Assembly (NCBI GenBank): GCA_015066015.1
Contig: SVPE01000008.1
Coordinates: forward strand, 56,583 to 120,582
DNA: 64,000 nt
Origin: Oscillospiraceae bacterium
GTDB lineage: Bacteria; Bacillota; Clostridia; Oscillospirales; Acutalibacteraceae
Direction of reading: 5' to 3'
The position numbers and the translations under genes were made by a program. How positions within the stretch are numbered: position 1 is the stretch's first letter; each line of letters begins with the position of its first letter. Under the pieces are notes generated by a model. The model saw nothing but the letters and a program-made list of their open reading frames with translations, made no database searches and was not told the DNA's origin. This document shows, one piece after another, positions 1-64,000 of the stretch.

Positions 1-23
1 TATTTTTTCTCGGAGGACAGAAT

Positions 24-983
24 ATGAAGCTTGTAATACTGGACGGATACACTGAAAACCCGGGTGACCTCAGCTGGGACTGGCTGAAAGACCTTGTTGA
101 CGAATATACCGTATATGACAAGACCCCTGAAAATCTTATAGTTGAAAGAGCGAAGGATGCTGACATCCTTGTCACAAATAAAACACCGCTGACAAGAGAG
201 ACTCTTTCGTCACTCAAAAAACTCAGATACATTTCCACCCTTGCAACAGGCTACAACGTTATCGACATTGAGGCTGCAACTGAGCTTGGTATAACAGTTT
301 CAAATATTCCCGCATATAGCACTGACGGCGTTGCTCAGCTTGTTTTTGCACTTCTTCTTGAAATGGTAAACAGTGTCGCAGTCCATAACGACAGTGTCAA
401 AAAAGGCGAATGGGCTTCCTCGGAGCATTTCTGCTACTGGAAAACCCCTCTTACGGAGCTTTCGGGCAAAATCTTCGGCATAATCGGCTTCGGTAAAATA
501 GGCTCAGCAGTTGCTGCAATTGCAAACGCCTTCAAAATGAAGGTTATCGCCTACTCACCTAATACAAGAAGCTATGACGGCTTCGGCAGTGTCAACTTTC
601 TCTCACTTGAAGAGGTCATCGCCGCTTCAGATGTAATTTCTCTGCACTGTCCTCTTACTGAAAGCACAAAAGGGCTTGTCAATATGGATTTCATCCGCAA
701 AATGAAAAAGGGTGCTTACATCATCAACACCTCAAGAGGCCCCGTGCTCAACGAAGCCGATGTAAGGAAGGCTCTTGACGAGGGACTTCTTGCCGGCGTA
801 GGTGCAGACGTACTTTCAACAGAGCCTCCCGCAAGCGATAATCCCCTGACATCCACCGACAAGACCGTCATCACACCCCACATAGCCTGGGCAAGTCTTG
901 AAGCAAGAACAAGGCTGATGAATATTTTCAAGAGCAATGTTGAGGGCTTTGTCAACGGCAAGCCTGTAAACTGTGTCAACTGA
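24..983 (+). CDS. D-2-hydroxyacid dehydrogenase (glycerate dehydrogenase-like)
   Basis: NAD-dependent cytosolic dehydrogenase interconverting a D-2-hydroxyacid and its 2-oxoacid; hydroxypyruvate/glycerate is the likeliest substrate from overall similarity, but specificity cannot be read from sequence. The 319-residue length is normal for the family. A GFGKIG dinucleotide-binding loop lies near residue 155. The catalytic Arg is in NTSRGP, the Glu in the LSTEPP segment and the His in TPHIAWAS, so the Arg-Glu-His triad is complete. The start has a GGAGGA ribosome site 7-8 bases upstream. It is transcribed away from the minus-strand genes to its right and ends in a strong terminator. The upstream context lies outside the window. 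Confidence 0.93.
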   Translation: MKLVILDGYTENPGDLSWDWLKDLVDEYTVYDKTPENLIVERAKDADILVTNKTPLTRETLSSLKKLRYISTLATGYNVIDIEAATELGITVSNIPAYSTDGVAQLVFALLLEMVNSVAVHNDSVKKGEWASSEHFCYWKTPLTELSGKIFGIIGFGKIGSAVAAIANAFKMKVIAYSPNTRSYDGFGSVNFLSLEEVIAASDVISLHCPLTESTKGLVNMDFIRKMKKGAYIINTSRGPVLNEADVRKALDEGLLAGVGADVLSTEPPASDNPLTSTDKTVITPHIAWASLEARTRLMNIFKSNVEGFVNGKPVNCVN

Positions 984-998
984 TAACGTCAACAACAT

Positions 999-1040
999 AA
1001 GAAAGAAGCACCCGACAAGGGTGCTTCTTTCTTTCAATAT
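999..1040 (+). terminator. Rho-independent terminator of the dehydrogenase gene
   Basis: A perfect 15-bp stem (AAGAAAGAAGCACCC with its complement), loop GACAA, runs into CTTTC and a T-rich stretch just after the dehydrogenase stop codon. Confidence 0.9.
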
Positions 1041-1064
1041 AGCTTTTTTATAAAAAAGTTAAAT

Positions 1065-1105
1065 AAAACCGGGAAGACTGAATTTCCGGAAGATATCAGT
1101 CTTCC
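1065..1105 (-). terminator. Terminator overlapping the 3' end of the PETGD protein gene
   Basis: GGAAGACTG at 1072-1080 pairs perfectly with CAGTCTTCC at 1097-1105. Read on the minus strand the stem is followed by CGGTTTTATTT. The first arm overlaps the last codons and stop of the minus-strand gene. Confidence 0.7.
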
Positions 1106-1944
1106 TTTTTCTTGAGGCATACGCCTGCTGTAGCAGTAGCTACACAAAGAGTTGCGAGAGCAACAACAACTGAAGCTGTGTCGCCTGTTTCGGGCTCTTT
1201 TTCACCTTCCTCTGCAGGCTTATCGTCTGCAACGGGGCCAACAAAGCCGATGTACATGTTAGCAAAGAAGTTGATAAGCTCGTTGTCGCCTAATGAACCG
1301 AGAAGTGCATCTGTATCAATGCCTACTGTTGTAAGACCGCCTCTGAGAGTATCGAGGATACCTGTAACGAGGTCAGTAGTAATCATTGATGAATCATTAG
1401 GAGCTACATCTGTTGCTGTACCTGTGGGAGCTGATGTTTCTGCACCGCCGAGAAGTGTGGTAATGTCAAACTTACCTAATTCGCTGATATCAAAGGTAGT
1501 CATATCAATACCTGCACCGCTGAATGCGTCAGCGATAACGGTAAGAAGACCGGGCATTTCGTCAGCGCTGATTTCTGAAACAGCCTCTTCAACAGCGGCA
1601 GTGTCAACACCTTCGCTGAGAGTGCCTGTTAACCAGCTGAAGTCGATTGTAGCGCCACCGGGAAGATTTTCAGCAATCTTATCCATTGCATTCTGGAAGC
1701 CCTGCTCGATTTTTACCTGAGTATCAGTTTCTTCGTTGTCTTTTTCTTCCTGCATAAAGCTGCCAACGATACCTGTGATGCTGTCAAGATCGAGGGAATC
1801 AAGTGAGCTCTCGCCTGAAATAAAGCCACCGATCAGATCAGCAATTCCGCCTGTAAGAGCTTCTTCAGCTGAAGCAAATGCTGCAGGAACTGTAAGAGAC
1901 ATGCAAAGAATTACAGTAAGAAGAACACCAATAAACTTTTTCAT
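1096..1944 (-). CDS. Secreted protein with C-terminal PETGD-type cell-wall sorting signal
   Basis: Function not recognised. The first ~25 residues are a signal peptide (KK start, hydrophobic core, AFA-S cleavage region). The mature part is acidic and helical-looking, rich in Asp, Gly, Thr and Leu, without recognisable catalytic motifs. The C-terminus has the order expected for sortase substrates: EPETGD, a hydrophobic span VVVALATLCVATATAG, then a Lys-rich tail. In Clostridia a (N/E)PxTGD motif usually replaces LPxTG. The inference is covalent wall attachment after secretion; no sortase gene lies in the window. It has its own promoter (2014-2042) and is probably monocistronic. Confidence 0.8.
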   Translation of the reverse strand: MKKFIGVLLTVILCMSLTVPAAFASAEEALTGGIADLIGGFISGESSLDSLDLDSITGIVGSFMQEEKDNEETDTQVKIEQGFQNAMDKIAENLPGGATIDFSWLTGTLSEGVDTAAVEEAVSEISADEMPGLLTVIADAFSGAGIDMTTFDISELGKFDITTLLGGAETSAPTGTATDVAPNDSSMITTDLVTGILDTLRGGLTTVGIDTDALLGSLGDNELINFFANMYIGFVGPVADDKPAEEGEKEPETGDTASVVVALATLCVATATAGVCLKKKED

Positions 1945-2013
1945 CTCTAATCAATCCTTTCATAATATTTATATAAACGGCAAAAAGCCGTAAATATACA
2001 ACTTATCTTATGT

Positions 2014-2042
2014 ATTATACTATATATTGTATAATATTTCAA
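2014..2042 (-). promoter_or_regulatory. Sigma-A promoter for the PETGD protein gene
   Basis: On the minus strand, -35 TTGAAA (2037-2042), a 17-base spacer and -10 TATAAT (2014-2019). It lies about 70 bases upstream of the start codon. Confidence 0.75.
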
Positions 2043-2077
2043 TAACTTTCAGAAAGTTTTTTTATGTTTTTTGAAAA

Positions 2078-3082
2078 TTATTGCCAAGTGATAAATACAT
2101 CAAGATCACTTACTGTGTAGTGCTTTCCTTCGACAAGGTTGTTAGCCTTAAGCTCGCTTACGATGCTGTCGAGCATATTCTCGTCCTTAGCAGTAATTCT
2201 GCACTTGACTGCAAGCTCTGAACGGTCGGAGAATTTCTCAAGCTGACCGGGTACAAAGCCTGTGCACCACCAATATTTTGTGTATTCTCTTGAGAAGATA
2301 ATCTGGTCGTGACGGTAGCCTGTCATTGACATATAAAGTGCATCCTCGTCGCTTGCAGCGTCATAATGCTCAACTCCTCTGTCAAGGGGCTTTGTATAAA
2401 CACCGATTTCTGCACCGACAAATGCAAGACCGTACTGACCCTTCCAGAGCTGAATCATCCAGTCCTTGTCCTCGTAGCGGAACTTGAGTCTCATAGTATC
2501 CATATAGATACTTACGAAGGGTGCCGCAGTATCAAAGGCCTGATTGTAACCGAAGTTTCTCTGCCAGGGGTCGTCACTTGTAAAGAAGAAGTTGCCTGCT
2601 GAATCGAAAAGATAACCTGCAAGGCCCTTATCCTGAAGTGCATTGTTCTGCTTTGTTGTAGCGTTTGTGAGGTTTCTCGTTGTTGTAAGAGAAGCCGCAT
2701 TTGTAGCAAGTGTGGGCAGAGTAAGTGTTGTTGATGCTGTTGTTGGTGCGGTAGTGGTTGTAGTGGTATTCGGAGCTGCACCGGGCACCATGGGATAAAG
2801 TGTGATAGCTGTATCCGCAGAGGTTGAACCGATACCGACATTTGTTGTTGCAACGGGATTTGTTGTGGGAAGGTTAACATCCGCAACAGGCTGCTGGGTT
2901 GCGCCGTAAGGGCTTGTGGTTGTGGTGGTTGTGGTGGACTCTGTAACATAAGTGAGATTCTGGCTTGTAAGCTGTGCATCGGCACTGTTACTGAGCGCAC
3001 GTACACCGATAAAGGAACCGCCGCAAACGACAATCAGTGCAACAATTATCAGAATTGTTGACTTGTTCTTGAATTCGTTCAT
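2078..3082 (-). CDS. Membrane-anchored DUF4474-like protein with Thr-rich linker
   Basis: A short cytoplasmic N-terminus and one transmembrane helix (about residues 8-29) lead to a ~125-residue Thr/Ala/Pro-rich low-complexity linker and a compact C-terminal domain from about residue 150. That domain matches my memory of DUF4474 of Clostridia (WQRNFGYN, DWMIQLWKGQYG, GAEIGVY), which has no assigned function. The topology places the domain outside the membrane. It lies 50 bases downstream of ftsZ on the same strand, so it may be the last gene of the division cluster. Start chosen by AGGAGG eight bases upstream. The Thr tracts create long spurious ORFs in other frames. Confidence 0.75.
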   Translation of the reverse strand: MNEFKNKSTILIIVALIVVCGGSFIGVRALSNSADAQLTSQNLTYVTESTTTTTTTSPYGATQQPVADVNLPTTNPVATTNVGIGSTSADTAITLYPMVPGAAPNTTTTTTAPTTASTTLTLPTLATNAASLTTTRNLTNATTKQNNALQDKGLAGYLFDSAGNFFFTSDDPWQRNFGYNQAFDTAAPFVSIYMDTMRLKFRYEDKDWMIQLWKGQYGLAFVGAEIGVYTKPLDRGVEHYDAASDEDALYMSMTGYRHDQIIFSREYTKYWWCTGFVPGQLEKFSDRSELAVKCRITAKDENMLDSIVSELKANNLVEGKHYTVSDLDVFITWQ

Positions 3083-3132
3083 TCTGATCCTCCTGGGTTG
3101 ATATTTGTATTATATAAAGCCAATCTTTATAA

Positions 3133-4560
3133 TCAGTTATTACCGAAAATGTTTCTGCCCTTGAATACGGGAAGAACATCACTTTCATCCTCGTCAGGAT
3201 CATCGAAAATTGAGCCTGTCTTCTTTGCAGGAGCCTCTATCACATCAAAGCTCTGTGCAGGAGCCTGCTGAACGGGAGCCTGCTGTACAGGTACCTCAGC
3301 CTGTACGGGTGCTGCAGTCTGAATGGGAGCGACGGGCTGAATAGGTGTGAACTCGCCGAAGGAAACGGGAGCTGCACCGTCAGCTGAAGCTGCTGCTGCC
3401 TTTTCAAAAACTGAAACGAAGCCCTGACCGAACTTTGTTGATGCGAAATCAACTGCATCCTGACTTACTGAAGTAAAGCCTGCCTCAACAGTAGCTCTGG
3501 GAGCCTGGCTGATGAATTCGGGAGCTGCACTTCTTACAGGAGCTGCACCTCTTACGGGAGCTGCAGTTGCCTGAGTCTGAACGGGAGCTGCTTCTGCAGT
3601 GTTACCTGCACCGAAGCCGGTTGCGATAACTGTAATGAGCATCTCGTCGCCCATCTCTTCATCGAATACTGAACCGAAGATGATGTTTGCATCGGGATGT
3701 GTTGCATCGGAAATAAGAGTACCTGCCTGCTCGATCATATCAAGTGACATATCTGATGAACATGTAACGTTGATGATAACACCGCTTGCACCGTCGATAG
3801 CAGTCTCGAGAAGAGGACTTGTGATAGCCTGCTTTGTTGCCTCAGCAGCACAGTCTGCACCCTTACCGCGGCCGATACCCATATGAGCAAGACCTGCATC
3901 CTTCATAACGCTCTTGATATCTGCAAAGTCGAGGTTGATGTAACCGGGAACCTTGATTGTATCTGAAATACTCTTTACGCCCTGCCAGAGAACGTTGTTT
4001 GCCTGACCGAAGGCATCCTTCATGCTGAGGCTCTTGTCACCGAGGAGCTTAAGTCTTTCGTTAGGGATAACGATAAGGCTGTCAACATGCTTTTCAAGCT
4101 CTCTGATACCGTCTTCTGCCTGCTTCATACGCTTTTTACCTTCAAACTTGAAGGGCTTTGTAACGATACCTACTGTAAGTGCACCGAGCTCTCTTGCGAT
4201 TTCAGCAACAACGGGAGCTGCACCTGTACCTGTACCGCCGCCCATACCGGCAGTGATGAATACCATATCTGTTGAACGAAGAGCGTCTGCAATTGTGTCA
4301 CGGCTTTCTTCTGCAGCCTTCTTACCGATTGAAGGGTCGCCGCCTGCACCCATGCAGCCTGTTACCTTCTCACCGATCTGGATTTTATGTGTTGCCTTTG
4401 AGTTTTCAAGAATCTGTCTGTCGGTATTGATTGAAAGGAACTCAACACCTACGATACCTGACTCGACCATCTGATTGACAGCGTTGCCGCCGCCACCGCC
4501 GACACCTATAACTTTAATCTGATTATAAGCGATGTTTTCGTTGTCCATAATGAAGCCCAT
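3133..4560 (-). CDS. ftsZ: Cell division protein FtsZ
   Basis: Tubulin-like GTPase that polymerises into the Z ring at mid-cell. The signature GGGTGTG sits at residues 107-113 and the N-terminal Gly-rich nucleotide loop [11 protein letters not shown] at 19-29. At 475 residues it is longer than most FtsZ (~350-390), because the disordered linker from about 320 to 450 is expanded with Ala/Pro/Gln/Val repeats. The C-terminal peptide [10 protein letters not shown] resembles the conserved tail that binds FtsA and SepF. Start chosen by AGGAGG seven bases upstream. It has its own promoter region, with an inverted repeat in the leader. No ftsA is adjacent, unlike many Bacillota. Confidence 0.98.
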
Positions 4561-4613
4561 TGTACTTCCTCCTGTTATAAAAATTTATTGATGAAATTAT
4601 TCTGTATTATGTG

Positions 4614-4682
4614 TTGTGCCCATAATTAGGCACAATAACTTATTATCTCCGTAATTATATCATAGCTTTACAAAAAATACAA
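4614..4682 (-). promoter_or_regulatory. ftsZ promoter region with leader inverted repeat
   Basis: A minus-strand -10 TATAAT lies at 4654-4659, 17 bases from a weak -35 TTGTAT (4677-4682). Between it and ftsZ a perfect 7-bp inverted repeat, TTGTGCC/GGCACAA (4614-4635, 8-base loop), could be an operator or leader hairpin. Confidence 0.5.
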
Positions 4683-4737
4683 TAACAAAAATGTATAAGA
4701 TTTACTTTTTTTGATGATTTTTTTGTAAAAAAAAAAT

Positions 4738-4785
4738 AAAAACTAAAAAACAAAGGCCACCGACAGTAATTCTGCAGTGACCCGT
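4738..4785 (-). terminator. Probable terminator after ftsQ
   Basis: On the minus strand GGTCAC pairs with GTGGCC across a 16-base loop, followed by TTTGTTTTTTAG. It would separate ftsQ transcripts from ftsZ, in line with a separate ftsZ promoter. Confidence 0.55.
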
Positions 4786-4821
4786 ATTTTAAGCTGAAAA
4801 TCTGCTTTGAAGGCAGACAGT

Positions 4822-6270
4822 CTATTGAATTGTCATACCGCCCGGAGTGAAGGTGCCGTAATCCTTATACCGCATATCAATATAGCCCTTTGCCTTGTTT
4901 GCTATGGCAATATCAAGTATGCCGCTTGCACCCGGGATTTTCTTTTCAAGCTCTTCGCACTTACCCAGATAGACGGCAATTTTTCCGTCATATTCAATAA
5001 CCACATCCTCCACGTTATGGAGCCTGATTACGGCGGTGTCAATAACACCCGCCTTGTCAAGAAGTGTGACTATCTCCTTCATAAGCTCAAAGCGTCTGAC
5101 GTTATCACCCTGAGGAACATAGGTGCTGCCTTCCCTTGCCTTCTGATAGTCGAAGCCTTCAATCTGATACATTCCGCCTTCGACTTTATTGCGAGAAAGG
5201 GAAACTACCTTTCCGTCGGAGTCGAGTGTTACCCAACCCGATGTCCCTGTGATTACGTATTTATCCTGAGTGGTAATAACCCTGAGCACAAGGGTATCGG
5301 GATATTCCTTTTCAACAACGACATCCTTGATGTACGGAAGCTTGGTGATTATATCGTGCTTTACCTTCTTTGCCGAAAATGCGAAGAGGTTTCTGCCGCG
5401 GGCAATGCCTGCTGCCTGATAAATCTCCTCGTCGGAATAGATTGTCTGACCCTCGATTATGATGTTTTCAACGGGAGTACCCTTACTGTAAAAGACGGCA
5501 ACAATTGCTGCAACTGCACAAACAAGCACCAGTGCTACCGTAAGTATACGGCTGAAATGATTCTTCTTGCGCTTGTTTTCGTTTTTCTTTTTGCAGAATT
5601 CGTCGTGATTGATTCCGTCCTCAGTGCTTTTTTGGTAGTCGCGGCGATTCTTTCTGACATTTTCAATATGTTTCTGCTGCTTTCTCTTATCGTCGCGCAT
5701 ATCCTTGCCTTTAGGCGTGCGGGATTCACTTTTTTTGTTTACAGAAGCCTTCTTCTGTGACTGAGAGCCGTTATCTGATGACCCACGTGCAGACTCTGAC
5801 TTATTCCCCTTTGAGGATGTGCTTGACTGAGCTGACTTATTTCCCTTTGAGGATGCGTTCGACTGAGCTGACTTATTTCCCTTAGGTGAAGCAGGCTGCT
5901 GACCCGATTTAGTGCCGTTATTTTTTGCACCTGAAGGGTTTCTTTCTTCCGCCGTGCTTTTATCTGACGGAATGCCCTTGCTTATCAGGTCAAATCCGTC
6001 AAGTCCTGATGACTTCCCTTTACCGGCAGCTTTTTTACTGCCCTTGGGCGAGGATGCGGATTTGCCCTTACCCTCAGGCCGAGCCTTCGGGGCGGTTTTC
6101 TGATTTTTGGGCTGAGCTGAGCTCTTATGTTTTGCCGCAGAAGTACCTGTGCCGGTACTTATGGGAGTCCACGCCGATGAGGATATATCCTTCACCTGAC
6201 CGATGCTCTCATTACTATATTTCCCGAAAGTATCCGAAACATTCCTGTTTTTTTCGTCCAAAAAGAACAC
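4822..6270 (-). CDS. ftsQ: FtsQ/DivIB-family division protein with long low-complexity N-terminus
   Basis: Bitopic membrane protein of the divisome, expected to join FtsL and a DivIC-type partner in controlling septal peptidoglycan synthesis. The ~230-residue cytoplasmic N-terminus is very Lys/Ser/Gly/Gln-rich and contains imperfect tandem copies of a (S)SKGNKSAQS-like unit. One transmembrane helix follows (about 242-262), then a POTRA domain (TPVENIIIEGQTIYSDEEI, about 266-335) and a beta domain. Typical FtsQ/DivIB proteins are 250-300 residues, so the extension is unusual. Position between murA and ftsZ fits the family. The antisense 317-aa ORF at 4807-5760 is a shadow. Confidence 0.85.
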   Translation of the reverse strand: MFFLDEKNRNVSDTFGKYSNESIGQVKDISSSAWTPISTGTGTSAAKHKSSAQPKNQKTAPKARPEGKGKSASSPKGSKKAAGKGKSSGLDGFDLISKGIPSDKSTAEERNPSGAKNNGTKSGQQPASPKGNKSAQSNASSKGNKSAQSSTSSKGNKSESARGSSDNGSQSQKKASVNKKSESRTPKGKDMRDDKRKQQKHIENVRKNRRDYQKSTEDGINHDEFCKKKNENKRKKNHFSRILTVALVLVCAVAAIVAVFYSKGTPVENIIIEGQTIYSDEEIYQAAGIARGRNLFAFSAKKVKHDIITKLPYIKDVVVEKEYPDTLVLRVITTQDKYVITGTSGWVTLDSDGKVVSLSRNKVEGGMYQIEGFDYQKAREGSTYVPQGDNVRRFELMKEIVTLLDKAGVIDTAVIRLHNVEDVVIEYDGKIAVYLGKCEELEKKIPGASGILDIAIANKAKGYIDMRYKDYGTFTPGGMTIQ

Positions 6271-6280
6271 CCCCTTTTTT

Positions 6281-6314
6281 TGAATGCATAATGCAGAGTG
6301 CAGAATGCAGAATT
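6281..6314. repeat. GCAGAAT-type short tandem repeat
   Basis: Imperfect tandem copies of a 7-8 base unit (AATGCATA, ATGCAGAGTGCAGAATGCAGAATTA). The same unit recurs in inverse orientation at 23901-23930, just upstream of metF. It looks like the terminus of a dispersed small repeat. Confidence 0.6.
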
Positions 6315-6443
6315 ATTCCTTGGTTTTAAACTTACTGTATTTTATATTGCGTAATTTAATTCACCTTTAAATCTTTTCCGTGCATTACGATAGCGTACTC
6401 TGTCTGTACGCCCCTCTGCCGGCAATTGTGAATTTCACCGGCC

Positions 6444-6567
6444 GGCGGGGAGGCGGACGCGCCGCAGGCACGTCACACAGAGAAAATCCGCTTTCCCGCT
6501 TCTTCGAAAGCGGATTTTCTCTGTGCCTTTGGCTTTCCACAAAGGAAAGCCAAAGCGCCTCCCCGCC
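6444..6567. repeat. Three-armed cloverleaf repeat, copy 1
   Basis: The outer stem GGCGGGGAGGCG (6444-6455) pairs perfectly with 6556-6567. Inside are three adjacent hairpins. Arm 1 (6456-6474) has an 8-position stem with one C/A mismatch and loop GCA. Arm 2 (6476-6525) has a perfect 20-bp stem. Arm 3 (6527-6555) has a perfect 12-bp stem. Only one unpaired base separates each pair of neighbouring arms. It occupies most of the 307-base gap between murA and ftsQ, inside the dcw cluster, so it should be transcribed there. I see no coding potential. Confidence 0.85.
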
Positions 6568-6577
6568 TAATTAGCCT

Positions 6578-7840
6578 CTATTTATTCACTCTTACTATAT
6601 CTGCGCCCACACCTCTGAGGCACTCTTCGATTTTCTCATAGCCTCTGTCGATGTGAGAGATATTGCATACCTCGGTTATACCCTTAGCCGCAAGTCCTGC
6701 CACAACAAGAGCTCCGCCGCCCCTTAAATCGGGGCATTCCACCCTTGTGCCGTAAAGAGAATCCACACCCTCAACCAGGGCAATTCTCCCCTCAAGGCGG
6801 ATTTTCGCGCCCATTCTGACAAGCTCGCCTACGTGCTTGAAGCGACCTTCAAATATATTTTCAACGATTACACCGCTGCCCCTTGCAACACAGGAAAGCG
6901 CCATCAGGGGAGCCTGAGCATCCGTCGGGAATCCGGGATAAGGCATAGTGCGGATATCCCTCAGAGCCTTCGGGCGACCGTTCATTTTGATTCTGATGCT
7001 TTCTTTTTTATCGGTGATTTCACAGCCTGCCCCCTCAAAAAAGGGAAGCACCGTGCGATAGTCATCGGTATCTGTATTTTTTATAAGTACGTCGCCCCCT
7101 GCCGCACCTACACATGAAAGGTAGGTAAGGGCAACAATTCTGTCGGGAATTACTCTGTGTCTTGTGCCGTGAATTTTCTGTACTGCCTCGATTATTACGG
7201 TATCCTGAGCCGTAAGCTCAACCTTACAGCCACATTTACACAGAAAATCCGCAAGGTCTCTTATCTCAGGCTCTCTTGCTGCATTGTGTATCACAGTCCT
7301 TCCCTCGCCCAGCACGGAAGCAAGAATTATGTTTTCCGTTGCTCCGACACTCGGAAAAGAAAGGCTGATGACCGTATCGGAATTATAGCTTTTTCTCGTA
7401 CAGCTGATGTGACCTCTGCTGATATCGACGCTTACACCCATAAGCCTCAGCGAGCTTATGTGAAGATCAATCGGACGAAGCCCTATCTCACATCCGCCCG
7501 GAGAAGAAAGCCTCGCCTGCCCTGTTCTTCCGAGTATTGAGCCGAGAAAAACTATTGACGAGCGCATTTCCCTCATAAGACTGTCGGGGATGCTGCAGCC
7601 GTCGATAAAACGCGAATCCACTGTAAGCGTAGTCCCCTGACGGAAAACCTTACAGCCGAGATGCTCGAGAATTTTTACGGCGGCACTGACGTCAGTAAGC
7701 TCGGGACAGTTTTCAATTACACTGATACCGTCAACAAGCACCGTTGCCGCAAGTATGGGCAGAGAGCTGTTTTTTGAGCCTTGAAGCTCAATTTCTCCTT
7801 CAAGACGGTTACCGCCTTTTATAACAATGGTTTCTTCCAT
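6578..7840 (-). CDS. murA: UDP-N-acetylglucosamine 1-carboxyvinyltransferase MurA
   Basis: Cytosolic enzyme that transfers enolpyruvate from PEP to UDP-GlcNAc, the first committed step of peptidoglycan synthesis and the fosfomycin target. The 420-residue length is standard. The substrate-binding Lys is in GSKNSSLP (K23). The catalytic Cys of the mobile loop is C117 in GGCEIGLRPIDLH, so the enzyme should be active and fosfomycin-sensitive at that residue. It sits between murG and ftsQ, where many Bacillota carry murB. Bacillota often have two murA copies, so a second may exist outside the window. Confidence 0.96.
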   Translation of the reverse strand: MEETIVIKGGNRLEGEIELQGSKNSSLPILAATVLVDGISVIENCPELTDVSAAVKILEHLGCKVFRQGTTLTVDSRFIDGCSIPDSLMREMRSSIVFLGSILGRTGQARLSSPGGCEIGLRPIDLHISSLRLMGVSVDISRGHISCTRKSYNSDTVISLSFPSVGATENIILASVLGEGRTVIHNAAREPEIRDLADFLCKCGCKVELTAQDTVIIEAVQKIHGTRHRVIPDRIVALTYLSCVGAAGGDVLIKNTDTDDYRTVLPFFEGAGCEITDKKESIRIKMNGRPKALRDIRTMPYPGFPTDAQAPLMALSCVARGSGVIVENIFEGRFKHVGELVRMGAKIRLEGRIALVEGVDSLYGTRVECPDLRGGGALVVAGLAAKGITEVCNISHIDRGYEKIEECLRGVGADIVRVNK

Positions 7841-7897
7841 AAAATCACGCCTTTCACCCCATACTATGCAAAAAACGGATTTTATGTGATTTTTCTT

Positions 7898-9016
7898 TTA
7901 TTTTATGAGCGAAATTACATTATCTGCAATTTTTTCCTTTGCATCGACTGTGCTCATAGCCTTTGCAGCAGCCTCAACGGAGTGTCTCTTTTCATCGTCA
8001 GCAGCGAGGCTGAGGAAAAGCGACTGCATCTTCTCTTTGGTGAATTCTTTTTCCTCGAGGATGAGTGCTGCGCCCTTGTTGACAAGTGCCATTGCATTAT
8101 GATACTGATGGTTCTCGGCAACATTGGGTGAGGGAATGAGAATTGATGCCTTACCGAGCGCCTGAATTTCAGAAAGACTGCTTGCACCTGCACGGCAGAT
8201 GACTATATCTGCAGCAGACATACATCTGTGCATATCGTTTATGTATTCGCGGATTTCGATGTTGCTCTTGTTTTCGTGGTCTGTACCCTTTTCCTTGAGC
8301 TTGTCACCGAACCAGAGCCCGTACTGACCTGTTGCATGAAGGAAATAAAGATTCTCATCATCGCAGTTATCGGCAATTATATCGAGCATTGCATTGTTTA
8401 TGGTTGCAGCACCGAGGGAGCCGCCCATGGAAAGCACAAGCTTCTGATTATCCTTTACACCCAGCTCGGCACGGCTTATGTCTCTGTCGGCACGAAGCAT
8501 CTCACCTCTTACGGGAAGACCTGTAACAATGGGAGGATTCTTCGGTGAAAGGTACTTCTCGGCCTCACCGGCAGTAAGCATAACACTGTCAACAAGCTTT
8601 GCAAGGGTCTTGTTTGTGATACCGGGATAAGCATTCTGCTCGTGAATTGCAGTGGGGATACCCATCTTTGCGGCCATACGTACAACGGGGCCGCTTACAT
8701 AACCGCCGAAGCCCACAACAACATCGGGACAGAAATTCTTTATAATCTTTTTCACTCTTCTTCCGCAGGTGAGAAGATACCATACGGTCTTGATGTTTCT
8801 TATGATATTTTCGGGTGTGAGCTGACGCTGAAAGCCCGAAATTTTTATTGTGGTAAAATCAAAGCCTGCAGCAGGTACAAGCTTTGCTTCCATTTTATCC
8901 TTTGTGCCGACAAAGAGAATCTCTGCATCGGGATAACGGTCTCTTATTTCACCTGCAACTGCAAGTGCGGGATTGATGTGTCCGCCTGTACCGCCGGCGG
9001 CAAAAAGAATTTTCAT
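7898..9016 (-). CDS. murG: Lipid II synthase MurG
   Basis: Membrane-associated glycosyltransferase adding GlcNAc from UDP-GlcNAc to lipid I at the inner face of the membrane. The start AAGGTGGH is clear (LFAAGGTGGHINPALA), as are the HEQNAYPG and GGSLGA regions and the donor-site stretch CRAGASSLSEI. The ORF track begins at 9169, but those 51 extra residues overlap ftsW. The ATG at 9016 has AAGGAG nine bases upstream and gives a family-typical 372 residues. Gene order ftsW-murG-murA matches co-transcription with close spacing. Confidence 0.96.
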   Translation of the reverse strand: MKILFAAGGTGGHINPALAVAGEIRDRYPDAEILFVGTKDKMEAKLVPAAGFDFTTIKISGFQRQLTPENIIRNIKTVWYLLTCGRRVKKIIKNFCPDVVVGFGGYVSGPVVRMAAKMGIPTAIHEQNAYPGITNKTLAKLVDSVMLTAGEAEKYLSPKNPPIVTGLPVRGEMLRADRDISRAELGVKDNQKLVLSMGGSLGAATINNAMLDIIADNCDDENLYFLHATGQYGLWFGDKLKEKGTDHENKSNIEIREYINDMHRCMSAADIVICRAGASSLSEIQALGKASILIPSPNVAENHQYHNAMALVNKGAALILEEKEFTKEKMQSLFLSLAADDEKRHSVEAAAKAMSTVDAKEKIADNVISLIK

Positions 9017-9029
9017 TTTGAACATCTCC

Positions 9030-10316
9030 TTATCTTTTTTCAATGTTACAGTCCCTCGAAACACAAAGCACAACTCCCATCTGCGCAAGAAGTACGATAA
9101 GTGCCGTACCTCCGTAGCTGAAAAAAGGAAGAGAAATACCCGTATTCGGGAAAATATCCGTAACGACAAATATATTGAATATAACCTGAATGCCCAGCTG
9201 AATCATTATTCCCGTTACAAGAAGGGCACCGAAGTAGTTTCTGCATTTAAGGGCAATATAGCAGCCTCTTGCAATAAGTGCCGCAAAAAGAATCAGCACC
9301 GCCGAAGCACCGACAAAGCCCAGCTCCTCACAGATTACGGGGAAGATAAAATCATTCTGCGGCTCAGGGATATATAGCTGCTTTTGCATTGAATTGCCGA
9401 GACCGACGCCTAGAAGTCCGCCCGACCCTATGGCATAAAGTCCGTTGAGGGTCTGATAACGGCTGTCAGCATCAGCGGTGTCCTTATTGATAAAGGACTC
9501 AATTCTGCTTGATGCAAAGCCGAAGCCTTCGAGGATTTCCGGCTTGAGAAGCACCACAGTGACCGCTGCGGCAACAAGGGTAAACACAAGCGCAAAGTAT
9601 CTCCCCTTCGCACCCGAAACCCACAGCATCAGCACCCCTACGGTAAAAAGAAGAATCGTGCACGAGTAATGACTTTCCAGAAAAACAAGTCCGCAGAAAA
9701 GGCATATTACCGCCGAAAGAAGCACACATGCACGGAAACAGGTTGTGCCGAAGGAGAAAAATCTCTCCTCTGCCGATGTCAGATTATCCCTGCCTTTTTC
9801 AAGACGGATGTGTCTGTCAGTTTTGCTCATAAGAGGCTTCTGCATTACGTTTATCATATATGCAAGAACAATGATGAGGGCAAATTTTGCAAATTCAGAG
9901 GGCTGCACCTGTAAAGGTCCGATACTTATCCATCGCTTTGTCTGACTGTCCGTTGCACCGAAATTAAGCACAAGGGTAAGCACCAGAAGCGCAACCGTAC
10001 CGAAGAATACAAGAAGTGCAGGTCTGCCGTTGAGAAGCTTATAGTCAACCTTCGAAAGCACCGCCATAAGAACAAAGCCTATTGCTCCCCTTTCAAGCTG
10101 AGACCTGAGAAGCACCTCCGAGCCTCCCTTGTTAGCCTCGGAAAAGGCATAGGAGGCGGAGTACATCATAACAATTCCGAAGGCGAAAAGCACCAGCACA
10201 AGAAACAGAAACACAAGGTCAATGTTTCCTTTTGCAAAATAAGCACTGTCTTTTAAAATCAGCTTTTCTTTAAACGTCCCTGCAGTCTTTTTCCGTCCCG
10301 ATAAGGGCATAGACAT
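9030..10316 (-). CDS. ftsW: FtsW/SpoVE-family peptidoglycan glycosyltransferase (SEDS)
   Basis: Polytopic SEDS protein that polymerises lipid II into glycan strands with a class B PBP partner, here probably the PASTA transpeptidase in the same cluster. Around ten transmembrane helices are visible across 428 residues. Conserved SEDS stretches include QPSEFAKFALII, the large loop with QKQLYIPEPQNDFIFPVICEE, and the C-terminal GISLPFFSYGGTALI. The start has GGAGGC upstream. It may serve vegetative division (FtsW) or sporulation (SpoVE); position does not separate the two. Confidence 0.93.
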   Translation of the reverse strand: MSMPLSGRKKTAGTFKEKLILKDSAYFAKGNIDLVFLFLVLVLFAFGIVMMYSASYAFSEANKGGSEVLLRSQLERGAIGFVLMAVLSKVDYKLLNGRPALLVFFGTVALLVLTLVLNFGATDSQTKRWISIGPLQVQPSEFAKFALIIVLAYMINVMQKPLMSKTDRHIRLEKGRDNLTSAEERFFSFGTTCFRACVLLSAVICLFCGLVFLESHYSCTILLFTVGVLMLWVSGAKGRYFALVFTLVAAAVTVVLLKPEILEGFGFASSRIESFINKDTADADSRYQTLNGLYAIGSGGLLGVGLGNSMQKQLYIPEPQNDFIFPVICEELGFVGASAVLILFAALIARGCYIALKCRNYFGALLVTGIMIQLGIQVIFNIFVVTDIFPNTGISLPFFSYGGTALIVLLAQMGVVLCVSRDCNIEKR

Positions 10317-10359
10317 AAAAAGGACAGCCTCCGTTTAATGATGATGTAAAATAAGTAAA

Positions 10360-11403
10360 TTATTTATTGACCGTAAAGTACATAAGTACGACACCTATTA
10401 TGCAGCCGACAGTGCTCACTGCAGTGAAAACAGCAACGATTTTCTTTTCGTTCCAGCCGCACATTTCAAAATGGTGATGGATAGGTGCCATTTTGAAAAC
10501 CTTCTTTTTGCGGATTTTGATTGATCCGATCTGGATAACGTCGCTGAGAGCCTCTATAACGTAAATGATGCCTACGGGAAGAAGTATAACCGGGCATTCA
10601 ACAGCATAGGCAAGTGCAACAACAAGACCGCCAAGGAACATTGAACCGGTATCGCCCATCATAACCTTTGCAGGGTAGTGATTCCATACGATGTAACCGC
10701 AGCAGCTGCCTGCAAGTGCGGCACCGAGAATTCCTACGGATGTATTCTTCATAATAAGACCCATTACACAGAAAGCAACACCGACAGGGATTGTTACGCT
10801 GCCGCAAAGACCGTCAACACCGTCAGTAAAGTTAACTGCATTGATTGCACCGTAAATTACGCAGACGCCGAAAATAAAGAAGAAAATCATTCCGGGGATA
10901 CTGTCAAGTGCAAGCTTGCCGTAGAAGGGAATGTACATTCCGGTGCTGTCGCTGATTGCAAGTGAAGCAAGATAACCGGCAATAATAAGCACCTGAGGAA
11001 TTGTCTTCTGAATTTCGGTAAGACCGAGGTTTCTCTTTTTTACAACCTTGATGTAGTCGTCTGCAAAGCCTACAAGTGAGAAGCAGAATGCCATAAGTAT
11101 ACCGGCAAAAAGTCTTGTCATCTGCTGATTGCGAAGCACCTCAAGCTCTGCAAAGGCATCAAAGCCCGCAAGCTTACAGGTAAGAAGTGTAAGCGCAGTG
11201 ACAACAATAGTACCTATAATGAACATGATACCGCCCATTGTGGGTGTACCCTGCTTTTTGGCGTGCCATTTCGGGCCGATGTCCACAAGGATATTCTGAC
11301 CGAATTTAAGCTTGTGAAGTATGGGGATAAGAAAATATCCGAGCACTGCCGTCACAATAAGGGACAGCACAAAGCTTATTGAAATTGCGATAATACTGTT
11401 CAT
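10360..11403 (-). CDS. mraY: Phospho-MurNAc-pentapeptide translocase MraY
   Basis: Integral membrane enzyme that moves phospho-MurNAc-pentapeptide from UDP onto undecaprenyl phosphate, giving lipid I. The 347 residues form about ten helices. Family signatures present are KQGTPTMGG, the Asp pair in GFADDYIK, NAVNFTDGVDGL, GDTGSMFLGG and the His-rich APIHHHFE loop. It lies 37 bases after murE and 43 bases before ftsW in one direction, matching the usual dcw order except that murF and murD are absent. Confidence 0.97.
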   Translation of the reverse strand: MNSIIAISISFVLSLIVTAVLGYFLIPILHKLKFGQNILVDIGPKWHAKKQGTPTMGGIMFIIGTIVVTALTLLTCKLAGFDAFAELEVLRNQQMTRLFAGILMAFCFSLVGFADDYIKVVKKRNLGLTEIQKTIPQVLIIAGYLASLAISDSTGMYIPFYGKLALDSIPGMIFFFIFGVCVIYGAINAVNFTDGVDGLCGSVTIPVGVAFCVMGLIMKNTSVGILGAALAGSCCGYIVWNHYPAKVMMGDTGSMFLGGLVVALAYAVECPVILLPVGIIYVIEALSDVIQIGSIKIRKKKVFKMAPIHHHFEMCGWNEKKIVAVFTAVSTVGCIIGVVLMYFTVNK

Positions 11404-11440
11404 TTTAAAACATTCCTTTCAATTTATCTTTCGCGGAAAA

Positions 11441-12856
11441 TCATTTTGCAAGGATTTCCCTTACAATTTCCCGCTCATCAAAGGGCAGCTTTTCGTCGCC
11501 TATCTGCTGACTTGTTTCATGCCCTTTACCTGCCAGGAAAATAATATCATTATTTTGCGCCCTTTTCAAGGCATATTCTATTGCTTTTTTCCGATTTTCG
11601 TGAATGTAAACGGATTTTTTACTTTTTTTCATTCCCGAAAGTATATCTTCAATGATTTTTTCAGGCTCCTCGTACCGTGGGTTATCACTTGTGACCACGG
11701 TAATATCGGAAAGCTCACCGACAATCTCGCCCATACGGCTGCGCTTTTCCCGGTCTCTGTTTCCGCCGCAGCCGAATACGGTAATTATTCTCCCCTTCTT
11801 TATGCCTCTGAGAAAAAGAAGGCTCTGCCTTAATGAATCCTCGGTATGCGCATAGTCGATTATAACGGAAAAGTCTCTGTCAAGAGGGAGAAACTCCATT
11901 CTGCCCCTGACGGAATAAAACTGTCTGAGCCCCTCAGCACAGCCGTAAAGGCTTATGCCAAGCTCCATACAAAGTGCAATTGCCGACAGTGAGTTTGCAA
12001 CATTGAAAAGTCCCGGTACCTTAAGCTTTATGCGGTGTATTATTCCGTCTCCGACAAAGGCGTAATCTGTCTCCTGCTGCTTGCAGCTGATGCTTTTTGC
12101 CGTATAGGTTGCACTGTTATCCCGAAGGGAATAAGTAATAGTTTTCCCTTTTGACGCATTTATAAAATCGTCTCTTGCTCCGTCGTCATAATTTATCACG
12201 CTGAAAAAAGCATTTCTGAATAGCTCCAGCTTCGCATTTTTATAGTTTTCGGCGTTTCCGTGATAATCAAGGTGGTCCCTTGTAAGATTCGTGAGCACCG
12301 CACCTTCAAATTCAAGCCCGTAAAGCCTCTGCTGAAAAAGGCCCTGAGACGACGCCTCAATAACACAGAATTCGCCTCCCGAATTCCTTACCTCGCTGAG
12401 CATTCTGTGAAGCTCAAAGCAATCGGGAGTTGTAAGCACCGACTCTGTTTCGCTTATGCAGGTATCGTTTTTCACCGTGCTTATCAGTCCGCAGCGTCTT
12501 CCCGCAACGGTAAGTATACGGTGAATCATATAGCAGGTTGTTGTTTTTCCGTTTGTACCCGTAACGCCTATAAGCCGCAGTGCCCTGTGGCAATCACTGA
12601 AAAAGGCACTGCACAAAAGCGCGTAGGCTTTTCTTGTGTCGCTTACGACAACGCAGTCACCACATACCGCACTGTCTGATATAACAAGCTCGGCGCCCCT
12701 TGAAAAAGCGTCCGCAACATAGTCACGGGCATTTTTGTGACAGACAAAAATACTGCCCTTACTGCATTTTCTTGAGTCATCCGTAATATATTTTATGTCC
12801 TTATCCTCACCTTTATACGATATGTCAACAGCTCTTAACAATTGAGAGATAAGCAT
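11441..12856 (-). CDS. murE: UDP-MurNAc-tripeptide synthetase MurE (meso-DAP type)
   Basis: ATP-dependent cytosolic ligase adding the third stem-peptide residue. The P-loop is GTNGKTT near residue 100, and the central domain carries TNLTRDHLDYHG. The specificity motif reads DNPRYEEP; DNPR is the known signature for meso-diaminopimelate rather than L-Lys addition, so this organism probably has DAP-type peptidoglycan. Length 471 is normal. A CCTCC complement just upstream supports the ATG. The next ligases (MurF, MurD, MurC) are not found here. Confidence 0.95.
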   Translation of the reverse strand: MLISQLLRAVDISYKGEDKDIKYITDDSRKCSKGSIFVCHKNARDYVADAFSRGAELVISDSAVCGDCVVVSDTRKAYALLCSAFFSDCHRALRLIGVTGTNGKTTTCYMIHRILTVAGRRCGLISTVKNDTCISETESVLTTPDCFELHRMLSEVRNSGGEFCVIEASSQGLFQQRLYGLEFEGAVLTNLTRDHLDYHGNAENYKNAKLELFRNAFFSVINYDDGARDDFINASKGKTITYSLRDNSATYTAKSISCKQQETDYAFVGDGIIHRIKLKVPGLFNVANSLSAIALCMELGISLYGCAEGLRQFYSVRGRMEFLPLDRDFSVIIDYAHTEDSLRQSLLFLRGIKKGRIITVFGCGGNRDREKRSRMGEIVGELSDITVVTSDNPRYEEPEKIIEDILSGMKKSKKSVYIHENRKKAIEYALKRAQNNDIIFLAGKGHETSQQIGDEKLPFDEREIVREILAK

Positions 12857-12868
12857 ATTTTTCCTCCG

Positions 12869-15181
12869 TTAATCTGCCGCTGCTTCACGGCTTATGAATG
12901 TAACTGTAAGTGTTGTACCCGCTTTCACCACAGTGCCCTCGGGAATACTCTGACTGTAGGAAACAAGAGCATCCTGCCCCTGTCCTGACGAAAAAATAAC
13001 ATTAAGTGAATGCTCTGCGGCAAGAAAATTCACCTCAGAGACTGTTTTGCCTGAAAAGTCGGGCACTACCGTTTCAACAGCTTCGCCTGCCTTATCGGTA
13101 TAAACCACCACAACTCCGCCCCTTGCAATCAGCTGACCCTCCGACGGAAACTGAGAGATAATGTTTTCCCCTTTGCCCGACACCTTTATTTCAAAGCCCT
13201 CTGCAGCGGCAATATTTCTCGCCTGCCATAAGGGCATACCGATAAAATCCGGTGCGGTAAAGCTGACTGCCGAAAGCTCCTTTTCGGTGTACTGCGGCTC
13301 ATAATTCATGTAATCGAGTGTACTTCTGATTACCTCTTTTGCAACGGGTGCCGCAAGAGCGCCGCCGCTTGTAAGGTAGCCCGACGGACTGTCAATCCCG
13401 ATAAGCACACATATTTGGGGATTATCTGCAGGGGCAAAGGAAAGAAAAGAGGCTATGTAGGAATTAGTGCCCGAATCGAGCTTCTGTGCAGTGCCTGTTT
13501 TCCCCGCTATACGGTAGCCCTCAAGGTAAGCGTTTTTACCCGTACCCTCAGAGACAACCGATTCCATCATGCTCCTGACCTTTTCGCAGGTGCTTTCGCT
13601 TAAAATCTGACGCCTGAGTGAAGGCTCGGTTTTTCTGATAAGCTCACCGTCGCTGTCAAGCACACCTGCCACAAGGTAGGGCTTCATCAGCCTTCCGCCG
13701 TTGGCAATTGCCGATGCGGCACTCACGAGCTGAAGCGGTGTGACTCTCACGCTCTGCCCGAAGGATGTACTTGCAAGGTCAACTATGCTCATTTTATCCC
13801 TTCGGTGGACAATTGAGATGCTTTCATTTGCCGCATCGATACCCGTCCGTTCCGTAAAGCCGAAGGACTCAAAATATTTATAGTAATTCTCTACTCCGAG
13901 TCTTTGTCCCAGGGAAATGAAAAAACAGTTGCAGGAATTCATAAGACCCTGACACAGAGTCTGACTTCCGTGAGCCTTATGGCTTGCACAGTGATAAACC
14001 GTATCGGCAACACGTATGGACGACGTGCAGCTGAAGCCTGTTTTTTCGGTAGCAACGCCCTCTTCCAGTGCTGCCGCAAGGGTGAAAATTTTAAAGGTCG
14101 AGCCGGGCTCATAATTACTCGTAAGACAAAAGCTGTTCCACTGTCTGAAAAGAAGCTCCGAGTATTTTTCCTTATACTCCGTTGTGCCCGGTGTAAGCAG
14201 TGAAAGCTCCGAGGAATCGGTAGAAGCTGAAAGCTCACGGGGATTATTAAGATCAAAATCCGGCTTATCGCTCATAGCGAGAATTGCGCCCGTTTTCACG
14301 TCAGCCACAATACCGTAAACGCCCTTTGCCTTAGTCCTCGAAAGAGCCTTTGTCAAAGAATTTTCAAGGTAGGTCTGTATGTTTTTGTCCACCGTGAGAA
14401 TAAGCCCGTTACCCTCAACGGGATCAATTATGGTTTCATAGCTGTCTGAGATTTCATTACCTCTTGAATCTCTTGCAGAAAGGATTCTGCCGTCTGTCCC
14501 CTTAAGCTCACTGTTATAGTAGCTTTCAAGTCCTGTTTCACCGTCGCCGTCAGCATTGACAACGCCTATAAGCTTTGACGCGAGACTTTGTCCCGGATAA
14601 ATTCTGTTTTGGGAATTCTCATAATAAAAGCAGCTGCGAAGGTCTACTGTGCTTTTATCCTTTATATAAAAGGGCTCGCAGAAAAACTCCTCAAGAAGCC
14701 TGATTTCCTCACTTGTAATATTCTTGTGAATTCTCGCCTGAGGGTCCGAGCTTCTGCTCAGGGCGGTCATGATATCCTCTTCGTCAAGTGAAAGCACCTG
14801 AGCAATTCTCCGGCAGATAAGTGAAAAGCACCTCTGCTTTTCCTCAGGATATTTTTTGAATTTAAGGTTTAATCTGTAACTGTTTACGCAAAGGTTGCGG
14901 CAGGGCTCACTTGCAGCAAGCAAAGACATATTGCAGTCGTAAATTGTGCCTCTTGCCGCCTTTACGGTCGTGTCTCTGAGCTGATTGTCAGCAGCAAGCT
15001 GCCTGTACTCTTCGCCCCTTGTGAGCATAATGTACGCCACTCTGCCGAGGCAACCGAAAATAAGAAGAAACAGCATTGCAAGACAAAGTGTCACCGTACG
15101 GAAGGAAAAGGCTCCGCTTATCCTTCTTTTTACCGAGTCCTTATTTACATAATGCTCCTTATTTTTTCTTTGCAAAGGCAC
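12869..15181 (-). CDS. SpoVD/PBP2B-like class B penicillin-binding protein with two PASTA domains
   Basis: Bitopic transpeptidase that cross-links septal or spore-cortex peptidoglycan. A transmembrane helix (about 24-50) is followed by the dimerisation domain, then the transpeptidase domain with all three active motifs: STFK, SCN in NSCNCFFISLG, and KTGTAQ. Two C-terminal PASTA-like repeats (about 645-705 and 710-770) end the protein. The 770 residues fit SpoVD/PBP2B-type enzymes. The listed start is GTG with a close GGAG; a later TTG start is possible. The neighbouring SEDS protein is its likely partner. A vegetative or sporulation role cannot be settled from sequence. Confidence 0.92.
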   Translation of the reverse strand: MPLQRKNKEHYVNKDSVKRRISGAFSFRTVTLCLAMLFLLIFGCLGRVAYIMLTRGEEYRQLAADNQLRDTTVKAARGTIYDCNMSLLAASEPCRNLCVNSYRLNLKFKKYPEEKQRCFSLICRRIAQVLSLDEEDIMTALSRSSDPQARIHKNITSEEIRLLEEFFCEPFYIKDKSTVDLRSCFYYENSQNRIYPGQSLASKLIGVVNADGDGETGLESYYNSELKGTDGRILSARDSRGNEISDSYETIIDPVEGNGLILTVDKNIQTYLENSLTKALSRTKAKGVYGIVADVKTGAILAMSDKPDFDLNNPRELSASTDSSELSLLTPGTTEYKEKYSELLFRQWNSFCLTSNYEPGSTFKIFTLAAALEEGVATEKTGFSCTSSIRVADTVYHCASHKAHGSQTLCQGLMNSCNCFFISLGQRLGVENYYKYFESFGFTERTGIDAANESISIVHRRDKMSIVDLASTSFGQSVRVTPLQLVSAASAIANGGRLMKPYLVAGVLDSDGELIRKTEPSLRRQILSESTCEKVRSMMESVVSEGTGKNAYLEGYRIAGKTGTAQKLDSGTNSYIASFLSFAPADNPQICVLIGIDSPSGYLTSGGALAAPVAKEVIRSTLDYMNYEPQYTEKELSAVSFTAPDFIGMPLWQARNIAAAEGFEIKVSGKGENIISQFPSEGQLIARGGVVVVYTDKAGEAVETVVPDFSGKTVSEVNFLAAEHSLNVIFSSGQGQDALVSYSQSIPEGTVVKAGTTLTVTFISREAAAD

Positions 15182-15221
15182 CAGCTCCCGGGAAATTAAT
15201 AGGTTTCAAAAAGTCAAAACA

Positions 15222-15253
15222 GGGGCTGCCAAAAAAACAGTCCCTTGTTTGAT
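15222..15253 (-). terminator. Hairpin between ftsL and the PBP gene
   Basis: Imperfect minus-strand hairpin (AACAAGGGACTG against CAGCCCCTGTT) with a seven-T loop, followed by TTTTGAC. It may act as an attenuator or weak terminator inside the operon. Confidence 0.35.
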
Positions 15254-15299
15254 TTACACGAATAATATATTCATTTCCCTTTGCTTTTATTATCCTGCC

Positions 15300-15797
15300 T
15301 CAGCTGTAATCGCTTATTCTTACCTGTCTGGTCTTTTTTTCGGGGACCTTGATAAGTCCGAGCTGCTCAGTAGCAATTTTATCTATATTGATACCCTTGG
15401 TTGCTTCGTCAAGCTGAAACTTAAGAGTATTGTTCTGCTCAAGACAAAGCTGGTATTCACTTTCAAGTGTTTCAAGTCTTGATTTTGCGCTGTTGAGCTC
15501 AGCCTTGCTTGCTATAGCCATTATACCGACTGAAAGAAACAGTGCGAGAACTATGGATGTCTGTATCATAAAAAGCTTGAAGGTTCTGTTTTTTGCAAGA
15601 ATACCCTGCTTTTTTGTACCTTCAACTCTTGTAAGCTTAGGCTGTTCTTTTCTCTGAGGAGGTCTCTGCTGAGTGCTTCTTCTGTCAGGTGCTGCATTTG
15701 CTCTGGGAGCAGTATTGCCGTATTGTGTTCTGCCTGCTGTACGTGTAGGCACGTAGTCATCAAAAATATCGTTGTACTTATATGCGTACGGTGCCAC
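15300..15797 (-). CDS. ftsL: FtsL-like septum formation protein
   Basis: Small bitopic divisome protein. A basic, Pro/Gln/Arg-rich cytoplasmic region (about 1-70) precedes one transmembrane helix (about 73-94). A coiled-coil segment (about 97-140) follows, then an FtsL/DivIC-like end, IDKIATEQLGLIKVP. It is expected to bridge FtsQ/DivIB and the septal synthase. Initiation is at GTG with GAGGTGAGG four bases upstream, better than any nearby ATG. Sequence conservation in this family is low, so the name rests on topology, coiled coil and position between rsmH and the PBP gene. Confidence 0.82.
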   Translation of the reverse strand: MAPYAYKYNDIFDDYVPTRTAGRTQYGNTAPRANAAPDRRSTQQRPPQRKEQPKLTRVEGTKKQGILAKNRTFKLFMIQTSIVLALFLSVGIMAIASKAELNSAKSRLETLESEYQLCLEQNNTLKFQLDEATKGINIDKIATEQLGLIKVPEKKTRQVRISDYS

Positions 15798-15838
15798 TTG
15801 ACCTCACCTCTTCCTTTATTTTTAACGAATTGATTTTT

Positions 15839-16768
15839 TCAACGAATTTTCTTTATGCATCTGAGTGTTGCGCTTCTCGAACGCGGATTTTCTTCAATCT
15901 CTTTTTCGCTCGGCAGAATCTTTCTGAAGGGAAGCTCACCCTCCGGAGTTTTTCCGCAGATGCACACCGGTGCGCTTCTCGGGCACTCACAGCCCTTGCA
16001 GAATTCACGGAAAGCATTTTTCACTATCCTGTCTTCAAGGGAATGGAAGGTAATGATTGAAAGTCTGCCGTCCTTCCTGAGGCAAGAAAACATTTCCCCT
16101 ATAGTATCCTCAAGCTGTCCGGTTTCATTGTTAATAAATATTCTGACGCTTTGGAAAGTTTTTCGCGCCGGGTGATGACCCGTTCTTCTTGCAGCTGCGG
16201 GAATACTGTTTTTTACGATTTCCGCAAGCTCTGTTGTAGTGTCTATAGGCTTCTGCTGTCTTAACTGCACAATGCTTCTTGCAATTCTCGGTGCAAACTT
16301 TTCCTCTCCGTAAAGACGGAAAATTCTGATAAGCTCACCCTCGGAAAAGGTATTTATAACATCGTGCGCCGACATACCCTCCTTACTCATCCTCATATCG
16401 AGCATTGCCTCATTGTGAATCGAAAAGCCTCTGTCCGCCTTGTCCATCTGGTGTGATGAAACTCCGAGGTCAGCCATTACGCCGTCGACCTTGTCTATGC
16501 CTAAGTCCGAAAGAATCGATGAAAGCTCCGAAAATGCCGAATGCACAACGGTGACATTCTTTTCTCCTCCGATTCTCTCCTTTATAACTTCTATTGCCTC
16601 GGGATCACGGTCAATAGCGATAAGTCTGCCTGTGCCCTCGAGCCTTCTTAATATCTCGCGGCTGTGTCCCGCACCTCCGCAGGTACAGTCTACATATATG
16701 CCGCCTTTTTTTACATCAAGTGAGTCGACAGTTTCCTTAAGCAGCACGCTTACGTGTGAAAATTCCAT
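15839..16768 (-). CDS. rsmH: 16S rRNA (cytosine(1402)-N(4))-methyltransferase RsmH
   Basis: SAM-dependent methyltransferase acting on C1402 of 16S rRNA. Clear family features are HVSVLLKETVD at the start, the SAM loop DCTCGGAGHS, DRDPEA, and the region MADLGVSSHQMD. The ORF track starts at 16786, but the ATG at 16768 begins one base after the mraZ stop and has GGAAGGTGAG upstream, so it is preferred (309 residues). It is translationally coupled to mraZ, as is usual at the head of dcw clusters. Confidence 0.96.
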   Translation of the reverse strand: MEFSHVSVLLKETVDSLDVKKGGIYVDCTCGGAGHSREILRRLEGTGRLIAIDRDPEAIEVIKERIGGEKNVTVVHSAFSELSSILSDLGIDKVDGVMADLGVSSHQMDKADRGFSIHNEAMLDMRMSKEGMSAHDVINTFSEGELIRIFRLYGEEKFAPRIARSIVQLRQQKPIDTTTELAEIVKNSIPAAARRTGHHPARKTFQSVRIFINNETGQLEDTIGEMFSCLRKDGRLSIITFHSLEDRIVKNAFREFCKGCECPRSAPVCICGKTPEGELPFRKILPSEKEIEENPRSRSATLRCIKKIR

Positions 16769-16769
16769 C

Positions 16770-17261
16770 TTACTCACCTTCCACATCGAGGAATCTGCCC
16801 TCGCCCATCATCTGACGGTAAACATCTGCTTCCTTTTCAACGGCAGCCTCATCAGCCTCGTTATCCTCGCAGACCATCTGCAAGCTGGCGTTATAAGACT
16901 TTTTGCTCATAAGCTCCACATAAGAGCCGAAACCGACAAAGATACATTCCTTTTCAAGTCCCGCATTTTCCGCAATTACCGAATTTATGGTGATTCTTCC
17001 CTGACTGTCATAGGATGCTATGTTGGCAGTAAGGAAAATCGGTGAAAGAAGCTTCTTTTTCTTTGCCTGATTATTCATATTCGGAACGGCATTACTGAAC
17101 TCTCTTTCAAACTCATCCTTGCTGTAAAGCTGAATGGAAGGATTCTCTTTAGATGCATAAAGTCTGTAGTAAATAGTTTCACCAAGCTCTTCACGGAACT
17201 TAACCGGAACGAAAACACGGTTTTTTGAGTCCATATTATGTTCGTATGTACCGATAAACAT
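16770..17261 (-). CDS. mraZ: Transcriptional regulator MraZ
   Basis: DNA-binding protein of the AbrB-like (SpoVT) fold that regulates the dcw operon, typically its own promoter. Two tandem MraZ domains are visible: an N-terminal one with the hallmark SKNRVFVPVKFRE and a second with DSQGRITINSVIAE. The family usually has 140-150 residues; here 163, with an acidic C-terminal tail (EADEAAVEKEADVYRQM). It is the first gene after the consensus promoter at 17377-17405, and GTGG-type boxes lie between promoter and gene. Confidence 0.95.
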   Translation of the reverse strand: MFIGTYEHNMDSKNRVFVPVKFREELGETIYYRLYASKENPSIQLYSKDEFEREFSNAVPNMNNQAKKKKLLSPIFLTANIASYDSQGRITINSVIAENAGLEKECIFVGFGSYVELMSKKSYNASLQMVCEDNEADEAAVEKEADVYRQMMGEGRFLDVEGE

Positions 17262-17310
17262 TTAAAGCACCTTCCTTTCTTTTCAGATGAAAACAGAAGC
17301 GGAGTGCGAT

Positions 17311-17405
17311 TTTCCACCACGAAAAACCACTAATCGACATAAAGTTGAACCGATTCCCCACTTTTGTTGTGTTTTTATTATAATATTCACCATTAGAATT
17401 GTCAA
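17311..17405 (-). promoter_or_regulatory. dcw promoter with candidate MraZ boxes
   Basis: A fully consensus sigma-A promoter on the minus strand: TTGACA (17400-17405), a 17-base spacer, TATAAT (17377-17382). Downstream, GTGG-type motifs occur at 17357-17361, 17327-17330, 17317-17320 and 17314-17317; two of them are exactly 10 bases apart. Known MraZ operators are direct repeats of a GTGG-like core with ~10-base periodicity, so autoregulation is the inference. Confidence 0.8.
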
Positions 17406-17480
17406 TGGGTAAAATAAAAAAATAAAAAGATTTTTTCTGTTTTTGCAGGCTTTTTTCTCAGGAATATGCCCCACACTGAC

Positions 17481-17624
17481 CGCGGGGAGGCTTTACGCCT
17501 TCCCGCGGAAGGCGTAAAGGCAGCGAGCCCTGCGCTGTCGCCCGACCTTTCTGCTTTACACGGCACATTGAACAGACAGCGCAGGGCCCGCTGAAGCAAC
17601 GCTTGCGCGTTGCTCCTCCCCGCG
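17481..17624. repeat. Three-armed cloverleaf repeat, copy 2
   Basis: The outer stem CGCGGGGAGG (17481-17490) pairs perfectly with 17615-17624. Arm 1 is a 13-bp stem with loop CGC (17491-17519). Arm 2 has an 18-position stem with one mismatch (17522-17539 with 17575-17592) and a 35-base loop. Arm 3 is an 8-bp stem with loop TTGC (17595-17614). Two unpaired bases separate each pair of neighbouring arms, and the arms meet the outer stem directly. Architecture and outer stem match copies 1 and 3 while arms 1 and 2 are unrelated in sequence; arm 3 is nearly shared with copy 3. It fills much of the 693-base gap between mraZ and the next minus-strand gene. Confidence 0.85.
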
Positions 17625-17656
17625 TATGTATACCCGGAATTTTCCCTTAAATTAAG

Positions 17657-17876
17657 GGGGTTGTTGCATTAAGCGCAGACCAAAAAGCAAAACAAAAAAG
17701 CAGGTATTTGTAGTAAATCTACTGAAAATATCTGCTTTAATTCTATTGAAAGTAACTTTTAAGTGTTGCATAAAACATAATTTTGCTTTTTTAGACGTTT
17801 TTTCACCCACTCGGAGTACCTTAGTACGCCTTCGGGGATGAAGAAAACGCCTTCTGCATCTTAATGCAACAACCCC
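17657..17876. mobile_element. MITE-like element with 17-bp terminal inverted repeats
   Basis: The left end GGGGTTGTTGCATTAAG is perfectly inverted at the right end (CTTAATGCAACAACCCC), giving a 220-base element with no ORF. The interior includes an AAGCAG...CTGCTT hairpin. The left ~125 bases recur almost identically at 63877-64000, with only two small indels. This supports a non-autonomous element mobilised by a transposase elsewhere in the genome. I found no clear target-site duplication. Confidence 0.8.
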
Positions 17877-17954
17877 TTGATATTTTTTGTAAAAGAGAAA
17901 AGGCAGCCGTTTTAATGCAAACGGTGTCGCATACGGCTGTCTTTAATCTGGCTT

Positions 17955-19619
17955 TTAAAAGAGAGGCTTTCCGCTTATCAGCATTGTAATAAACTTAAAA
18001 ATCATTGTTACAAAACGCAGCAGAGAAGCAAGCTTTGTCATCATGTCAGGTTTTTCTTCAGCACGGCTGACAAATTCAAGGTCTGCACAGTTTTCTTCAG
18101 TCATATCTTCAACAGCCTTAGTATCGTAGCTGTTGACACGGAATCTTGCAAAGCCTGAATTTTCAACATTGACATCTGTTCCGTTGAGGAATTTTTCTGC
18201 AACAACTCTGCATATCGGATCAAAATCGTCATGGTGAACATTCTTGATTATCCACGTAGTATCGGGGAACATACAGGTTGATGTGTCCACCTGCTTGTCG
18301 GGAGAAATATACTTTCCTTTTCCCTCAAGAATTCTGCTTTCAACATACTGCTCATCGAGTGTCGAACCGATTTTTGCACAGGTTGCGCCTAAGGATGAAT
18401 CCTTAAGGCTTACAAGGCTGTCTGAAAGATCGTCGTAGCCCTCTGTAAACGGAGCATTGAGGAATCCGTACTTACCGATAACGCCGATGTGAATACCGTA
18501 TTCCTTGCTGAACTTCTTATAAAGCTCATCTCTGTGAGCTGTAATCTTTTCTCTGTAATTTTTAATCTTTGCGATAAGTCCTGCGAAATATTCTCTTGTT
18601 TCAGAGCCTTCCTCACCGAACATAACATCAAGAGCAAGGTCGAAATCCTCTTCTTCAACAAGCGTCCAGTAAATCGGCTGGGAAGCGTATCCGATTGAAT
18701 GGAAAATTGCAGGAATAAGAGCCTTATAAAGCTTAGCATAAAGCTCTTCAACCCCCTGGGTGAAATCATCCATTACACCGGTCTGTGTAAGAATATCGAG
18801 CGTTCTTATGATGATTTCATCAACAACCTCTGCAACGTCAAAGCCGATACCGAAACCGATCTCATCACAGAAGGTGAGCTGACCTTCATATCTCTGAAGG
18901 CTTTTTGCATCAATGTTTATCTGTCCGCTGAAGCCTTTGCTGATAACATTGCAGCCGTCGGAAAGAGTTTCACAATACATTACATTTTTTACATGACCCA
19001 GATTACCGTATTTTTCAAGATATGCATTGAGAAGACTGCCTCCGAGACATCTTGACGAGAGGGAAACCTGACTTTTTCCTGTTGATTTCATAACGGTTTC
19101 AATATAAGTGTGAAGTCTGTCAACATGCTCGTAAGGGTCAAGTCTCCAGTCGAAACAAAACATATAAGAAAAATATCCGTACTGTCCGTTTCTGATCATA
19201 TCCTTCTTTGCATTGGCTTCTGAATTTTTAAGAGCATCAGGATGTACACCTGTACCGTTACGGGGATTTCCGTTTCCGTCAAGAATGGCATCATCAAACA
19301 AAGGTGATATTTCATTATAGATAGCCTTTGCATAATTATCCCATTTATTGTTCAGCATACCTTCGGCAAGGAAGGGAATAAGAATATTAACAGCCGCTTC
19401 AACGATCTTGTTTTTGCTATCCTCACCGTCATCGGAAATTTTCAGATCACCTATGTCAGCTGCTACCTCTTCACCGTCAGCGTTATATAGTTTTTCTCCG
19501 TTTCCTCTCAGATAAATTATCGGCGTAGCCTGAGTCTGAGCTGCAGCAGCATTCACAACCGGCGTCATAACAGCAAAAAGCATTAAAGATGCGAGTAAAA
19601 CCGATATAAGTCTCTTCAT
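17955..19619 (-). CDS. Secreted alpha/beta-hydrolase-like protein with Cys at the nucleophile position
   Basis: A signal peptide (about 1-25, ending VVNAAAA) is followed by a ~530-residue domain. An early beta strand TPIIYLRGNG, the segment MFCFDWRLDPYEHVDRLHTYI and the elbow SLSSRCLGGSLLNAYLEKYG resemble LCAT/lipase-type alpha/beta hydrolases. The usual nucleophile motif GHSxGG reads SRCLGG here, so C191 stands where Ser is expected. Possible acid and His residues (DTTW, HHDDFDP) lie near 460-480. A short hydrophobic C-terminus could anchor it. The activity is unknown: it could be a thiol hydrolase, an acyltransferase or an inactive binder. It has its own promoter and is probably monocistronic. 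Confidence 0.65.
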   Translation of the reverse strand: MKRLISVLLASLMLFAVMTPVVNAAAAQTQATPIIYLRGNGEKLYNADGEEVAADIGDLKISDDGEDSKNKIVEAAVNILIPFLAEGMLNNKWDNYAKAIYNEISPLFDDAILDGNGNPRNGTGVHPDALKNSEANAKKDMIRNGQYGYFSYMFCFDWRLDPYEHVDRLHTYIETVMKSTGKSQVSLSSRCLGGSLLNAYLEKYGNLGHVKNVMYCETLSDGCNVISKGFSGQINIDAKSLQRYEGQLTFCDEIGFGIGFDVAEVVDEIIIRTLDILTQTGVMDDFTQGVEELYAKLYKALIPAIFHSIGYASQPIYWTLVEEEDFDLALDVMFGEEGSETREYFAGLIAKIKNYREKITAHRDELYKKFSKEYGIHIGVIGKYGFLNAPFTEGYDDLSDSLVSLKDSSLGATCAKIGSTLDEQYVESRILEGKGKYISPDKQVDTSTCMFPDTTWIIKNVHHDDFDPICRVVAEKFLNGTDVNVENSGFARFRVNSYDTKAVEDMTEENCADLEFVSRAEEKPDMMTKLASLLRFVTMIFKFITMLISGKPLF

Positions 19620-19661
19620 AAAACAACCTCCGTTTTATTCTCATAAATTTCCAATCTGACT

Positions 19662-19693
19662 ATTATATTACTATTTTCAGCCCTGATTGTCAA
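19662..19693 (-). promoter_or_regulatory. Promoter of the secreted hydrolase-like gene
   Basis: On the minus strand, TTGACA (19688-19693), a 17-base spacer and TAATAT (19665-19670). An overlapping TATAAT lies at 20-base spacing. Confidence 0.65.
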
Positions 19694-19789
19694 TTGAAAT
19701 AAGGACAAATGTAACATTTTTTGTTCAACAAAATCCAAGCGTAAACCACAATACCATAAAGCCTTCGTCCACTGCTTACCTTTGTTATT

Positions 19790-22171
19790 CTATTCCTGTA
19801 AACTCATCGCAATTCTGACACCCTCCATGGCGTCCTTTGCATAATATGTTGCACCTATCATATCGGCATATTCCTTTGTAAGCACAGCTCCGCCTACAAT
19901 AGTCTTCACCTCGGGAGCTTCCTTTTTAAGAAGCTCAACGGTTGCCTTCATGCTTTCGACAGTTGTCGTCATAAGGGCAGAAAGTCCCACAAGTGTGCAT
20001 CCGTGCTCTCTTACAGCCTCAAGCACCTTTTCGGCAGGTACGTCCTTACCAAGGTCAATTACTCCGAAGCCGTAGTTTTCCATAAGCACCTTTACAATAT
20101 TCTTACCGATATCGTGAATATCACCCTTTACGGTAGCAAGCACTATTTTCCCGCGACTTTCCTTGTTGCTGTCGCCCATTTTTGCCTTTACAGCCTCAAA
20201 GGCTCTTGATGCCGCCTCGGCACTCATAAGAAGCTGCGGAAGATAAACTCTTTTCTCCTCAAAGCCCTTTCCGACCTCGTCGAGGGCAGGTATGATTTTT
20301 TCGTTTATCACCCTCATAGGCTCCGTGCTTTCAAGAAGCTCCCCGGCCTTTTCGAAAGCAGGCTCACGCATGCCCTTTACTATAGCGTAAATAAGTCCGT
20401 CACCGTTTTCACTTTCTCTTACGGCTTCTTTTTTTACAGTGGTAACTTCATTTTCCGAAGCAAATGAAATATAATCAACGCAACCCTCATCCAGACCTCT
20501 GAGTGCCCTGAAGCTGTGATAAGCCTGCATCATAGGTACTGAATTCGGATTCATAATCGCACAGTCAAGACCTCTTTCAAGAGCAAGGGAGAAGAAAAAG
20601 GAGTTTACAACATCCCTTTGCGGAAGTCCGAAGGAAATATTCGAAACACCGAGACTCGTTTTCACACCGAGCTCCTTTTTTATAAGCTCAACGCTTTCGA
20701 GAGTTACCTTGCCGCTGTTTTTATCTGACGACACTGCCATAGCAAGGGGGTCAACGATAATATCCTTCATATCGATGCCCTGCTTTTCGCACTCAAGTAC
20801 AATTTTCTTTGCTATTTCCAGTCTGCCTTCTGCAGTGTCGGGTATTCCGTTTTCGTCAATAGTAAGTGCAATAAGTACACCGCCGTACTTTTTTACAAGA
20901 GGAAGAATCTCCCTGAGACTTTCTTTCTTGCCGTTGACTGAGTTTATAAGAGGCTTACCGTTATAAAGGCGCATCGCCTTTTCAAGAGAGGAAGCCTTTA
21001 CCGAATCAAGCTGCAAAGGCACATCAAGGACTGTCTGTAACGCTCTTACACTGTCACAGAGCATTTTATCCTCATCAATTTCAGGCAGACCCACATTGAC
21101 GTCAAGGATGTGTACACCCTTTTCCTGCTGCTTTACACCCTCGGAAACAATATAATCGATATCACCGCGGCGAAGAGCCTCCTTGAATTTAGGCTTACCC
21201 GTAGGATTGATTCTTTCACCGATAAGCACAGGACCGTTTCCGATTTCGACGGCGTGTGTATATGACGAGATGAATGTGTAATCCTTTCTTTCGGCTTTTC
21301 TGAAAGGAATATTCCTTGTCTTTTCCACTGTTTTTCTTATGTATTCGGGAGTTGTACCGCAACAGCCGCCAAGGATACCGACACCAAGCTGTGCAATTTC
21401 AGCCATAATGTCGGAAAACTCCTCTGCGGAAACATCAAATACGGTTTTACCCTTTTCGTTTCTCGGAAGACCGGCATTGGGACTTACCGTAACAGGAAGA
21501 GATGAATATTTCACATACTCTTTTATTACGGGAAGCATCTGTCTCGGACCGAGCGAGCAGTTCATACCGATTGCATCAACACCAAGCGACTCTAAAAGTG
21601 CAATCATTGCCTTTGCATCGGCACCGGTCATCAGCTTACCTCTTTCATCGAATACATTACTTACAAAAACCGGAAGTGACGAGCCCTCCTTTGCACCGAG
21701 GACCGCCGCCTTGGTTTCATAGCTGTCATTCATAGTTTCGATTATTATAAGGTCAGCCTTGTTTTTTTCCGCTTCAATTGCCGCCTTACGGAAAACCCCG
21801 ACAGCATCTTCAAAGGGTAAATCTCCCAGAGGCTCAAGCATCTTTCCCGTAGGTCCCATATCAAAAGCTACAAAGCAGCTGTCCCTGTCCCCCTCGAAAA
21901 GACTGATTGCCTTTCTTGCATTTTTTATTGCAGAAGCAATTAACTCCTTATAATTGTCAAACTTCAGGCAATTTGCCCCGAAGGTATTGGCAGAAATTAT
22001 ATTACTGCCTGCATTGAGGTAGTCGAGATGTATCTGTGTTATTATTTCAGGATGGGTTATATTCCACTGCTCAGGCTTTTCTCCTGCCGCAAGACCCTTT
22101 GCCTGAAGAAGAGTACCCATTCCGCCGTCAAAGTAAAGACGCATATTATTCAGAAGTCTTCTTATGTCCAT
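19790..22171 (-). CDS. metH: Cobalamin-dependent methionine synthase MetH (without activation domain)
   Basis: Transfers methyl from methyl-tetrahydrofolate to homocysteine through cobalamin. Domain order over 793 residues: homocysteine/zinc barrel (about 1-290, with NCSLGP and GGCCGTTPEYI), pterin-binding barrel (about 310-570, with GERINPTGKPKFKEAL), cap helices, and a Rossmann B12 domain with the lower-ligand motif GDIHDIGK. E. coli MetH is ~1230 residues with a C-terminal SAM-binding reactivation domain; here that function is a separate gene directly upstream (gap 2 bases). It forms an apparent operon with that gene and metF. No cobalamin or SAM riboswitch was seen upstream. Confidence 0.96.
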   Translation of the reverse strand: MDIRRLLNNMRLYFDGGMGTLLQAKGLAAGEKPEQWNITHPEIITQIHLDYLNAGSNIISANTFGANCLKFDNYKELIASAIKNARKAISLFEGDRDSCFVAFDMGPTGKMLEPLGDLPFEDAVGVFRKAAIEAEKNKADLIIIETMNDSYETKAAVLGAKEGSSLPVFVSNVFDERGKLMTGADAKAMIALLESLGVDAIGMNCSLGPRQMLPVIKEYVKYSSLPVTVSPNAGLPRNEKGKTVFDVSAEEFSDIMAEIAQLGVGILGGCCGTTPEYIRKTVEKTRNIPFRKAERKDYTFISSYTHAVEIGNGPVLIGERINPTGKPKFKEALRRGDIDYIVSEGVKQQEKGVHILDVNVGLPEIDEDKMLCDSVRALQTVLDVPLQLDSVKASSLEKAMRLYNGKPLINSVNGKKESLREILPLVKKYGGVLIALTIDENGIPDTAEGRLEIAKKIVLECEKQGIDMKDIIVDPLAMAVSSDKNSGKVTLESVELIKKELGVKTSLGVSNISFGLPQRDVVNSFFFSLALERGLDCAIMNPNSVPMMQAYHSFRALRGLDEGCVDYISFASENEVTTVKKEAVRESENGDGLIYAIVKGMREPAFEKAGELLESTEPMRVINEKIIPALDEVGKGFEEKRVYLPQLLMSAEAASRAFEAVKAKMGDSNKESRGKIVLATVKGDIHDIGKNIVKVLMENYGFGVIDLGKDVPAEKVLEAVREHGCTLVGLSALMTTTVESMKATVELLKKEAPEVKTIVGGAVLTKEYADMIGATYYAKDAMEGVRIAMSLQE

Positions 22172-22173
22172 AA

Positions 22174-22782
22174 TTATTCCTCCTCAATACCGATAAATGC
22201 AGTAACGGATTTCACAGGTGTCATAAAATAAGAATCCGTAAGCGTTATACCGATTTTTCTGCCGGCATCAAGAAATTCCAGAATCTCCTTCTGATGCCTT
22301 AATTCAACACCGCCGTAGCCGGGGCTGAAGCGGGGTCTTGTCTTTTTACCCTCAGCTATTTTTTCATTTACGGTGTCGCACCAGCACTCGACCGCCGACG
22401 AGCCCTGACCGCTTATAACCATAGCCTTTACTGCATCGGTGCTTTTGTATCTGAGCATAAGTCTGTCAATACCTATACCTGCCGTTGCGGCAAAAACGAA
22501 GGCACTTGTGCAGCCGCTGAGATTTTTGCAAAGGGCAGCACTTGTGATTTTTCCGAAGTCAAACTCCACAGTATCCTCACCGCAGAAGCAGACATCGGTT
22601 TTCCTCCACACTGCCTTGAAAAAGCTTTCCCTTTTAACAAGCGCAAGGCATTCAAAGTAAAGTTCTTCCAGCTCCCCACCGACTTCACCGTCACCGCAGC
22701 CGATAAATCTCATCGCCTGTCTTTTATTGCAGCCAACCTCATCAAAATCGGCTGAAAGTGAATAAATCGTACTGTCGTTCAT
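22174..22782 (-). CDS. Vitamin B12-dependent methionine synthase activation-domain protein
   Basis: A stand-alone homologue of the MetH C-terminal SAM-binding domain, which reductively methylates oxidised cob(II)alamin. Diagnostic stretches are RPRFSPGYGGVEL and the late SYFMTPVKSVTAFIGIEE, matching the family's RxSPGYG and MxPxKSVSA-type motifs. The 202 residues fit stand-alone versions known in Clostridia and other anaerobes. Two bases separate it from metH, so it is presumably made in step with it. The physiological electron donor (flavodoxin or ferredoxin) is not in the window. Confidence 0.9.
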   Translation of the reverse strand: MNDSTIYSLSADFDEVGCNKRQAMRFIGCGDGEVGGELEELYFECLALVKRESFFKAVWRKTDVCFCGEDTVEFDFGKITSAALCKNLSGCTSAFVFAATAGIGIDRLMLRYKSTDAVKAMVISGQGSSAVECWCDTVNEKIAEGKKTRPRFSPGYGGVELRHQKEILEFLDAGRKIGITLTDSYFMTPVKSVTAFIGIEEE

Positions 22783-22840
22783 AATAATCCGAAAAAGGGA
22801 ACTGTCATAAAATCAACAGCTCCCCACTCTTTCTGTAAAA

Positions 22841-23704
22841 TTATTTAATGATTGCGCTGATATTTTCCATAATCTTACGGGCAACATCAGGCTTATTCAT
22901 CGAGTAAACATGAACTGCTCTTACGCCGTTTGCGTAAAGGTCGATAATCTGCTCCGTCGCATAGGCGATGCCCGCTTGCTTCATTGCCTCGGGATTGTCG
23001 CCGTAGCGGTCAACGATTCTTATGAAGCGCTGAGGAAGAGCCGAGCCCGAAATACGGCAGATACGCTTGATGGACTTCGGATTTGTAACGGGCATAATAC
23101 CTGCAACAACCGGCACGTCAATACCTGCCTTTCTTGCTCTGTAAATGAAGTTATAAAGCAGATTATTATCAAAAAACATCTGTGTTGTAAGAAACTCACA
23201 CCCGGCATCAACCTTTTCCTTAAGGTGCTTTATATCCTCGATGGAGTTTGCACTTTCAGGATGGCTTTCGGGATAGCAGGCACCTCCGATACAGAAGCCG
23301 CCGTATTCCTTTATCTCTCTTGTAAGCTCACTCGCATAATGATAGTCGAGGTGCTCCTTACTCATACCCTCGGGCATATCGCCTCTCAGGGCAAGGATGT
23401 TCTCAATCCCCTTTGACCTGAGAAGGTCAAGCTGTTTTCTTATTTCGTCCCTTGTTGAGGAAACACAGGTAAGGTGTGCCACGACGGGAACATCGTACTT
23501 ATCCTGAAGATTTCCCGCAATGTCAGCCGTAAACTGTGAGGTACCTCCGCCGGCGCCGTAGGTTACGGACATAAAATCAGGGCTGAGCACCGCTATTTTC
23601 TCCGTAGCGATTCTGACCGATTCAAAGGTATCCGTTGTTTTCGGCGGAAATACCTCCATAGACAGCGACGGCTTTTCACTTTTTATGATGTCAATTATTT
23701 TCAC
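22841..23704 (-). CDS. metF: Methylenetetrahydrofolate reductase MetF
   Basis: Flavoenzyme reducing 5,10-methylene-THF to 5-methyl-THF, the methyl donor for the MetH encoded downstream. The TIM-barrel family start SLSMEVFPPKT is present, as are VTYGAGG, the folate region ALRGDMP and TQMFFD. The ORF track extends to 23803, but that extension is a repeat-derived sequence. The GTG at 23704 has GGAAGGA six bases upstream and yields 287 residues, the family norm. It heads metF-activation protein-metH. Its 5' region carries GCAAAATGC-type short repeats rather than a recognisable riboswitch. Confidence 0.94.
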   Translation of the reverse strand: MKIIDIIKSEKPSLSMEVFPPKTTDTFESVRIATEKIAVLSPDFMSVTYGAGGGTSQFTADIAGNLQDKYDVPVVAHLTCVSSTRDEIRKQLDLLRSKGIENILALRGDMPEGMSKEHLDYHYASELTREIKEYGGFCIGGACYPESHPESANSIEDIKHLKEKVDAGCEFLTTQMFFDNNLLYNFIYRARKAGIDVPVVAGIMPVTNPKSIKRICRISGSALPQRFIRIVDRYGDNPEAMKQAGIAYATEQIIDLYANGVRAVHVYSMNKPDVARKIMENISAIIK

Positions 23705-23721
23705 TGTAATTCCTTCCTTCA

Positions 23722-23955
23722 TGTAAATGCAAAGTGCAAAATGCAAAAGGCAAAATTGTGGTCGCGGTTCGGATATTACTATTATTAAAATCAATTCCCG
23801 CAAAGATAGATTTGTTGTAAATAAAAGTGGGCAGATTAATAATTCTCCCGTGGGAGATGTCAGAGAAGCTGACAGAGGGCATTACAATGCGTCGCAGACC
23901 CTTAATTCTGCATTCTGCATTCTGCATTCAGGTAAGCCCTTCCGGCTTACCTGCA
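23722..23955. repeat. Short-repeat-flanked metF upstream region and hairpin
   Basis: The left side carries TGCAAAGTGCAAAATGC-type tandem units. The right side (23901-23930) carries ATTCTGC units, roughly inverted relative to the left, as at 6281-6314. A perfect 9-bp hairpin, AGGTAAGCC/GGCTTACCT (23931-23953), follows the UPF0210 stop but lacks a T-run. No gene is seen. Confidence 0.55.
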
Positions 23956-25314
23956 TCAGTTCTTCAGCGAGTGCATCGGTGCAGGGATTCTGCCGCCGCG
24001 AAGAACAAAGTTTTCACTTGAAAATTCGTGTACCGGCATTACGGGAGCTGAGCCTAAAAGTCCGCCGAACTCAACCATATCGCCTACCTTCATACCGACG
24101 GCAGGGATGATTCTTACGGCAGTCGTCTTTGTATTGACAACACCTATAGCCGATTCGTCAGCTATAATAGCTGAAATTGTTGAAGCAGAGGTATCACCCG
24201 GCACGGCGATCATATCAAGACCGACAGAGCAAACGCAGGTCATAGCCTCAAGCTTATCGAGAGTAAGAGCATTTTTCAAAGCCGCCTCAATCATACCCTC
24301 GTCTTCACTTACGGGGATAAATGCGCCCGACAGTCCGCCGACGTGGTTACTTGCCATTACACCGCCCTTTTTGACTGCATCGTTCAAAAGAGCAAGAGCT
24401 GCCGTTGTACCGTGTGTACCGCAGCATTCAAGTCCCATTTCCTCAAGTATACGGGCAACACTGTCGCCCTTTTCCGGCGTGGGCGCAAGTGAAAGGTCTA
24501 CAATACCTGAAGGCACACCGAGTCTGCGCGAAGCCTCGGAAGCAACCAGCTGACCCATACGGGTGATTTTAAAGGCAGTCTTTTTTATGGTTTCAGCCAC
24601 AACATCAAAGGTCTGACCCTTACATTTCTGCAAAGCGTGATAAACAACACCGGGGCCGCTTACGCCGACATTGATAACGCATTCTGCCTCACCGACACCG
24701 TGGAAGGCACCTGCCATAAAGGGGTTATCCTCAACGGCATTTGCAAAGACAACAAGCTTTGCACAACCGAAGCCGTGCTGATCACCTGTCATATCGGCGG
24801 TCTTTTTGATTATTTTACCCATAAGGGCAACGGCATCCATATTGATGCCCGCTTTTGTAGAAGCAACGCTTACACTTGAGCAGACTCTCTCAGTTGTTGC
24901 AAGAGCCGAGGGAATCGAGTTAATGAGGTTTATGTCCGCATTGGTCATTCCCTTATGTACCAGAGCGGAAAAACCGCCGATAAAGTTAACACCGCACTTT
25001 TTCGCTGCTTCGTCAAGAGCAACGGCAATGGGAGTGTAATCAGTTTCCTTGCAGGCGGCGGCAACAAGTGAAACGGGAGTCACGGAAATTCTCTTATTAA
25101 CGATGGGGATACCGAATTCCTTTTCGATGTCCTCACCTGTTTTCACAAGGTCCTTTGCAAGGCGTGTGACCTTTTCATAAATCTTTTTTGCAGTCACCTC
25201 AACGCTGTCACTTGCGCAATCAAGCAGGGAAATACCCATTGTGATTGTTCTGACGTCAAGGTGCTGATGGTCAATCATATCTATAGTGGAAAGAATCTCT
25301 TTCTGGCTGTGCAT
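23956..25314 (-). CDS. UPF0210 (PFL/DUF711) family protein
   Basis: A conserved cytosolic protein of unknown biochemistry, structurally related to the glycyl-radical enzyme barrel but with no established glycyl-radical activity. Typical stretches are [14 protein letters not shown] at the N-terminus, [23 protein letters not shown] in the middle and [11 protein letters not shown] near the end. Length 452 is standard. It lies 12 bases downstream of the ACT-domain gene, a pairing that is widely conserved and suggests joint function, with the ACT protein as regulator. No metabolite can be assigned. Confidence 0.92.
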
Positions 25315-25326
25315 AGTTCTTCCCCC

Positions 25327-25596
25327 TTAAATTCTGTGCATTTTATCAAAGATGTCCTCACGCTGAACGCGGATGCTGAGGTTCATTTCCTCACCCTTAG
25401 CCTTGAGCTTATCACTGATGTCTGCAAAGGGCACAACGCACTCCTTCATATCAATGAGCATAGTCATGGTGAAGAAGCCCTCCATAACGGTCTGGCTGAT
25501 GTCGAGGATATTGATTTTATTTTCTGCAAGAAGGGTGCAGACAGAAGCAATAATACCGGTTGTGTCCTTACCGATAACTGTTACGATAGCTTTCAT
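25327..25596 (-). CDS. ACT domain protein (UPF0237)
   Basis: An 89-residue protein consisting of a single ACT fold (MKAIVTVIGKDTTGIIASVCTLLAE), like the GcvR-type domain. ACT domains usually bind amino acids or other small ligands and regulate partner enzymes. It is immediately upstream of the UPF0210 gene on the same strand, the standard arrangement. Start ATG has GAAAGG about six bases upstream. The partner and ligand are unknown. Confidence 0.9.
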   Translation of the reverse strand: MKAIVTVIGKDTTGIIASVCTLLAENKINILDISQTVMEGFFTMTMLIDMKECVVPFADISDKLKAKGEEMNLSIRVQREDIFDKMHRI

Positions 25597-25670
25597 AGTT
25601 AAGTTTCCTTTCGGGTATAATTTTCTAGTTTATATTTTATTACTTTTAATGGGTATTGTCAAGATGTTTC

Positions 25671-25759
25671 GTGTAGGGGCGACTCTTCTGTGTGGTCGCC
25701 CTCATAAATGACGCCGTTAAACCCGACAAGGGATGCCACACAGTGCGTCCCCTACGCGC
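25671..25759. repeat. GTAGGGG imperfect inverted repeat
   Basis: GTGTAGGGGCGACTC at the left and GCGTCCCCTACGC at the right form the ends of an imperfect inverted repeat of ~30 bases per arm, including TGTGTGG/CCACACA. Elements of this look are dispersed in many Clostridia genomes. No ORF. Confidence 0.55.
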
Positions 25760-25761
25760 AT

Positions 25762-25795
25762 TCAAACAAAAAGAAAAGGACGGCGTGTGCCGTCC
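25762..25795 (-). terminator. Terminator of the DUF4236/TTEEE gene
   Basis: On the minus strand, GGACGGC-ACAC-GCCGTCC is followed by TTTTCTTTTT. Confidence 0.85.
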
Positions 25796-25849
25796 TGAGT
25801 CTGTGAGTTGAGGTTTTGTCCGAAAGACAGGAATCTGTCAACGATATCA

Positions 25850-26770
25850 TTACCAACATTTTGAACAAGCTGAATAATTTCTTTTTGCAGTTTCAAGAGA
25901 AACCTGACGGGAAGATTTCGTATTCCCGCAATCAGGGATACTATGATATTTCGTTCCGGTAGCAGTAATCCAAACCATTTCGGATTCTTCTTCCCCGTAG
26001 TATGTATCATCTTCCTCTTCGTCGTAGTATGTATCATCGTAATATGTTTCTTCTTCGGTTATCTCTTCTTCAGTTGTCTCTTCTTCAGTTGTTTCTTCCT
26101 CGGTTGTCTCTTCCTCAGTTGTTTCTTCTTCGGTTGTTTCTTCTTCGGTTGTTTCTTCTTCGGTTGTCTCTTCCTCGGTTGTTTCTTCTTCGGTAGTAGT
26201 TTCTGTCGTAGTTATTTCAGATGTTATATCTTCAAAGAGGTCCGATGTTTCTGAAATCGTTACTGACGTCGTATTTCCATCAAATGCAAGACTGGTCGGA
26301 GGCTCATCAGCTGAATCGCCTGAACCTGCAAGAGCACATAAAACAACTAAAGCCGAGGTTACACCGATTTTCACTCCTTTACCCCATTGCGCGTGTTTCC
26401 ACATCAGGTATAAGCCCATCGGAAAGAATAAAACTAACATCAGAACTACTCCCCATGTTTGCTGATACCATTTTTTGTTGTTCATATTTTCGTTTCCTCC
26501 ATTATAATTATTATTGAAATTCTGCCCGCCTGCAATGCCGTTAACTGATGAATTGCCTGACGTCTTTCTATTTAAGTTTTTGCTTTTCGAACTGGTGGTT
26601 GAGTAATACAGTCCTGTACCCGGTACACCTACACTTGTTGTTCTTTTTCCTTTGGAATTTACGGTATAGTGCATACCCTTGCCACCAAAAGTTATGCCTG
26701 TTGATTTTTTATTAAAGTTTAATTTCACACCCGGTGCAATTTTTATACTTTTCCTGAATTTAAAACCCAT
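25850..26770 (-). CDS. DUF4236 membrane protein with TTEEE tandem repeats
   Basis: N-terminal DUF4236-like segment (about 1-60: GFKFRKSIKIAPGVKLNFNKKSTG, then GVPGTGLYYST). A hydrophobic region follows (about 103-148) with GVVLMLVLFFPMGLYLMWKHAQWGKGVK. Next comes an acidic linker of about ten TTEEE units, then Tyr/Asp-rich sequence. The C-terminus is a small Cys/His domain (KYHSIPDCGNTK...YSACSKCW) resembling the YHxxxC...CxxC tails found on bacterial surface and endonuclease-like proteins. Function unknown. The repeats are near-identical at the DNA level and should vary in number between strains. A clear terminator follows. Confidence 0.75.
   Translation of the reverse strand: MGFKFRKSIKIAPGVKLNFNKKSTGITFGGKGMHYTVNSKGKRTTSVGVPGTGLYYSTTSSKSKNLNRKTSGNSSVNGIAGGQNFNNNYNGGNENMNNKKWYQQTWGVVLMLVLFFPMGLYLMWKHAQWGKGVKIGVTSALVVLCALAGSGDSADEPPTSLAFDGNTTSVTISETSDLFEDITSEITTTETTTEEETTEEETTEEETTEEETTEEETTEEETTEEETTEEETTEEEITEEETYYDDTYYDEEEDDTYYGEEESEMVWITATGTKYHSIPDCGNTKSSRQVSLETAKRNYSACSKCW
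26053..26192. repeat. 15-bp coding minisatellite (TTEEE)
   Basis: About nine consecutive 15-base units of the form GTTGTYTCTTCYTCR on the plus strand, encoding TTEEE on the minus strand. Differences are almost all synonymous C/T or A/G changes, which suggests slippage expansion under selection on the protein. Confidence 0.85.
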
Positions 26771-27081
26771 TCAATCAGCCCCTTATCAATCTAAAAAATA
26801 AAAGTGTGCCCCAAACGAGACACACTTGCAAAAATGGTTCTCATTTGCTACCACACAAATTATAACACTATGCCTAAACAGGATACAGTTAATTAAGAGA
26901 ACACATCTTCACCGATGTTTTCTCCCGTTAAGGCAATAATATTCAAATGTTATAAAATATGTGGTGGTTTTAGTTTAACACCATTTTCCTGAAAAATCAA
27001 CACTTTCTTAAATTAAATACATCTTTACTTTCCCCCTCACCTATGCTACAATACCCCTATCAAACCCAAAGGAGAAAAACT
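26771..27081. other. Divergent intergenic region
   Basis: Lies between the DUF4236 gene (-) and the GH27 gene (+). It holds an AAGTGTG/CACACTT inverted repeat near 26802-26827, a minus-strand extended -10 (TGTTATAAT, 26859-26864) probably serving the DUF4236 gene, and the GH27 promoter. No ORF or RNA gene is seen. Confidence 0.6.
27024..27052 (+). promoter_or_regulatory. Promoter of the GH27 gene
   Basis: TTTACT (27024-27029), a 17-base spacer and TACAAT (27047-27052) with a TG extension. The start codon follows 29 bases later. Confidence 0.7.
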
Positions 27082-28407
27082 ATGCTGAAAAAAGACACCT
27101 TTGCCCTCACTCCCCCCATGGGCTGGAACAGCTGGGACTGCTACGGCGCCGCAGTAAACGAGGAACAGCTTCTCGGCAACGCTCAGTATGTCGCCGACAA
27201 TCTCAAGGACTACGGCTGGAGATACATCGTCTGCGACATTCAGTGGTATGAGCCGAAAGCCACAAGTAATTTTTACAACAACTTCACCGAGCTTTGTATG
27301 GACGAATACTCACGTCTTATCCCTGCCGAAAACCGTTTTCCATCAAGTGCAAACGGAGTCGGCTTCAAGGCTATTGCCGATAAAATCCACGCCATGGACT
27401 TAAAGTTCGGTATACATATTATGCGAGGTATTCCCCGTCAGGCAGTGCATATGAATACACCCATAAAAGGCAGCGACAAAACCGCACGTGAAATCGCTCA
27501 GGGCTTTTCTGTCTGCTCGTGGAATACGGATATGTACGGACTTCGCACCTGCGAGGGTGCTCAGGCTTATTACAACAGCATCTTTGAGCTTTACGCTTCC
27601 TGGGGCGTTGACTTTGTAAAGGTTGACGATATCGCAAACACCGAATTCAAGCCTCACGACCCCTACAGTGCAAGGGAAGAAATCGAAATGATACGTAAGG
27701 CAATTGACAACTGCGGCAGAGCTATGGTGCTTTCCCTCTCCCCCGGACCTGCCGTTATTAACGAAGCCTTCCACCTTTCACAGAATGCGAATATGTGGAG
27801 AATGACCGGTGACTTCTGGGACCACTGGGACAAGCTGAAAAATATGTTCGAACGCTGCGAAAAATGGGCACCTCACGTAAAAGTCGGCTGCTGGCCTGAC
27901 TGCGATATGCTCCCCCTCGGTAAAATCAGCAAAACCTGCACCTGCCTTGGCGACAGAGACCGCTACACAAACTTTACTCCCGACGAGCAGAAAACAATGC
28001 TCACCCTCTGGTCAGTTTTCCGCTCACCGCTTATATTGGGAGGAGAGCTCCGTGAAAACCGTCCCGAGGATCTTGAGCTTTTAAGGAACGAAGATATTAT
28101 TATGATCAATCAGCGCTCCTACGATAACCGTCAGCTTTTCCGTACAGATAAAGAGGCGGCCTGGTTCTGCCTGATAAATGAATACGAAAAGTCAATAACC
28201 GATGACCATATCAGCACTCCCGGACCCTGTCCCGTAATAGCTCTTTTCAATCTGTCCGACGAGGAAAGAGAGGTATGTGCCGAATTTTCAAACAAACCCC
28301 GTCACTTTCTCGCTACCGAGTTGTGGACAAAGGAAACCATAATAATAAAAGACAACTGCATTAAAGCAAAGCTCAGGCCTCACGCCTGCGCGATTTTCAA
28401 ATTATAA
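27082..28407 (+). CDS. Glycoside hydrolase family 27 protein, probable alpha-galactosidase
   Basis: Retaining glycosidase with the GH27 opening TPPMGWNSWDCYG. The expected nucleophile is D182 in FVKVDD and the acid/base is D244 in RMTGDFWDHW. CWPDCDMLPLG is also typical. With no signal peptide it is probably cytoplasmic, acting on imported galactosides. Some GH27 members act on beta-L-arabinopyranosides, so substrate is not certain. The ATG at 27082 has AAGGAG eight bases upstream; the extra 13 residues of the ORF track have no ribosome site. Its own promoter precedes it, and a TPR-like gene follows 14 bases later in the same transcript. Confidence 0.9.
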   Translation: MLKKDTFALTPPMGWNSWDCYGAAVNEEQLLGNAQYVADNLKDYGWRYIVCDIQWYEPKATSNFYNNFTELCMDEYSRLIPAENRFPSSANGVGFKAIADKIHAMDLKFGIHIMRGIPRQAVHMNTPIKGSDKTAREIAQGFSVCSWNTDMYGLRTCEGAQAYYNSIFELYASWGVDFVKVDDIANTEFKPHDPYSAREEIEMIRKAIDNCGRAMVLSLSPGPAVINEAFHLSQNANMWRMTGDFWDHWDKLKNMFERCEKWAPHVKVGCWPDCDMLPLGKISKTCTCLGDRDRYTNFTPDEQKTMLTLWSVFRSPLILGGELRENRPEDLELLRNEDIIMINQRSYDNRQLFRTDKEAAWFCLINEYEKSITDDHISTPGPCPVIALFNLSDEEREVCAEFSNKPRHFLATELWTKETIIIKDNCIKAKLRPHACAIFKL

Positions 28408-28421
28408 AAAAGAGGTCTGAA

Positions 28422-29492
28422 ATGAATAACGGTACTTATGATTTTCTTAAAGACTTTGCAGACAATAATGAAAACTATAAAAAATGGCAGGCAATGCACA
28501 CCAAGGCATTCGGTACACTTTATTCGTCTGCATTCGAGGAAAACGAAGAAGCAAAAATACACCTCACCGCCGCACTTAACAATATGTCTGAAAGAAAATT
28601 CCTTGTCGCTATGCCAAAGCTCCGCATTCTTGAGAGTATAACCGACAACGACAACGATGAATATGCAGTAAACTATTTTTACGGTCTTAACTTCGAATTT
28701 ATGGGCAACGAAGCAGGTATGCAAAAGCATTACGAAAAACTGTCAGATCACGAGCCGCAAGTCGCCTTCAACCTTGCTTTTCATCCATACTACCGAACTG
28801 CAAAAATTGCTCAAAGAGATTCTGAATGCAAAAAAGCCGTATACTATTACAGAAAAGCGCTTGAAATTTACGACAGCTTTATTCCTGACAACACCGCAAA
28901 AAAGAATATAAGTCTCATAAGCTATGAGCTTGCAACTGCATATATATACATACATGACTGCGACAATGCCGAGCGTTTTCTTGAGCTTTCAGAAAGATTC
29001 GACCCAACGGATAATCCGTTAAGAAATTACACCCGGGCTGTTTTATACGCCATAAGGGGTAACAACGATAAATACAAAAGCTTTCTTGAGCTTTTGCCCG
29101 CACAGCTTAAAGAAAACTGTATTCATGTTGCTGCCCCCATGATTAACAAAACCGACCCTCACCGCTTCGTTATTGAACAGTCAAGAATAACTTATCCTTC
29201 TTTTGTTGATACCTTTTTAAGCAAGAAGGATGAGCTTGCCTCACTTATCAATGAAAAGAAGGTCAAAAAAGCTGAAAAGCTTATTTCAGAAATGCTTACC
29301 CGGACATTTCCTTTTATGTTAAGAAGACTTGATTGTAAAATTGAAAAAAGCGAAGAAAGAATAACTGTCAGATGTAAAAACTACTATGTTAAAACATTAA
29401 TAGCAGAGCACAGTGTACTGTTTTCGTCTCCGGAACTGAAAATTCCCGGATGGGAATTTGTTTCGGTTAACGAATTCAGCAGATTCTCCTGA
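28422..29492 (+). CDS. Uncharacterised TPR-like helical protein
   Basis: Not assigned to a named family. The 356 residues are predicted helical with TPR-like pairs: YAVNYFYGLNFEFMGNEAGMQKHYEKL, then KKAVYYYRKALEIYDSF, then LISYELATAYIYIHDCDNAERFLEL. No signal peptide or membrane span. The C-terminal ~80 residues (VKNYYVKTLIAEHSVLF-like end) do not show repeats. It follows the GH27 gene by 14 bases and is probably co-transcribed; a protein-binding or scaffold role is the inference. A strong hairpin terminator closes the unit. Confidence 0.65.
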   Translation: MNNGTYDFLKDFADNNENYKKWQAMHTKAFGTLYSSAFEENEEAKIHLTAALNNMSERKFLVAMPKLRILESITDNDNDEYAVNYFYGLNFEFMGNEAGMQKHYEKLSDHEPQVAFNLAFHPYYRTAKIAQRDSECKKAVYYYRKALEIYDSFIPDNTAKKNISLISYELATAYIYIHDCDNAERFLELSERFDPTDNPLRNYTRAVLYAIRGNNDKYKSFLELLPAQLKENCIHVAAPMINKTDPHRFVIEQSRITYPSFVDTFLSKKDELASLINEKKVKKAEKLISEMLTRTFPFMLRRLDCKIEKSEERITVRCKNYYVKTLIAEHSVLFSSPELKIPGWEFVSVNEFSRFS

Positions 29493-29512
29493 TATTATCA
29501 GATAGACTCAAA

Positions 29513-29554
29513 AGGAACCAGCCGCATCCGGATGATGCGGCTGGTTATTATTAT
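29513..29554. terminator. Bidirectional terminator between TPR and GH4 genes
   Basis: A perfect 13-bp stem, AACCAGCCGCATC (29516-29528) with 29534-29546, followed by ATTATTATTT on the plus strand and by CCTTTTGAG on the minus strand. It separates two convergent genes. Confidence 0.8.
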
Positions 29555-29560
29555 TTACTC

Positions 29561-30880
29561 TTACTCAAAATCGGGCATCCAATCACCGTGAGCTTCAATA
29601 AGCTCATCAACCATCTTGTGAATATCCTCGATGTTAAGCTCTGCACCGGTGTGAGGATCCATCATTGCGGCGTTATAAATATACTGCTTTTTACCCGTTA
29701 CGGCAGCTTCAATTGTAAGTAGCTGAGCATAAATGTTACTTGAATTCATAGCTGCAAGCTGCAAGGGAAGACTTCCCACCTTGCAGGGTGTTATGCCGCT
29801 GCCGTCAACAAGGCAGGGCACCTCAACGCAGGCCTCGTCGGGAAGGTTATCAATAAGACCGTTGTTGAGCACATTGCCGCCGATTTTGTAAGGCTTGTTT
29901 GTAACAATCGCCTCCATAATGTAGGAAGCGTATTCCTCACTTCTTTCGTGGGTGATCTTACCGTCAGCAAGAATCTCGTCCCTCTGCTTTGCCCAGCCTT
30001 CAATCTGATTTACACAGCGTCTGGGATATTCATCAAGAGGGATATTCCACTTTTCAATCATTTCGGGATATTTTGACTTTATGTAGAAGGGGTTATACTC
30101 GGCATTATGCTCACTGCTTTCGGTGCAGTAATAGCCGAGCTTATCGATATAATCAAAGCGCACCATATCGTCGTGCTTTTCGTCGGCATTTTTCTCCTTT
30201 GCTCTTCTTCTGATTTCCGGATAAAGGTCATTTCCGTCCTTATCATAGAGCTCGAGAAGCCACGCCATATGGTTTATACCCGCAATTTTTTCTGTTCTGC
30301 CCTCGATTTTATCCTCCATACCGAGCTTTTTAAGAAGATGATAGGAACAGCCCTGCACACTGTGGCAAAGTCCGACTGTTTTGATTTTCGTATAACGCAG
30401 CATATAGCCTGTAAGCATAGCCATGGGATTTGTATAGTTGAGGAACCAGGCGTCAGGACATACCTCCTGCATATCATCGGCAAAGGCCTTCATTACAGGG
30501 ATGGTACGGAGTGCTCTCATAATTCCGCCGATTCCCATTGTGTCGGCAATAGTCTGCTGAAGACCGTACTTCTTGGGGATTTCAAAGTCCGTAACGGTAC
30601 AGGGCTCATAGCCGCCGACCTGAATTGCATTGACTACGAAGCTTGCACCCCTGAGAGCCTCCTTTCTTTCCTCCTCGCCGAGGTACGTGGTGATTTTAGC
30701 CTTACCGCCGTTGATGTTTCTGTTAATAGCCGAAAGGATAATTTCCGACTCCTCAAGTCTCTGCTTATCGATATCATAAAGTGCAAACTCACTTTCGCAA
30801 AGACAGGGCGTACACATACAGTCACCTATAACATTTCTTGCAAAAATTGTGCTTCCCGCACCCATAAATGTAATTTTCAT
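29561..30880 (-). CDS. Glycoside hydrolase family 4 alpha-galactosidase (MelA-like)
   Basis: NAD- and Mn-dependent glycosidase that works by oxidation-elimination rather than classical acid catalysis. The N-terminal Rossmann motif is FMGAGSTIFARN. DTMGIGGIMRALRTIP, NYTNPM and the metal-site motif GLCHSVQG match the alpha-galactosidase/alpha-glucosidase branch with CHS, and overall resemblance is to MelA. Length 439 is normal. Convergent with the GH27 unit and divergent from a phosphoesterase. Together with GH27 this gives two unrelated routes to hydrolyse alpha-galactosides such as melibiose or raffinose; the exact substrate is inference. Confidence 0.9.
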   Translation of the reverse strand: MKITFMGAGSTIFARNVIGDCMCTPCLCESEFALYDIDKQRLEESEIILSAINRNINGGKAKITTYLGEEERKEALRGASFVVNAIQVGGYEPCTVTDFEIPKKYGLQQTIADTMGIGGIMRALRTIPVMKAFADDMQEVCPDAWFLNYTNPMAMLTGYMLRYTKIKTVGLCHSVQGCSYHLLKKLGMEDKIEGRTEKIAGINHMAWLLELYDKDGNDLYPEIRRRAKEKNADEKHDDMVRFDYIDKLGYYCTESSEHNAEYNPFYIKSKYPEMIEKWNIPLDEYPRRCVNQIEGWAKQRDEILADGKITHERSEEYASYIMEAIVTNKPYKIGGNVLNNGLIDNLPDEACVEVPCLVDGSGITPCKVGSLPLQLAAMNSSNIYAQLLTIEAAVTGKKQYIYNAAMMDPHTGAELNIEDIHKMVDELIEAHGDWMPDFE

Positions 30881-30972
30881 ATTTTATCCCTTGCTTTCCT
30901 TTTTCTTTTTTGTTAATATTACTATACAGAGAGCATAAAATCAATATATTCCGGTAAATCAGGAGAAACAAA

Positions 30973-32325
30973 ATGAAAGAAACAAAATTTTATCTTATCA
31001 GTGACCCCCACTATTTCGCAACGGAGCTCGGCTGCAGCGGAGAAGAATACGAGGACTTTATGCACTATGAGCAGAAATGCTTTGCCGAAACCGAAAGCAT
31101 CTGCAACAGCGTTTTCGAATGGCTGAAAACTGCCGACGAGGCTGACACTGTGCTTATTGCAGGCGACCTTTCCTTCAACGGCGAGGCTAAAAGCCACGAA
31201 AAATTCCTGAAGCTTCTTTATGAGCTTAAGGAAAGCGGTAAGAGGATTTTCGTTGTAACCGCCGACCACGATTTCAAGTATAACCCCGGCGAAACCTTTG
31301 CCTTCGGAGAAAACGGCAGATATTCACCCGAGCATACGGAAAGAGACGAGCTTTTCGATATGTACCGTGATTTCGGCTTCGGTCAGGCCATTGCCGCAGA
31401 CCGGGACAATCTTTCCTATGTAGCCGACCTTTCCGAGGATGTGAGACTTCTTTGCATCAACTGCGACTTCAAAAAAGACGGCAAATATCACTTCGGCGAT
31501 GATCAGTGGGACTGGATAAAGCAGCAGGCTGAAAAAGCACGCGAGGACAACAAGACGCTGATTGCTATGTGCCACTATCCCGTTTTACCCGGTCAGCCCC
31601 TCTTCCAGCTTATTTCACCGATGATGATAAAGGATGCCTACAACTTTGCCACCTTTCTTGCCGATGAGGGCGTAAAAATTATCTTCACCGGCCATATGCA
31701 CAACCAGAGCATCAACTACATAGACACCGAAAAGGGTAACCGCCTTTATGACATCACAACCGGTGCAATTATTGCTGACCCGGCCTTTATCCGTCACGTT
31801 ACGATAAGCGAGGGAAGGGCAGAGATAAAGAGTATCCCCACCCCCGACTTTGAGTGGGACACCGATGACTGCAAAAAATATCTTCGTGATATGTTCGACA
31901 GAATGATTGTAAATGTGCTGACCGATATGCGCGATGATACAAAGCGTGCAATGAGAAAATTCCATATTGAGGAAAAAGACTCAACCGAAAAGCTTCTTAA
32001 AACAGCAGGCAAAATTGTCTGCAGCCTCAAAGTCGGCACCGTTGCAAAAATGCTTTTCATCCGCGCTGATAAGAGCATCAGGGATATGAAGGTCCTCGAC
32101 TTTGCCACAGAGCTTGTAAGAGGAGTTTTTGAAGGCAACCAGAGCTTTACCGAGGGCACACCTGAGGGTGATGTTTTCCTTGCTCTTATAAAAAGGTTAC
32201 GTCCCGTATTTAAAAAGCTCGATCTTAAGGGCTGGGACGGCAAAAAGGCTGACCTTTACGATATACTCAAAAACAGTGCAGGCAACTACGGCATAGACGA
32301 TTACAACGCCGTACTGGATATATAA
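30973..32325 (+). CDS. Calcineurin-like metallophosphoesterase (first of two large paralogues)
   Basis: Predicted two-metal phosphoesterase. Motifs in order are SDPHYF (D-x-H), IAGDLSFNGE (GD), TADHDF in place of GNHD, AMCHYP (H) and FTGHMHNQ (GHxH). The usual Asn metal ligand is therefore Asp. The C-terminal ~150 residues contain LKVGTVAKML and match the region after the catalytic domain of the gene at 59857, including LKIGTVAKLV, so the two are paralogues. No signal peptide or transmembrane helix. Substrate unknown. Start has CAGGAG eight bases upstream. It is flanked by glycosidase genes at both locations. Confidence 0.85.
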   Translation: MKETKFYLISDPHYFATELGCSGEEYEDFMHYEQKCFAETESICNSVFEWLKTADEADTVLIAGDLSFNGEAKSHEKFLKLLYELKESGKRIFVVTADHDFKYNPGETFAFGENGRYSPEHTERDELFDMYRDFGFGQAIAADRDNLSYVADLSEDVRLLCINCDFKKDGKYHFGDDQWDWIKQQAEKAREDNKTLIAMCHYPVLPGQPLFQLISPMMIKDAYNFATFLADEGVKIIFTGHMHNQSINYIDTEKGNRLYDITTGAIIADPAFIRHVTISEGRAEIKSIPTPDFEWDTDDCKKYLRDMFDRMIVNVLTDMRDDTKRAMRKFHIEEKDSTEKLLKTAGKIVCSLKVGTVAKMLFIRADKSIRDMKVLDFATELVRGVFEGNQSFTEGTPEGDVFLALIKRLRPVFKKLDLKGWDGKKADLYDILKNSAGNYGIDDYNAVLDI

Positions 32326-32416
32326 AGAAGCCTGCCGACTGTCACGATAAAACCGAAAGAGTAGCAATGCTTGTATGTACTGAAAGGAATAATTCAGCTC
32401 CGAAAGGCGTAAAAAC

Positions 32417-32446
32417 AGCCACCCATAACGGGTGGCTACTTTTATG
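32417..32446. terminator. Bidirectional terminator
   Basis: AGCCACCC-ATAAC-GGGTGGCT with ACTTTTATG on the plus side and GTTTTTACG on the minus side, between the convergent phosphoesterase and esterase genes. Confidence 0.85.
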
Positions 32447-32457
32447 CTTAAAAAAAG

Positions 32458-33351
32458 TTATTTGAGGAATCTTGCAATATACTCATGAATAAGCTTGTCG
32501 GCTCTGTCCTTTGCCGCATCGTCCTTGCCGAGATCGTGGTCTGCGCCCTCATAGACGTTGAACACGTGCTCCACTCCATACTGTGTAAGAAGCGCATCAA
32601 GTGTAACTGCATTTGAAAAAGGCACAACCGTATCAGCGCTGCCGTGATTTATTACCGTAGGCACACATTCAGCACTTACATAGGCAATGGGAGAAACACT
32701 GTAAAGGGCCGCCATAGCACTTTCCTTTGTTTCGTAAGTAAAGCTCTGTCCGCAGGCGTAAGACATAAGCTGAGTAACAAATGCCGTATCGCCCATTGCG
32801 TTATTGTGATAGAAGTTGTCATCGTAAAGGTCTGTAGGACCTGAATTGCTCACAACTGCAACGGGAGCTATGGGAGCAGTATTCTTTCTCGCATATGCAT
32901 AAAGCATTGAGAGGTGTCCGCCTGCACTGTCGCCGGTAAGGAGCACCTTATTGATGTTTACTCCGGCCTCTGCGCCCTTCTGCTTTACCTTTGCAAGGGC
33001 TGCGTCTATGTCATCAAGCACGTCATGCAGGTCAACATCTGCTGAGATGTAACGGTAGTTGAGCGCTGCAGTAGCAACACCGATATCCGATGCACCGTAA
33101 TTCAGAACCTCTGCATAGCCTTCCTTATCGCCCTGAATCCATGCACCGCCGTGAATGAAAAGCACCATGCCGATATCACCGCTTGCACCGTCGGGAATGC
33201 AAAGGTCAACTACCTGTCTTTCGTGTGTACCGTAGGACATATCAAGGAACGCCTGACAGTCATAATTCTGACCGCCGACTCCGCCAAGGCCGAAAAGTCC
33301 TAAGAAAAAGTTGATGATAGCCATAAAAAATGCTGCAATTTTTTCAAACAT
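32458..33351 (-). CDS. Alpha/beta hydrolase, HSL/acetyl-esterase type, membrane-anchored
   Basis: Carboxylesterase-like enzyme. The N-terminal hydrophobic stretch (about 5-26, AAFFMAIINFFLGLFGLGG) probably anchors it outside the cell. The oxyanion motif is HGGAWIQGD and the nucleophile elbow GDSAGGH. The acid lies in HGSADTVVPF and the His in GADHDLG, so the triad is complete. Such enzymes often deacetylate xylo-oligosaccharides or small esters; the glycosidase neighbours fit that, but substrate is inferred. Start has AGGAG upstream. It is separated from TraX by ~100 bases and is likely monocistronic. Confidence 0.85.
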   Translation of the reverse strand: MFEKIAAFFMAIINFFLGLFGLGGVGGQNYDCQAFLDMSYGTHERQVVDLCIPDGASGDIGMVLFIHGGAWIQGDKEGYAEVLNYGASDIGVATAALNYRYISADVDLHDVLDDIDAALAKVKQKGAEAGVNINKVLLTGDSAGGHLSMLYAYARKNTAPIAPVAVVSNSGPTDLYDDNFYHNNAMGDTAFVTQLMSYACGQSFTYETKESAMAALYSVSPIAYVSAECVPTVINHGSADTVVPFSNAVTLDALLTQYGVEHVFNVYEGADHDLGKDDAAKDRADKLIHEYIARFLK

Positions 33352-33454
33352 AGTTTTTCCTCCTTAATGCATAAAAGCTTATATAAGACTGAAATCTTAC
33401 AGTTTTATGTTAACATATTTTTCATAAATTTTCAAGTTGAAAAAACCAAAAAAA

Positions 33455-34195
33455 TCACATATATGTCATTATCAGCCAGAGAACTATCATATGTGCAGGA
33501 TAAAATGCATAGCAGAAATACTGGAAGGCTTTGGTCTTTTTGCCTCTTCTGCCCCTGTAAAGCCAGATAAAGGGAAGTGCGAACAGTGCGAGTCCCTGCT
33601 GAACGATCTCAAAGCTGTGCCCGAAAAGCTCAACGCCGAAGGTAAGTCCCTGAAGCATCTCAACATTGATATAATAAAGTGCCGCAAGCTGCAGAATATA
33701 GCACCACCATTTCCTTTCGCGCAGGAAATAGAATACGAGCACCGTCAGCACACCTGCACCGTTATAATCGACAAAGGTTATCATTCCGATTACATAGCCA
33801 AGCAGTGCAGTACCTGCCGCTGTAATAAGAGAAAGCCACCACTTGCCCTTTTTTCTTGCGCGGTCGTTAAGATATATAACGGAAAGTCCGATAAGAAATG
33901 TCCACAGTACATTCTGATGGTAGGGATAGATGATGCTTCCCGAAAGCATAAGGTTAAAGGGAATTTCCGTAATAACGGCAAAAAGGAACATTCTCCCCAT
34001 ATACTTTTTCAGACTGCTTGTATGTACAAAGCCTTCCACAGTCATAAACGCGAAAATCGGAAATGCAATTCTGCCGACCTGTGTCATCCACGAATAATCC
34101 GAGCAGACCGTTGCCCACATATGGTCAAGGAGCATAAAGGTCATGGCCAGAATGTGAAGTGCCCTTGAAGTCAGATCAAATTTAATTTTTTTCAC
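33455..34195 (-). CDS. TraX-family membrane protein
   Basis: Polytopic protein of the TraX family (acetylase of F pilin in plasmids; chromosomal homologues in Bacillota have unknown acyl-transfer roles). LHILAMTFMLLDHMWATV, the following MTQVGRIAFPIFAF and CYAFYPAHMIVLW are typical. About seven to eight transmembrane helices in 246 residues. The GTG at 34195 has GAGGTG six bases upstream; the in-frame ATG at 34201 abuts that site and is less likely. A terminator precedes it, so it is probably transcribed apart from alr. No conjugation genes are nearby. Confidence 0.8.
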   Translation of the reverse strand: MKKIKFDLTSRALHILAMTFMLLDHMWATVCSDYSWMTQVGRIAFPIFAFMTVEGFVHTSSLKKYMGRMFLFAVITEIPFNLMLSGSIIYPYHQNVLWTFLIGLSVIYLNDRARKKGKWWLSLITAAGTALLGYVIGMITFVDYNGAGVLTVLVFYFLRERKWWCYILQLAALYYINVEMLQGLTFGVELFGHSFEIVQQGLALFALPFIWLYRGRRGKKTKAFQYFCYAFYPAHMIVLWLIMTYM

Positions 34196-34216
34196 AGTCA
34201 TCACCTCATTTATATT

Positions 34217-34258
34217 ATAAAAAACCACCTTATACATAATTAAAAATATAAGGTGGTT
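34217..34258 (-). terminator. Terminator of the alr operon
   Basis: AACCACCTTATA and TATAAGGTGGTT form a perfect 12-bp stem (34223-34258) followed on the minus strand by TTTTTTATAA. Confidence 0.9.
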
Positions 34259-34266
34259 AAGTATTA

Positions 34267-35418
34267 TCAGTCTAAAAGGTAGTGAAGGCTTATTGCCTCC
34301 TTACCGTTTTTATAGTAAATTCTCGGCACGCGCCTTGATATTCTGCAAAGAAGCTCATAGTTGAAGGAGTGCGCCTTTTCGGAAACCTCCTCCATAGTAA
34401 GACAGTCGTCACCGTCCTTTCCGACAAGTGTTATTTCCGTTCCGAGAGTAACATCGGGGACACCCGTAACGTCAATCATAAACTGGTCCATACATATTCT
34501 GCCTATAATGGGCACTCTTCTTCCGTTGACGAGCACCTCACCCTTATCAGAAAGACAGCGCGGATATCCGTCTGCATAGCCTACGGGTACGGTTGCAACC
34601 CTTGTCTCCCTTGTGGTGACATATGTTCCGCCGTAGCTTACCTCTCTGCCTGCAGGAAGAGTTTTCACGTGGCTTATTTTTGCAACCCAACGCATTGCGG
34701 GCTTTACGTCAAGAAGACTCTTATCTATATCGTGGCTCGGATAAAGTCCGTAAAGGACAATGCCGGCTCTTACAAGGTCATATCTTCTGCTGAAATTTAT
34801 AATACCTGCAGAGTTATTCATATGTCTGATGGGTATGCTTATGCCCTCTTTTTCAATTTCTTTAAGCATACTGTCAAAAAGCTCCTTTTGCTTTTCAGCT
34901 TTTGAAAGGTCGCTTTCGTCAGCCGTTGCAAAGTGAGAGAAAACTCCCTCAATTTCAATATAGGGCAGCTTTGAAATTTTCACAATCTCACTTATCTCAT
35001 CAGCCTGAAAGCCGATTCTGCTCATACCTGTATCAAGTGCAATGTGAATTTTCGCCTTTTTGCCCTGACGTGCCCCCTCTTCCGAGAGACTCTCAGCGTC
35101 ACTCAGGCAAGAAACCGTTGTGCGTATATCGTACTTTATGATTGCATCGCTGTAATAAGGGTCAGTCCTGCCAAGAATAAGAATCGGCTTATTGAAGCCG
35201 CCGATACGAAGCTGCATTGCCTCGTCAATATCGGCAACTCCGAAAAAATCGCAGAGCTTCTCAAGCTCCCTTGCCGTTTCAATGGCTCCGTGACCGTAGG
35301 CATCTGCCTTTATCACCGCCAATATACCGGTATCGTCGCCTACCTTCTGTTTTACTGCCAAAAAGTTATTTCTTATCGTGTCGAGGTCAACAACAACGGC
35401 ACTTCTGTAATAAGGCAT
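34267..35418 (-). CDS. alr: Alanine racemase
   Basis: PLP enzyme converting L- to D-alanine for the peptidoglycan stem peptide. PLP Lys is K37 in AVIKADAYGHG. GYADGYPR, close to the C-terminal domain border, and the IGRICMDQFMIDV stretch are characteristic. Length 383 is normal. It has AAAGGAG before the ATG. It lies 38 bases downstream of the D-amino-acid transaminase gene, so the two together would supply D-Ala and D-Glu. A strong terminator follows. Confidence 0.97.
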   Translation of the reverse strand: MPYYRSAVVVDLDTIRNNFLAVKQKVGDDTGILAVIKADAYGHGAIETARELEKLCDFFGVADIDEAMQLRIGGFNKPILILGRTDPYYSDAIIKYDIRTTVSCLSDAESLSEEGARQGKKAKIHIALDTGMSRIGFQADEISEIVKISKLPYIEIEGVFSHFATADESDLSKAEKQKELFDSMLKEIEKEGISIPIRHMNNSAGIINFSRRYDLVRAGIVLYGLYPSHDIDKSLLDVKPAMRWVAKISHVKTLPAGREVSYGGTYVTTRETRVATVPVGYADGYPRCLSDKGEVLVNGRRVPIIGRICMDQFMIDVTGVPDVTLGTEITLVGKDGDDCLTMEEVSEKAHSFNYELLCRISRRVPRIYYKNGKEAISLHYLLD

Positions 35419-35456
35419 AAGCTTACTCCTTTCATCTCATTTTCAGGTTTTCTTTA

Positions 35457-36305
35457 TTATTCTCCGCATTCCTCGTGGAATTCCTTCACAAGGGAATCCT
35501 GAAGTGCTCTGAGAATTTCCGGTGCTTTTCCGCCTACGCTTCTGCCGTCAATTTCACTTGCCCGAAGACAGAATGAACCGCAGGATGAAATAATGATTTC
35601 GTCAGCGTTGAAAAGCTCGTCGACAGTAAACACTCTTTCCTCAGCAGGGATTCCGAGCTCACCGCACTTGCGAAGGAGGTTGAGTCTTGAAATTCCGTTG
35701 AGAATAAACTCATCGGCAGGATGAGTAATGAATTTGCCGTCCTTTATTATGTGTACATTTGAGTGTGCGCATTCCGTAACCTCGTTTCCCCGATGAAAAA
35801 CGCACTCGTCAGCGCCCCGAAGTGCAGCCGCATTTGCGCCCATGCAGGCAGGAATAAGGTTTACTGTTTTCGCGTTACAATGGTAAAATCTTGTGTCGGG
35901 TCTTGTGATAAGCTTTACACTTTTGTATGTGTCAACCACCTTTTTCGGTGTAAGCACTACCCAGAGGTTAGCCTTGACCTTTTCATTGTCGGGATAAACG
36001 TGATTTCTTATACCGGTGCCTCTTGTAAGCTGAAAATAGACAAATTGCTCGTGAGAGTCAACCTTTCTTACAAGCTCCCTCAGAAGCTCGGTAAGCTCTC
36101 TTTTGCACATCGGCACTTCCATTTCAAGAAGATCAGCACTTCTGTAAAATCTGTCTACGTGCTCTTTAAGGTCATGGATGACGTAGTTATATGAATATGT
36201 GGCATCGTATACACCGTCACCGAAAAAGCAGACTCTGTCAAGCATAGGGATCTGCATATTTTCAAGCTCGTCGTATTTGCCGTTGTAGTATCCTAAGTTT
36301 TTCAT
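35457..36305 (-). CDS. dat: D-amino-acid transaminase (class IV)
   Basis: PLP fold-type IV aminotransferase. The PLP Lys is K146 in CNAKTVNLIP, equivalent to Lys145 of the Bacillus enzyme. GDGVYDATYSYN, the LTRGTGIRNH stretch and the HRGNEVTECAHSNVHII segment match the D-amino-acid/branched-chain group. Neighbouring alr favours D-Ala aminotransferase (D-Ala + 2-oxoglutarate to pyruvate + D-Glu) over a branched-chain enzyme. Length 282 is standard. Nineteen bases separate it from the anSME gene upstream, so one long operon with the sulfatase is likely. Confidence 0.88.
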   Translation of the reverse strand: MKNLGYYNGKYDELENMQIPMLDRVCFFGDGVYDATYSYNYVIHDLKEHVDRFYRSADLLEMEVPMCKRELTELLRELVRKVDSHEQFVYFQLTRGTGIRNHVYPDNEKVKANLWVVLTPKKVVDTYKSVKLITRPDTRFYHCNAKTVNLIPACMGANAAALRGADECVFHRGNEVTECAHSNVHIIKDGKFITHPADEFILNGISRLNLLRKCGELGIPAEERVFTVDELFNADEIIISSCGSFCLRASEIDGRSVGGKAPEILRALQDSLVKEFHEECGE

Positions 36306-36324
36306 TGTTATATAAAGCTTCCTT

Positions 36325-37407
36325 TTATCGTTTTGTAAAAAGTCTGAAAAGCGGCATACAGGATGAGAAGAATTTCATATAGCTGCTGCAATAGTCCGAA
36401 CTTTCGCGGTTACGCTTACAGCCACCCTGCCTGCAGATGGGAAAAAATCTGCAGTTTTTGCATCTTTCATCCACAGTAAGGCTCTCTTTTATAAATCTTG
36501 TTGCCCTTTCACACTCCGCCATTTCTTCAAGGCTTGTTTCATTTATGTTGCCAAGCAGCCACTCATCGGTGCAGTAAAAGTCGCAGGGGTAAATATTTCC
36601 GTTACCCTCGGCAACAAACTGATGCGTGCAATAACCGCACAGTCCGCATTGCTCCGGCCTTTCACCGAGATACATTCTGACCCAGTTGTCAAACTGCCTT
36701 ACGGACATATAATTCCCCTTTGTAAAATCCTTGACATAGAGGTTGAATATCCTTATAAGGAAATCCGCATACTGGTCAGCCGTCATATAAAGCTCACTTT
36801 GAGTACTGTCACCCATAGGCCGCAGACAGGGAATAAACTGCAGATATCTGTAGCCCATTGAACGGAAGTGCTTGTAGATTCTTTCGGCATTTTCCGCACA
36901 GTGGCCCGTAAGCACGGTAAGAATGTTGAATTCAACGCCGTGCTTTATGAATTTGTTTGCCGCCTTTGTGATTTTATAATAGGAATTCTGTCCGTTTGCA
37001 TCCACGCGGAATTTGTTGCCCTCATAATCACCGTCAAGGCTCAGACCCACAAGGAATCTGTTGTCACGGAAAAACCTTGCCCACTCATCGTCAACAAGGG
37101 TGCCGTTTGTCTGTATGGAGTAGTATATCTCCGAGCCTTTTGTGTTATACCTGTTTACAAGTGAAACAAAATTTTCGAAATATTCCTTGCCTGCAATAAG
37201 AGGCTCACCGCCCTGAAAGGCAAAGGCAACAGAGCAGCCGGAGGCAAAGCTGAGGGCACTTTTTATTAAGTTTTCTGCAGTGGAAAGCTCCATCTTACCG
37301 AGAGAAAAAACATCTCTGTGAGCTGCAACATCGCAGTAGAAGCAATATTTACAGCGAAGATTGCAAAGGCTTGATGCGGGCTTTATCATTATTGAAAGCG
37401 GCGGCAT
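36325..37407 (-). CDS. Anaerobic sulfatase-maturating enzyme (radical SAM/SPASM)
   Basis: Radical SAM enzyme that oxidises the active-site Cys or Ser of sulfatases to formylglycine. The radical SAM cluster motif is C15-x3-C19-x2-C22 (CNLRCKYCF). The SPASM region supplies further Cys residues (CGLCGYCTHQF, YPCDFYC, CKNCRFFPICRQGGC) for two auxiliary clusters. Length 360 is typical. Its ATG overlaps the sulfatase stop in TAATG, which indicates translational coupling to its probable substrate. The chemistry requires anaerobiosis. Confidence 0.93.
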   Translation of the reverse strand: MPPLSIMIKPASSLCNLRCKYCFYCDVAAHRDVFSLGKMELSTAENLIKSALSFASGCSVAFAFQGGEPLIAGKEYFENFVSLVNRYNTKGSEIYYSIQTNGTLVDDEWARFFRDNRFLVGLSLDGDYEGNKFRVDANGQNSYYKITKAANKFIKHGVEFNILTVLTGHCAENAERIYKHFRSMGYRYLQFIPCLRPMGDSTQSELYMTADQYADFLIRIFNLYVKDFTKGNYMSVRQFDNWVRMYLGERPEQCGLCGYCTHQFVAEGNGNIYPCDFYCTDEWLLGNINETSLEEMAECERATRFIKESLTVDERCKNCRFFPICRQGGCKRNRESSDYCSSYMKFFSSCMPLFRLFTKR

Positions 37408-39446
37408 TATTCTACGATACCTCTTCTGTTAGCTGCAAAGCCGTTCTGTACCTCGTCGAGCTTTTCGTGCATTTCGTCAGAAATTGTGGGATAAGCAGGT
37501 GTACGGTTGTAGTTTTCCTGATAGTCATCGGTAAGAATGTGCAGCCAGTTTTTACGGTTTTTATCCCAGAAGGCTGAGTTGTCGTTCTGAAGTTTATCAA
37601 AATACTTGAAGGTGATGTGCTCATTTTCCGTAAGAATGGGGTAGGTATAATCCTTGTACTCATCCCTTTCAAGCACACTCTTTGTTGTAACGGTATACTG
37701 GATACCCTTGATATCCTCACGCTTCATGTGAAGAATGGGATGCTCTGCAGTATGTACGGGAGTGTCATTTTTGATAACGGGAAGCATTGAAACGCCGTCG
37801 ATAATACGGTCTGAGGGAAGATAGCCCTCTGTGCCGCCGTCACCGGTGATGCCGCAAAGCTCAATAAGTGTGGGGAAGAAGTCTGTTGATGTCACGCTTT
37901 CGCTTCTGGTTTCACCCTTATTGAAAAGTCCGTTGTTATTATCCCAACGGATCATAAAGGGAACCTTCTGTCCGCCTTCATATGCGAGGTACTTACCGCC
38001 TCTGAGGTCACCCACCGAGCCTTCAAGGGCAGGCCCGTTATCGCTTGTGAAGATGATAATTGTATCCTCAAGGACACCGAGCTCCTCCATTGTGTTGAAG
38101 AGCTTGCCGAGATACGTATCAAACTCTGTAAGACAGTCAACATAGGTACCCATACCTGATGCACCCTTGAATTCGTCACCGACAAAAACAGGTCCGTGAG
38201 GCCAGGGAGTAGCATAATATGCAAAGAAAGGCTCATCGTTGGTTGCTTTTTCGGTAATCCACTCTGTAATTTCGCCGTGAATCCACTCGGTCAGCATCTT
38301 CTGGTCCTTTTTGCCGTTTTCATCTCTCATTTCACTGTTATCGTGAACTATTTCATATTCGCCGTTTTCTTCACTTACGTGATAGAAGGCGTACATATCG
38401 TTGACATGGTGGCTTCCGTAGAAGTAATCAAAGCCCTGATTTGTGGGAAGATACTCACCGTAGTCGCCGAGATGCCACTTACCGAAGGCACCTGTAGCAT
38501 AGCCGGCATTCTGAAATACCTCTGCGATTGTGATTTCGTCACCGAGCATACCGTCAACGTTGTTGCCCATTTCAAAGGAGTTGTAAACCCTTGTCTGAGC
38601 AAAATTGCCTGTGGTCTGCACTGTGGGATAAATAACATTATCAGCATAGCCTCTGTAGGGATAACGGCCTGTAAGAGTTGCAAAACGTGCAGGTGAGCAT
38701 ACAGAGTAAGCCGAATAGAAGTTTGTGAAATTAAGTCCGTTTTCACCGATGGAGTCCATATTGGGTGTATCGTAGATTGCACCGTTGAGTGAGGTGTCAC
38801 CGTAGCCCATATCGTCCATAAGGATGAAAAGTACATTGGGATTGTCGGAGGTTTTCTTGTCGATTTTACCGAGATAGTCGTCGTGACCGTCCCAGAGTCT
38901 GTCTGTGACAGGCTTTGTTCTGTGGTTACCGAAAAGCACGGAGAAAACAGATGCTGCCATAAGAAGAATACTCAAAGCAAAGGAGGAAATCTTCTTAAGA
39001 AGAGATGCCTCACCCTTTCTCTTTGCAACAAAGAAAAGTCCCCAGAGACAAATTGCGGCAGGAAGAGCAAGAAGGATGTTACCTGCAAGTCTGGTAAAAA
39101 ATGAGCCGTCACCTGACATAAGTGTGTGTGCAGCACTTGACCAGCCTGCAGCCTTATCGGAAATAAATGCACCGAAGCCTGCATCTGCGCCCCATATGAT
39201 ATGGAAGACGATCATTCCCACGCTTGAAGCGGCGTAGCCGAGCACCATGGGAAGATATACCTTTTTCTTTATAATGAGTGAAAGAAGAATAACAGCTGAA
39301 ACAATGCAGCAGTAAAGAAGATTAACAAGATTTACGAGATTGAGTCTTGTAATAAGCAGTGCCAATGCAACCGCAACACCGACAGCTGCAATTATCATCG
39401 GAAATATCTTTTTAAAGGATGTGTCAAGCGAAAATTTTTCTTTCAT
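37407..39446 (-). CDS. Membrane-embedded Cys-type sulfatase
   Basis: About five N-terminal transmembrane helices (residues 15-172) precede an alkaline-phosphatase-fold sulfatase domain. The metal site starts with D211-D212 in FILMDDMGYGD. The modified residue is C250 in CSPARFATLTG, the C-x-P-x-R sulfatase signature, so formylglycine formation by the coupled anSME is expected. The layout resembles lipoteichoic acid synthases (5 TM + extracellular domain), but the motif is that of a true sulfatase. The catalytic domain probably faces outward. The ATG at 39446 has GGAGG seven bases upstream; the ORF-track start lacks a site and lies upstream of it. Substrate, for example sulfated glycan or mucin, is inferred. 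Confidence 0.9.
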   Translation of the reverse strand: MKEKFSLDTSFKKIFPMIIAAVGVAVALALLITRLNLVNLVNLLYCCIVSAVILLSLIIKKKVYLPMVLGYAASSVGMIVFHIIWGADAGFGAFISDKAAGWSSAAHTLMSGDGSFFTRLAGNILLALPAAICLWGLFFVAKRKGEASLLKKISSFALSILLMAASVFSVLFGNHRTKPVTDRLWDGHDDYLGKIDKKTSDNPNVLFILMDDMGYGDTSLNGAIYDTPNMDSIGENGLNFTNFYSAYSVCSPARFATLTGRYPYRGYADNVIYPTVQTTGNFAQTRVYNSFEMGNNVDGMLGDEITIAEVFQNAGYATGAFGKWHLGDYGEYLPTNQGFDYFYGSHHVNDMYAFYHVSEENGEYEIVHDNSEMRDENGKKDQKMLTEWIHGEITEWITEKATNDEPFFAYYATPWPHGPVFVGDEFKGASGMGTYVDCLTEFDTYLGKLFNTMEELGVLEDTIIIFTSDNGPALEGSVGDLRGGKYLAYEGGQKVPFMIRWDNNNGLFNKGETRSESVTSTDFFPTLIELCGITGDGGTEGYLPSDRIIDGVSMLPVIKNDTPVHTAEHPILHMKREDIKGIQYTVTTKSVLERDEYKDYTYPILTENEHITFKYFDKLQNDNSAFWDKNRKNWLHILTDDYQENYNRTPAYPTISDEMHEKLDEVQNGFAANRRGIVE

Positions 39447-39509
39447 TTTTTTAACCTCCGTACTGCCATCAAAATCTACCGACCTTTTAAGGCATAATTT
39501 TACCAATAA

Positions 39510-39538
39510 AGTATACATTAATTTTTTGCTTCAGTCAA
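39510..39538 (-). promoter_or_regulatory. Promoter of the sulfatase operon
   Basis: On the minus strand, TTGACT (39533-39538), a 17-base spacer and TATACT (39510-39515) with a TG extension. Confidence 0.75.
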
Positions 39539-39615
39539 TAATTATCTGTTAATAATATGTACTTTTACATTTATTTGTGATAAAATAAACTCAACTTAAT
39601 TAAAGGATGTTCTGC

Positions 39616-40764
39616 ATGAATTATATTATCAACGAGGATATTATTGCTTTTGACAGCAAAATCAAAAAAATAGTTTTCTCCTCCCCTAAAAATAAAAGCC
39701 TTGAAATTACCAAGGTGACCCTGCGCCCCTTTGTATCAAAAAAAGGCAATATGTGGCAGGCAGAAAAAATCAGGGGCACTCAGGCTTTTCACGAAAATAT
39801 GACTTCCGGGGAGCTTTATGAGCTTATCGAAGGAAATCTCCGTCATAATTTTTCCCAATGCTGTCTTACCGCTGAGGGCGCAACGGTGCATTATACAATT
39901 TTTCCCGACAAAACCAAGCGCAAGGTTACGGGAAATGACGTAAAAAAGGTTGAAGCCAAAAGTCACAACAAGGAAAAAAAATACATACTTTCACAGGGAG
40001 AAAACATTCCCGCACTTGTTGATCTCGGCGTTTTCACAGAAGATTTCAAGGTAGTAAAAAGCAAATACGACAAGTACAGACAGATAAACCGCTTCATTGA
40101 AATCGTAGACGACGCCTTCAGAGAATTCAGAAAGGACGAGGTTACAATCCTCGACTTCGGCTGCGGCAAGAGCTATCTGACATTTATAATTTACCACTAC
40201 TTTACAGTCATAAGAAAAGTAAAGGCAAAGGTTATCGGCTACGACCTTAAAGAGGATGTTGTAAATCACTGTAACGAAATTGCAGAAAAATACGGCTATA
40301 AAAATCTCCGATTCTATGTCAACGATGTAACCAAGGGCGAGCTTTTCGAGGGCGACATCGATATGGTAATCACACTTCACGCCTGCGACGTTGCAACAGA
40401 CTTTGCTCTTTACCACGGCATTGAAAACAAGGTAAAATATATCTTCTCTGTCCCCTGCTGCCAGCACGAAATATGCTCATCAATCAGAAAAGGCGGCGAC
40501 TTTGACATAATTCTGGAGCACGGACTTTTAAAAGAGCGCTTTTCTGCACTTCTGACCGACAGCATAAGGGCAGAAATCCTTAAAAAATGCGGATACGGTG
40601 TAGATGTTATCGAGTTTGTGGACTTCGCACACTCACCGAAAAATCTTATGCTTCGCTGCAAGCTGAAAAAGCCTCTGAAGCCCGACCTTTCACAGATAGA
40701 AGCTCTCAGCGAAAAATACGGCTTCACACAAAAGCTTTTTTCACTTATAGAAAGCAACAGCTGA
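39616..40764 (+). CDS. SAM-dependent methyltransferase (Methyltransf_32-like)
   Basis: Class I methyltransferase in the C-terminal half: motif I LDFGCGKSYLTF, then LHACDVATDFAL and VPCCQHE, a combination typical of the Methyltransf_32 group. The N-terminal ~150 residues are a separate lysine-rich region that may bind nucleic acid. The substrate is unknown; RNA is a reasonable guess. The ATG at 39616 gives 382 residues, with AAAGG nine bases upstream; the ORF-track ATG at 39607 abuts that site. The sugar symporter gene follows after 13 bases in the same direction. Confidence 0.82.
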   Translation: MNYIINEDIIAFDSKIKKIVFSSPKNKSLEITKVTLRPFVSKKGNMWQAEKIRGTQAFHENMTSGELYELIEGNLRHNFSQCCLTAEGATVHYTIFPDKTKRKVTGNDVKKVEAKSHNKEKKYILSQGENIPALVDLGVFTEDFKVVKSKYDKYRQINRFIEIVDDAFREFRKDEVTILDFGCGKSYLTFIIYHYFTVIRKVKAKVIGYDLKEDVVNHCNEIAEKYGYKNLRFYVNDVTKGELFEGDIDMVITLHACDVATDFALYHGIENKVKYIFSVPCCQHEICSSIRKGGDFDIILEHGLLKERFSALLTDSIRAEILKKCGYGVDVIEFVDFAHSPKNLMLRCKLKKPLKPDLSQIEALSEKYGFTQKLFSLIESNS

Positions 40765-40777
40765 AAGGAGAAAGACT

Positions 40778-42421
40778 ATGAAAAAAACCGATGAACTCAA
40801 GGCAAAGGCAACCGACTTTTTCAAAACGGTGAAAAGCCAATGGCGCACTCCCGCCCAAGGCAAATATGTTCCTTACAAGGAAATGGCCGCTTATTCAATA
40901 GGCGGCGCAGGTGTCTACTTCATTATCTCACTTGTAGGTAAAATAACCCTCGATACCGGCAGTATGATTGTAGGCCCTGCAATCGGTCTTGAGCTTGTAG
41001 ACATTCAGACAATCAATGTAATTGTTACAATTCTTATGCTCTTTATTGCACCTACAAGAGCAATGCTTTTTGACAATACGCGAAGCAAAATGGGTAAATT
41101 CCGTCCTTATCTGCTTTATATGGGAGTGCCAACAGCACTTCTCGGCACACTGTTTGTTTATCTTCCCTATGAAAGCATGCAGTACAGTCAGAAGTTCTAC
41201 AGTGTGCTTATTGTTTACACCCTGCTTCAGTTCTGCTCCCCCTTTTATCTTTCGGCTTATTCGAGCCTTGTACAGGTGCTCTCACCCAACTCCTCCGAGC
41301 GCTCGTGGATAATCGGTGTCAGCTCCATCATCTACTCCTTTGCTCCTACCGTTGTAAATCCCGCAGTGCGTCTTATCGGCTCAACCGATGACCTTCACAC
41401 CTATCGCATAGCATTCCCCATCTTTTGCACAATCGGAGCCTGCGTAAGTATGCTCTGCATCTTCGGCACAAAGGAAAAGGTTATCGCTCCCAGACAGTAT
41501 GTACAGAAAATGGGCTTTTTTGAAGGCTTCAAAAAGGTTGCCGGTAATAAATATTTCTGGATTATCAACGGCTCAACCTGGATAAGCTTCCTCAATCACA
41601 GCTACGGCTCTCTTTTCGAGTGGGTGTTCCTTTACGGTATGAACAACAAGGCAATACACACAACTATGATACTCATAAAGGGAGAAGCAGCAACTCCCGG
41701 AATGGCACTTTCACCCTTGCTTACGAACAAGCTCGGAAAAAAGAAAATCGCCCTTCTTTCCCTTTCTGTTCAGACAATCTGCATAGGGCTTATGCTCACC
41801 TGCTATGAGAGCTACTTTATACTCTTCGCCCTGATGTTTATCAAGGATATGTTCGGTGCTCTTTCAATTATCTATCTTCCGGCTATGAAGGCTGACATAA
41901 TGGATTATCAGCAGTACAAAACCGGTGACCGTATAGAGGGCTTTATAGAACAAAGCGGTGTATTTATCGGAAGCCTTATAAGCCTCGCCACCGGCTATGT
42001 AATGCCGTTTATACTCAGACAGTACGGACTTACAAACAACTTCAGCGACCTGTATAACGCAGATTTCCGCAACCCGATTATAAAGGTGGTTATCATCTGC
42101 AGCTTCATAGGCACCCTGCTTTCGGTTATCCCCTTCCTCTTCTATGACCTTTCCGAGGACAAGCGTTCTAATATGATTCGTGCCCTGAAAATCCGCGCTC
42201 TCTTCTCGGATTATGAAAGCGGAAAAGCCGAAGACAGCAAGCTCATTGATACCGTCAGGGAAATTCACAGCGTTATTGAGCTTTACGAAAACGAATCCGA
42301 CGAAAAGAAAAAAGCGGCTTATAAAATAGCCGTAGATGAATTTGAAAAATACCGGAACGAAAAATCCGAACTTTGGCAGAACATTGAAGTAAAATATTCC
42401 GAACTGACTGCAATGGCATAA
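40778..42421 (+). CDS. GPH-family (MFS_2) sugar:cation symporter
   Basis: Membrane transporter of the glycoside-pentoside-hexuronide type. About twelve hydrophobic segments between residues 35 and 460 are followed by a ~90-residue hydrophilic C-terminal tail. Family-like stretches include GPAIGLELVDIQTINV, DNTRSKMGKFRPYLLYMG and MKADIMDYQQYKTGDRIEGF; the last resembles the conserved DYQ..TG.R segment. It is co-transcribed with the methyltransferase gene. Substrate is unknown; the two alpha-galactosidases elsewhere in the window make a galactoside possible but unproved. Confidence 0.85.
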   Translation: MKKTDELKAKATDFFKTVKSQWRTPAQGKYVPYKEMAAYSIGGAGVYFIISLVGKITLDTGSMIVGPAIGLELVDIQTINVIVTILMLFIAPTRAMLFDNTRSKMGKFRPYLLYMGVPTALLGTLFVYLPYESMQYSQKFYSVLIVYTLLQFCSPFYLSAYSSLVQVLSPNSSERSWIIGVSSIIYSFAPTVVNPAVRLIGSTDDLHTYRIAFPIFCTIGACVSMLCIFGTKEKVIAPRQYVQKMGFFEGFKKVAGNKYFWIINGSTWISFLNHSYGSLFEWVFLYGMNNKAIHTTMILIKGEAATPGMALSPLLTNKLGKKKIALLSLSVQTICIGLMLTCYESYFILFALMFIKDMFGALSIIYLPAMKADIMDYQQYKTGDRIEGFIEQSGVFIGSLISLATGYVMPFILRQYGLTNNFSDLYNADFRNPIIKVVIICSFIGTLLSVIPFLFYDLSEDKRSNMIRALKIRALFSDYESGKAEDSKLIDTVREIHSVIELYENESDEKKKAAYKIAVDEFEKYRNEKSELWQNIEVKYSELTAMA

Positions 42422-42485
42422 TTAATAACCCTACCCGGCGGACAATCCAAAGCTGCGTCCGGGACCACCTGAACCTTCGTTTCAC

Positions 42486-42531
42486 AATAAAAACGAGGCG
42501 TGCTTCCTTACAGAGTACGCCTCGTTTAATT
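42486..42531. terminator. Bidirectional terminator between symporter and proC
   Basis: A perfect 11-bp stem, AAACGAGGCGT with ACGCCTCGTTT (42491-42527). T-rich flanks on both strands. The loop CTTCCTTAC also appears in the hairpin at 56187-56216. Confidence 0.85.
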
Positions 42532-43329
42532 TCATCTTAATGCCTTATCCTTAAGATAAGCTGCCTCGACGGCCTTTTCTGTTGCCGCCTCAAAGCCGTT
42601 TTCCTGCAAAGCGCATACACCCTCAATGGTTGTGCCTCCCGGTGAACACACCGCGTCAACCAGCTCCCAGGGATGCTTGTCGCTTTCAAGAATCATCTTT
42701 GCACTGCCGAGCACTGCCTGAGCCGCCGTTTCAAGAGCCTGAGCCTTTGACATTCCGTTTTTCACCGCTGCCCTTGCCATTGAGTCAATGAACATAAAGG
42801 CATATGCCGGTGAGCAGCCTCCGACTGCAGTATAAATCGGGAAGAGCTTTTCGTCAATTTCTATGCCTCTGCCGAAGCTGTCACAGAAAAGCTTCACCTT
42901 CATTCTGTCACTTTCATCTGCTCTTTCGGTAAAGCAGAAAGCCGATACCGCTTCGCCGACAGTTGCATTTATATTTGGCATAACACGTGAAAGTCTCGGC
43001 GCATAAGGAAGAGCTGCCGCTATGCTGTCCGTAGTTTTACCTGCAGCAATCGAGATAATAAGAGGATCGTTTTCCTTAAGCTCTGCACCGATTTTTTCAA
43101 GAAGCGAGGGCAGAACATTCGGCTTTACCGCGAGCACGACAGTGTCGCATCGCCCTGCAATTTCATTTTCGCTTTCAAGGACATTCAGTGAAAGCTCTTT
43201 TGCAAGGCTTTCGGCTTTTTCCCTTGCAAGGTCGTAAACGGCAATGTCTTCACCCTTGCAGCTGCCGCTTTTGATAAGGCCTCTTATAATGGCAGAAGCC
43301 ATATTTCCGCAACCTATAAAGCCTGTCAT
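42532..43329 (-). CDS. proC: Pyrroline-5-carboxylate reductase
   Basis: NAD(P)H-dependent last step of proline synthesis. Dinucleotide-binding start GFIGCGNMASAI, LAVKPNVLP, ISIAAGKT, and the C-terminal substrate/dimer region SPAYAFMFIDSMA and SPGGTTIEGV are all standard. Length 265 is normal. Its ATG overlaps the mscL stop by four bases, so it is the last gene of lipase-radical SAM-mscL-proC. A terminator follows directly. Confidence 0.97.
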   Translation of the reverse strand: MTGFIGCGNMASAIIRGLIKSGSCKGEDIAVYDLAREKAESLAKELSLNVLESENEIAGRCDTVVLAVKPNVLPSLLEKIGAELKENDPLIISIAAGKTTDSIAAALPYAPRLSRVMPNINATVGEAVSAFCFTERADESDRMKVKLFCDSFGRGIEIDEKLFPIYTAVGGCSPAYAFMFIDSMARAAVKNGMSKAQALETAAQAVLGSAKMILESDKHPWELVDAVCSPGGTTIEGVCALQENGFEAATEKAVEAAYLKDKALR

Positions 43330-43820
43330 TCTGCAGCTTCCTCCCCGGATTCGTCAGCAGGAATATCAGATGTACAATGAGGACACTTGACTGCTTCGAT
43401 TGAAATTTCGCTCTTGCAGAAGGGACAAGTCTTTGTTGCAGGCTCTTCTTCAACTGCTTCTTCCTTCTTTTTGCCGATATCGTTTATCTTGTTTATAGTC
43501 TTCACGAGTAAGAAAATAACCACTGCCATAATAAGGAAGTTGATAACGGCAGTAATGAATGAGCCGTAGTTGAGTGTAGCATAGCCGGCCTCTGCAGCGG
43601 CCTCAGCTGTTGCAAATGAAACCTCATCACCTGTAAGCACGATAAATTTATCTGCAAAATTCACACCCTTTGTAGCAAGGGAAATCACAGGTGAAACGAT
43701 ATCGTTTACAAGTGAGTTTACGATAGCCTGAAAAGCACCGCCGATGATAACGCCGACTGCAAGGTCGATTACGTTACCGCGCATAATAAATTTTTTGAAT
43801 TCCGAAATAAAACCTTTCAT
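43326..43820 (-). CDS. mscL: MscL mechanosensitive channel with C-terminal zinc ribbon
   Basis: Large-conductance channel that opens under membrane tension to release solutes. The N-terminus (KGFISEFKKFIMRGNVIDLAVGVIIGGAF) and second helix (FITAVINFLIMAVVIFLLVKTIN) are standard. The usual C-terminal helix is replaced by an acidic linker and a zinc-ribbon motif with C132, C135, C146 and C149 (CPFC and CPHC). That tail would be cytoplasmic and may bind metal. Coupled to proC by a four-base overlap; proline and solute balance is a plausible shared theme. Confidence 0.93.
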   Translation of the reverse strand: MKGFISEFKKFIMRGNVIDLAVGVIIGGAFQAIVNSLVNDIVSPVISLATKGVNFADKFIVLTGDEVSFATAEAAAEAGYATLNYGSFITAVINFLIMAVVIFLLVKTINKINDIGKKKEEAVEEEPATKTCPFCKSEISIEAVKCPHCTSDIPADESGEEAAE

Positions 43821-43840
43821 TTTAATTCTCCTTTTACAAT

Positions 43841-44713
43841 TTATATTCCCGTAAAATCAAAGTCGGGTATGAAATCCTCGCTCGCCGAGGTCTTTTCCTG
43901 AGTGAAAATTTCCGTAAATCCCATATCAATTGCAGCAGAAATAACCTTATCGTATTCTCTGTCGGTAATTTTCCGCTGAAGCTCTCTGAAGTTATCAACC
44001 TTGCCGCAGGGAGTATACTGACTCATAAGGCTTATTGCAGTATCTGTGCCGAGATTTTCCCTTATCCACTGAAGAATCTTTATTGACTGATTGGTATTCT
44101 GCGGCAGAATAAGATGCCGTACAATCACACCTTTTTTTATAAGCCCCTCACTGTCATATATGTTTTCCGGACACTGCCTTTTCATTTCGGCAAGAGCCTT
44201 TGAGGCGAAAAGGAAATAATCCTCTGCATCACTGTACATAAGTGAGCGCTCAGAGCTTATGTATTTCAGGTCGGGAAGATACACGTCAATAAGTCCCTCA
44301 AGGCTTTTAAGCGTGCTGACCTTCTCGTAGCCTGAACTGTTATACACCACAGGCACATCCGGCTTTTCTTTTTTCAGCACATTTCTTATTTTCAGCGCAT
44401 AATGTGTGGGGTTTACAAGGTTGATGTTGTGTGCACCGTCATTTACAAGCCTGCGGAAAATCTCCGAAAGCTCATCCTCACTGACGGGCTTACCCTTGCC
44501 GTTATGGCTGATTTCGTAATTCTGACAGTATACGCAACCGAGACTGCAGCCCGAAAAGAAAACCGTACCGCTTCCTCCGGTGCCGCTTACGGGAGGCTCC
44601 TCCCAGAAGTGCTTTGCAGCCCTTGCAAGGTAAATTCCGTCTCCCATACCGCAGTAGCCCTTTTCGGTTTTTCTGTCAGCATTACAGCTTCGCGGACAGA
44701 TATTACATTTCAT
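43841..44713 (-). CDS. Radical SAM protein (PflA-like, COG1313 type)
   Basis: The radical SAM Cys motif is CSLGCVYCQN (C-x3-C-x2-C). An N-terminal CNICPRSC pair with a later CGMG supplies further Cys residues, the pattern of the family often annotated as putative pyruvate formate-lyase activating enzymes. Length 290 matches. The actual substrate is not established for this family. Its start overlaps the lipase stop by 11 bases. It lies in a four-gene operon with lipase, MscL and ProC; no glycyl-radical enzyme is adjacent. Confidence 0.87.
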   Translation of the reverse strand: MKCNICPRSCNADRKTEKGYCGMGDGIYLARAAKHFWEEPPVSGTGGSGTVFFSGCSLGCVYCQNYEISHNGKGKPVSEDELSEIFRRLVNDGAHNINLVNPTHYALKIRNVLKKEKPDVPVVYNSSGYEKVSTLKSLEGLIDVYLPDLKYISSERSLMYSDAEDYFLFASKALAEMKRQCPENIYDSEGLIKKGVIVRHLILPQNTNQSIKILQWIRENLGTDTAISLMSQYTPCGKVDNFRELQRKITDREYDKVISAAIDMGFTEIFTQEKTSASEDFIPDFDFTGI

Positions 44714-45677
44714 TCTGAATAAAGAAGCTTTCGTATTCGCTTATATCAACAGGTGTAAGAATCTTCTCAACGAAATCAAGGATGTCGTTAAACACTACTT
44801 CTCTGTCATCCTCATTGAGAATCTCGTGTCTGTCACCGGGATAAAGTATGCACTTTGGCTCGTGTCCGGCATCCTCAAGATTATCGCAGACGTTGATTAC
44901 GCCCTTGCCGTTGAAGCCTACGGGATCCTTTGCACCTGAAACGAGAAGAATGGGAAGTGTAGGCGGAATAAGATATGCCCACTCATCGGTGCAGGCTGTG
45001 TTTGCAAGTGAGATAAGGTCTCTGAGGCCGCCGAGCTTGAGATCAGCACCGCAAAGAGGGTCAGCAATGTAAGCGTCAACATTTTCAACTCTTCTGCTGA
45101 GCCAGTCCTTGCCTGTACGTGCATCCTTTACCGTCATGGCACCGAGCTTATCGATAAGTGCGGCAGGCACCGCTGCTCTGGGGCCGAATTTCTTACAGAG
45201 GAATTTTATAGGCTCCTCAAGGACGACCGCCGCAGAGGGAAGCTCTCCCGTACCGCAGAGGATAAGTCCCGAAAGCTCATTGTAAAATGAAGTTGCGTAA
45301 ACTCTTGCACAGAACGAGCCCATACTGTGTCCGAAAAGGAAGTAAGGTAATTCCGGGTAACGTCTGTGCATAATGTTATAGAGCATATGCATATCGTCAA
45401 CCATTCTTACGTCGCCGTCCTTCTCAGCGAAAAAGCCGAGGTCCTCAAAGGAGTCAACGCTCTTTCCGTGACCGATGTGGTCATTGCCGCAGACAACGAA
45501 GCCCTTATCAGCAAGAAAGCGTGCAAACTCATCGTATCTTTCTATATGTTCACTTACACCGTGAGCGATCTGAAAAACGCCCCTATACTCTTTTTCATCG
45601 TCAAGCCATATGCAGCAGTGAATTTTATTCACTCCTGTAGATGACTCAAAGTAGGCGTCCTTTTTTATAACAGCCAT
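44703..45677 (-). CDS. Alpha/beta hydrolase, lysophospholipase/monoacylglycerol-lipase type
   Basis: Serine hydrolase of the PldB/MGL type. AHGVSEHIERYDEFARFL forms the early HG motif, the nucleophile elbow is GHSMGSF, the acid lies in SGAKDPVG and the His in PGDRHEIL. Length 324 is ordinary. No signal peptide, so probably cytosolic or peripheral. First gene of the lipase-radical SAM-mscL-proC operon, from the promoter at 45712-45740. The substrate is likely a lysophospholipid or monoacylglycerol. Confidence 0.88.
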   Translation of the reverse strand: MAVIKKDAYFESSTGVNKIHCCIWLDDEKEYRGVFQIAHGVSEHIERYDEFARFLADKGFVVCGNDHIGHGKSVDSFEDLGFFAEKDGDVRMVDDMHMLYNIMHRRYPELPYFLFGHSMGSFCARVYATSFYNELSGLILCGTGELPSAAVVLEEPIKFLCKKFGPRAAVPAALIDKLGAMTVKDARTGKDWLSRRVENVDAYIADPLCGADLKLGGLRDLISLANTACTDEWAYLIPPTLPILLVSGAKDPVGFNGKGVINVCDNLEDAGHEPKCILYPGDRHEILNEDDREVVFNDILDFVEKILTPVDISEYESFFIQNEM

Positions 45678-45711
45678 AATCAGTACCTCCTGATATATTT
45701 ATTTACTCTAT

Positions 45712-45740
45712 AGTATAATATATCTTACGGAAATAATCAA
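45712..45740 (-). promoter_or_regulatory. Promoter of the lipase-proC operon
   Basis: On the minus strand, TTGATT (45735-45740), a 17-base spacer and TATACT (45712-45717). Confidence 0.7.
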
Positions 45741-45776
45741 TAATTAATTTTATTTTTAAGTATTTGACTTAAGATG

Positions 45777-45805
45777 TTTACATTGTAGCTGAAATAATAT
45801 ATAAT
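45777..45805 (+). promoter_or_regulatory. Promoter of the DUF5685-dnaJ operon
   Basis: TTTACA (45777-45782), a 17-base spacer and TATAAT (45800-45805), divergent from the lipase promoter 37 bases away. Confidence 0.75.
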
Positions 45806-45835
45806 AAAGGGTAACACTGATATGTGAGGTATGAA

Positions 45836-46699
45836 ATGTTCGGTTACGTTAAATGCGACAAGCCTGAAATGAAGGTAAAGGAATACGAAGCATACAAAGG
45901 ACTTTACTGTTCTTTGTGTAAAGCTATGATAAAGCACTTCGGTGTGCTTTCGAGTCTTACGCTCAACTACGATATAGCCTTTCTTGTGCTTATGCGCCTT
46001 TCATTTTTAGGTATTGTTCCCTCATTCAATCAAGGCAGATGCCCCTTCAATGCGACAAAAAAATGCAACTTCTGTACCAACGGCGATGATGAGTTCAGAT
46101 TTGCCGCCTCAGTATCAATGATGATGTTTTATCACAAGGTCAGAGACAATATAAACGACAGCTCCTTTTTTAAAAGGCTTGTTATGTATCTGCTTCTCCC
46201 CTATGCTTATTTCAAGAATAAAAAGGCTGAAAAGCTTTACCGTGAGGTAGGTCAGATTATAAGAGACTCTATGGCAAAACAGTCTGCCGTTGAAAAAGAA
46301 AACACCGATTCCGTTGACAGGGCCGCCCACGAAAGTGCCGATGCCCTTGGAAAAATCCTTGCTTACGGCATTGATGACAGTGAGGGCAATATCTACCGCT
46401 TCGGTTACGGAGTCGGCAAGTGGGTTTACCTGTGTGATGCTGCAGACGACCTGAAAGACGATCTGAAAAAAGGCTCGTACAATGTTTTCATAAATCTTCT
46501 CGGTCTCAAAAAGGGTGACGAAGTAACGGAAAACGACCTTATGCTAATCGAACGCAACCTAAACCTCAGCTGTGCCTTTGCCGCTGAGAATTTTGAAAAA
46601 ATAAAAAACAAAACCCTTGTGCCGATTGCAAAAAACATCATTTACGGCGGCACAGAAAAAACGATGAACAACATACTGAAAGGAAAGAATAAAAAATGA
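45836..46699 (+). CDS. DUF5685 family protein
   Basis: Recognised by its N-terminus FGYVKCDKPEMKVKEYEAYKGLYCSLCKAM, with Cys pairs (YCSLCK, later CPFNATKKCNFC) suggesting a metal site. The rest is helical, reminiscent of isoprenoid-fold helical bundles, with GVGKWVYLCDAADDLKDDLKKGSYN near 200. That segment has Asp-rich DxxDDxxDD spacing, but a prenyl-synthase activity is not established. The GTG upstream in the ORF track has no site, so ATG 45836 is used (287 residues). Four-base overlap with the J-domain gene. Confidence 0.75.
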   Translation: MFGYVKCDKPEMKVKEYEAYKGLYCSLCKAMIKHFGVLSSLTLNYDIAFLVLMRLSFLGIVPSFNQGRCPFNATKKCNFCTNGDDEFRFAASVSMMMFYHKVRDNINDSSFFKRLVMYLLLPYAYFKNKKAEKLYREVGQIIRDSMAKQSAVEKENTDSVDRAAHESADALGKILAYGIDDSEGNIYRFGYGVGKWVYLCDAADDLKDDLKKGSYNVFINLLGLKKGDEVTENDLMLIERNLNLSCAFAAENFEKIKNKTLVPIAKNIIYGGTEKTMNNILKGKNKK

Positions 46700-47319
46700 A
46701 AGACCCCTATGAGGTTCTCGGCGTCCCTAGAGGAGCCGACAGAGATACCGTAAAATCAGCTTACAGAGCCCTTGCCAAAAAATATCATCCGGACCAGCAC
46801 ATCGGCAGTCCCCTTGAAGATCTTGCAAAAGAAAAAATGCAGGAAATCAACGCCGCTTACGATGCAATTATGTCGGGTAGCTTCGGTTCACACAGTAACG
46901 GCTCAGCCTATGCTGCAAACGATTACTCAGCCGTAGAAAGCCTTATCAATCAGGGACAGACCGACGAGGCTGAGCGCATTCTCGAATCAATAAACCGGAA
47001 TAACCGCGATGCACACTGGTACTACCTTAAAGGTCAGGTGAACTACAAGCGCGGCTGGACTCAGCAGGCGTACAGTTATTTTTCAATGGCTCACAATATG
47101 GACCCGGGCAACACAATGTACAGGGATGCCTTTGACAATGTATCAAGTAACGGAAACGGCGGATTCAGAACAAGCCGTACCCGGAGCCACGGTCACGGAC
47201 ACTCCTCGGGCTGCTGTGACTGCTGCGGCGACGGAGACGGTTGCGACATCTGTACGGGACTTCTTTGTGCCGACTGCTGCTGCGAATGCTTCGGCGGTGA
47301 CCTTATTTCCTGTTGCTGA
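46696..47319 (+). CDS. J-domain protein with TPR-like middle and Cys-rich tail
   Basis: The N-terminal J domain (about 3-60: DPYEVLGVPRGADRDTVKSAYR, HPD at YHPDQH) should stimulate an Hsp70 ATPase. A middle TPR-like stretch follows (about 76-150). The C-terminal ~40 residues after a His/Gly region hold about 13 Cys (GCCDCCGDGDGCDIC, CADCCCEC, SCC) and probably bind metal. It is not canonical DnaJ: it lacks the G/F region and the four CxxCxGxG repeats. Start codon overlaps the DUF5685 stop (ATGA). A client among the operon's gene products is plausible. Confidence 0.85.
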   Translation: MKDPYEVLGVPRGADRDTVKSAYRALAKKYHPDQHIGSPLEDLAKEKMQEINAAYDAIMSGSFGSHSNGSAYAANDYSAVESLINQGQTDEAERILESINRNNRDAHWYYLKGQVNYKRGWTQQAYSYFSMAHNMDPGNTMYRDAFDNVSSNGNGGFRTSRTRSHGHGHSSGCCDCCGDGDGCDICTGLLCADCCCECFGGDLISCC

Positions 47320-47328
47320 GGTAAGAAA

Positions 47329-47895
47329 ATGAAAATGTCAACAAGTGCAAAAACGGCAATCGGTGCAATGGTAACTGCACTTTCTGTAATTATCCTTATG
47401 CCCTCGGTCATCGGTGTACTGTGCTATGCACTTCCGGTAATCGCAAGTCTTCTGATACTTTTCACGGTAATTGAGCTTGACAAAAAATGGGCATTCGGCT
47501 GCTATGCGGCAACATCGGTGCTTTCCCTTGTGCTTATAGCAAACAAGGAAGCCGTTATATATTACGTTGCCTTTTTCGGCTACTATCCTATTTTAAAGGC
47601 AATACTTGAAAGCAGGAAAATGCCCCGTATCGCCGAATATATACTCAAGGTGCTTATTTTCAACATAACAATGGTCCTTGCCGTTGTTATTCTCTCCGAG
47701 GTCTTCGGTATGCCCTATGAGGAGCTTCTCGGTACGGACAGTGATTATCCGTTTCTTTCAAAATATGCAGTACCCATAATGCTCGGTTTAGGTAACATAG
47801 CCTTTATCGGTCTTGACAACGCCCTTACGAAATATGTTATCATCTACACACGCCTGTGGCAGAAAAAATTCCGTAAACTTTTTCCTTTCAGATAA
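47329..47895 (+). CDS. Small polytopic membrane protein
   Basis: Not assigned to a named family. About five hydrophobic helices in 188 residues (for example KTAIGAMVTALSVIILMPSVIGVLCYALPV and YILKVLIFNITMVLAVVIL), positively charged ends and no signal peptide. It begins nine bases after the J-domain gene and ends at a strong terminator, so it is the third gene of that operon. It may form a membrane platform for the two soluble partners; this is inference only. Confidence 0.7.
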   Translation: MKMSTSAKTAIGAMVTALSVIILMPSVIGVLCYALPVIASLLILFTVIELDKKWAFGCYAATSVLSLVLIANKEAVIYYVAFFGYYPILKAILESRKMPRIAEYILKVLIFNITMVLAVVILSEVFGMPYEELLGTDSDYPFLSKYAVPIMLGLGNIAFIGLDNALTKYVIIYTRLWQKKFRKLFPFR

Positions 47896-47904
47896 GAATT
47901 AAAT

Positions 47905-47945
47905 CCCCTCAGAGTCTTGACTTAAGCTCTGAGGGGTGTTATATT
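47905..47945 (+). terminator. Terminator of the DUF5685-dnaJ operon
   Basis: A perfect 10-bp stem, CCCCTCAGAG (47905-47914) with CTCTGAGGGG (47927-47936), followed by TGTTATATT. Confidence 0.85.
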
Positions 47946-47974
47946 ATCATAGTCGGAATATTAACCGACAGAAA

Positions 47975-48074
47975 AACAGAGTAGATTTGTGTGCGTCTGA
48001 GTGCCTCAGAGACGGGGAGTTGCTTTGGGGACGAAAAAGGTTTTCTTGCGATACACAGATCGCATCCCGCTGTT
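47975..48074 (+). promoter_or_regulatory. Candidate tetrahydrofolate (THF) riboswitch
   Basis: The P1 stem AACAG/CTGTT encloses two bits that match my memory of the folT THF aptamer: AGTAGA directly after P1 and GCATCCCG directly before its closing strand. A second stem pairs TTTGTGT with ACACAGA (one wobble). Inside are a TCTGAG/CTCAGA hairpin and a GAAAA/TTTTC hairpin. Length is 100 bases, as expected. It lies 74 bases before a gene for an ECF S component. Downstream, CTTCCTTT (about 48103-48110) can pair with AAAGGAAG at the ribosome site, consistent with control of translation initiation. Confidence 0.75.
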
Positions 48075-48148
48075 ACATTAAAAGGACTATATTATAACCG
48101 TGCTTCCTTTTCTTTTTCAGCGAGAGTAAAGTAAAGGAAGTGTTTTTT

Positions 48149-48706
48149 ATGAAAGAAAAAGCTATGAATCAGGAAAAAATCTTCACTCTTTGCTATCTCG
48201 GTATACTTATTGCAATTCAGGTGGTGCTCGCCCGCTTTGCCGTAATTCCCGTCGGTGATATGATGAGATTTTCCCTTTCGTTTATACCCGTTGTGATTGC
48301 CGCAAGAAAATTCGGCATTCTTGCAAGCACTGCCGTTTACGGTCTGGGTGACCTTGTTGGTGCAATCGCCTTCCCTACAGGCGGTGCGTTTTTCCCGGGT
48401 TACACCCTTACGGCTGCAGTAGTAGGCCTGATTTTCGGGCTTTTCCTCAGACCTGCAAAAAAAGAAGAAAGCACCGTCGCACGCTATATAAAAATCGTGC
48501 TTTCAGTACTTTCGACTCAGCTTGTGGGTTCATTTCTTATGAACAGCTTCTGGAGAAGCTTTCAGACGGGCACACCCTACGGCGCAGTGCTTATGACAAG
48601 ACTTCCCCAGTGCCTTGTATCTGCAGTTATACAGTCAGTATTTATGATACTTTTCCTTGACAGAATCTGCAAGGTTATAAAGCTGCCTCACGGTAAATCG
48701 CATTAA
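48149..48706 (+). CDS. folT: ECF transporter S component, probable folate-specific FolT
   Basis: Membrane substrate-binding subunit of an energy-coupling-factor vitamin importer; about six helices in 185 residues. The first helix (LCYLGILIAIQVVLARFAVIP), FSLSFIPVVIAARKFG and GDLVGAIAFPTGGAFFPGYTLTA match the folate-type S components. The preceding THF riboswitch candidate strongly supports folate specificity. ATG 48149 lies eight bases after AAGGAAG and is preferred to the GTG at 48140, which overlaps that site. The shared EcfA/T module must be elsewhere. Its 3' end overlaps coaX, encoded on the other strand, by 32 bases. Confidence 0.88.
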   Translation: MKEKAMNQEKIFTLCYLGILIAIQVVLARFAVIPVGDMMRFSLSFIPVVIAARKFGILASTAVYGLGDLVGAIAFPTGGAFFPGYTLTAAVVGLIFGLFLRPAKKEESTVARYIKIVLSVLSTQLVGSFLMNSFWRSFQTGTPYGAVLMTRLPQCLVSAVIQSVFMILFLDRICKVIKLPHGKSH

Positions 48707-49445
48707 GCCCGTCAAGAAGCAGATTTTCATCATGGATAACCTCTGTTTCGCAGCAGGAAACTATTTCTCTGCTGTAGCCTCCCGTAGCAACAACGGTAGC
48801 TTCACTGCTTCCGAGCTCAGCCTTTATCCTGGAAATCATTCCGTCGAGCATCGCTGCAGTACCTAAAACAATTCCGCTTTGCATACACTCAACGGTGTTT
48901 TCCCCTATTGCCTTTACGGGCTTTTCGAGGCTTATTGACGGCAGAAGCGACGCCTTTTCAGCAAGAGCGTCAAGGGAGATTTTCACTCCCGGAGAAATCG
49001 TGCAGCCTCTGAAGTAACCTTTTTCATCAATTACAATTATTTTTGTCGCAGTACCCAGGTCCGCCACAAGGCAGGGCAACGGGTACTTTTTTATTGCACC
49101 TACGCCGGCGGCAACAAGGTCTGCACCAAGCTGCGACACCGGAAGAATCTCAACCTTAAGATTTCCGTTGTATTTTTCACCTACGGTAAGAGGCTCTGTG
49201 CCGGTGATTTCTCTGAATGCACCTGTCACACCTTCCGTAACCTCGGGCACAACACTCGATACAATGCTTCCTGAAAAATCCTCTGCAGAAACACCGTAGC
49301 GGGAAAAGATGTCAAGTATTTCTGCCTTGTATCCGTCACAGTCTTTGTTCTTGTCAGTTGTCATGCGCGAGGAGAAAAGGAGCCTTTCACCCTCGTATGC
49401 ACCTATGCTTACGCTTGTGTTTCCTATATCACCGACGAGTATCAT
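48675..49445 (-). CDS. coaX: Type III pantothenate kinase
   Basis: First step of coenzyme A synthesis from pantothenate, in the feedback-resistant CoaX class. ASKHA-fold phosphate motif at the start (LVGDIGNTSVSIG), ADLGTATKIIVID in the middle, then GCTISPGVKISLDALAEKASLLP and VATGGYS. Length 256 is normal. It overlaps folT tail-to-tail. It has a clear ribosome site (AAGGAG) and is separated from the GDSL gene by a terminator. Confidence 0.95.
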   Translation of the reverse strand: MILVGDIGNTSVSIGAYEGERLLFSSRMTTDKNKDCDGYKAEILDIFSRYGVSAEDFSGSIVSSVVPEVTEGVTGAFREITGTEPLTVGEKYNGNLKVEILPVSQLGADLVAAGVGAIKKYPLPCLVADLGTATKIIVIDEKGYFRGCTISPGVKISLDALAEKASLLPSISLEKPVKAIGENTVECMQSGIVLGTAAMLDGMISRIKAELGSSEATVVATGGYSREIVSCCETEVIHDENLLLDGLNAIYREAAL

Positions 49446-49460
49446 TATAGCATCTCCTTA

Positions 49461-49497
49461 AAAAAACTCACCCGAAAAGCTTCCGGGTGATGTTTTT
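49461..49497. terminator. Terminator between GDSL gene and coaX
   Basis: TCACCCG (49468-49474) and CGGGTGA (49484-49490), with T6 on the minus strand and T5 on the plus strand. It mainly ends the minus-strand GDSL gene. Confidence 0.8.
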
Positions 49498-49505
49498 ATG
49501 TATCA

Positions 49506-52500
49506 TTAGTATACCGTTACCTTGCAGGATTCGCCGCAGTTTCCTTCAACGGAATCGGCTCTTACCATACAGGTACCCTTTCCGACAAGAGTAACCTTAC
49601 CGCTTGAATCTACACGGGCAACACTTGTGTCGGAGCTTGTCCATACAACACGCTTGTCTGTTGCATTTTCGGGCACTACCGTAGCCTTGAGATAATGTAC
49701 AGAGCCTACCATACCGCTTATGGTGGACTTATCAAGCATAACACCGAGCACGCTTGTTGCACTGACTGTAACCTGACAGTAAGCAGTGAAGTTGCCGTCC
49801 TTTGTTTTACAGTATACAACTGCAGTGCCCTTGCCTCTTGCAGTAATTACACCGCTTTGTGAAACTGTTACAACTGAGGTGTCAGAGGAGCCCCATGTAA
49901 CTGCCTTGTTGGTGGCATTTGCGGGATAAACCGTAGGAACAAGAGTATAGGTTGTACCCGTAAGCATTCCGTATTCGGTCTTGTTGAGCTTAACGCCCGT
50001 AACCCTGAGAGGATTAACCTTTACCGTACACTTGGCAGTATAGCCGCCGACAACGGTTTTGCAGGTTATAACTGCTGATGAGTTGGGGGTAAGTGCTTTT
50101 ATAAGACCTGTTGAAGAAACCGAAACTGCCTTGGGATTTGACGATGACCAGGTGACACGCTTGTCTGTTGCATTTGCAGGATAAACCGTAGCCTTGAGCT
50201 GATAGGTTTTTCCGTAATTCATTGAGCCGCCGGCGGTATTAAGAACAACCTTTGTCGGATTGATGGGAAGAACCTTTACCGTACATGTTGCAGTTTTACC
50301 GCTGTCAACGGTTTTACAGGTTATTACTGCAGTACCGGGCTTCACGCCGAGAATTTTACCGCTTGAGCTTACCTTGAGTACAGATGTATCGGAAGATGAC
50401 CAGGTGACCTTTTTGATTGAAGCGTTTTCGGGCATTACCTTGGCAACAAGCTGGTAGTATGTACCGACATACATTGAGCCGCCCTTGGTGTTGAGCGTCA
50501 CTGATGTGGACTTTATCACAGGCTTGACGGTGACTGTGCACTTGGCAGTATAGCCGCCGTTTACTGTTTTACAGGTAATGACTGCTGCGCCTGCCCTGAC
50601 ACCGGTAATCTTACCGTTTTTATCAACTGTAGCAACTGCCGTATTTGATGAGGACCAGGTAACACGCTTATCTGTTGCATCTGCGGGATAAACAGTAGCC
50701 TTGAGCTGACCTGTATAGCCTGCATAAACTGAGCCTGAGCTGTGGCTGAGCTTGACGCCCGTTGTTGCCACGACAACCCTTACATTGCAGGTTGCCGTAA
50801 CCATGGGATTATCCTTACTGCGGCATGTGATTACTGCACTGCCCGCTGCAAGACCCCTGATAAAGCCTGTCTGATCAACAGAAACGATCTTCGGGTTTGA
50901 GCTTGTCCATGTAACGTTTTTAAAGGTTGCGTTTTCGGGGTAAATTTCACATCTGAGCTGATATGTCTTACCTTTATACATATTTCCGCCTGCCTTGTTA
51001 AGAGCAATAGAAACAACCTCAACCTTTTTGAGCACCCTGACGGTACACGTTGCGGTAACACCGCCTACATTTGTTTTACAGGTAATTACTGCAGTGCCTG
51101 AGCCTACTGCGGTAACGAAACCGTTCTTGTCAACGGTTGCAACCTTAGTGTTGCTCGATGTCCAGGTAACGCTCTTATCATAAGCGTTTTCGGGAAGCAC
51201 GGTTGCCTTGAGAGTTCCCTTCTGTGTAACGTAAACCGTAGCAGAGGTTTTACTGAGAGTAACGCTTGTAGGCTTTGCATAAACCTTGATTTTGCAGCTT
51301 GCCTTGTATCCGCCTTCCTCTGTTGTGCAGGTGATTACTGCCTCACCGGGAGCAATACACTCTACATAACCCTTACCGTTTACCTTTACAACGGAGGGAT
51401 TGCTGCTTGTCCAGATAAGATTCTTATTGACTGCAGTTGAGGGGAAAATGCTTGCCTTGAGATAGCCTGTCTTACCGACATAAACTGATACGGAGGTCTT
51501 GTCGAGCCTTACGCCCGCAACTGTCTTGCCTACACCGATGCAGCTGAGAGGGAATTCCTGTGCCCAGATTCTCTGCATTGTGTCTGAGGGGTGAATGCCG
51601 TCAATTGTATATTCGGGATAGAAGGCATCGGGATCCTTGGGGTTAACGGAAAACTCGTTGAAATCTACAAAGCCGTCGTGCTCATTTGTGGAAGCAAGCC
51701 ATTTATTTACATTCTGAGCAATTGCCCAGTCTGCGGCAAATTCCTCATCAGTTCTGACATATTTCGCACCTGTGCCGAGATAGTCTCTTGTCGATCCCTT
51801 CCAGGGAGTGATGCCGACTGCAATAACCTTGATACCCGCATCGTGGCACATACGGAAAAGCTGTCTGTAGCCAAGGCAGATTTCCTGCCATGTGGGCTGC
51901 TCAATTCCCGGATACATTTCCATAACGTCATTACATACGGGATGGATAATATCGTTGGCACCGATTTTTATAATAACATACTCAACACCTGACTGGCTGA
52001 GCACGTCACGCTGGAATCTGTCAAGCAGAGACTCACCGAAAATAAGCGAGCCGTAACCGAGACCGTCACCGAGAAGTCTGTTACCGATAATACCCTTACC
52101 TGCAACACCGACATTTGTAATCTCTTTTTCATTTATAGCTCCTGCAAGATACTTGGGAAACTCATTTGAAACGGTGGAGTCACCGACAACTACAACCGAA
52201 TATGCATTTTCGTCGGCAAGAACGTCCATACTTGCAAGGCAGGGAACGACCTTGACAAAGCTGAATGCAAGCTTGATGTCAACATCGCTTCCGGTGATTT
52301 TTGAAAGGTACTCCATAATTTCCTGGCTGTCCATCATTGTACCGATGTCCATGGAAGCCTTGCTTGTATAGTCATTACCCAGAGCAAGATAGGTTTCGCC
52401 GCCGGAAAGACCCATTGTCTTTACCTCGGTGAAATCCTCGATATAAATGCTGATAGCGATATCCTCACCTGCTTTTACATCGTAAGTGATGGGGTCGGAG

Positions 52501-52892
52501 TAATATTCCTTACCTGCAGGAACCGACACGAACTGCTTACCCTCGTTGAAGGTTACGATTTTAACGCTGTCGGGATCAATTTTTGCTCCGCCAAGGCTCT
52601 TTGCAACTGTAACTCTTGTAAGCTTCATTATGTCATTACCGTAGTAGTTGGTAACACGGATACGGAGCTTTGAGCCGTTTGCCGTAGGAGTGATAACTGT
52701 TCTTGCAGTTACATTACCGATATAGGCGGTGATATTTTCATAACCGTCAATACCGATTTCCGTAGGAGCTGTACCCCAGGCGCAGACCCACTTTCCGTCA
52801 GAGTTTACGGCAGAGGCGCTGAAGGCCGCACCGAAAAGCAGAGTAACTGCCAGCACAAGTGCAATCAAAATCCCCTTTACTGTTTTCTTCAT
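49506..52892 (-). CDS. Secreted SGNH/GDSL esterase with eight BIG2 repeats
   Basis: A signal peptide (about 1-30) is followed by a beta-rich N-terminal region (about 33-210) and an SGNH hydrolase domain (about 225-455). The four blocks are GDSTVSN, the Gly in VGVAGKG, GANDII and DGIHPSD. Eight tandem bacterial Ig-like BIG2 repeats (~80 residues each; consensus YPxNATxKxVTWSSSNxxVxxV) fill 460-1128. It lacks an LPxTG anchor, so it is secreted or bound through the repeats. Similar multidomain esterases remove acetyl groups from polysaccharides; substrate here is inferred. It has its own consensus-like promoter and terminator. Confidence 0.9.
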   Translation of the reverse strand: MKKTVKGILIALVLAVTLLFGAAFSASAVNSDGKWVCAWGTAPTEIGIDGYENITAYIGNVTARTVITPTANGSKLRIRVTNYYGNDIMKLTRVTVAKSLGGAKIDPDSVKIVTFNEGKQFVSVPAGKEYYSDPITYDVKAGEDIAISIYIEDFTEVKTMGLSGGETYLALGNDYTSKASMDIGTMMDSQEIMEYLSKITGSDVDIKLAFSFVKVVPCLASMDVLADENAYSVVVVGDSTVSNEFPKYLAGAINEKEITNVGVAGKGIIGNRLLGDGLGYGSLIFGESLLDRFQRDVLSQSGVEYVIIKIGANDIIHPVCNDVMEMYPGIEQPTWQEICLGYRQLFRMCHDAGIKVIAVGITPWKGSTRDYLGTGAKYVRTDEEFAADWAIAQNVNKWLASTNEHDGFVDFNEFSVNPKDPDAFYPEYTIDGIHPSDTMQRIWAQEFPLSCIGVGKTVAGVRLDKTSVSVYVGKTGYLKASIFPSTAVNKNLIWTSSNPSVVKVNGKGYVECIAPGEAVITCTTEEGGYKASCKIKVYAKPTSVTLSKTSATVYVTQKGTLKATVLPENAYDKSVTWTSSNTKVATVDKNGFVTAVGSGTAVITCKTNVGGVTATCTVRVLKKVEVVSIALNKAGGNMYKGKTYQLRCEIYPENATFKNVTWTSSNPKIVSVDQTGFIRGLAAGSAVITCRSKDNPMVTATCNVRVVVATTGVKLSHSSGSVYAGYTGQLKATVYPADATDKRVTWSSSNTAVATVDKNGKITGVRAGAAVITCKTVNGGYTAKCTVTVKPVIKSTSVTLNTKGGSMYVGTYYQLVAKVMPENASIKKVTWSSSDTSVLKVSSSGKILGVKPGTAVITCKTVDSGKTATCTVKVLPINPTKVVLNTAGGSMNYGKTYQLKATVYPANATDKRVTWSSSNPKAVSVSSTGLIKALTPNSSAVITCKTVVGGYTAKCTVKVNPLRVTGVKLNKTEYGMLTGTTYTLVPTVYPANATNKAVTWGSSDTSVVTVSQSGVITARGKGTAVVYCKTKDGNFTAYCQVTVSATSVLGVMLDKSTISGMVGSVHYLKATVVPENATDKRVVWTSSDTSVARVDSSGKVTLVGKGTCMVRADSVEGNCGESCKVTVY

Positions 52893-52933
52893 ATCAGATC
52901 AATCCTTTCGAAAAAGCAATAATATTCTTTTTC

Positions 52934-52962
52934 ATAATACATTATATTGTCGTAAAAGTCAA
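52934..52962 (-). promoter_or_regulatory. Promoter of the GDSL/BIG2 gene
   Basis: On the minus strand, TTGACT (52957-52962), a 17-base spacer and TATTAT (52934-52939). Confidence 0.75.
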
Positions 52963-52988
52963 GGAAAGTAACAATATATGCCATTTTT

Positions 52989-54686
52989 TTACTTTTTTAT
53001 TTCCTTTGTACTTTTGCTTTGCGAGGGTTTGTCCGTCACTTTTCTGTTTTTTGTTGCAGAGTCTTTTCTGACGGGTGTTTTTTTCGCACCGGGAGCCTTT
53101 TTCGTTCCTGCTCCGCCTTGCGTGGAGGAAGTCTTTTGTACCGAAGGCTTTGCACCTGTCTTAGGCTTTGTGCCCGTCTTGGCGCCAGGCTTCGCATTTG
53201 TCTTTTGCTTCGCTTTTGCCTCAGACTTTTCACCGGAGCCGTAACCTTTTTCAGAAGGTGCTTTTTTCTTTGTTGGCTTACCTTTTTTCGACTTTCCTGC
53301 AAAGGCTATTTTTTTCTTTATTTTCTCCGTAAGCACCTCAAAGGACGAGGGGAACGGATCATAGCTTTTTCTTCTTTCCTTGTCGAAGTAGTCCTTAAGG
53401 TCAAGGGCGAATTTCAGACAGGCGATAAATGCTGCAATAAAAGCTATTATTATAAAAAATACCGATCCGAAAACTGCCTTTGCAGCGGTAATGACAAGTC
53501 CGCCGAAGCTGAGCTTTATATCATTTTTCGCAACAAGGTTTACGGTTTTGAGCTTATGTCCCGCATAATAGATGTTTGCCTGAGCGATAACATCTCCTGC
53601 CTTTACAGGTGCTATAACGCTTTCCTTATCCTGATCGTCGACAACCTCAAACATTACAGAAGCAGGTCCTGCTGAAAGTGGCACAAGGGCTGAAATCTCC
53701 TTTTCAGGTACAAGCTGCAGCTTTTCATCACCCTTTCCTGCAATTACATCAACTGTAGACACAACCTGCTCGACCGTTGCAACCACCTTGAAGCGTATGT
53801 TTTCATAAACCCAATCGAGCATCTTCTGTGCATCGGTCATTGAGGTGTTTTCGTCATAGCCGTCATCGTCTATATCATCATATTTTCCGTTCATTACAAC
53901 GGTAAGGTATGAATATCCGTCAGCATTTGAAACAACTGCGATGCATTCTCCTGCAAGGTCTGTGCTTGTCTGACGTCCCCCCGTTACGGAGCTGTGATAG
54001 TAATCCGCAACTGCAGGATTGAGCATCTGATTGGAGCCGAAGCAGGTACGCTTCTCATTGTAGTCTGTTTCCTTGAGTGTGATTTCATCAAGGGCAAAGG
54101 CCTCGGTAAAGGCGGGATAATTAACCGCATATTTGATAATTTTTGAAACATCTCTTGCCGTAGTGTACTGTCCCTCAGTATCAAAGCCGTGAATGTTTTT
54201 TATAACCGTTGAGGTGCAGCCTATCTTTTTGACAAGATTCTGCATTTCTGCAATAAAATTCTCCTCAGTGCCTGCAACATCGTGAGCAATTATACTCAGC
54301 GCATCGTTTGCACTGTAAATCACAAGACAGTCGAAAAGCTCTTTTTTTGAAACAATCTCACCCGCTTCGTAAAGTGCAGTGAGCATCCCCATCTCATATT
54401 CAAATACATTGAGATTTTCTTCGGTCAGCTTTATTTCGCCGTCAAGGTTACCCCACTTTTCAATAGCGACAACGGCTGCCAGCACCTTTGCAAAGCCGGC
54501 AATCGGTACCTGCTTTTCACTGTCCTTATCGAACAAAACTGTACCCTCTTCGAGATTTTCCATATAGTAAACACCCGAATCGAGCTGAGAAGTTACGGCA
54601 TCTGAATCAAAATTAGCGCTCACCGACGGTGCCGCAACAAATACAAGAGTCAAAAATACAAGAAAAAAAGAAAATAGCTTTTTCAT
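52989..54686 (-). CDS. DacA-like (peptidase S11 fold) protein lacking catalytic residues
   Basis: A signal peptide (about 1-24) precedes a domain recognisable as D,D-carboxypeptidase (YSANDALSIIAHDVAGTEENF, STVIKNIHGFDTEGQYTTARDVSKI). The nucleophile motif SxxK reads G64-F-A-K67 and KTG reads V234-T-G236; only SxN (S125-A-N127) survives. It therefore should not hydrolyse peptidoglycan or form a normal penicilloyl adduct. A beta region follows, then a transmembrane helix (about 405-432) and a ~130-residue Lys/Gly/Ala/Pro-rich cytoplasmic tail, absent from ordinary DacA. A structural or regulatory role in envelope synthesis is inferred. Confidence 0.85.
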   Translation of the reverse strand: MKKLFSFFLVFLTLVFVAAPSVSANFDSDAVTSQLDSGVYYMENLEEGTVLFDKDSEKQVPIAGFAKVLAAVVAIEKWGNLDGEIKLTEENLNVFEYEMGMLTALYEAGEIVSKKELFDCLVIYSANDALSIIAHDVAGTEENFIAEMQNLVKKIGCTSTVIKNIHGFDTEGQYTTARDVSKIIKYAVNYPAFTEAFALDEITLKETDYNEKRTCFGSNQMLNPAVADYYHSSVTGGRQTSTDLAGECIAVVSNADGYSYLTVVMNGKYDDIDDDGYDENTSMTDAQKMLDWVYENIRFKVVATVEQVVSTVDVIAGKGDEKLQLVPEKEISALVPLSAGPASVMFEVVDDQDKESVIAPVKAGDVIAQANIYYAGHKLKTVNLVAKNDIKLSFGGLVITAAKAVFGSVFFIIIAFIAAFIACLKFALDLKDYFDKERRKSYDPFPSSFEVLTEKIKKKIAFAGKSKKGKPTKKKAPSEKGYGSGEKSEAKAKQKTNAKPGAKTGTKPKTGAKPSVQKTSSTQGGAGTKKAPGAKKTPVRKDSATKNRKVTDKPSQSKSTKEIKK

Positions 54687-54887
54687 TTATATACACTCCG
54701 GTTGACAAGTTTTTGAAATTGTGTTTTAATTAATAGAGAAAGTAAATCTGTTATTACATAATGTATCAATTTATTATAACAATTTACGGATAAAAAGTAC
54801 ATAGCAAATCAAAAATTTAATTACAAAAAAATATAAACTTTTTTTGACTCAGAAATGAAAAAGCTCCACAGAAAGGACAGCTTATTT

Positions 54888-55583
54888 ATGATATATGTAA
54901 CCGGTGACACCCACGGAATTTTTTCACGCTTTGACGATCCCCGCTTCAGAAAGCTCGGCAGCGGAGACACGCTTATAATATGCGGAGACTTCGGCTTCGT
55001 CTGGGATGGCTCAAAGGAAGAAATCAACGTACTCAAGAAGCTCAGCAAAAAGAAATATAACATCTGCTTTGTTGACGGCACACATGAAAACTTCGAGCTG
55101 CTTTCAAAGCTCAAAATCAAAAAGTGGAACGGCGGTAAGGTGCACCATATCGGCGGAAACATCTTCCACCTTATGAGAGGTCAGGTTTTCAACATCGAGG
55201 ACAAAACCGTATTCACCATGGGTGGCGGAGAAAGCCCCGATATTGACATCCGTTTTGAAACAGAGACCTGGTCAGACCTTGAAATTCCCACAAGAGAAGA
55301 GCTTATCGAAGGCGTTGACAATCTGCAGAAGCACGGCGGTAAAATTGACATCATAATTTCCCACGAGCCTCCTGCAAAAATCAAGGATTTCCTGCTTATG
55401 GGTTCAGGTGCAAACGCAAGCATCACTGCAATCAACACCTACCTTGAGGACGTAAGCCGCACCTGTGAATTTGACCATTGGTACTTCGGCTCTCTTCATA
55501 TGGATAAGTTTATTTCAAACACCCACATCTGCGTTTTCAACAATGTCATAAACGCAAAAACCGGTGAAATAGTAAGGCGCTGA
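54888..55583 (+). CDS. Small metallophosphoesterase
   Basis: Calcineurin-like phosphoesterase of 231 residues. GDTHGIF supplies D-x-H, IICGDFGFVWD supplies GD, IISHEPP the next His, and the end FGSLHMDKF takes the place of GHxH. GNHE reads GTHE (DGTHENFE), so the usual Asn ligand is Thr. No signal peptide. ATG 54888 has AAAGGA about ten bases upstream; the ORF-track start at 54855 has no site. It is monocistronic, divergent from the DacA-like gene and followed by a terminator. Substrate unknown. Confidence 0.82.
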   Translation: MIYVTGDTHGIFSRFDDPRFRKLGSGDTLIICGDFGFVWDGSKEEINVLKKLSKKKYNICFVDGTHENFELLSKLKIKKWNGGKVHHIGGNIFHLMRGQVFNIEDKTVFTMGGGESPDIDIRFETETWSDLEIPTREELIEGVDNLQKHGGKIDIIISHEPPAKIKDFLLMGSGANASITAINTYLEDVSRTCEFDHWYFGSLHMDKFISNTHICVFNNVINAKTGEIVRR

Positions 55584-55595
55584 TTCACTCATGCA

Positions 55596-55628
55596 AAAAC
55601 GGACACAGAGATGTGCCCGTTTTTTTTA
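55596..55628 (+). terminator. Terminator of the small phosphoesterase gene
   Basis: AAAACGG-CACA pairs with TGTG-CCGTTTT across one mismatch, loop GAGA, and ends in a seven-plus T run. Confidence 0.85.
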
Positions 55629-55696
55629 CGGTGAAAATCCGGATATAAATTTTTTTTTGCCGATTTTTCTGTGAATTATGAGTTAAACCCGACATA

Positions 55697-55735
55697 CGGG
55701 GAGGCGGACGCGCTGCAGGCGCGTCCGCCTCCCCG
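55697..55735. repeat. Single-hairpin member of the cloverleaf repeat family
   Basis: A perfect 17-bp stem, CGGGGAGGCGGACGCGC, with loop TGCAG. The outer part (CGGGGAGGCG) and first arm (GACGCGC) are those of copy 1, but arms 2 and 3 are absent. Confidence 0.8.
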
Positions 55736-55850
55736 TCGGCACAACCCGTAAATTCCGGTTGAACCGGACCCATAATCGCCATAGGCGATTACAGGCCTCG
55801 GCTATCCGCCTCGGCATCTCGAATTGCAAACCACACATAAAAAAAGCACC

Positions 55851-55893
55851 CCGAGAGAGACACTTCGTAAAGAAGTTGTCGCTCTCGGTTTTT
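55851..55893 (+). terminator. Terminator-like hairpin
   Basis: CCGAGAG-GACA-TTC pairs with GAA-TGTC-CTCTCGG with single-base interruptions, followed by TTTTTA. No gene directly precedes it, so it may end an untranslated RNA or back up the upstream terminator. Confidence 0.6.
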
Positions 55894-55901
55894 ATCGTAA
55901 T

Positions 55902-55941
55902 AAAAAAATGACACTTTACACAAGGATTGTGAAAGTGTCAT
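55902..55941 (-). terminator. Distal terminator for the InlB-like gene
   Basis: ATGACACTTT and AAAGTGTCAT form a perfect 10-bp stem extended by CAC/GTG. On the minus strand a T7 run follows. If used by the gene ending at 56245, the 3' UTR would include the whole GTGAAGTT array. Confidence 0.65.
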
Positions 55942-56007
55942 AGTGGGTTACACACTTTGAAAAAAGGTAAATACTTGCCGAAAGACAACGGATTCTTTTT
56001 TCGGCTT

Positions 56008-56184
56008 GTGAAGTGAAGTTTTTGCTAACGCAAAAGTGAAGTTGCTCACTTTGTTCGCAGTGAAGTTTGGTCTTGCTGATCAAGTGAAGTTAAGTTTGCC
56101 CACTTCGCCGTAGGCGAAACTTCACTGTCCGCAGGACAACTTCACTATCGTAGATAACTTCACTTGCCCGAAAGGGCAAACTTA
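56008..56184. repeat. Mirror-symmetric GTGAAGTT hairpin array
   Basis: GTGAAGTT occurs at 56013, 56036, 56060 and 56084; its complement AACTTCAC occurs at 56118, 56138 and 56156, with a partial AACTT at 56178. Most spacers are small palindromes: TTTTGC-TAAC-GCAAAA, TTGGTC..GATCAA, TTCGCC-GTA-GGCGAA, TGTCC-GCA-GGACA, TATC-GTA-GATA and TTGCCC-GAAA-GGGCAA. The halves can pair with each other, giving a backbone with hairpin side arms. No ORF. Confidence 0.85.
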
Positions 56185-56244
56185 GTTGAGGCGCACTTCC
56201 TTACGGAGTGCGCCTCGAAGGGTGCTTTTAATTATTCGGATAAA

Positions 56245-56871
56245 TTAGCCGAGAAGACCGCCGAGCATCTTTTCCATAAGCTCGATACCTGCTGCTGAGC
56301 TACCGTCAAGGAAGAGAAGACCGATGATTGTTCCGAATACCTTCATAAGTACGCCGAGAACCATAGTAAGTGTGTCGCCTTCTTGTACAGCGGGATAATA
56401 CTGAGCTTTGAAGTGGTAAATTCTGCTGCCTGAACCTTCAGGAATTCTCCAGTCTGTGCCGCCTGCAAGTGTCTCACGTGTTTCTACGCAGTACCAGCCC
56501 TGGAATGCATCGCCCTCAGCGGGAGTTACAAGGGGAAGGTTAAGGTAGGATGAGCCGTTTGCTGATGATGAAGGTCTGAGGTTGAACATACCGTTACCGG
56601 GAAGAGCAAGGTATCTTTCAGAAACATATTCATGATTGAAGTGGCCTGTGCCTGCTGCATCATAAACGGGAAGCGGGATATAGGACTTACCTCCGTTGAA
56701 GTCGAACTCAACGATGATGTAGTCGGTCTTGGGATATGTAGTGCCTGCAAGAGTGATTGATGAACCTGCTTCCCACTTGTTGAGAATGTCATCGTTTGAA
56801 GCTGATGCAGAAAGTGAAAGTGCTCCGAAAAGCATCATAATAGCTAACATAACTGATAATATTTTTTTCAT
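56245..56871 (-). CDS. Small secreted InlB-repeat-like protein
   Basis: A signal peptide (about 1-24, LSLSASASN) is followed by an InlB/Flg_new-like beta repeat region (IIVEFDFNGGKSYIPLP through AEGDAFQGWYCVET, about 50-160). A hydrophobic C-terminal segment (TLMVLGVLMKVFGTIIGLLFL) and short amphipathic end complete its 208 residues. It has no LPxTG motif, so the hydrophobic end may be a membrane anchor. Function unknown; such repeats usually mediate surface binding. It has its own promoter and AGGAGG site. Confidence 0.75.
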   Translation of the reverse strand: MKKILSVMLAIMMLFGALSLSASASNDDILNKWEAGSSITLAGTTYPKTDYIIVEFDFNGGKSYIPLPVYDAAGTGHFNHEYVSERYLALPGNGMFNLRPSSSANGSSYLNLPLVTPAEGDAFQGWYCVETRETLAGGTDWRIPEGSGSRIYHFKAQYYPAVQEGDTLTMVLGVLMKVFGTIIGLLFLDGSSAAGIELMEKMLGGLLG

Positions 56872-56913
56872 AAGTATACCTCCTAGAAATTCGTTAGTCT
56901 GTAGCTTGATTAG

Positions 56914-56942
56914 ATTATATCACCTGAAAAGCAAAAATTCAA
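56914..56942 (-). promoter_or_regulatory. Promoter of the InlB-like gene
   Basis: On the minus strand, TTGAAT (56937-56942), a 17-base spacer and TATAAT (56914-56919). Confidence 0.75.
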
Positions 56943-57023
56943 GCAGTTTTTGAAAGATTTTTGAATATTTTAATGAAATATATTTCTACTATCGATTTTT
57001 ATTGCCCAAATGAGACAAAATCG

Positions 57024-57051
57024 TTGACTTTGATGTTTAAATTATTATATA
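57024..57051 (+). promoter_or_regulatory. Promoter of the large glycoside hydrolase operon
   Basis: TTGACT (57024-57029), a 16-base spacer and TATACT (57046-57051), 33 bases before the start codon. Confidence 0.7.
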
Positions 57052-57084
57052 CTGAATCAGTAATAAAGCTTAAAGAGGTGTGCT

Positions 57085-59844
57085 ATGACCGATAAATTCA
57101 ACTGCATCCCGTTATGGGGTCCTTACAGCAAAAAATATGCCGGCATTTCGCGTATTGCCGACCACGAAAAATATCAGGGTATACGCTTTGACTTTTCTGT
57201 TGCCCCTGCTATACATGCTTTTGATATAAGAGTACCGAATGTTACTCTTCCCTCGGCATATCATCCCTGGCTCTGCAGTGAGGATTATTCCTTTTATTCC
57301 TACCGCTACGACCTTGAGTGGAAAGACAAAGTATATGCCGATGTATCCTACACAAAGCTCGACGGTGAGAGCACTCTCGTCAGAACGGAGATAGTCAACA
57401 ACTCAGATCTTATAAAGGACTGTGTTGTAAACTACTTTTCTTCAATAGAATACCCTCAGGACTCCTATACAGAAGTCTTTCTTCCCGAAAAGTGCGACTT
57501 TATAAAGGCTACCGACTACAGTGAATATGTTTACGCCACCCCCAGACCCTGGGATGAGCAGAATGCCGACGGCAGAAAAAAGGGTGAATTTATCGACAAG
57601 GCCTTTACCTTTGAAAGGGGTCTGGGTGACCGTGCCGAAAAGTGGCATATGCCCCACCGTGTGATAAAGCCCTTCGGTGCAGAGCCGGACGACAGGGTAA
57701 GCTACAGGGTGAATCTCAAAAACTCCTACTCCAATGCTGTGCTGACCTTACGCTACCGCACAAGCGACATTCACTATGAGCAGGGAAAGCAGGTCGGCGT
57801 ACACTACATAAACAGTGAAAGCACCGCTACCTTTATTTTAAACGGAAAGACAACACTTCCCCTCTCCCCTTGCGATGAGCCGGAGATGATTCACATTCAT
57901 TTAGGTCAGCTCAGCGCAGGCGAGCTTGAGCTTTCCTTTGTTGCGACAGGTACGGGTGCTGCAGAATTCGACTTTCTTGCAATCACAGAAAACTACGACA
58001 AGGACTTCATCGAGGTAAAAAGCATACCCGTAAGCTTCAGACCCGACTTCATAAATGAAAAGCTTGAAAAGGGCTACCTCACTACCCTCACCTATGACAA
58101 GATTGACGGAGATTACCGTCTTCGCATCTTTGACAGCAATACCCGATTCAGAGAAATTCCCACCGGTGCCCTTGAGGACTGTATGACAGCAAGACTCTCA
58201 AACGGTGACGAAACCTTCGACGATGTTACGGAAAGCTTCACCGGTGCCTTTAAACGCAAGCACAGTGATGAAGGCTTTTTTCACAATGCGATAAGCCACA
58301 CCATCTTCGTTGAAAAGGGCGAAAAAAAGGTACAGTATGCCGTTATCTCAAAGGGCAGCTGCGACTACCTTACCGAAGAGGAGTACGAGAAAATCTACCT
58401 TGAGGCAAAGGAAAAAGCAGTCCGCTTCACTCTCAACGAAAAGGGCGAGACCTACAGGCTCAGCAACCAGATTCTCGCTGCAACGCTTCTTACAAACGTG
58501 GTTTACCCGATATACAAGCACGGAGAATACATCGTACATCACACTCCGGGCAAGCGCTGGGACTGCCTTTACACATGGGACTCCGGCTTCATAGGTCTCG
58601 GAATGAACGAAATTGCCCCCACATTTGCCGAATACATCATTGACACCTACTTAAGTCAGGAGGACAACCCCGACTATGCATTCCTTCACCACGGCTCACC
58701 CGTACCCGTACAGATTTATCAGCTTTACGAAATGATTCAGAAGGCGAAGGACAAAAAGCATCTGCTTTCATATTATCCCAGAGCAAGGCTTTACTACCTC
58801 TTCCTTGCAGGCAAGATAAGAGGCTCAACAACAGCAAAGTTCAGAAGCGGAATTCTCACAACCTATGATTATTTTTATTCCACAAGCGGAATGGACGACT
58901 ATCCTGCTCAGGTTGCCATGATGAAGCAAAATCTTCGCGACAAGGCTTCACCCGTTATCACCACAAGTCATGTAATCCGTTTCGGTAAAATTCTCTCAAT
59001 CCTTGCCGCAAAGCTCGGAAAGAATGATGATATAAATGAATACTCCGAGGACATAAAGAAATTCACAAAGTCTCTTGATACCTACTCCTGGGATGAAGAA
59101 AGCGGATATTACAGCTATGTGCTTCACGACGAAAACTACGAGCCCGTAAAAAAATTCACCACCGCAGACGGAGAAAATCTCAACAAAGGACTTGACGGCA
59201 TATACCCGCTTATCGCAGGTGCCTGCAATAAGCAGCAAAGTGAAAAAATCATCGCACACCTTGAAAATGAAAACGAGATGCACACCCCTTACGGTATCAG
59301 CGCCGTTGACAAGAGTGCCTCTTATTATATGGTGAACGGTTACTGGAACGGAAATATCTGGTTTCCCCATCAGTGGTTTATATGGAAAAGTATGCTCGAC
59401 ATGGGCAGAGCTGACCTTGCAAGAGATATTGCTCATCTTGCTCTTGACATATGGAAAAGAGAGGTTGAAAACACCTATTACACCTTTGAAATGGTAAACA
59501 CGGTAACAGGCTGCGGCGGATGGTTCCATAACTTCGGCGGACTTTCATCACCGCTCAACCTCTGGCTCAAGGCTTATTACTCGCCCGGAACAGTAAATGT
59601 CGGCTTTGACACCTACCTTGACAAGGTAAGCTTCAACGAAGACTTCACGGCCGCACAGATTAACTTCACCTATTACGGAGAAAGTGAAAAAATTACTCTG
59701 CTTTGTGTAATGAAGGACAACGAAGACTATTACGCAGAGCTCAACGGCAAGGAAATCCCCTTCAGCTTCATTGACGGACTGGCTGAGCTTACCGTTTCAC
59801 CTAAAAACGGCAGTGCTCACAGCATCGTTATCAAGAAAAAATAA
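57085..59844 (+). CDS. Large (alpha/alpha)6-barrel glycoside hydrolase, GH63-like
   Basis: The 919 residues have a beta-sandwich-rich N-terminal half (about 1-440) and a C-terminal (alpha/alpha)6 barrel (about 450-880). Barrel motifs RWDCLYTWDSGF, DGIYPLIAGA and NGYWNGNIWFPHQWF recall GH63/GH37-type and MGH1-like inverting glycosidases, where the W(D)SGF and YW.G.IW..... segments line the active site. Catalytic residues cannot be fixed without alignment. No signal peptide, so it is probably intracellular. It leads a short operon with a phosphoesterase and DUF1653. Substrate unknown; alpha-linked disaccharides are typical of relatives. Confidence 0.78.
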   Translation: MTDKFNCIPLWGPYSKKYAGISRIADHEKYQGIRFDFSVAPAIHAFDIRVPNVTLPSAYHPWLCSEDYSFYSYRYDLEWKDKVYADVSYTKLDGESTLVRTEIVNNSDLIKDCVVNYFSSIEYPQDSYTEVFLPEKCDFIKATDYSEYVYATPRPWDEQNADGRKKGEFIDKAFTFERGLGDRAEKWHMPHRVIKPFGAEPDDRVSYRVNLKNSYSNAVLTLRYRTSDIHYEQGKQVGVHYINSESTATFILNGKTTLPLSPCDEPEMIHIHLGQLSAGELELSFVATGTGAAEFDFLAITENYDKDFIEVKSIPVSFRPDFINEKLEKGYLTTLTYDKIDGDYRLRIFDSNTRFREIPTGALEDCMTARLSNGDETFDDVTESFTGAFKRKHSDEGFFHNAISHTIFVEKGEKKVQYAVISKGSCDYLTEEEYEKIYLEAKEKAVRFTLNEKGETYRLSNQILAATLLTNVVYPIYKHGEYIVHHTPGKRWDCLYTWDSGFIGLGMNEIAPTFAEYIIDTYLSQEDNPDYAFLHHGSPVPVQIYQLYEMIQKAKDKKHLLSYYPRARLYYLFLAGKIRGSTTAKFRSGILTTYDYFYSTSGMDDYPAQVAMMKQNLRDKASPVITTSHVIRFGKILSILAAKLGKNDDINEYSEDIKKFTKSLDTYSWDEESGYYSYVLHDENYEPVKKFTTADGENLNKGLDGIYPLIAGACNKQQSEKIIAHLENENEMHTPYGISAVDKSASYYMVNGYWNGNIWFPHQWFIWKSMLDMGRADLARDIAHLALDIWKREVENTYYTFEMVNTVTGCGGWFHNFGGLSSPLNLWLKAYYSPGTVNVGFDTYLDKVSFNEDFTAAQINFTYYGESEKITLLCVMKDNEDYYAELNGKEIPFSFIDGLAELTVSPKNGSAHSIVIKKK

Positions 59845-59856
59845 AGGAGAAAAGCT

Positions 59857-61434
59857 ATGTACGAAAATCACAAGCCGCTTAAAATCAACATAATTTCCGA
59901 CATCCACTACTATTCACAGAAAACCGGTGTCACGGGCAAGGCCTTCGAAAAGGAAAACGTAAAAACTCCCAACGACCTTCTCAATTGCGAGAAAATCCTT
60001 TCCGCTCTTATGGACCAGCTTGCAGAAGACGAATGTGAAATCGTTCTTGTCTCCGGCGACGTTACAACAAGAGCCGAAATCGAAGCTCACGAGGGCGTTA
60101 TCAGGCTTCTTCGCTCACTCAGACAAAGAGGCAAAAAGGTTTATGTAATCACCGCCACCCACGATTTTCATGACGGTGACGTCACAAGAAGATTCGACGG
60201 TGACAGTGTAGTGCAGGTGCCTGCAGTAAAGCGTGAAGAGCTTTACGATTTATACAGGGAATTCGGCCCCGACGAGGCAATTTCCGTACACAGAGACAGT
60301 ATGTCCTACGTTGTACAGCTCTGCGACGGCTACCGTCTTTTTGCACTCAATGACGACAGAAACCACAAGGGTGCCAGCGGCTTTTCCGACGACTGCTTTG
60401 AGTGGATTGAAGCACAGATTAAGGACGCCCACGAAAACGGTCAGTTCATAATCCCCATGACTCACCACCCGATGCTCTCACCGTCTCCCTTCTACACCAT
60501 CATCGGCAGAAGCAACATTATGGGTGAGGCCGAAAGAAGAATTGACGAGCTGACAGAGCTCGGTGTAAACTACATGTTTACCGGTCATACCCATATGCAG
60601 GATATCTCCTACAAGTACACTGAAAAGGATAAGATTTTCTATGACATCACAACTGCCGCTGCAGTAGGCTATCCGGCAACCTTCCGTCAGGTTACCTTCC
60701 TTCCCTCAGAGGGAAAAATTGATGTAAACTCTGTAGACGTACAGTGTGACATTAACGGCAGACCTCTCAAGGAGCATCTTGAGGACAAATTCTTCGGCAT
60801 GATCAGAAGAGTAATCGATGCCGCCGGCAAGGATATTCCCGAGCTTGCAAGACTTGCCACCGCCTTCAGCGTAAAAGAAAAGCTTATCTACAAAATCGGT
60901 TGGATTATCAAGCCCTTTGCAAAGCTACTTTCAAAGCTTAAAATCGGCACCGTTGCAAAGCTTGTAAAAAAAGAAAGCGGTCTTAAGAAAAAAGACTATG
61001 CCCATATCAAGGACAACAAGGTTACAGACTTCATCGTTTCCCTTGTAAGAAACCTCTACGGCGGTGACAGCCCTTATTCTCCCGATACTGCCGAATACAA
61101 AATCACAATGGGCATACTTGCAATAATTGACAGTCTGCTTAATCTCTTCGGTGTGAAAATCGGCAAAATCCTCAAGGGCGCAACCTCCGTACAAAGTCTC
61201 GTTGAACCGCTTCTTTACAACAGCGGCATCTGCGATGAAAAAGCCGTGCTGAATCTCCGGGACAACCTTCCCGAAAAGCAGGAAAACGCTGAGCACTTTG
61301 TAAAAAGCAACAAAGCTCTCCCGATTGTTATTCTCCTTGTTCTGCTTGTGCTCGTATTTCTTCCGATAATCTTACTGTGGCTCGGAATAGGATTTATCGT
61401 TAACCGGATAAAATACGGAAAGCTGATGAAATAA
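59857..61434 (+). CDS. Calcineurin-like metallophosphoesterase with C-terminal membrane anchor
   Basis: Paralogue of the gene at 30973. Motifs in order: SDIHYY (D-x-H), SGDVTTRAE (GD), TATHDF in place of GNHD, MTHHPM and FTGHTHMQ (GHxH). The Asn metal ligand is Thr. After the shared helical region with LKIGTVAKLV, it adds a C-terminal transmembrane helix (about 486-512) and a basic end, so the enzyme is probably tail-anchored with its active site in the cytosol. Twelve bases after the GH63-like gene and preceded by AAAGGAG, so translated from the same operon. Substrate unknown. Confidence 0.83.
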   Translation: MYENHKPLKINIISDIHYYSQKTGVTGKAFEKENVKTPNDLLNCEKILSALMDQLAEDECEIVLVSGDVTTRAEIEAHEGVIRLLRSLRQRGKKVYVITATHDFHDGDVTRRFDGDSVVQVPAVKREELYDLYREFGPDEAISVHRDSMSYVVQLCDGYRLFALNDDRNHKGASGFSDDCFEWIEAQIKDAHENGQFIIPMTHHPMLSPSPFYTIIGRSNIMGEAERRIDELTELGVNYMFTGHTHMQDISYKYTEKDKIFYDITTAAAVGYPATFRQVTFLPSEGKIDVNSVDVQCDINGRPLKEHLEDKFFGMIRRVIDAAGKDIPELARLATAFSVKEKLIYKIGWIIKPFAKLLSKLKIGTVAKLVKKESGLKKKDYAHIKDNKVTDFIVSLVRNLYGGDSPYSPDTAEYKITMGILAIIDSLLNLFGVKIGKILKGATSVQSLVEPLLYNSGICDEKAVLNLRDNLPEKQENAEHFVKSNKALPIVILLVLLVLVFLPIILLWLGIGFIVNRIKYGKLMK

Positions 61435-61436
61435 AA

Positions 61437-61646
61437 ATGGAAATCCGCAAAGGAAAATACCGCCACTTCAAGGGCAAGGAATATGAGGTTATCGACATTG
61501 TAAGACACAGTGAAACAGGAGAAGAAATGGTGCTTTACAAGGCACTCTACGGCGACGGTGGTCTTTGGGTAAGACCCGCCTGCATGTGGAATGAAACCGT
61601 TGAAAGAGACGGAAAGGTTTTCAGGCGCTTTGAGTTTATCGGGTAA
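61437..61646 (+). CDS. DUF1653 family protein
   Basis: Compact 69-residue protein with the full family pattern: GKYRHFKGKEYEVIDIVRHSETGEEMV, then LYGDGGLWVRP and the final RFEFIG. Function is unknown. Its ATG is two bases after the phosphoesterase stop, so translation is probably coupled. It is the third and last gene of the GH63-like operon, closed by a terminator at 61665-61697. Confidence 0.85.
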   Translation: MEIRKGKYRHFKGKEYEVIDIVRHSETGEEMVLYKALYGDGGLWVRPACMWNETVERDGKVFRRFEFIG

Positions 61647-61664
61647 TAACACATAAAGTCAAAA

Positions 61665-61697
61665 TAACCGGGACATCGAATCCCGGTTATTTTTTCT
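61665..61697 (+). terminator. Terminator after the GH63-like operon
   Basis: TAACCGGGA and TCCCGGTTA form a 9-bp stem with a 7-base loop, followed by TTTTTTCT. Confidence 0.88.
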
Positions 61698-61733
61698 GAC
61701 CGCCGGTCAGCGGCGCGAGGCTAAGCCTCGCGC
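61696..61733. repeat. Two small GC-rich hairpins beside cloverleaf copy 3
   Basis: CTGACC-GCC-GGTCAG (61696-61710) and GCGCGAGGC-TAA-GCCTCGCGC (61713-61733), both perfect. They sit directly before the cloverleaf and may be extra arms of the same unit. Confidence 0.75.
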
Positions 61734-61739
61734 ATTTTC

Positions 61740-61845
61740 CGCGGGGAGAAGCTTTGACTTAGTCAAAGCTGCCGCCGTAAGCCGACTTTCTGCGAAAGTC
61801 GGCTTACGGCGGCATGGCAACGCTGCGCGTTGCCTGCTCCCCGCG
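61740..61845. repeat. Three-armed cloverleaf repeat, copy 3
   Basis: The outer stem CGCGGGGAG (61740-61748) pairs perfectly with 61837-61845. Arm 1 has a 9-bp stem with loop TTA (61750-61770). Arm 2 has a perfect 20-bp stem with loop TGC (61771-61813). Arm 3 has an 8-bp stem with loop TGC (61816-61834); its core GCAACGC..GCGTTGC also forms arm 3 of copy 2. Only one or two bases lie unpaired at the junction. It takes up most of the 335-base gap before the kinase-like gene. Confidence 0.85.
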
Positions 61846-61910
61846 CCCTCCTCCCCACACTTACGTCAGAGCCTGAATTGTTAACTCATTTTAACAATAA
61901 GCCCATTTTC

Positions 61911-61939
61911 TTGACTTAAAAACGTAATAATGGTATTAT
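61911..61939 (+). promoter_or_regulatory. Promoter of the kinase-like gene
   Basis: TTGACT (61911-61916), a 17-base spacer and TATTAT (61934-61939). AAAGGAG lies eight bases before the ATG. Confidence 0.8.
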
Positions 61940-61981
61940 AGGATACATAAATATATAAAAACTCGCAAAGGAGTTGAAATA

Positions 61982-63847
61982 ATGACTGTAGAAAAGTTAA
62001 GAAACTACGAGCCTCTTTTTGATGCGTGGACCGTTGAGGGCAAGCTTGCTGAAGGGAGATATTCCAAGGTCTTCAGGGTTGCCAATGTATCCGACGGTAA
62101 GGTTCGCCATCAGTGTCTGAAAACCATAAAGTTCCCCTCAGGCAACGAGGAATTGAGTCAGGTTATTTCATCGGGCATTTATACAAATGTGCAACAGTAT
62201 CTCGACGAAGTGGAGCAATCTGTGAGAAAAAATATGGACAAGATGCTGTCTCTGAGAGGCAACAGGAATATTGTCCGTTTCGACAACTATACAATCATAA
62301 AGGAAAGCTCCTGCTTCTACCTTGTTATCCTTATGGAGCTTCTTACCCCGCTGAACGAGCATATGCGCGGCGATTCCGCAGTACAAAACGACGTTATAAA
62401 GCTCGGTACCGATATATGCTCTGCCCTTGAGGCATTCCGCGGTGCAGGAATTGTCCACCACGAAATCAAACCCGAAAACATCTATGTTGACCGTCACGGA
62501 AACTTCAAGCTTGGCGACTTCGGCGTATGTAAAGGCCGCTTTGGTGAAGACAAGGTTGTTTCCTCCTATATTGCACCCGAGCTTTACGGCACAGGCACAA
62601 TAGATATCAGCTCCGACATATACTCGCTGGGTATTCTCATCTATAAGCTTCTTAACAATAACCGCCTCCCCTTCCTTCCCCAGTATCCCGCACCCGTTTC
62701 TGTTGCTGACAGAGAGCTTGCTTTCGAAAGACGAATGAGAGGCGACCTTTTCCCTGCACCGTCAAATGCAACCTCCGGGCTTGCAAATGTAATTTTCAAA
62801 GCAACGGCACACCGTGCTCACGAGCGTTACCTTACACCCGAGGATTTCTCACGAAACCTCGAGGCAAACTATGTTTTTGCTCCGCCCGTAACAACACTTA
62901 ATCCGCCGCTTTATACACCTGCAGTGCCTGTTATGCCTGTCGCACCGGCAACTCAGATTCAGTCCCCTGCTTACACAGACCCTGCCGCCCCCTACGGTGA
63001 CGACTCAGATTTTCAGGACATCTTCGACGAAGGTGCAGACGATACCGAAGCAGGCGAAAGCGTCAGCAAAAAATGGTACTTTATCATTATTGCACTTGTA
63101 GTAATACTCGGCATAACAATTGCCGCCGTTTCAGGCAGTAAGAAAAAGGATAAAACCACAACTACCACAACCACCCAGGCAATAACCTTCGGCCAGCAGG
63201 AAAACACCTATCCCACTGCCGAACCCACCGCACCCCCCACAACAACACAGCCGACAACTGCCTCCACTACAACCACAACTGCACCAAGTACAACAGAAAC
63301 CACTACATCAACAACAGCCGTCACAACTACGGTTGACGCTCCCTCTGCAGTTACAACTACGACCAATCCATATACCACACAGGCACCCCCGCCGTCAACC
63401 TCGGCAACAACCACAACGGAAACTACAACAGAAACAACAACGGAAACTACCACCGAAGCCGTTACTGACCCTCAGCTTATCTATAACATGCACGTTGAAG
63501 GTGCCGAGGATACCAGAGGCAGAAGGTATACTGTTGTTTCCGCTTCACCTCAGGGCTCATTCAACGGCAAAGACATCACAGTCCGTGTTGAAGGTCTCCC
63601 CGGTGAGGAATTCACTGTAAATGAAAGCAAAATCTTCATTTATACCCTTGACGGCAATAAGGCAACCAGCAGTACGGCAACCGCAACTCTTGTAAAAGGC
63701 TCAGACGGTGCAGTCACCTGCTTTATTACCGCAGAGAATCCTGCCTTCAGCTATACACCGGGCTCCTATAACTATTATGTGTGCCTGGAAGAGGAAGCTA
63801 TAGCTTCGGAAAGTGCAGTAAATATCGGTGTACAGATAAAAGTATAA
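61982..63847 (+). CDS. Membrane Ser/Thr kinase-like protein with HHE in place of HRD
   Basis: An N-terminal protein-kinase fold (about 15-295) is cytoplasmic. A Pro-rich linker follows, then one transmembrane helix (about 365-384), a Thr-rich linker (about 392-485) and an extracellular C-terminal beta domain. Visible kinase parts are the Lys of CLKTIKF, KPEN (163-166), DFG (179-181) and APE (198-200). The catalytic HRD reads H159-H160-E161, so the Asp base is Glu. The Gly loop is degenerate (LAEGRYSKVF). It may be inactive or weakly active and serve as a sensor. No PASTA domains and no phosphatase gene adjacent, unlike PrkC systems. Confidence 0.85.
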   Translation: MTVEKLRNYEPLFDAWTVEGKLAEGRYSKVFRVANVSDGKVRHQCLKTIKFPSGNEELSQVISSGIYTNVQQYLDEVEQSVRKNMDKMLSLRGNRNIVRFDNYTIIKESSCFYLVILMELLTPLNEHMRGDSAVQNDVIKLGTDICSALEAFRGAGIVHHEIKPENIYVDRHGNFKLGDFGVCKGRFGEDKVVSSYIAPELYGTGTIDISSDIYSLGILIYKLLNNNRLPFLPQYPAPVSVADRELAFERRMRGDLFPAPSNATSGLANVIFKATAHRAHERYLTPEDFSRNLEANYVFAPPVTTLNPPLYTPAVPVMPVAPATQIQSPAYTDPAAPYGDDSDFQDIFDEGADDTEAGESVSKKWYFIIIALVVILGITIAAVSGSKKKDKTTTTTTTQAITFGQQENTYPTAEPTAPPTTTQPTTASTTTTTAPSTTETTTSTTAVTTTVDAPSAVTTTTNPYTTQAPPPSTSATTTTETTTETTTETTTEAVTDPQLIYNMHVEGAEDTRGRRYTVVSASPQGSFNGKDITVRVEGLPGEEFTVNESKIFIYTLDGNKATSSTATATLVKGSDGAVTCFITAENPAFSYTPGSYNYYVCLEEEAIASESAVNIGVQIKV

Positions 63848-63876
63848 GCCTGTACATTTGTAAAGTCACTTGACGG

Positions 63877-64000
63877 GGTTGTTGCATTAAGCGCAGACCA
63901 AAAAGCAAAACAAAAAGCAGGTATTTGAAGTAGTAAATCTACTGAAAATATCTGCTTTAATTCTATTGAAAGTAACTTTTAAGTGTTGCATAAAACATAA
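63877..64000. mobile_element. Second copy of the MITE-like element (cut by window edge)
   Basis: Begins with the same 17-base terminus, GGGGTTGTTGCATTAAG, and follows copy 1 base for base apart from a 1-base and a ~3-base indel. It starts 29 bases after the kinase-like stop codon. The right half is outside the window. Confidence 0.85.

Follow-up and report, generated by a model that had tools for sequence, protein, structure and literature searches.

A gene in the window (the whole stretch of 64,000 nucleotides analyzed here) encodes a protein with the fold of DacA-type DD-carboxypeptidases that almost certainly lacks canonical catalysis. The altered active site of this protein, referred to below as pseudo-DacA, is shared by an entire clade (the "core") within an uncultured genus of bacteria from the gut, in many cases that of ruminants, and pseudo-DacA is under strong purifying selection. 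The loss of the motifs, its spread, the selection, the orthology and the arrival of a new neighboring gene were all computed. On balance, we favor pseudo-DacA being a membrane-anchored pseudo-DD-carboxypeptidase with a binding or regulatory role, the likeliest partner being the SGNH protein encoded next to it.

Domain architecture and active-site motifs

The gene, its domains and its motifs, which all lie on the reverse strand, are as follows.

52989–54686 (−): pseudo-DacA gene, an ORF of 565 amino acids plus stop, with Pfam matches and an ectodomain model with pLDDT mostly >90; a GGAG ribosome-binding-like sequence lies 5′ of its ATG
54615–54686 (−): signal peptide, residues 1–24 (VSA/N), from sequence reading and hydropathy; the model has a helix at 2–18 and low confidence at 20–24
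53883–54587 (−): Peptidase_S11-like domain, residues 34–268 (PF00768, E 4.8e-28)
54486–54497 (−): degenerate motif 1, G64-F-A-K67 (SxxK in active enzymes), from alignments
54306–54314 (−): intact motif 2 (SxN), S125-A-N127, from alignments
53979–53987 (−): V234-T-G236, just N-terminal of the true third box, from alignments
53967–53975 (−): degenerate motif 3, R238-Q-T240 (KTG in active enzymes), from family and solved-structure alignments
53847–53876 (−): acidic loop D271-x-D-x-D-x-x-x-E279-N280, a putative Ca2+-binding loop
53514–53768 (−): PBP5_C-like domain, residues 307–391 (PF07943, E 4.2e-6)
53403–53477 (−): C-terminal transmembrane helix, approximately residues 404–428, at a hydropathy peak; the model has a helix at 409–441
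52992–53366 (−): Lys-rich tail, residues 441–565, predicted to be disordered and cytoplasmic, variable among orthologues

The Peptidase_S11 match scored 98.7 bits against a Pfam cut-off of 27.6. An AlphaFold2 model built from a 30-sequence alignment is confident for the ectodomain and disordered after approximately residue 461, and the solved structures nearest to it in a Foldseek search (E down to 1e-26) are E. coli PBP5 and its relatives and B. subtilis DacB. The PBP5-like fold is thus retained; together with the hydropathy profile and the Pfam domains, the model bears out the original prediction that signal peptide, fold and anchor are kept. A search of viral folds with pseudo-DacA returned ordinary phage DacC-like matches only. 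The predicted long basic tail is indeed present in this protein (125 residues, 34 of them Lys, net charge +27) but is not a general feature, tails being short or variable in many orthologues (453–505 amino acids). The acidic loop resembles loops that bind Ca2+, and metal binding is possible judging from its residues; four of its positions are invariant in the core, and the loop also occurs in the active orthologues L036, L039, L040 and L043.

G64 falls under the catalytic serine whether the protein is aligned with its family or with DacB (3mfd), meaning that Ser64 has truly been replaced and that GFAK at 64–67 stands for SxxK, as predicted. The third motif had been placed at VTG (234–236). This string exists but matches the STG that immediately precedes KTG in B. 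subtilis DacB, and the family alignment, the 3mfd alignment and a profile search all put the true box at 238–240 (TGGRQTSTD in the query versus TGGKTGYTK in DacB), inside a predicted β-strand (residues 234–242). Thr-Gly has thus become Gln-Thr, and the basic residue (R238) is retained. Two of the three motifs are gone, in line with the claim of a double loss, but the second loss consists of RQT rather than VTG.

Pseudo-DacA shares with low-molecular-weight DD-carboxypeptidases of the PBP5/DacA type (E. coli PBP5, B. subtilis DacB) the fold, the domain order, the signal peptide, the C-terminal anchor and SxN; it differs in lacking the SxxK serine and KTG and in having a full transmembrane helix with a basic tail. 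Its residues suggest that it would be unable to carry out the chemistry known for these enzymes. The M. tuberculosis S11 subfamilies of Rv2911 and Rv3330 likewise have distinctive conserved surfaces surrounding the site, and Rv3330 also has a C-terminal transmembrane helix (PMC4281109). In the S11 proteins analyzed in that study, the core catalytic residues are strictly conserved, whereas pseudo-DacA has lost them.

Conservation, selection and evolutionary origin

Among 98 genomes (that of the window and its relatives), 97 contain a relative. We compared 30 core orthologues with 20 active orthologues and found the altered state of the motifs in all 30 core members. Position 64 is Ala in 21 and Gly in nine of them, compared with Ser in 20 of 20 active proteins, and position 240, the site of the KTG glycine, is invariably Thr in the core and invariably Gly in the active set. 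Position 238 is Lys or Arg (Lys in the 20 active orthologues), while position 239 is Gln, Tyr, Met, Ala, Val or His (Thr in the active orthologues).

Other parts of the former active site are retained. Lys67, which is also Lys in the active orthologues, is invariant (30/30), as is Asn127 (24 aligned members and the motif table; mostly Asn in active orthologues). Ser125 is mostly kept, with Gly in 7 of 30; Thr242 is kept, and Y124, which adjoins SxN, is invariant. Conservation that is confined to the core and missing from the active set is seen, among others, at W78, Y124, D273, D275, E279, N280 and Q307. At position 102, most core members have Arg or Lys where the active orthologues have a conserved Ser, and the conserved Leu of the GL motif has become Phe or Tyr. 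This Leu, which we tentatively assign to position 168, is probably the one lining the DAP groove of solved S11 enzymes (PMC4281109).

NG86 dN/dS for the S11 domain (residues 30–300) was calculated for 12 pairs; 11 of them gave 0.01–0.14 and the last gave 0.24. These values are rough since dS is near saturation in several pairs. A scan of public genome contigs with the single protein returned no relatives, whereas an alignment-based scan of public genomes yielded 29 named loci, which carry labels such as Clostridia, Oscillospiraceae or Ruminococcaceae and in many cases derive from ruminant guts. All 29 come from metagenome-assembled genomes, which could point to an assembly error or an early pseudogene. 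This explanation is exceedingly improbable, because the 29 public loci and the 30 genomes agree with one another, nearly all reading frames are open and selection is strongly purifying; we rejected both an artefact and a decaying gene.

A tree of 91 proteins, calculated with the motif columns excluded, groups the core as a single clade with support 100. Branching beside it are two members of the same genus, with Thr or Pro at position 64, and two Ser-less members of the same family, and the core and these four neighbors are nested among active enzymes. In the order as a whole, the Ser-less state arose several times, the branches marked on the tree forcing at least five changes. A tree on which all dead members go back to one loss was rejected (p-AU 4e-46, a value that is indicative, the group having been defined by the trait). 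Further S11 proteins of the same family or order without the serine carry Cys (L066), Tyr (L085), Ala (L048, L046, L059) or Gly (L063) in its place, apparently through independent losses. Four others (L060, L067, L070, L083) keep SxxK and have Asn in place of the KTG lysine (NYG, NSG).

Synteny bears on the origin of pseudo-DacA through the gene upstream of it.

54855–55583 (+): divergent upstream gene, 242 amino acids, metallophosphoesterase-like by motif reading only, used as a synteny marker

This gene, which had no sequence match in Pfam, NCBIfam or the PDB, accompanies pseudo-DacA in all core loci but one (29 of 30), the exception lying where its contig ends. Of the 20 wider loci, 18 have it, and by ORF order it is immediately adjacent in 14 of the 20. 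Since dead and active copies share this neighbor, pseudo-DacA is an orthologue of the active enzymes at the same locus and so the original gene, altered in place; its being a spare duplicate was ruled out. The marker also bears on two genomes without a pseudo-DacA hit. Dispensability of the gene in G033 was rejected because the marker lies approximately 350 bp from the end of the contig and pseudo-DacA would lie off-contig; the G018 assembly is 88% complete and lacks the marker gene, so absence cannot be claimed there. Two genomes have an intact S11 paralogue with SxxK and KTG beyond the divergent upstream gene, near the dead copy (L077, L074; also L110, L111). In the window, positions 56245–56871 encode a protein of 208 amino acids that is predicted to be secreted and had no match in Pfam at E 0.01.

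The downstream SGNH/Big_2 gene

Downstream of pseudo-DacA lies a second gene on the same strand.

49506–52892 (−): secreted protein of 1128 amino acids, an SGNH/GDSL hydrolase that also carries Big_2 repeats (Pfam, SGNH/GDSL E 8e-11; SGNH domain at 51513–52892)

It starts 96 bp after the pseudo-DacA stop. The same neighbor adjoins pseudo-DacA in all 29 core loci that are assembled on that side, with a median gap of approximately 73 bp (25 core loci with a callable start), and it was absent from all 20 wider (outgroup) loci, including those of two early-branching members of the genus. Related SGNH genes are found elsewhere in the genomes of these two members, which suggests that relocation brought the gene alongside pseudo-DacA in the core clade. 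An apparent absence of the gene in G012 and G015 was rejected, since long antisense ORFs had masked the genes and tblastn finds SGNH in place. Outside the trio of upstream gene, pseudo-DacA and SGNH, gene order mostly differs between genomes.

Most SGNH copies retain the Ser, Asn and His motifs. In one subclade (L096, L097, L098, L100) the catalytic His is Asn or Leu, and the SGNH partner may be losing catalysis there too. Hairpins or T-runs occur in several of the gaps between the two genes, and a promoter-like match precedes the SGNH gene, the promoter and terminator matches being near chance numbers.

Possible roles of pseudo-DacA

A dead site and selection on the remaining protein are both found in pseudo-DacA, and the clade-wide loss of the nucleophile, the purifying selection, the kept fold and the conserved new neighbor give good support to the idea, already part of the original prediction, of a repurposed envelope protein. 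An ordinary active S11/PBP5-type enzyme in the ancestry of the genus lost its nucleophile (Ser to Ala or Gly) and the TG of KTG, while purifying selection retained the fold together with Lys67, SxN and the former active-site cleft in remodelled form. We propose that the protein, once exported, sits on the outside of the membrane and binds rather than cleaves, serving envelope processes as a scaffold or regulator. Its likeliest partner would be the downstream, co-directional SGNH/Big_2 protein, which it could bring to the membrane or regulate. The trimming done by carboxypeptidases would be left to a separate paralogue; the one other S11 protein in the same genome is intact (SVTK, SAN, KTG), and with five transpeptidase-domain matches also present, ordinary penicillin-binding chemistry is covered.

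Taken by itself, the pairing with the SGNH/Big_2 protein is suggested by adjacency, and we put it forward tentatively. Against it, the gain of the SGNH gene is one event on the tree, with no independent replication, and may reflect coupling or mere stable insertion; moreover, the gaps with hairpins or T-runs and the promoter-like match make co-transcription uncertain, and one SGNH subclade lacks the catalytic His. More speculative still is a specific version of this pairing, in which a pseudoenzyme with a PBP fold, having lost catalysis in situ and recruited a new neighbor, serves as anchor or gate for a secreted SGNH hydrolase and so represents an EnvC-like class of regulator built on a DD-carboxypeptidase fold.

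Alternatively, the dead cleft could serve as a sensor or decoy that binds D-Ala-D-Ala or other stem peptides of peptidoglycan, either titrating these or signalling their presence by way of the basic tail. The membrane anchor and tail are present, and Lys67, Asn127, Thr242 and mostly Ser125 are retained, which keeps binding of a peptidoglycan ligand possible; in solved S11 structures, SxN is inferred to contact the carboxyl group of DAP (PMC4281109). Other features argue against this role: the GL-motif Leu is Phe or Tyr, Ser102 of active orthologues is replaced by a basic residue in most core members, and the basic tail is not conserved. The KTG threonine holds the terminal D-Ala carboxylate, and precisely this residue is not retained, position 239 being variable in the core, while the KTG glycine has become an invariant Thr. 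These substitutions tell against the D-Ala-D-Ala decoy originally suggested, and we regard a sensor or decoy role in general as unlikely. Less probable again is a structural filler, a spacer that folds and is anchored and has no specific ligand: conservation of fold, secretion and anchoring agree with it, but a mere spacer would presumably have no need of invariant K67, N127, T240, T242 and Y124. The invariance of T240, K67, Y124 and N127 could also be read as rewired catalysis, with Thr240 or another residue replacing the Ser64 nucleophile and acting with Lys67 in a new reaction. This seems very unlikely, as residue 238 alternates between Lys and Arg, residue 239 varies freely and Ser125 is Gly in some core members; we know of no precedent for a rewired nucleophile in the S11/PBP5 fold.

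For the binding or regulatory role that we favor, the closest parallels are the degenerate LytM factors EnvC, NlpD and H. pylori Csd2, inactive proteins that act by binding (PMC5053510, PMC8360153). Like pseudo-DacA, these have the fold of a cell-wall peptidase with a dead site and were kept as a binding or activating module; in contrast, they belong to an unrelated fold and family (M23), and their partners are known, whereas that of pseudo-DacA is a candidate. DltE of L. plantarum is a PBP-like protein annotated as a DD-carboxypeptidase, in which the third motif is not conserved and the function has moved off stem peptides (PMC10241514). Unlike pseudo-DacA, DltE retains the SxxK serine and has esterase activity. 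Searches of open-access papers found no pseudoenzymes of the S11/PBP5 family.

S11 carboxypeptidases are usually regarded as catalytic, and automatic annotation will label pseudo-DacA a DD-carboxypeptidase. A pseudo-carboxypeptidase that is selected across a clade and has a conserved neighbor offers an example, open to testing, of a PBP fold that serves for binding. Because the serine has been lost repeatedly within the same family in one bacterial order, such a non-catalytic role may be recurrent.
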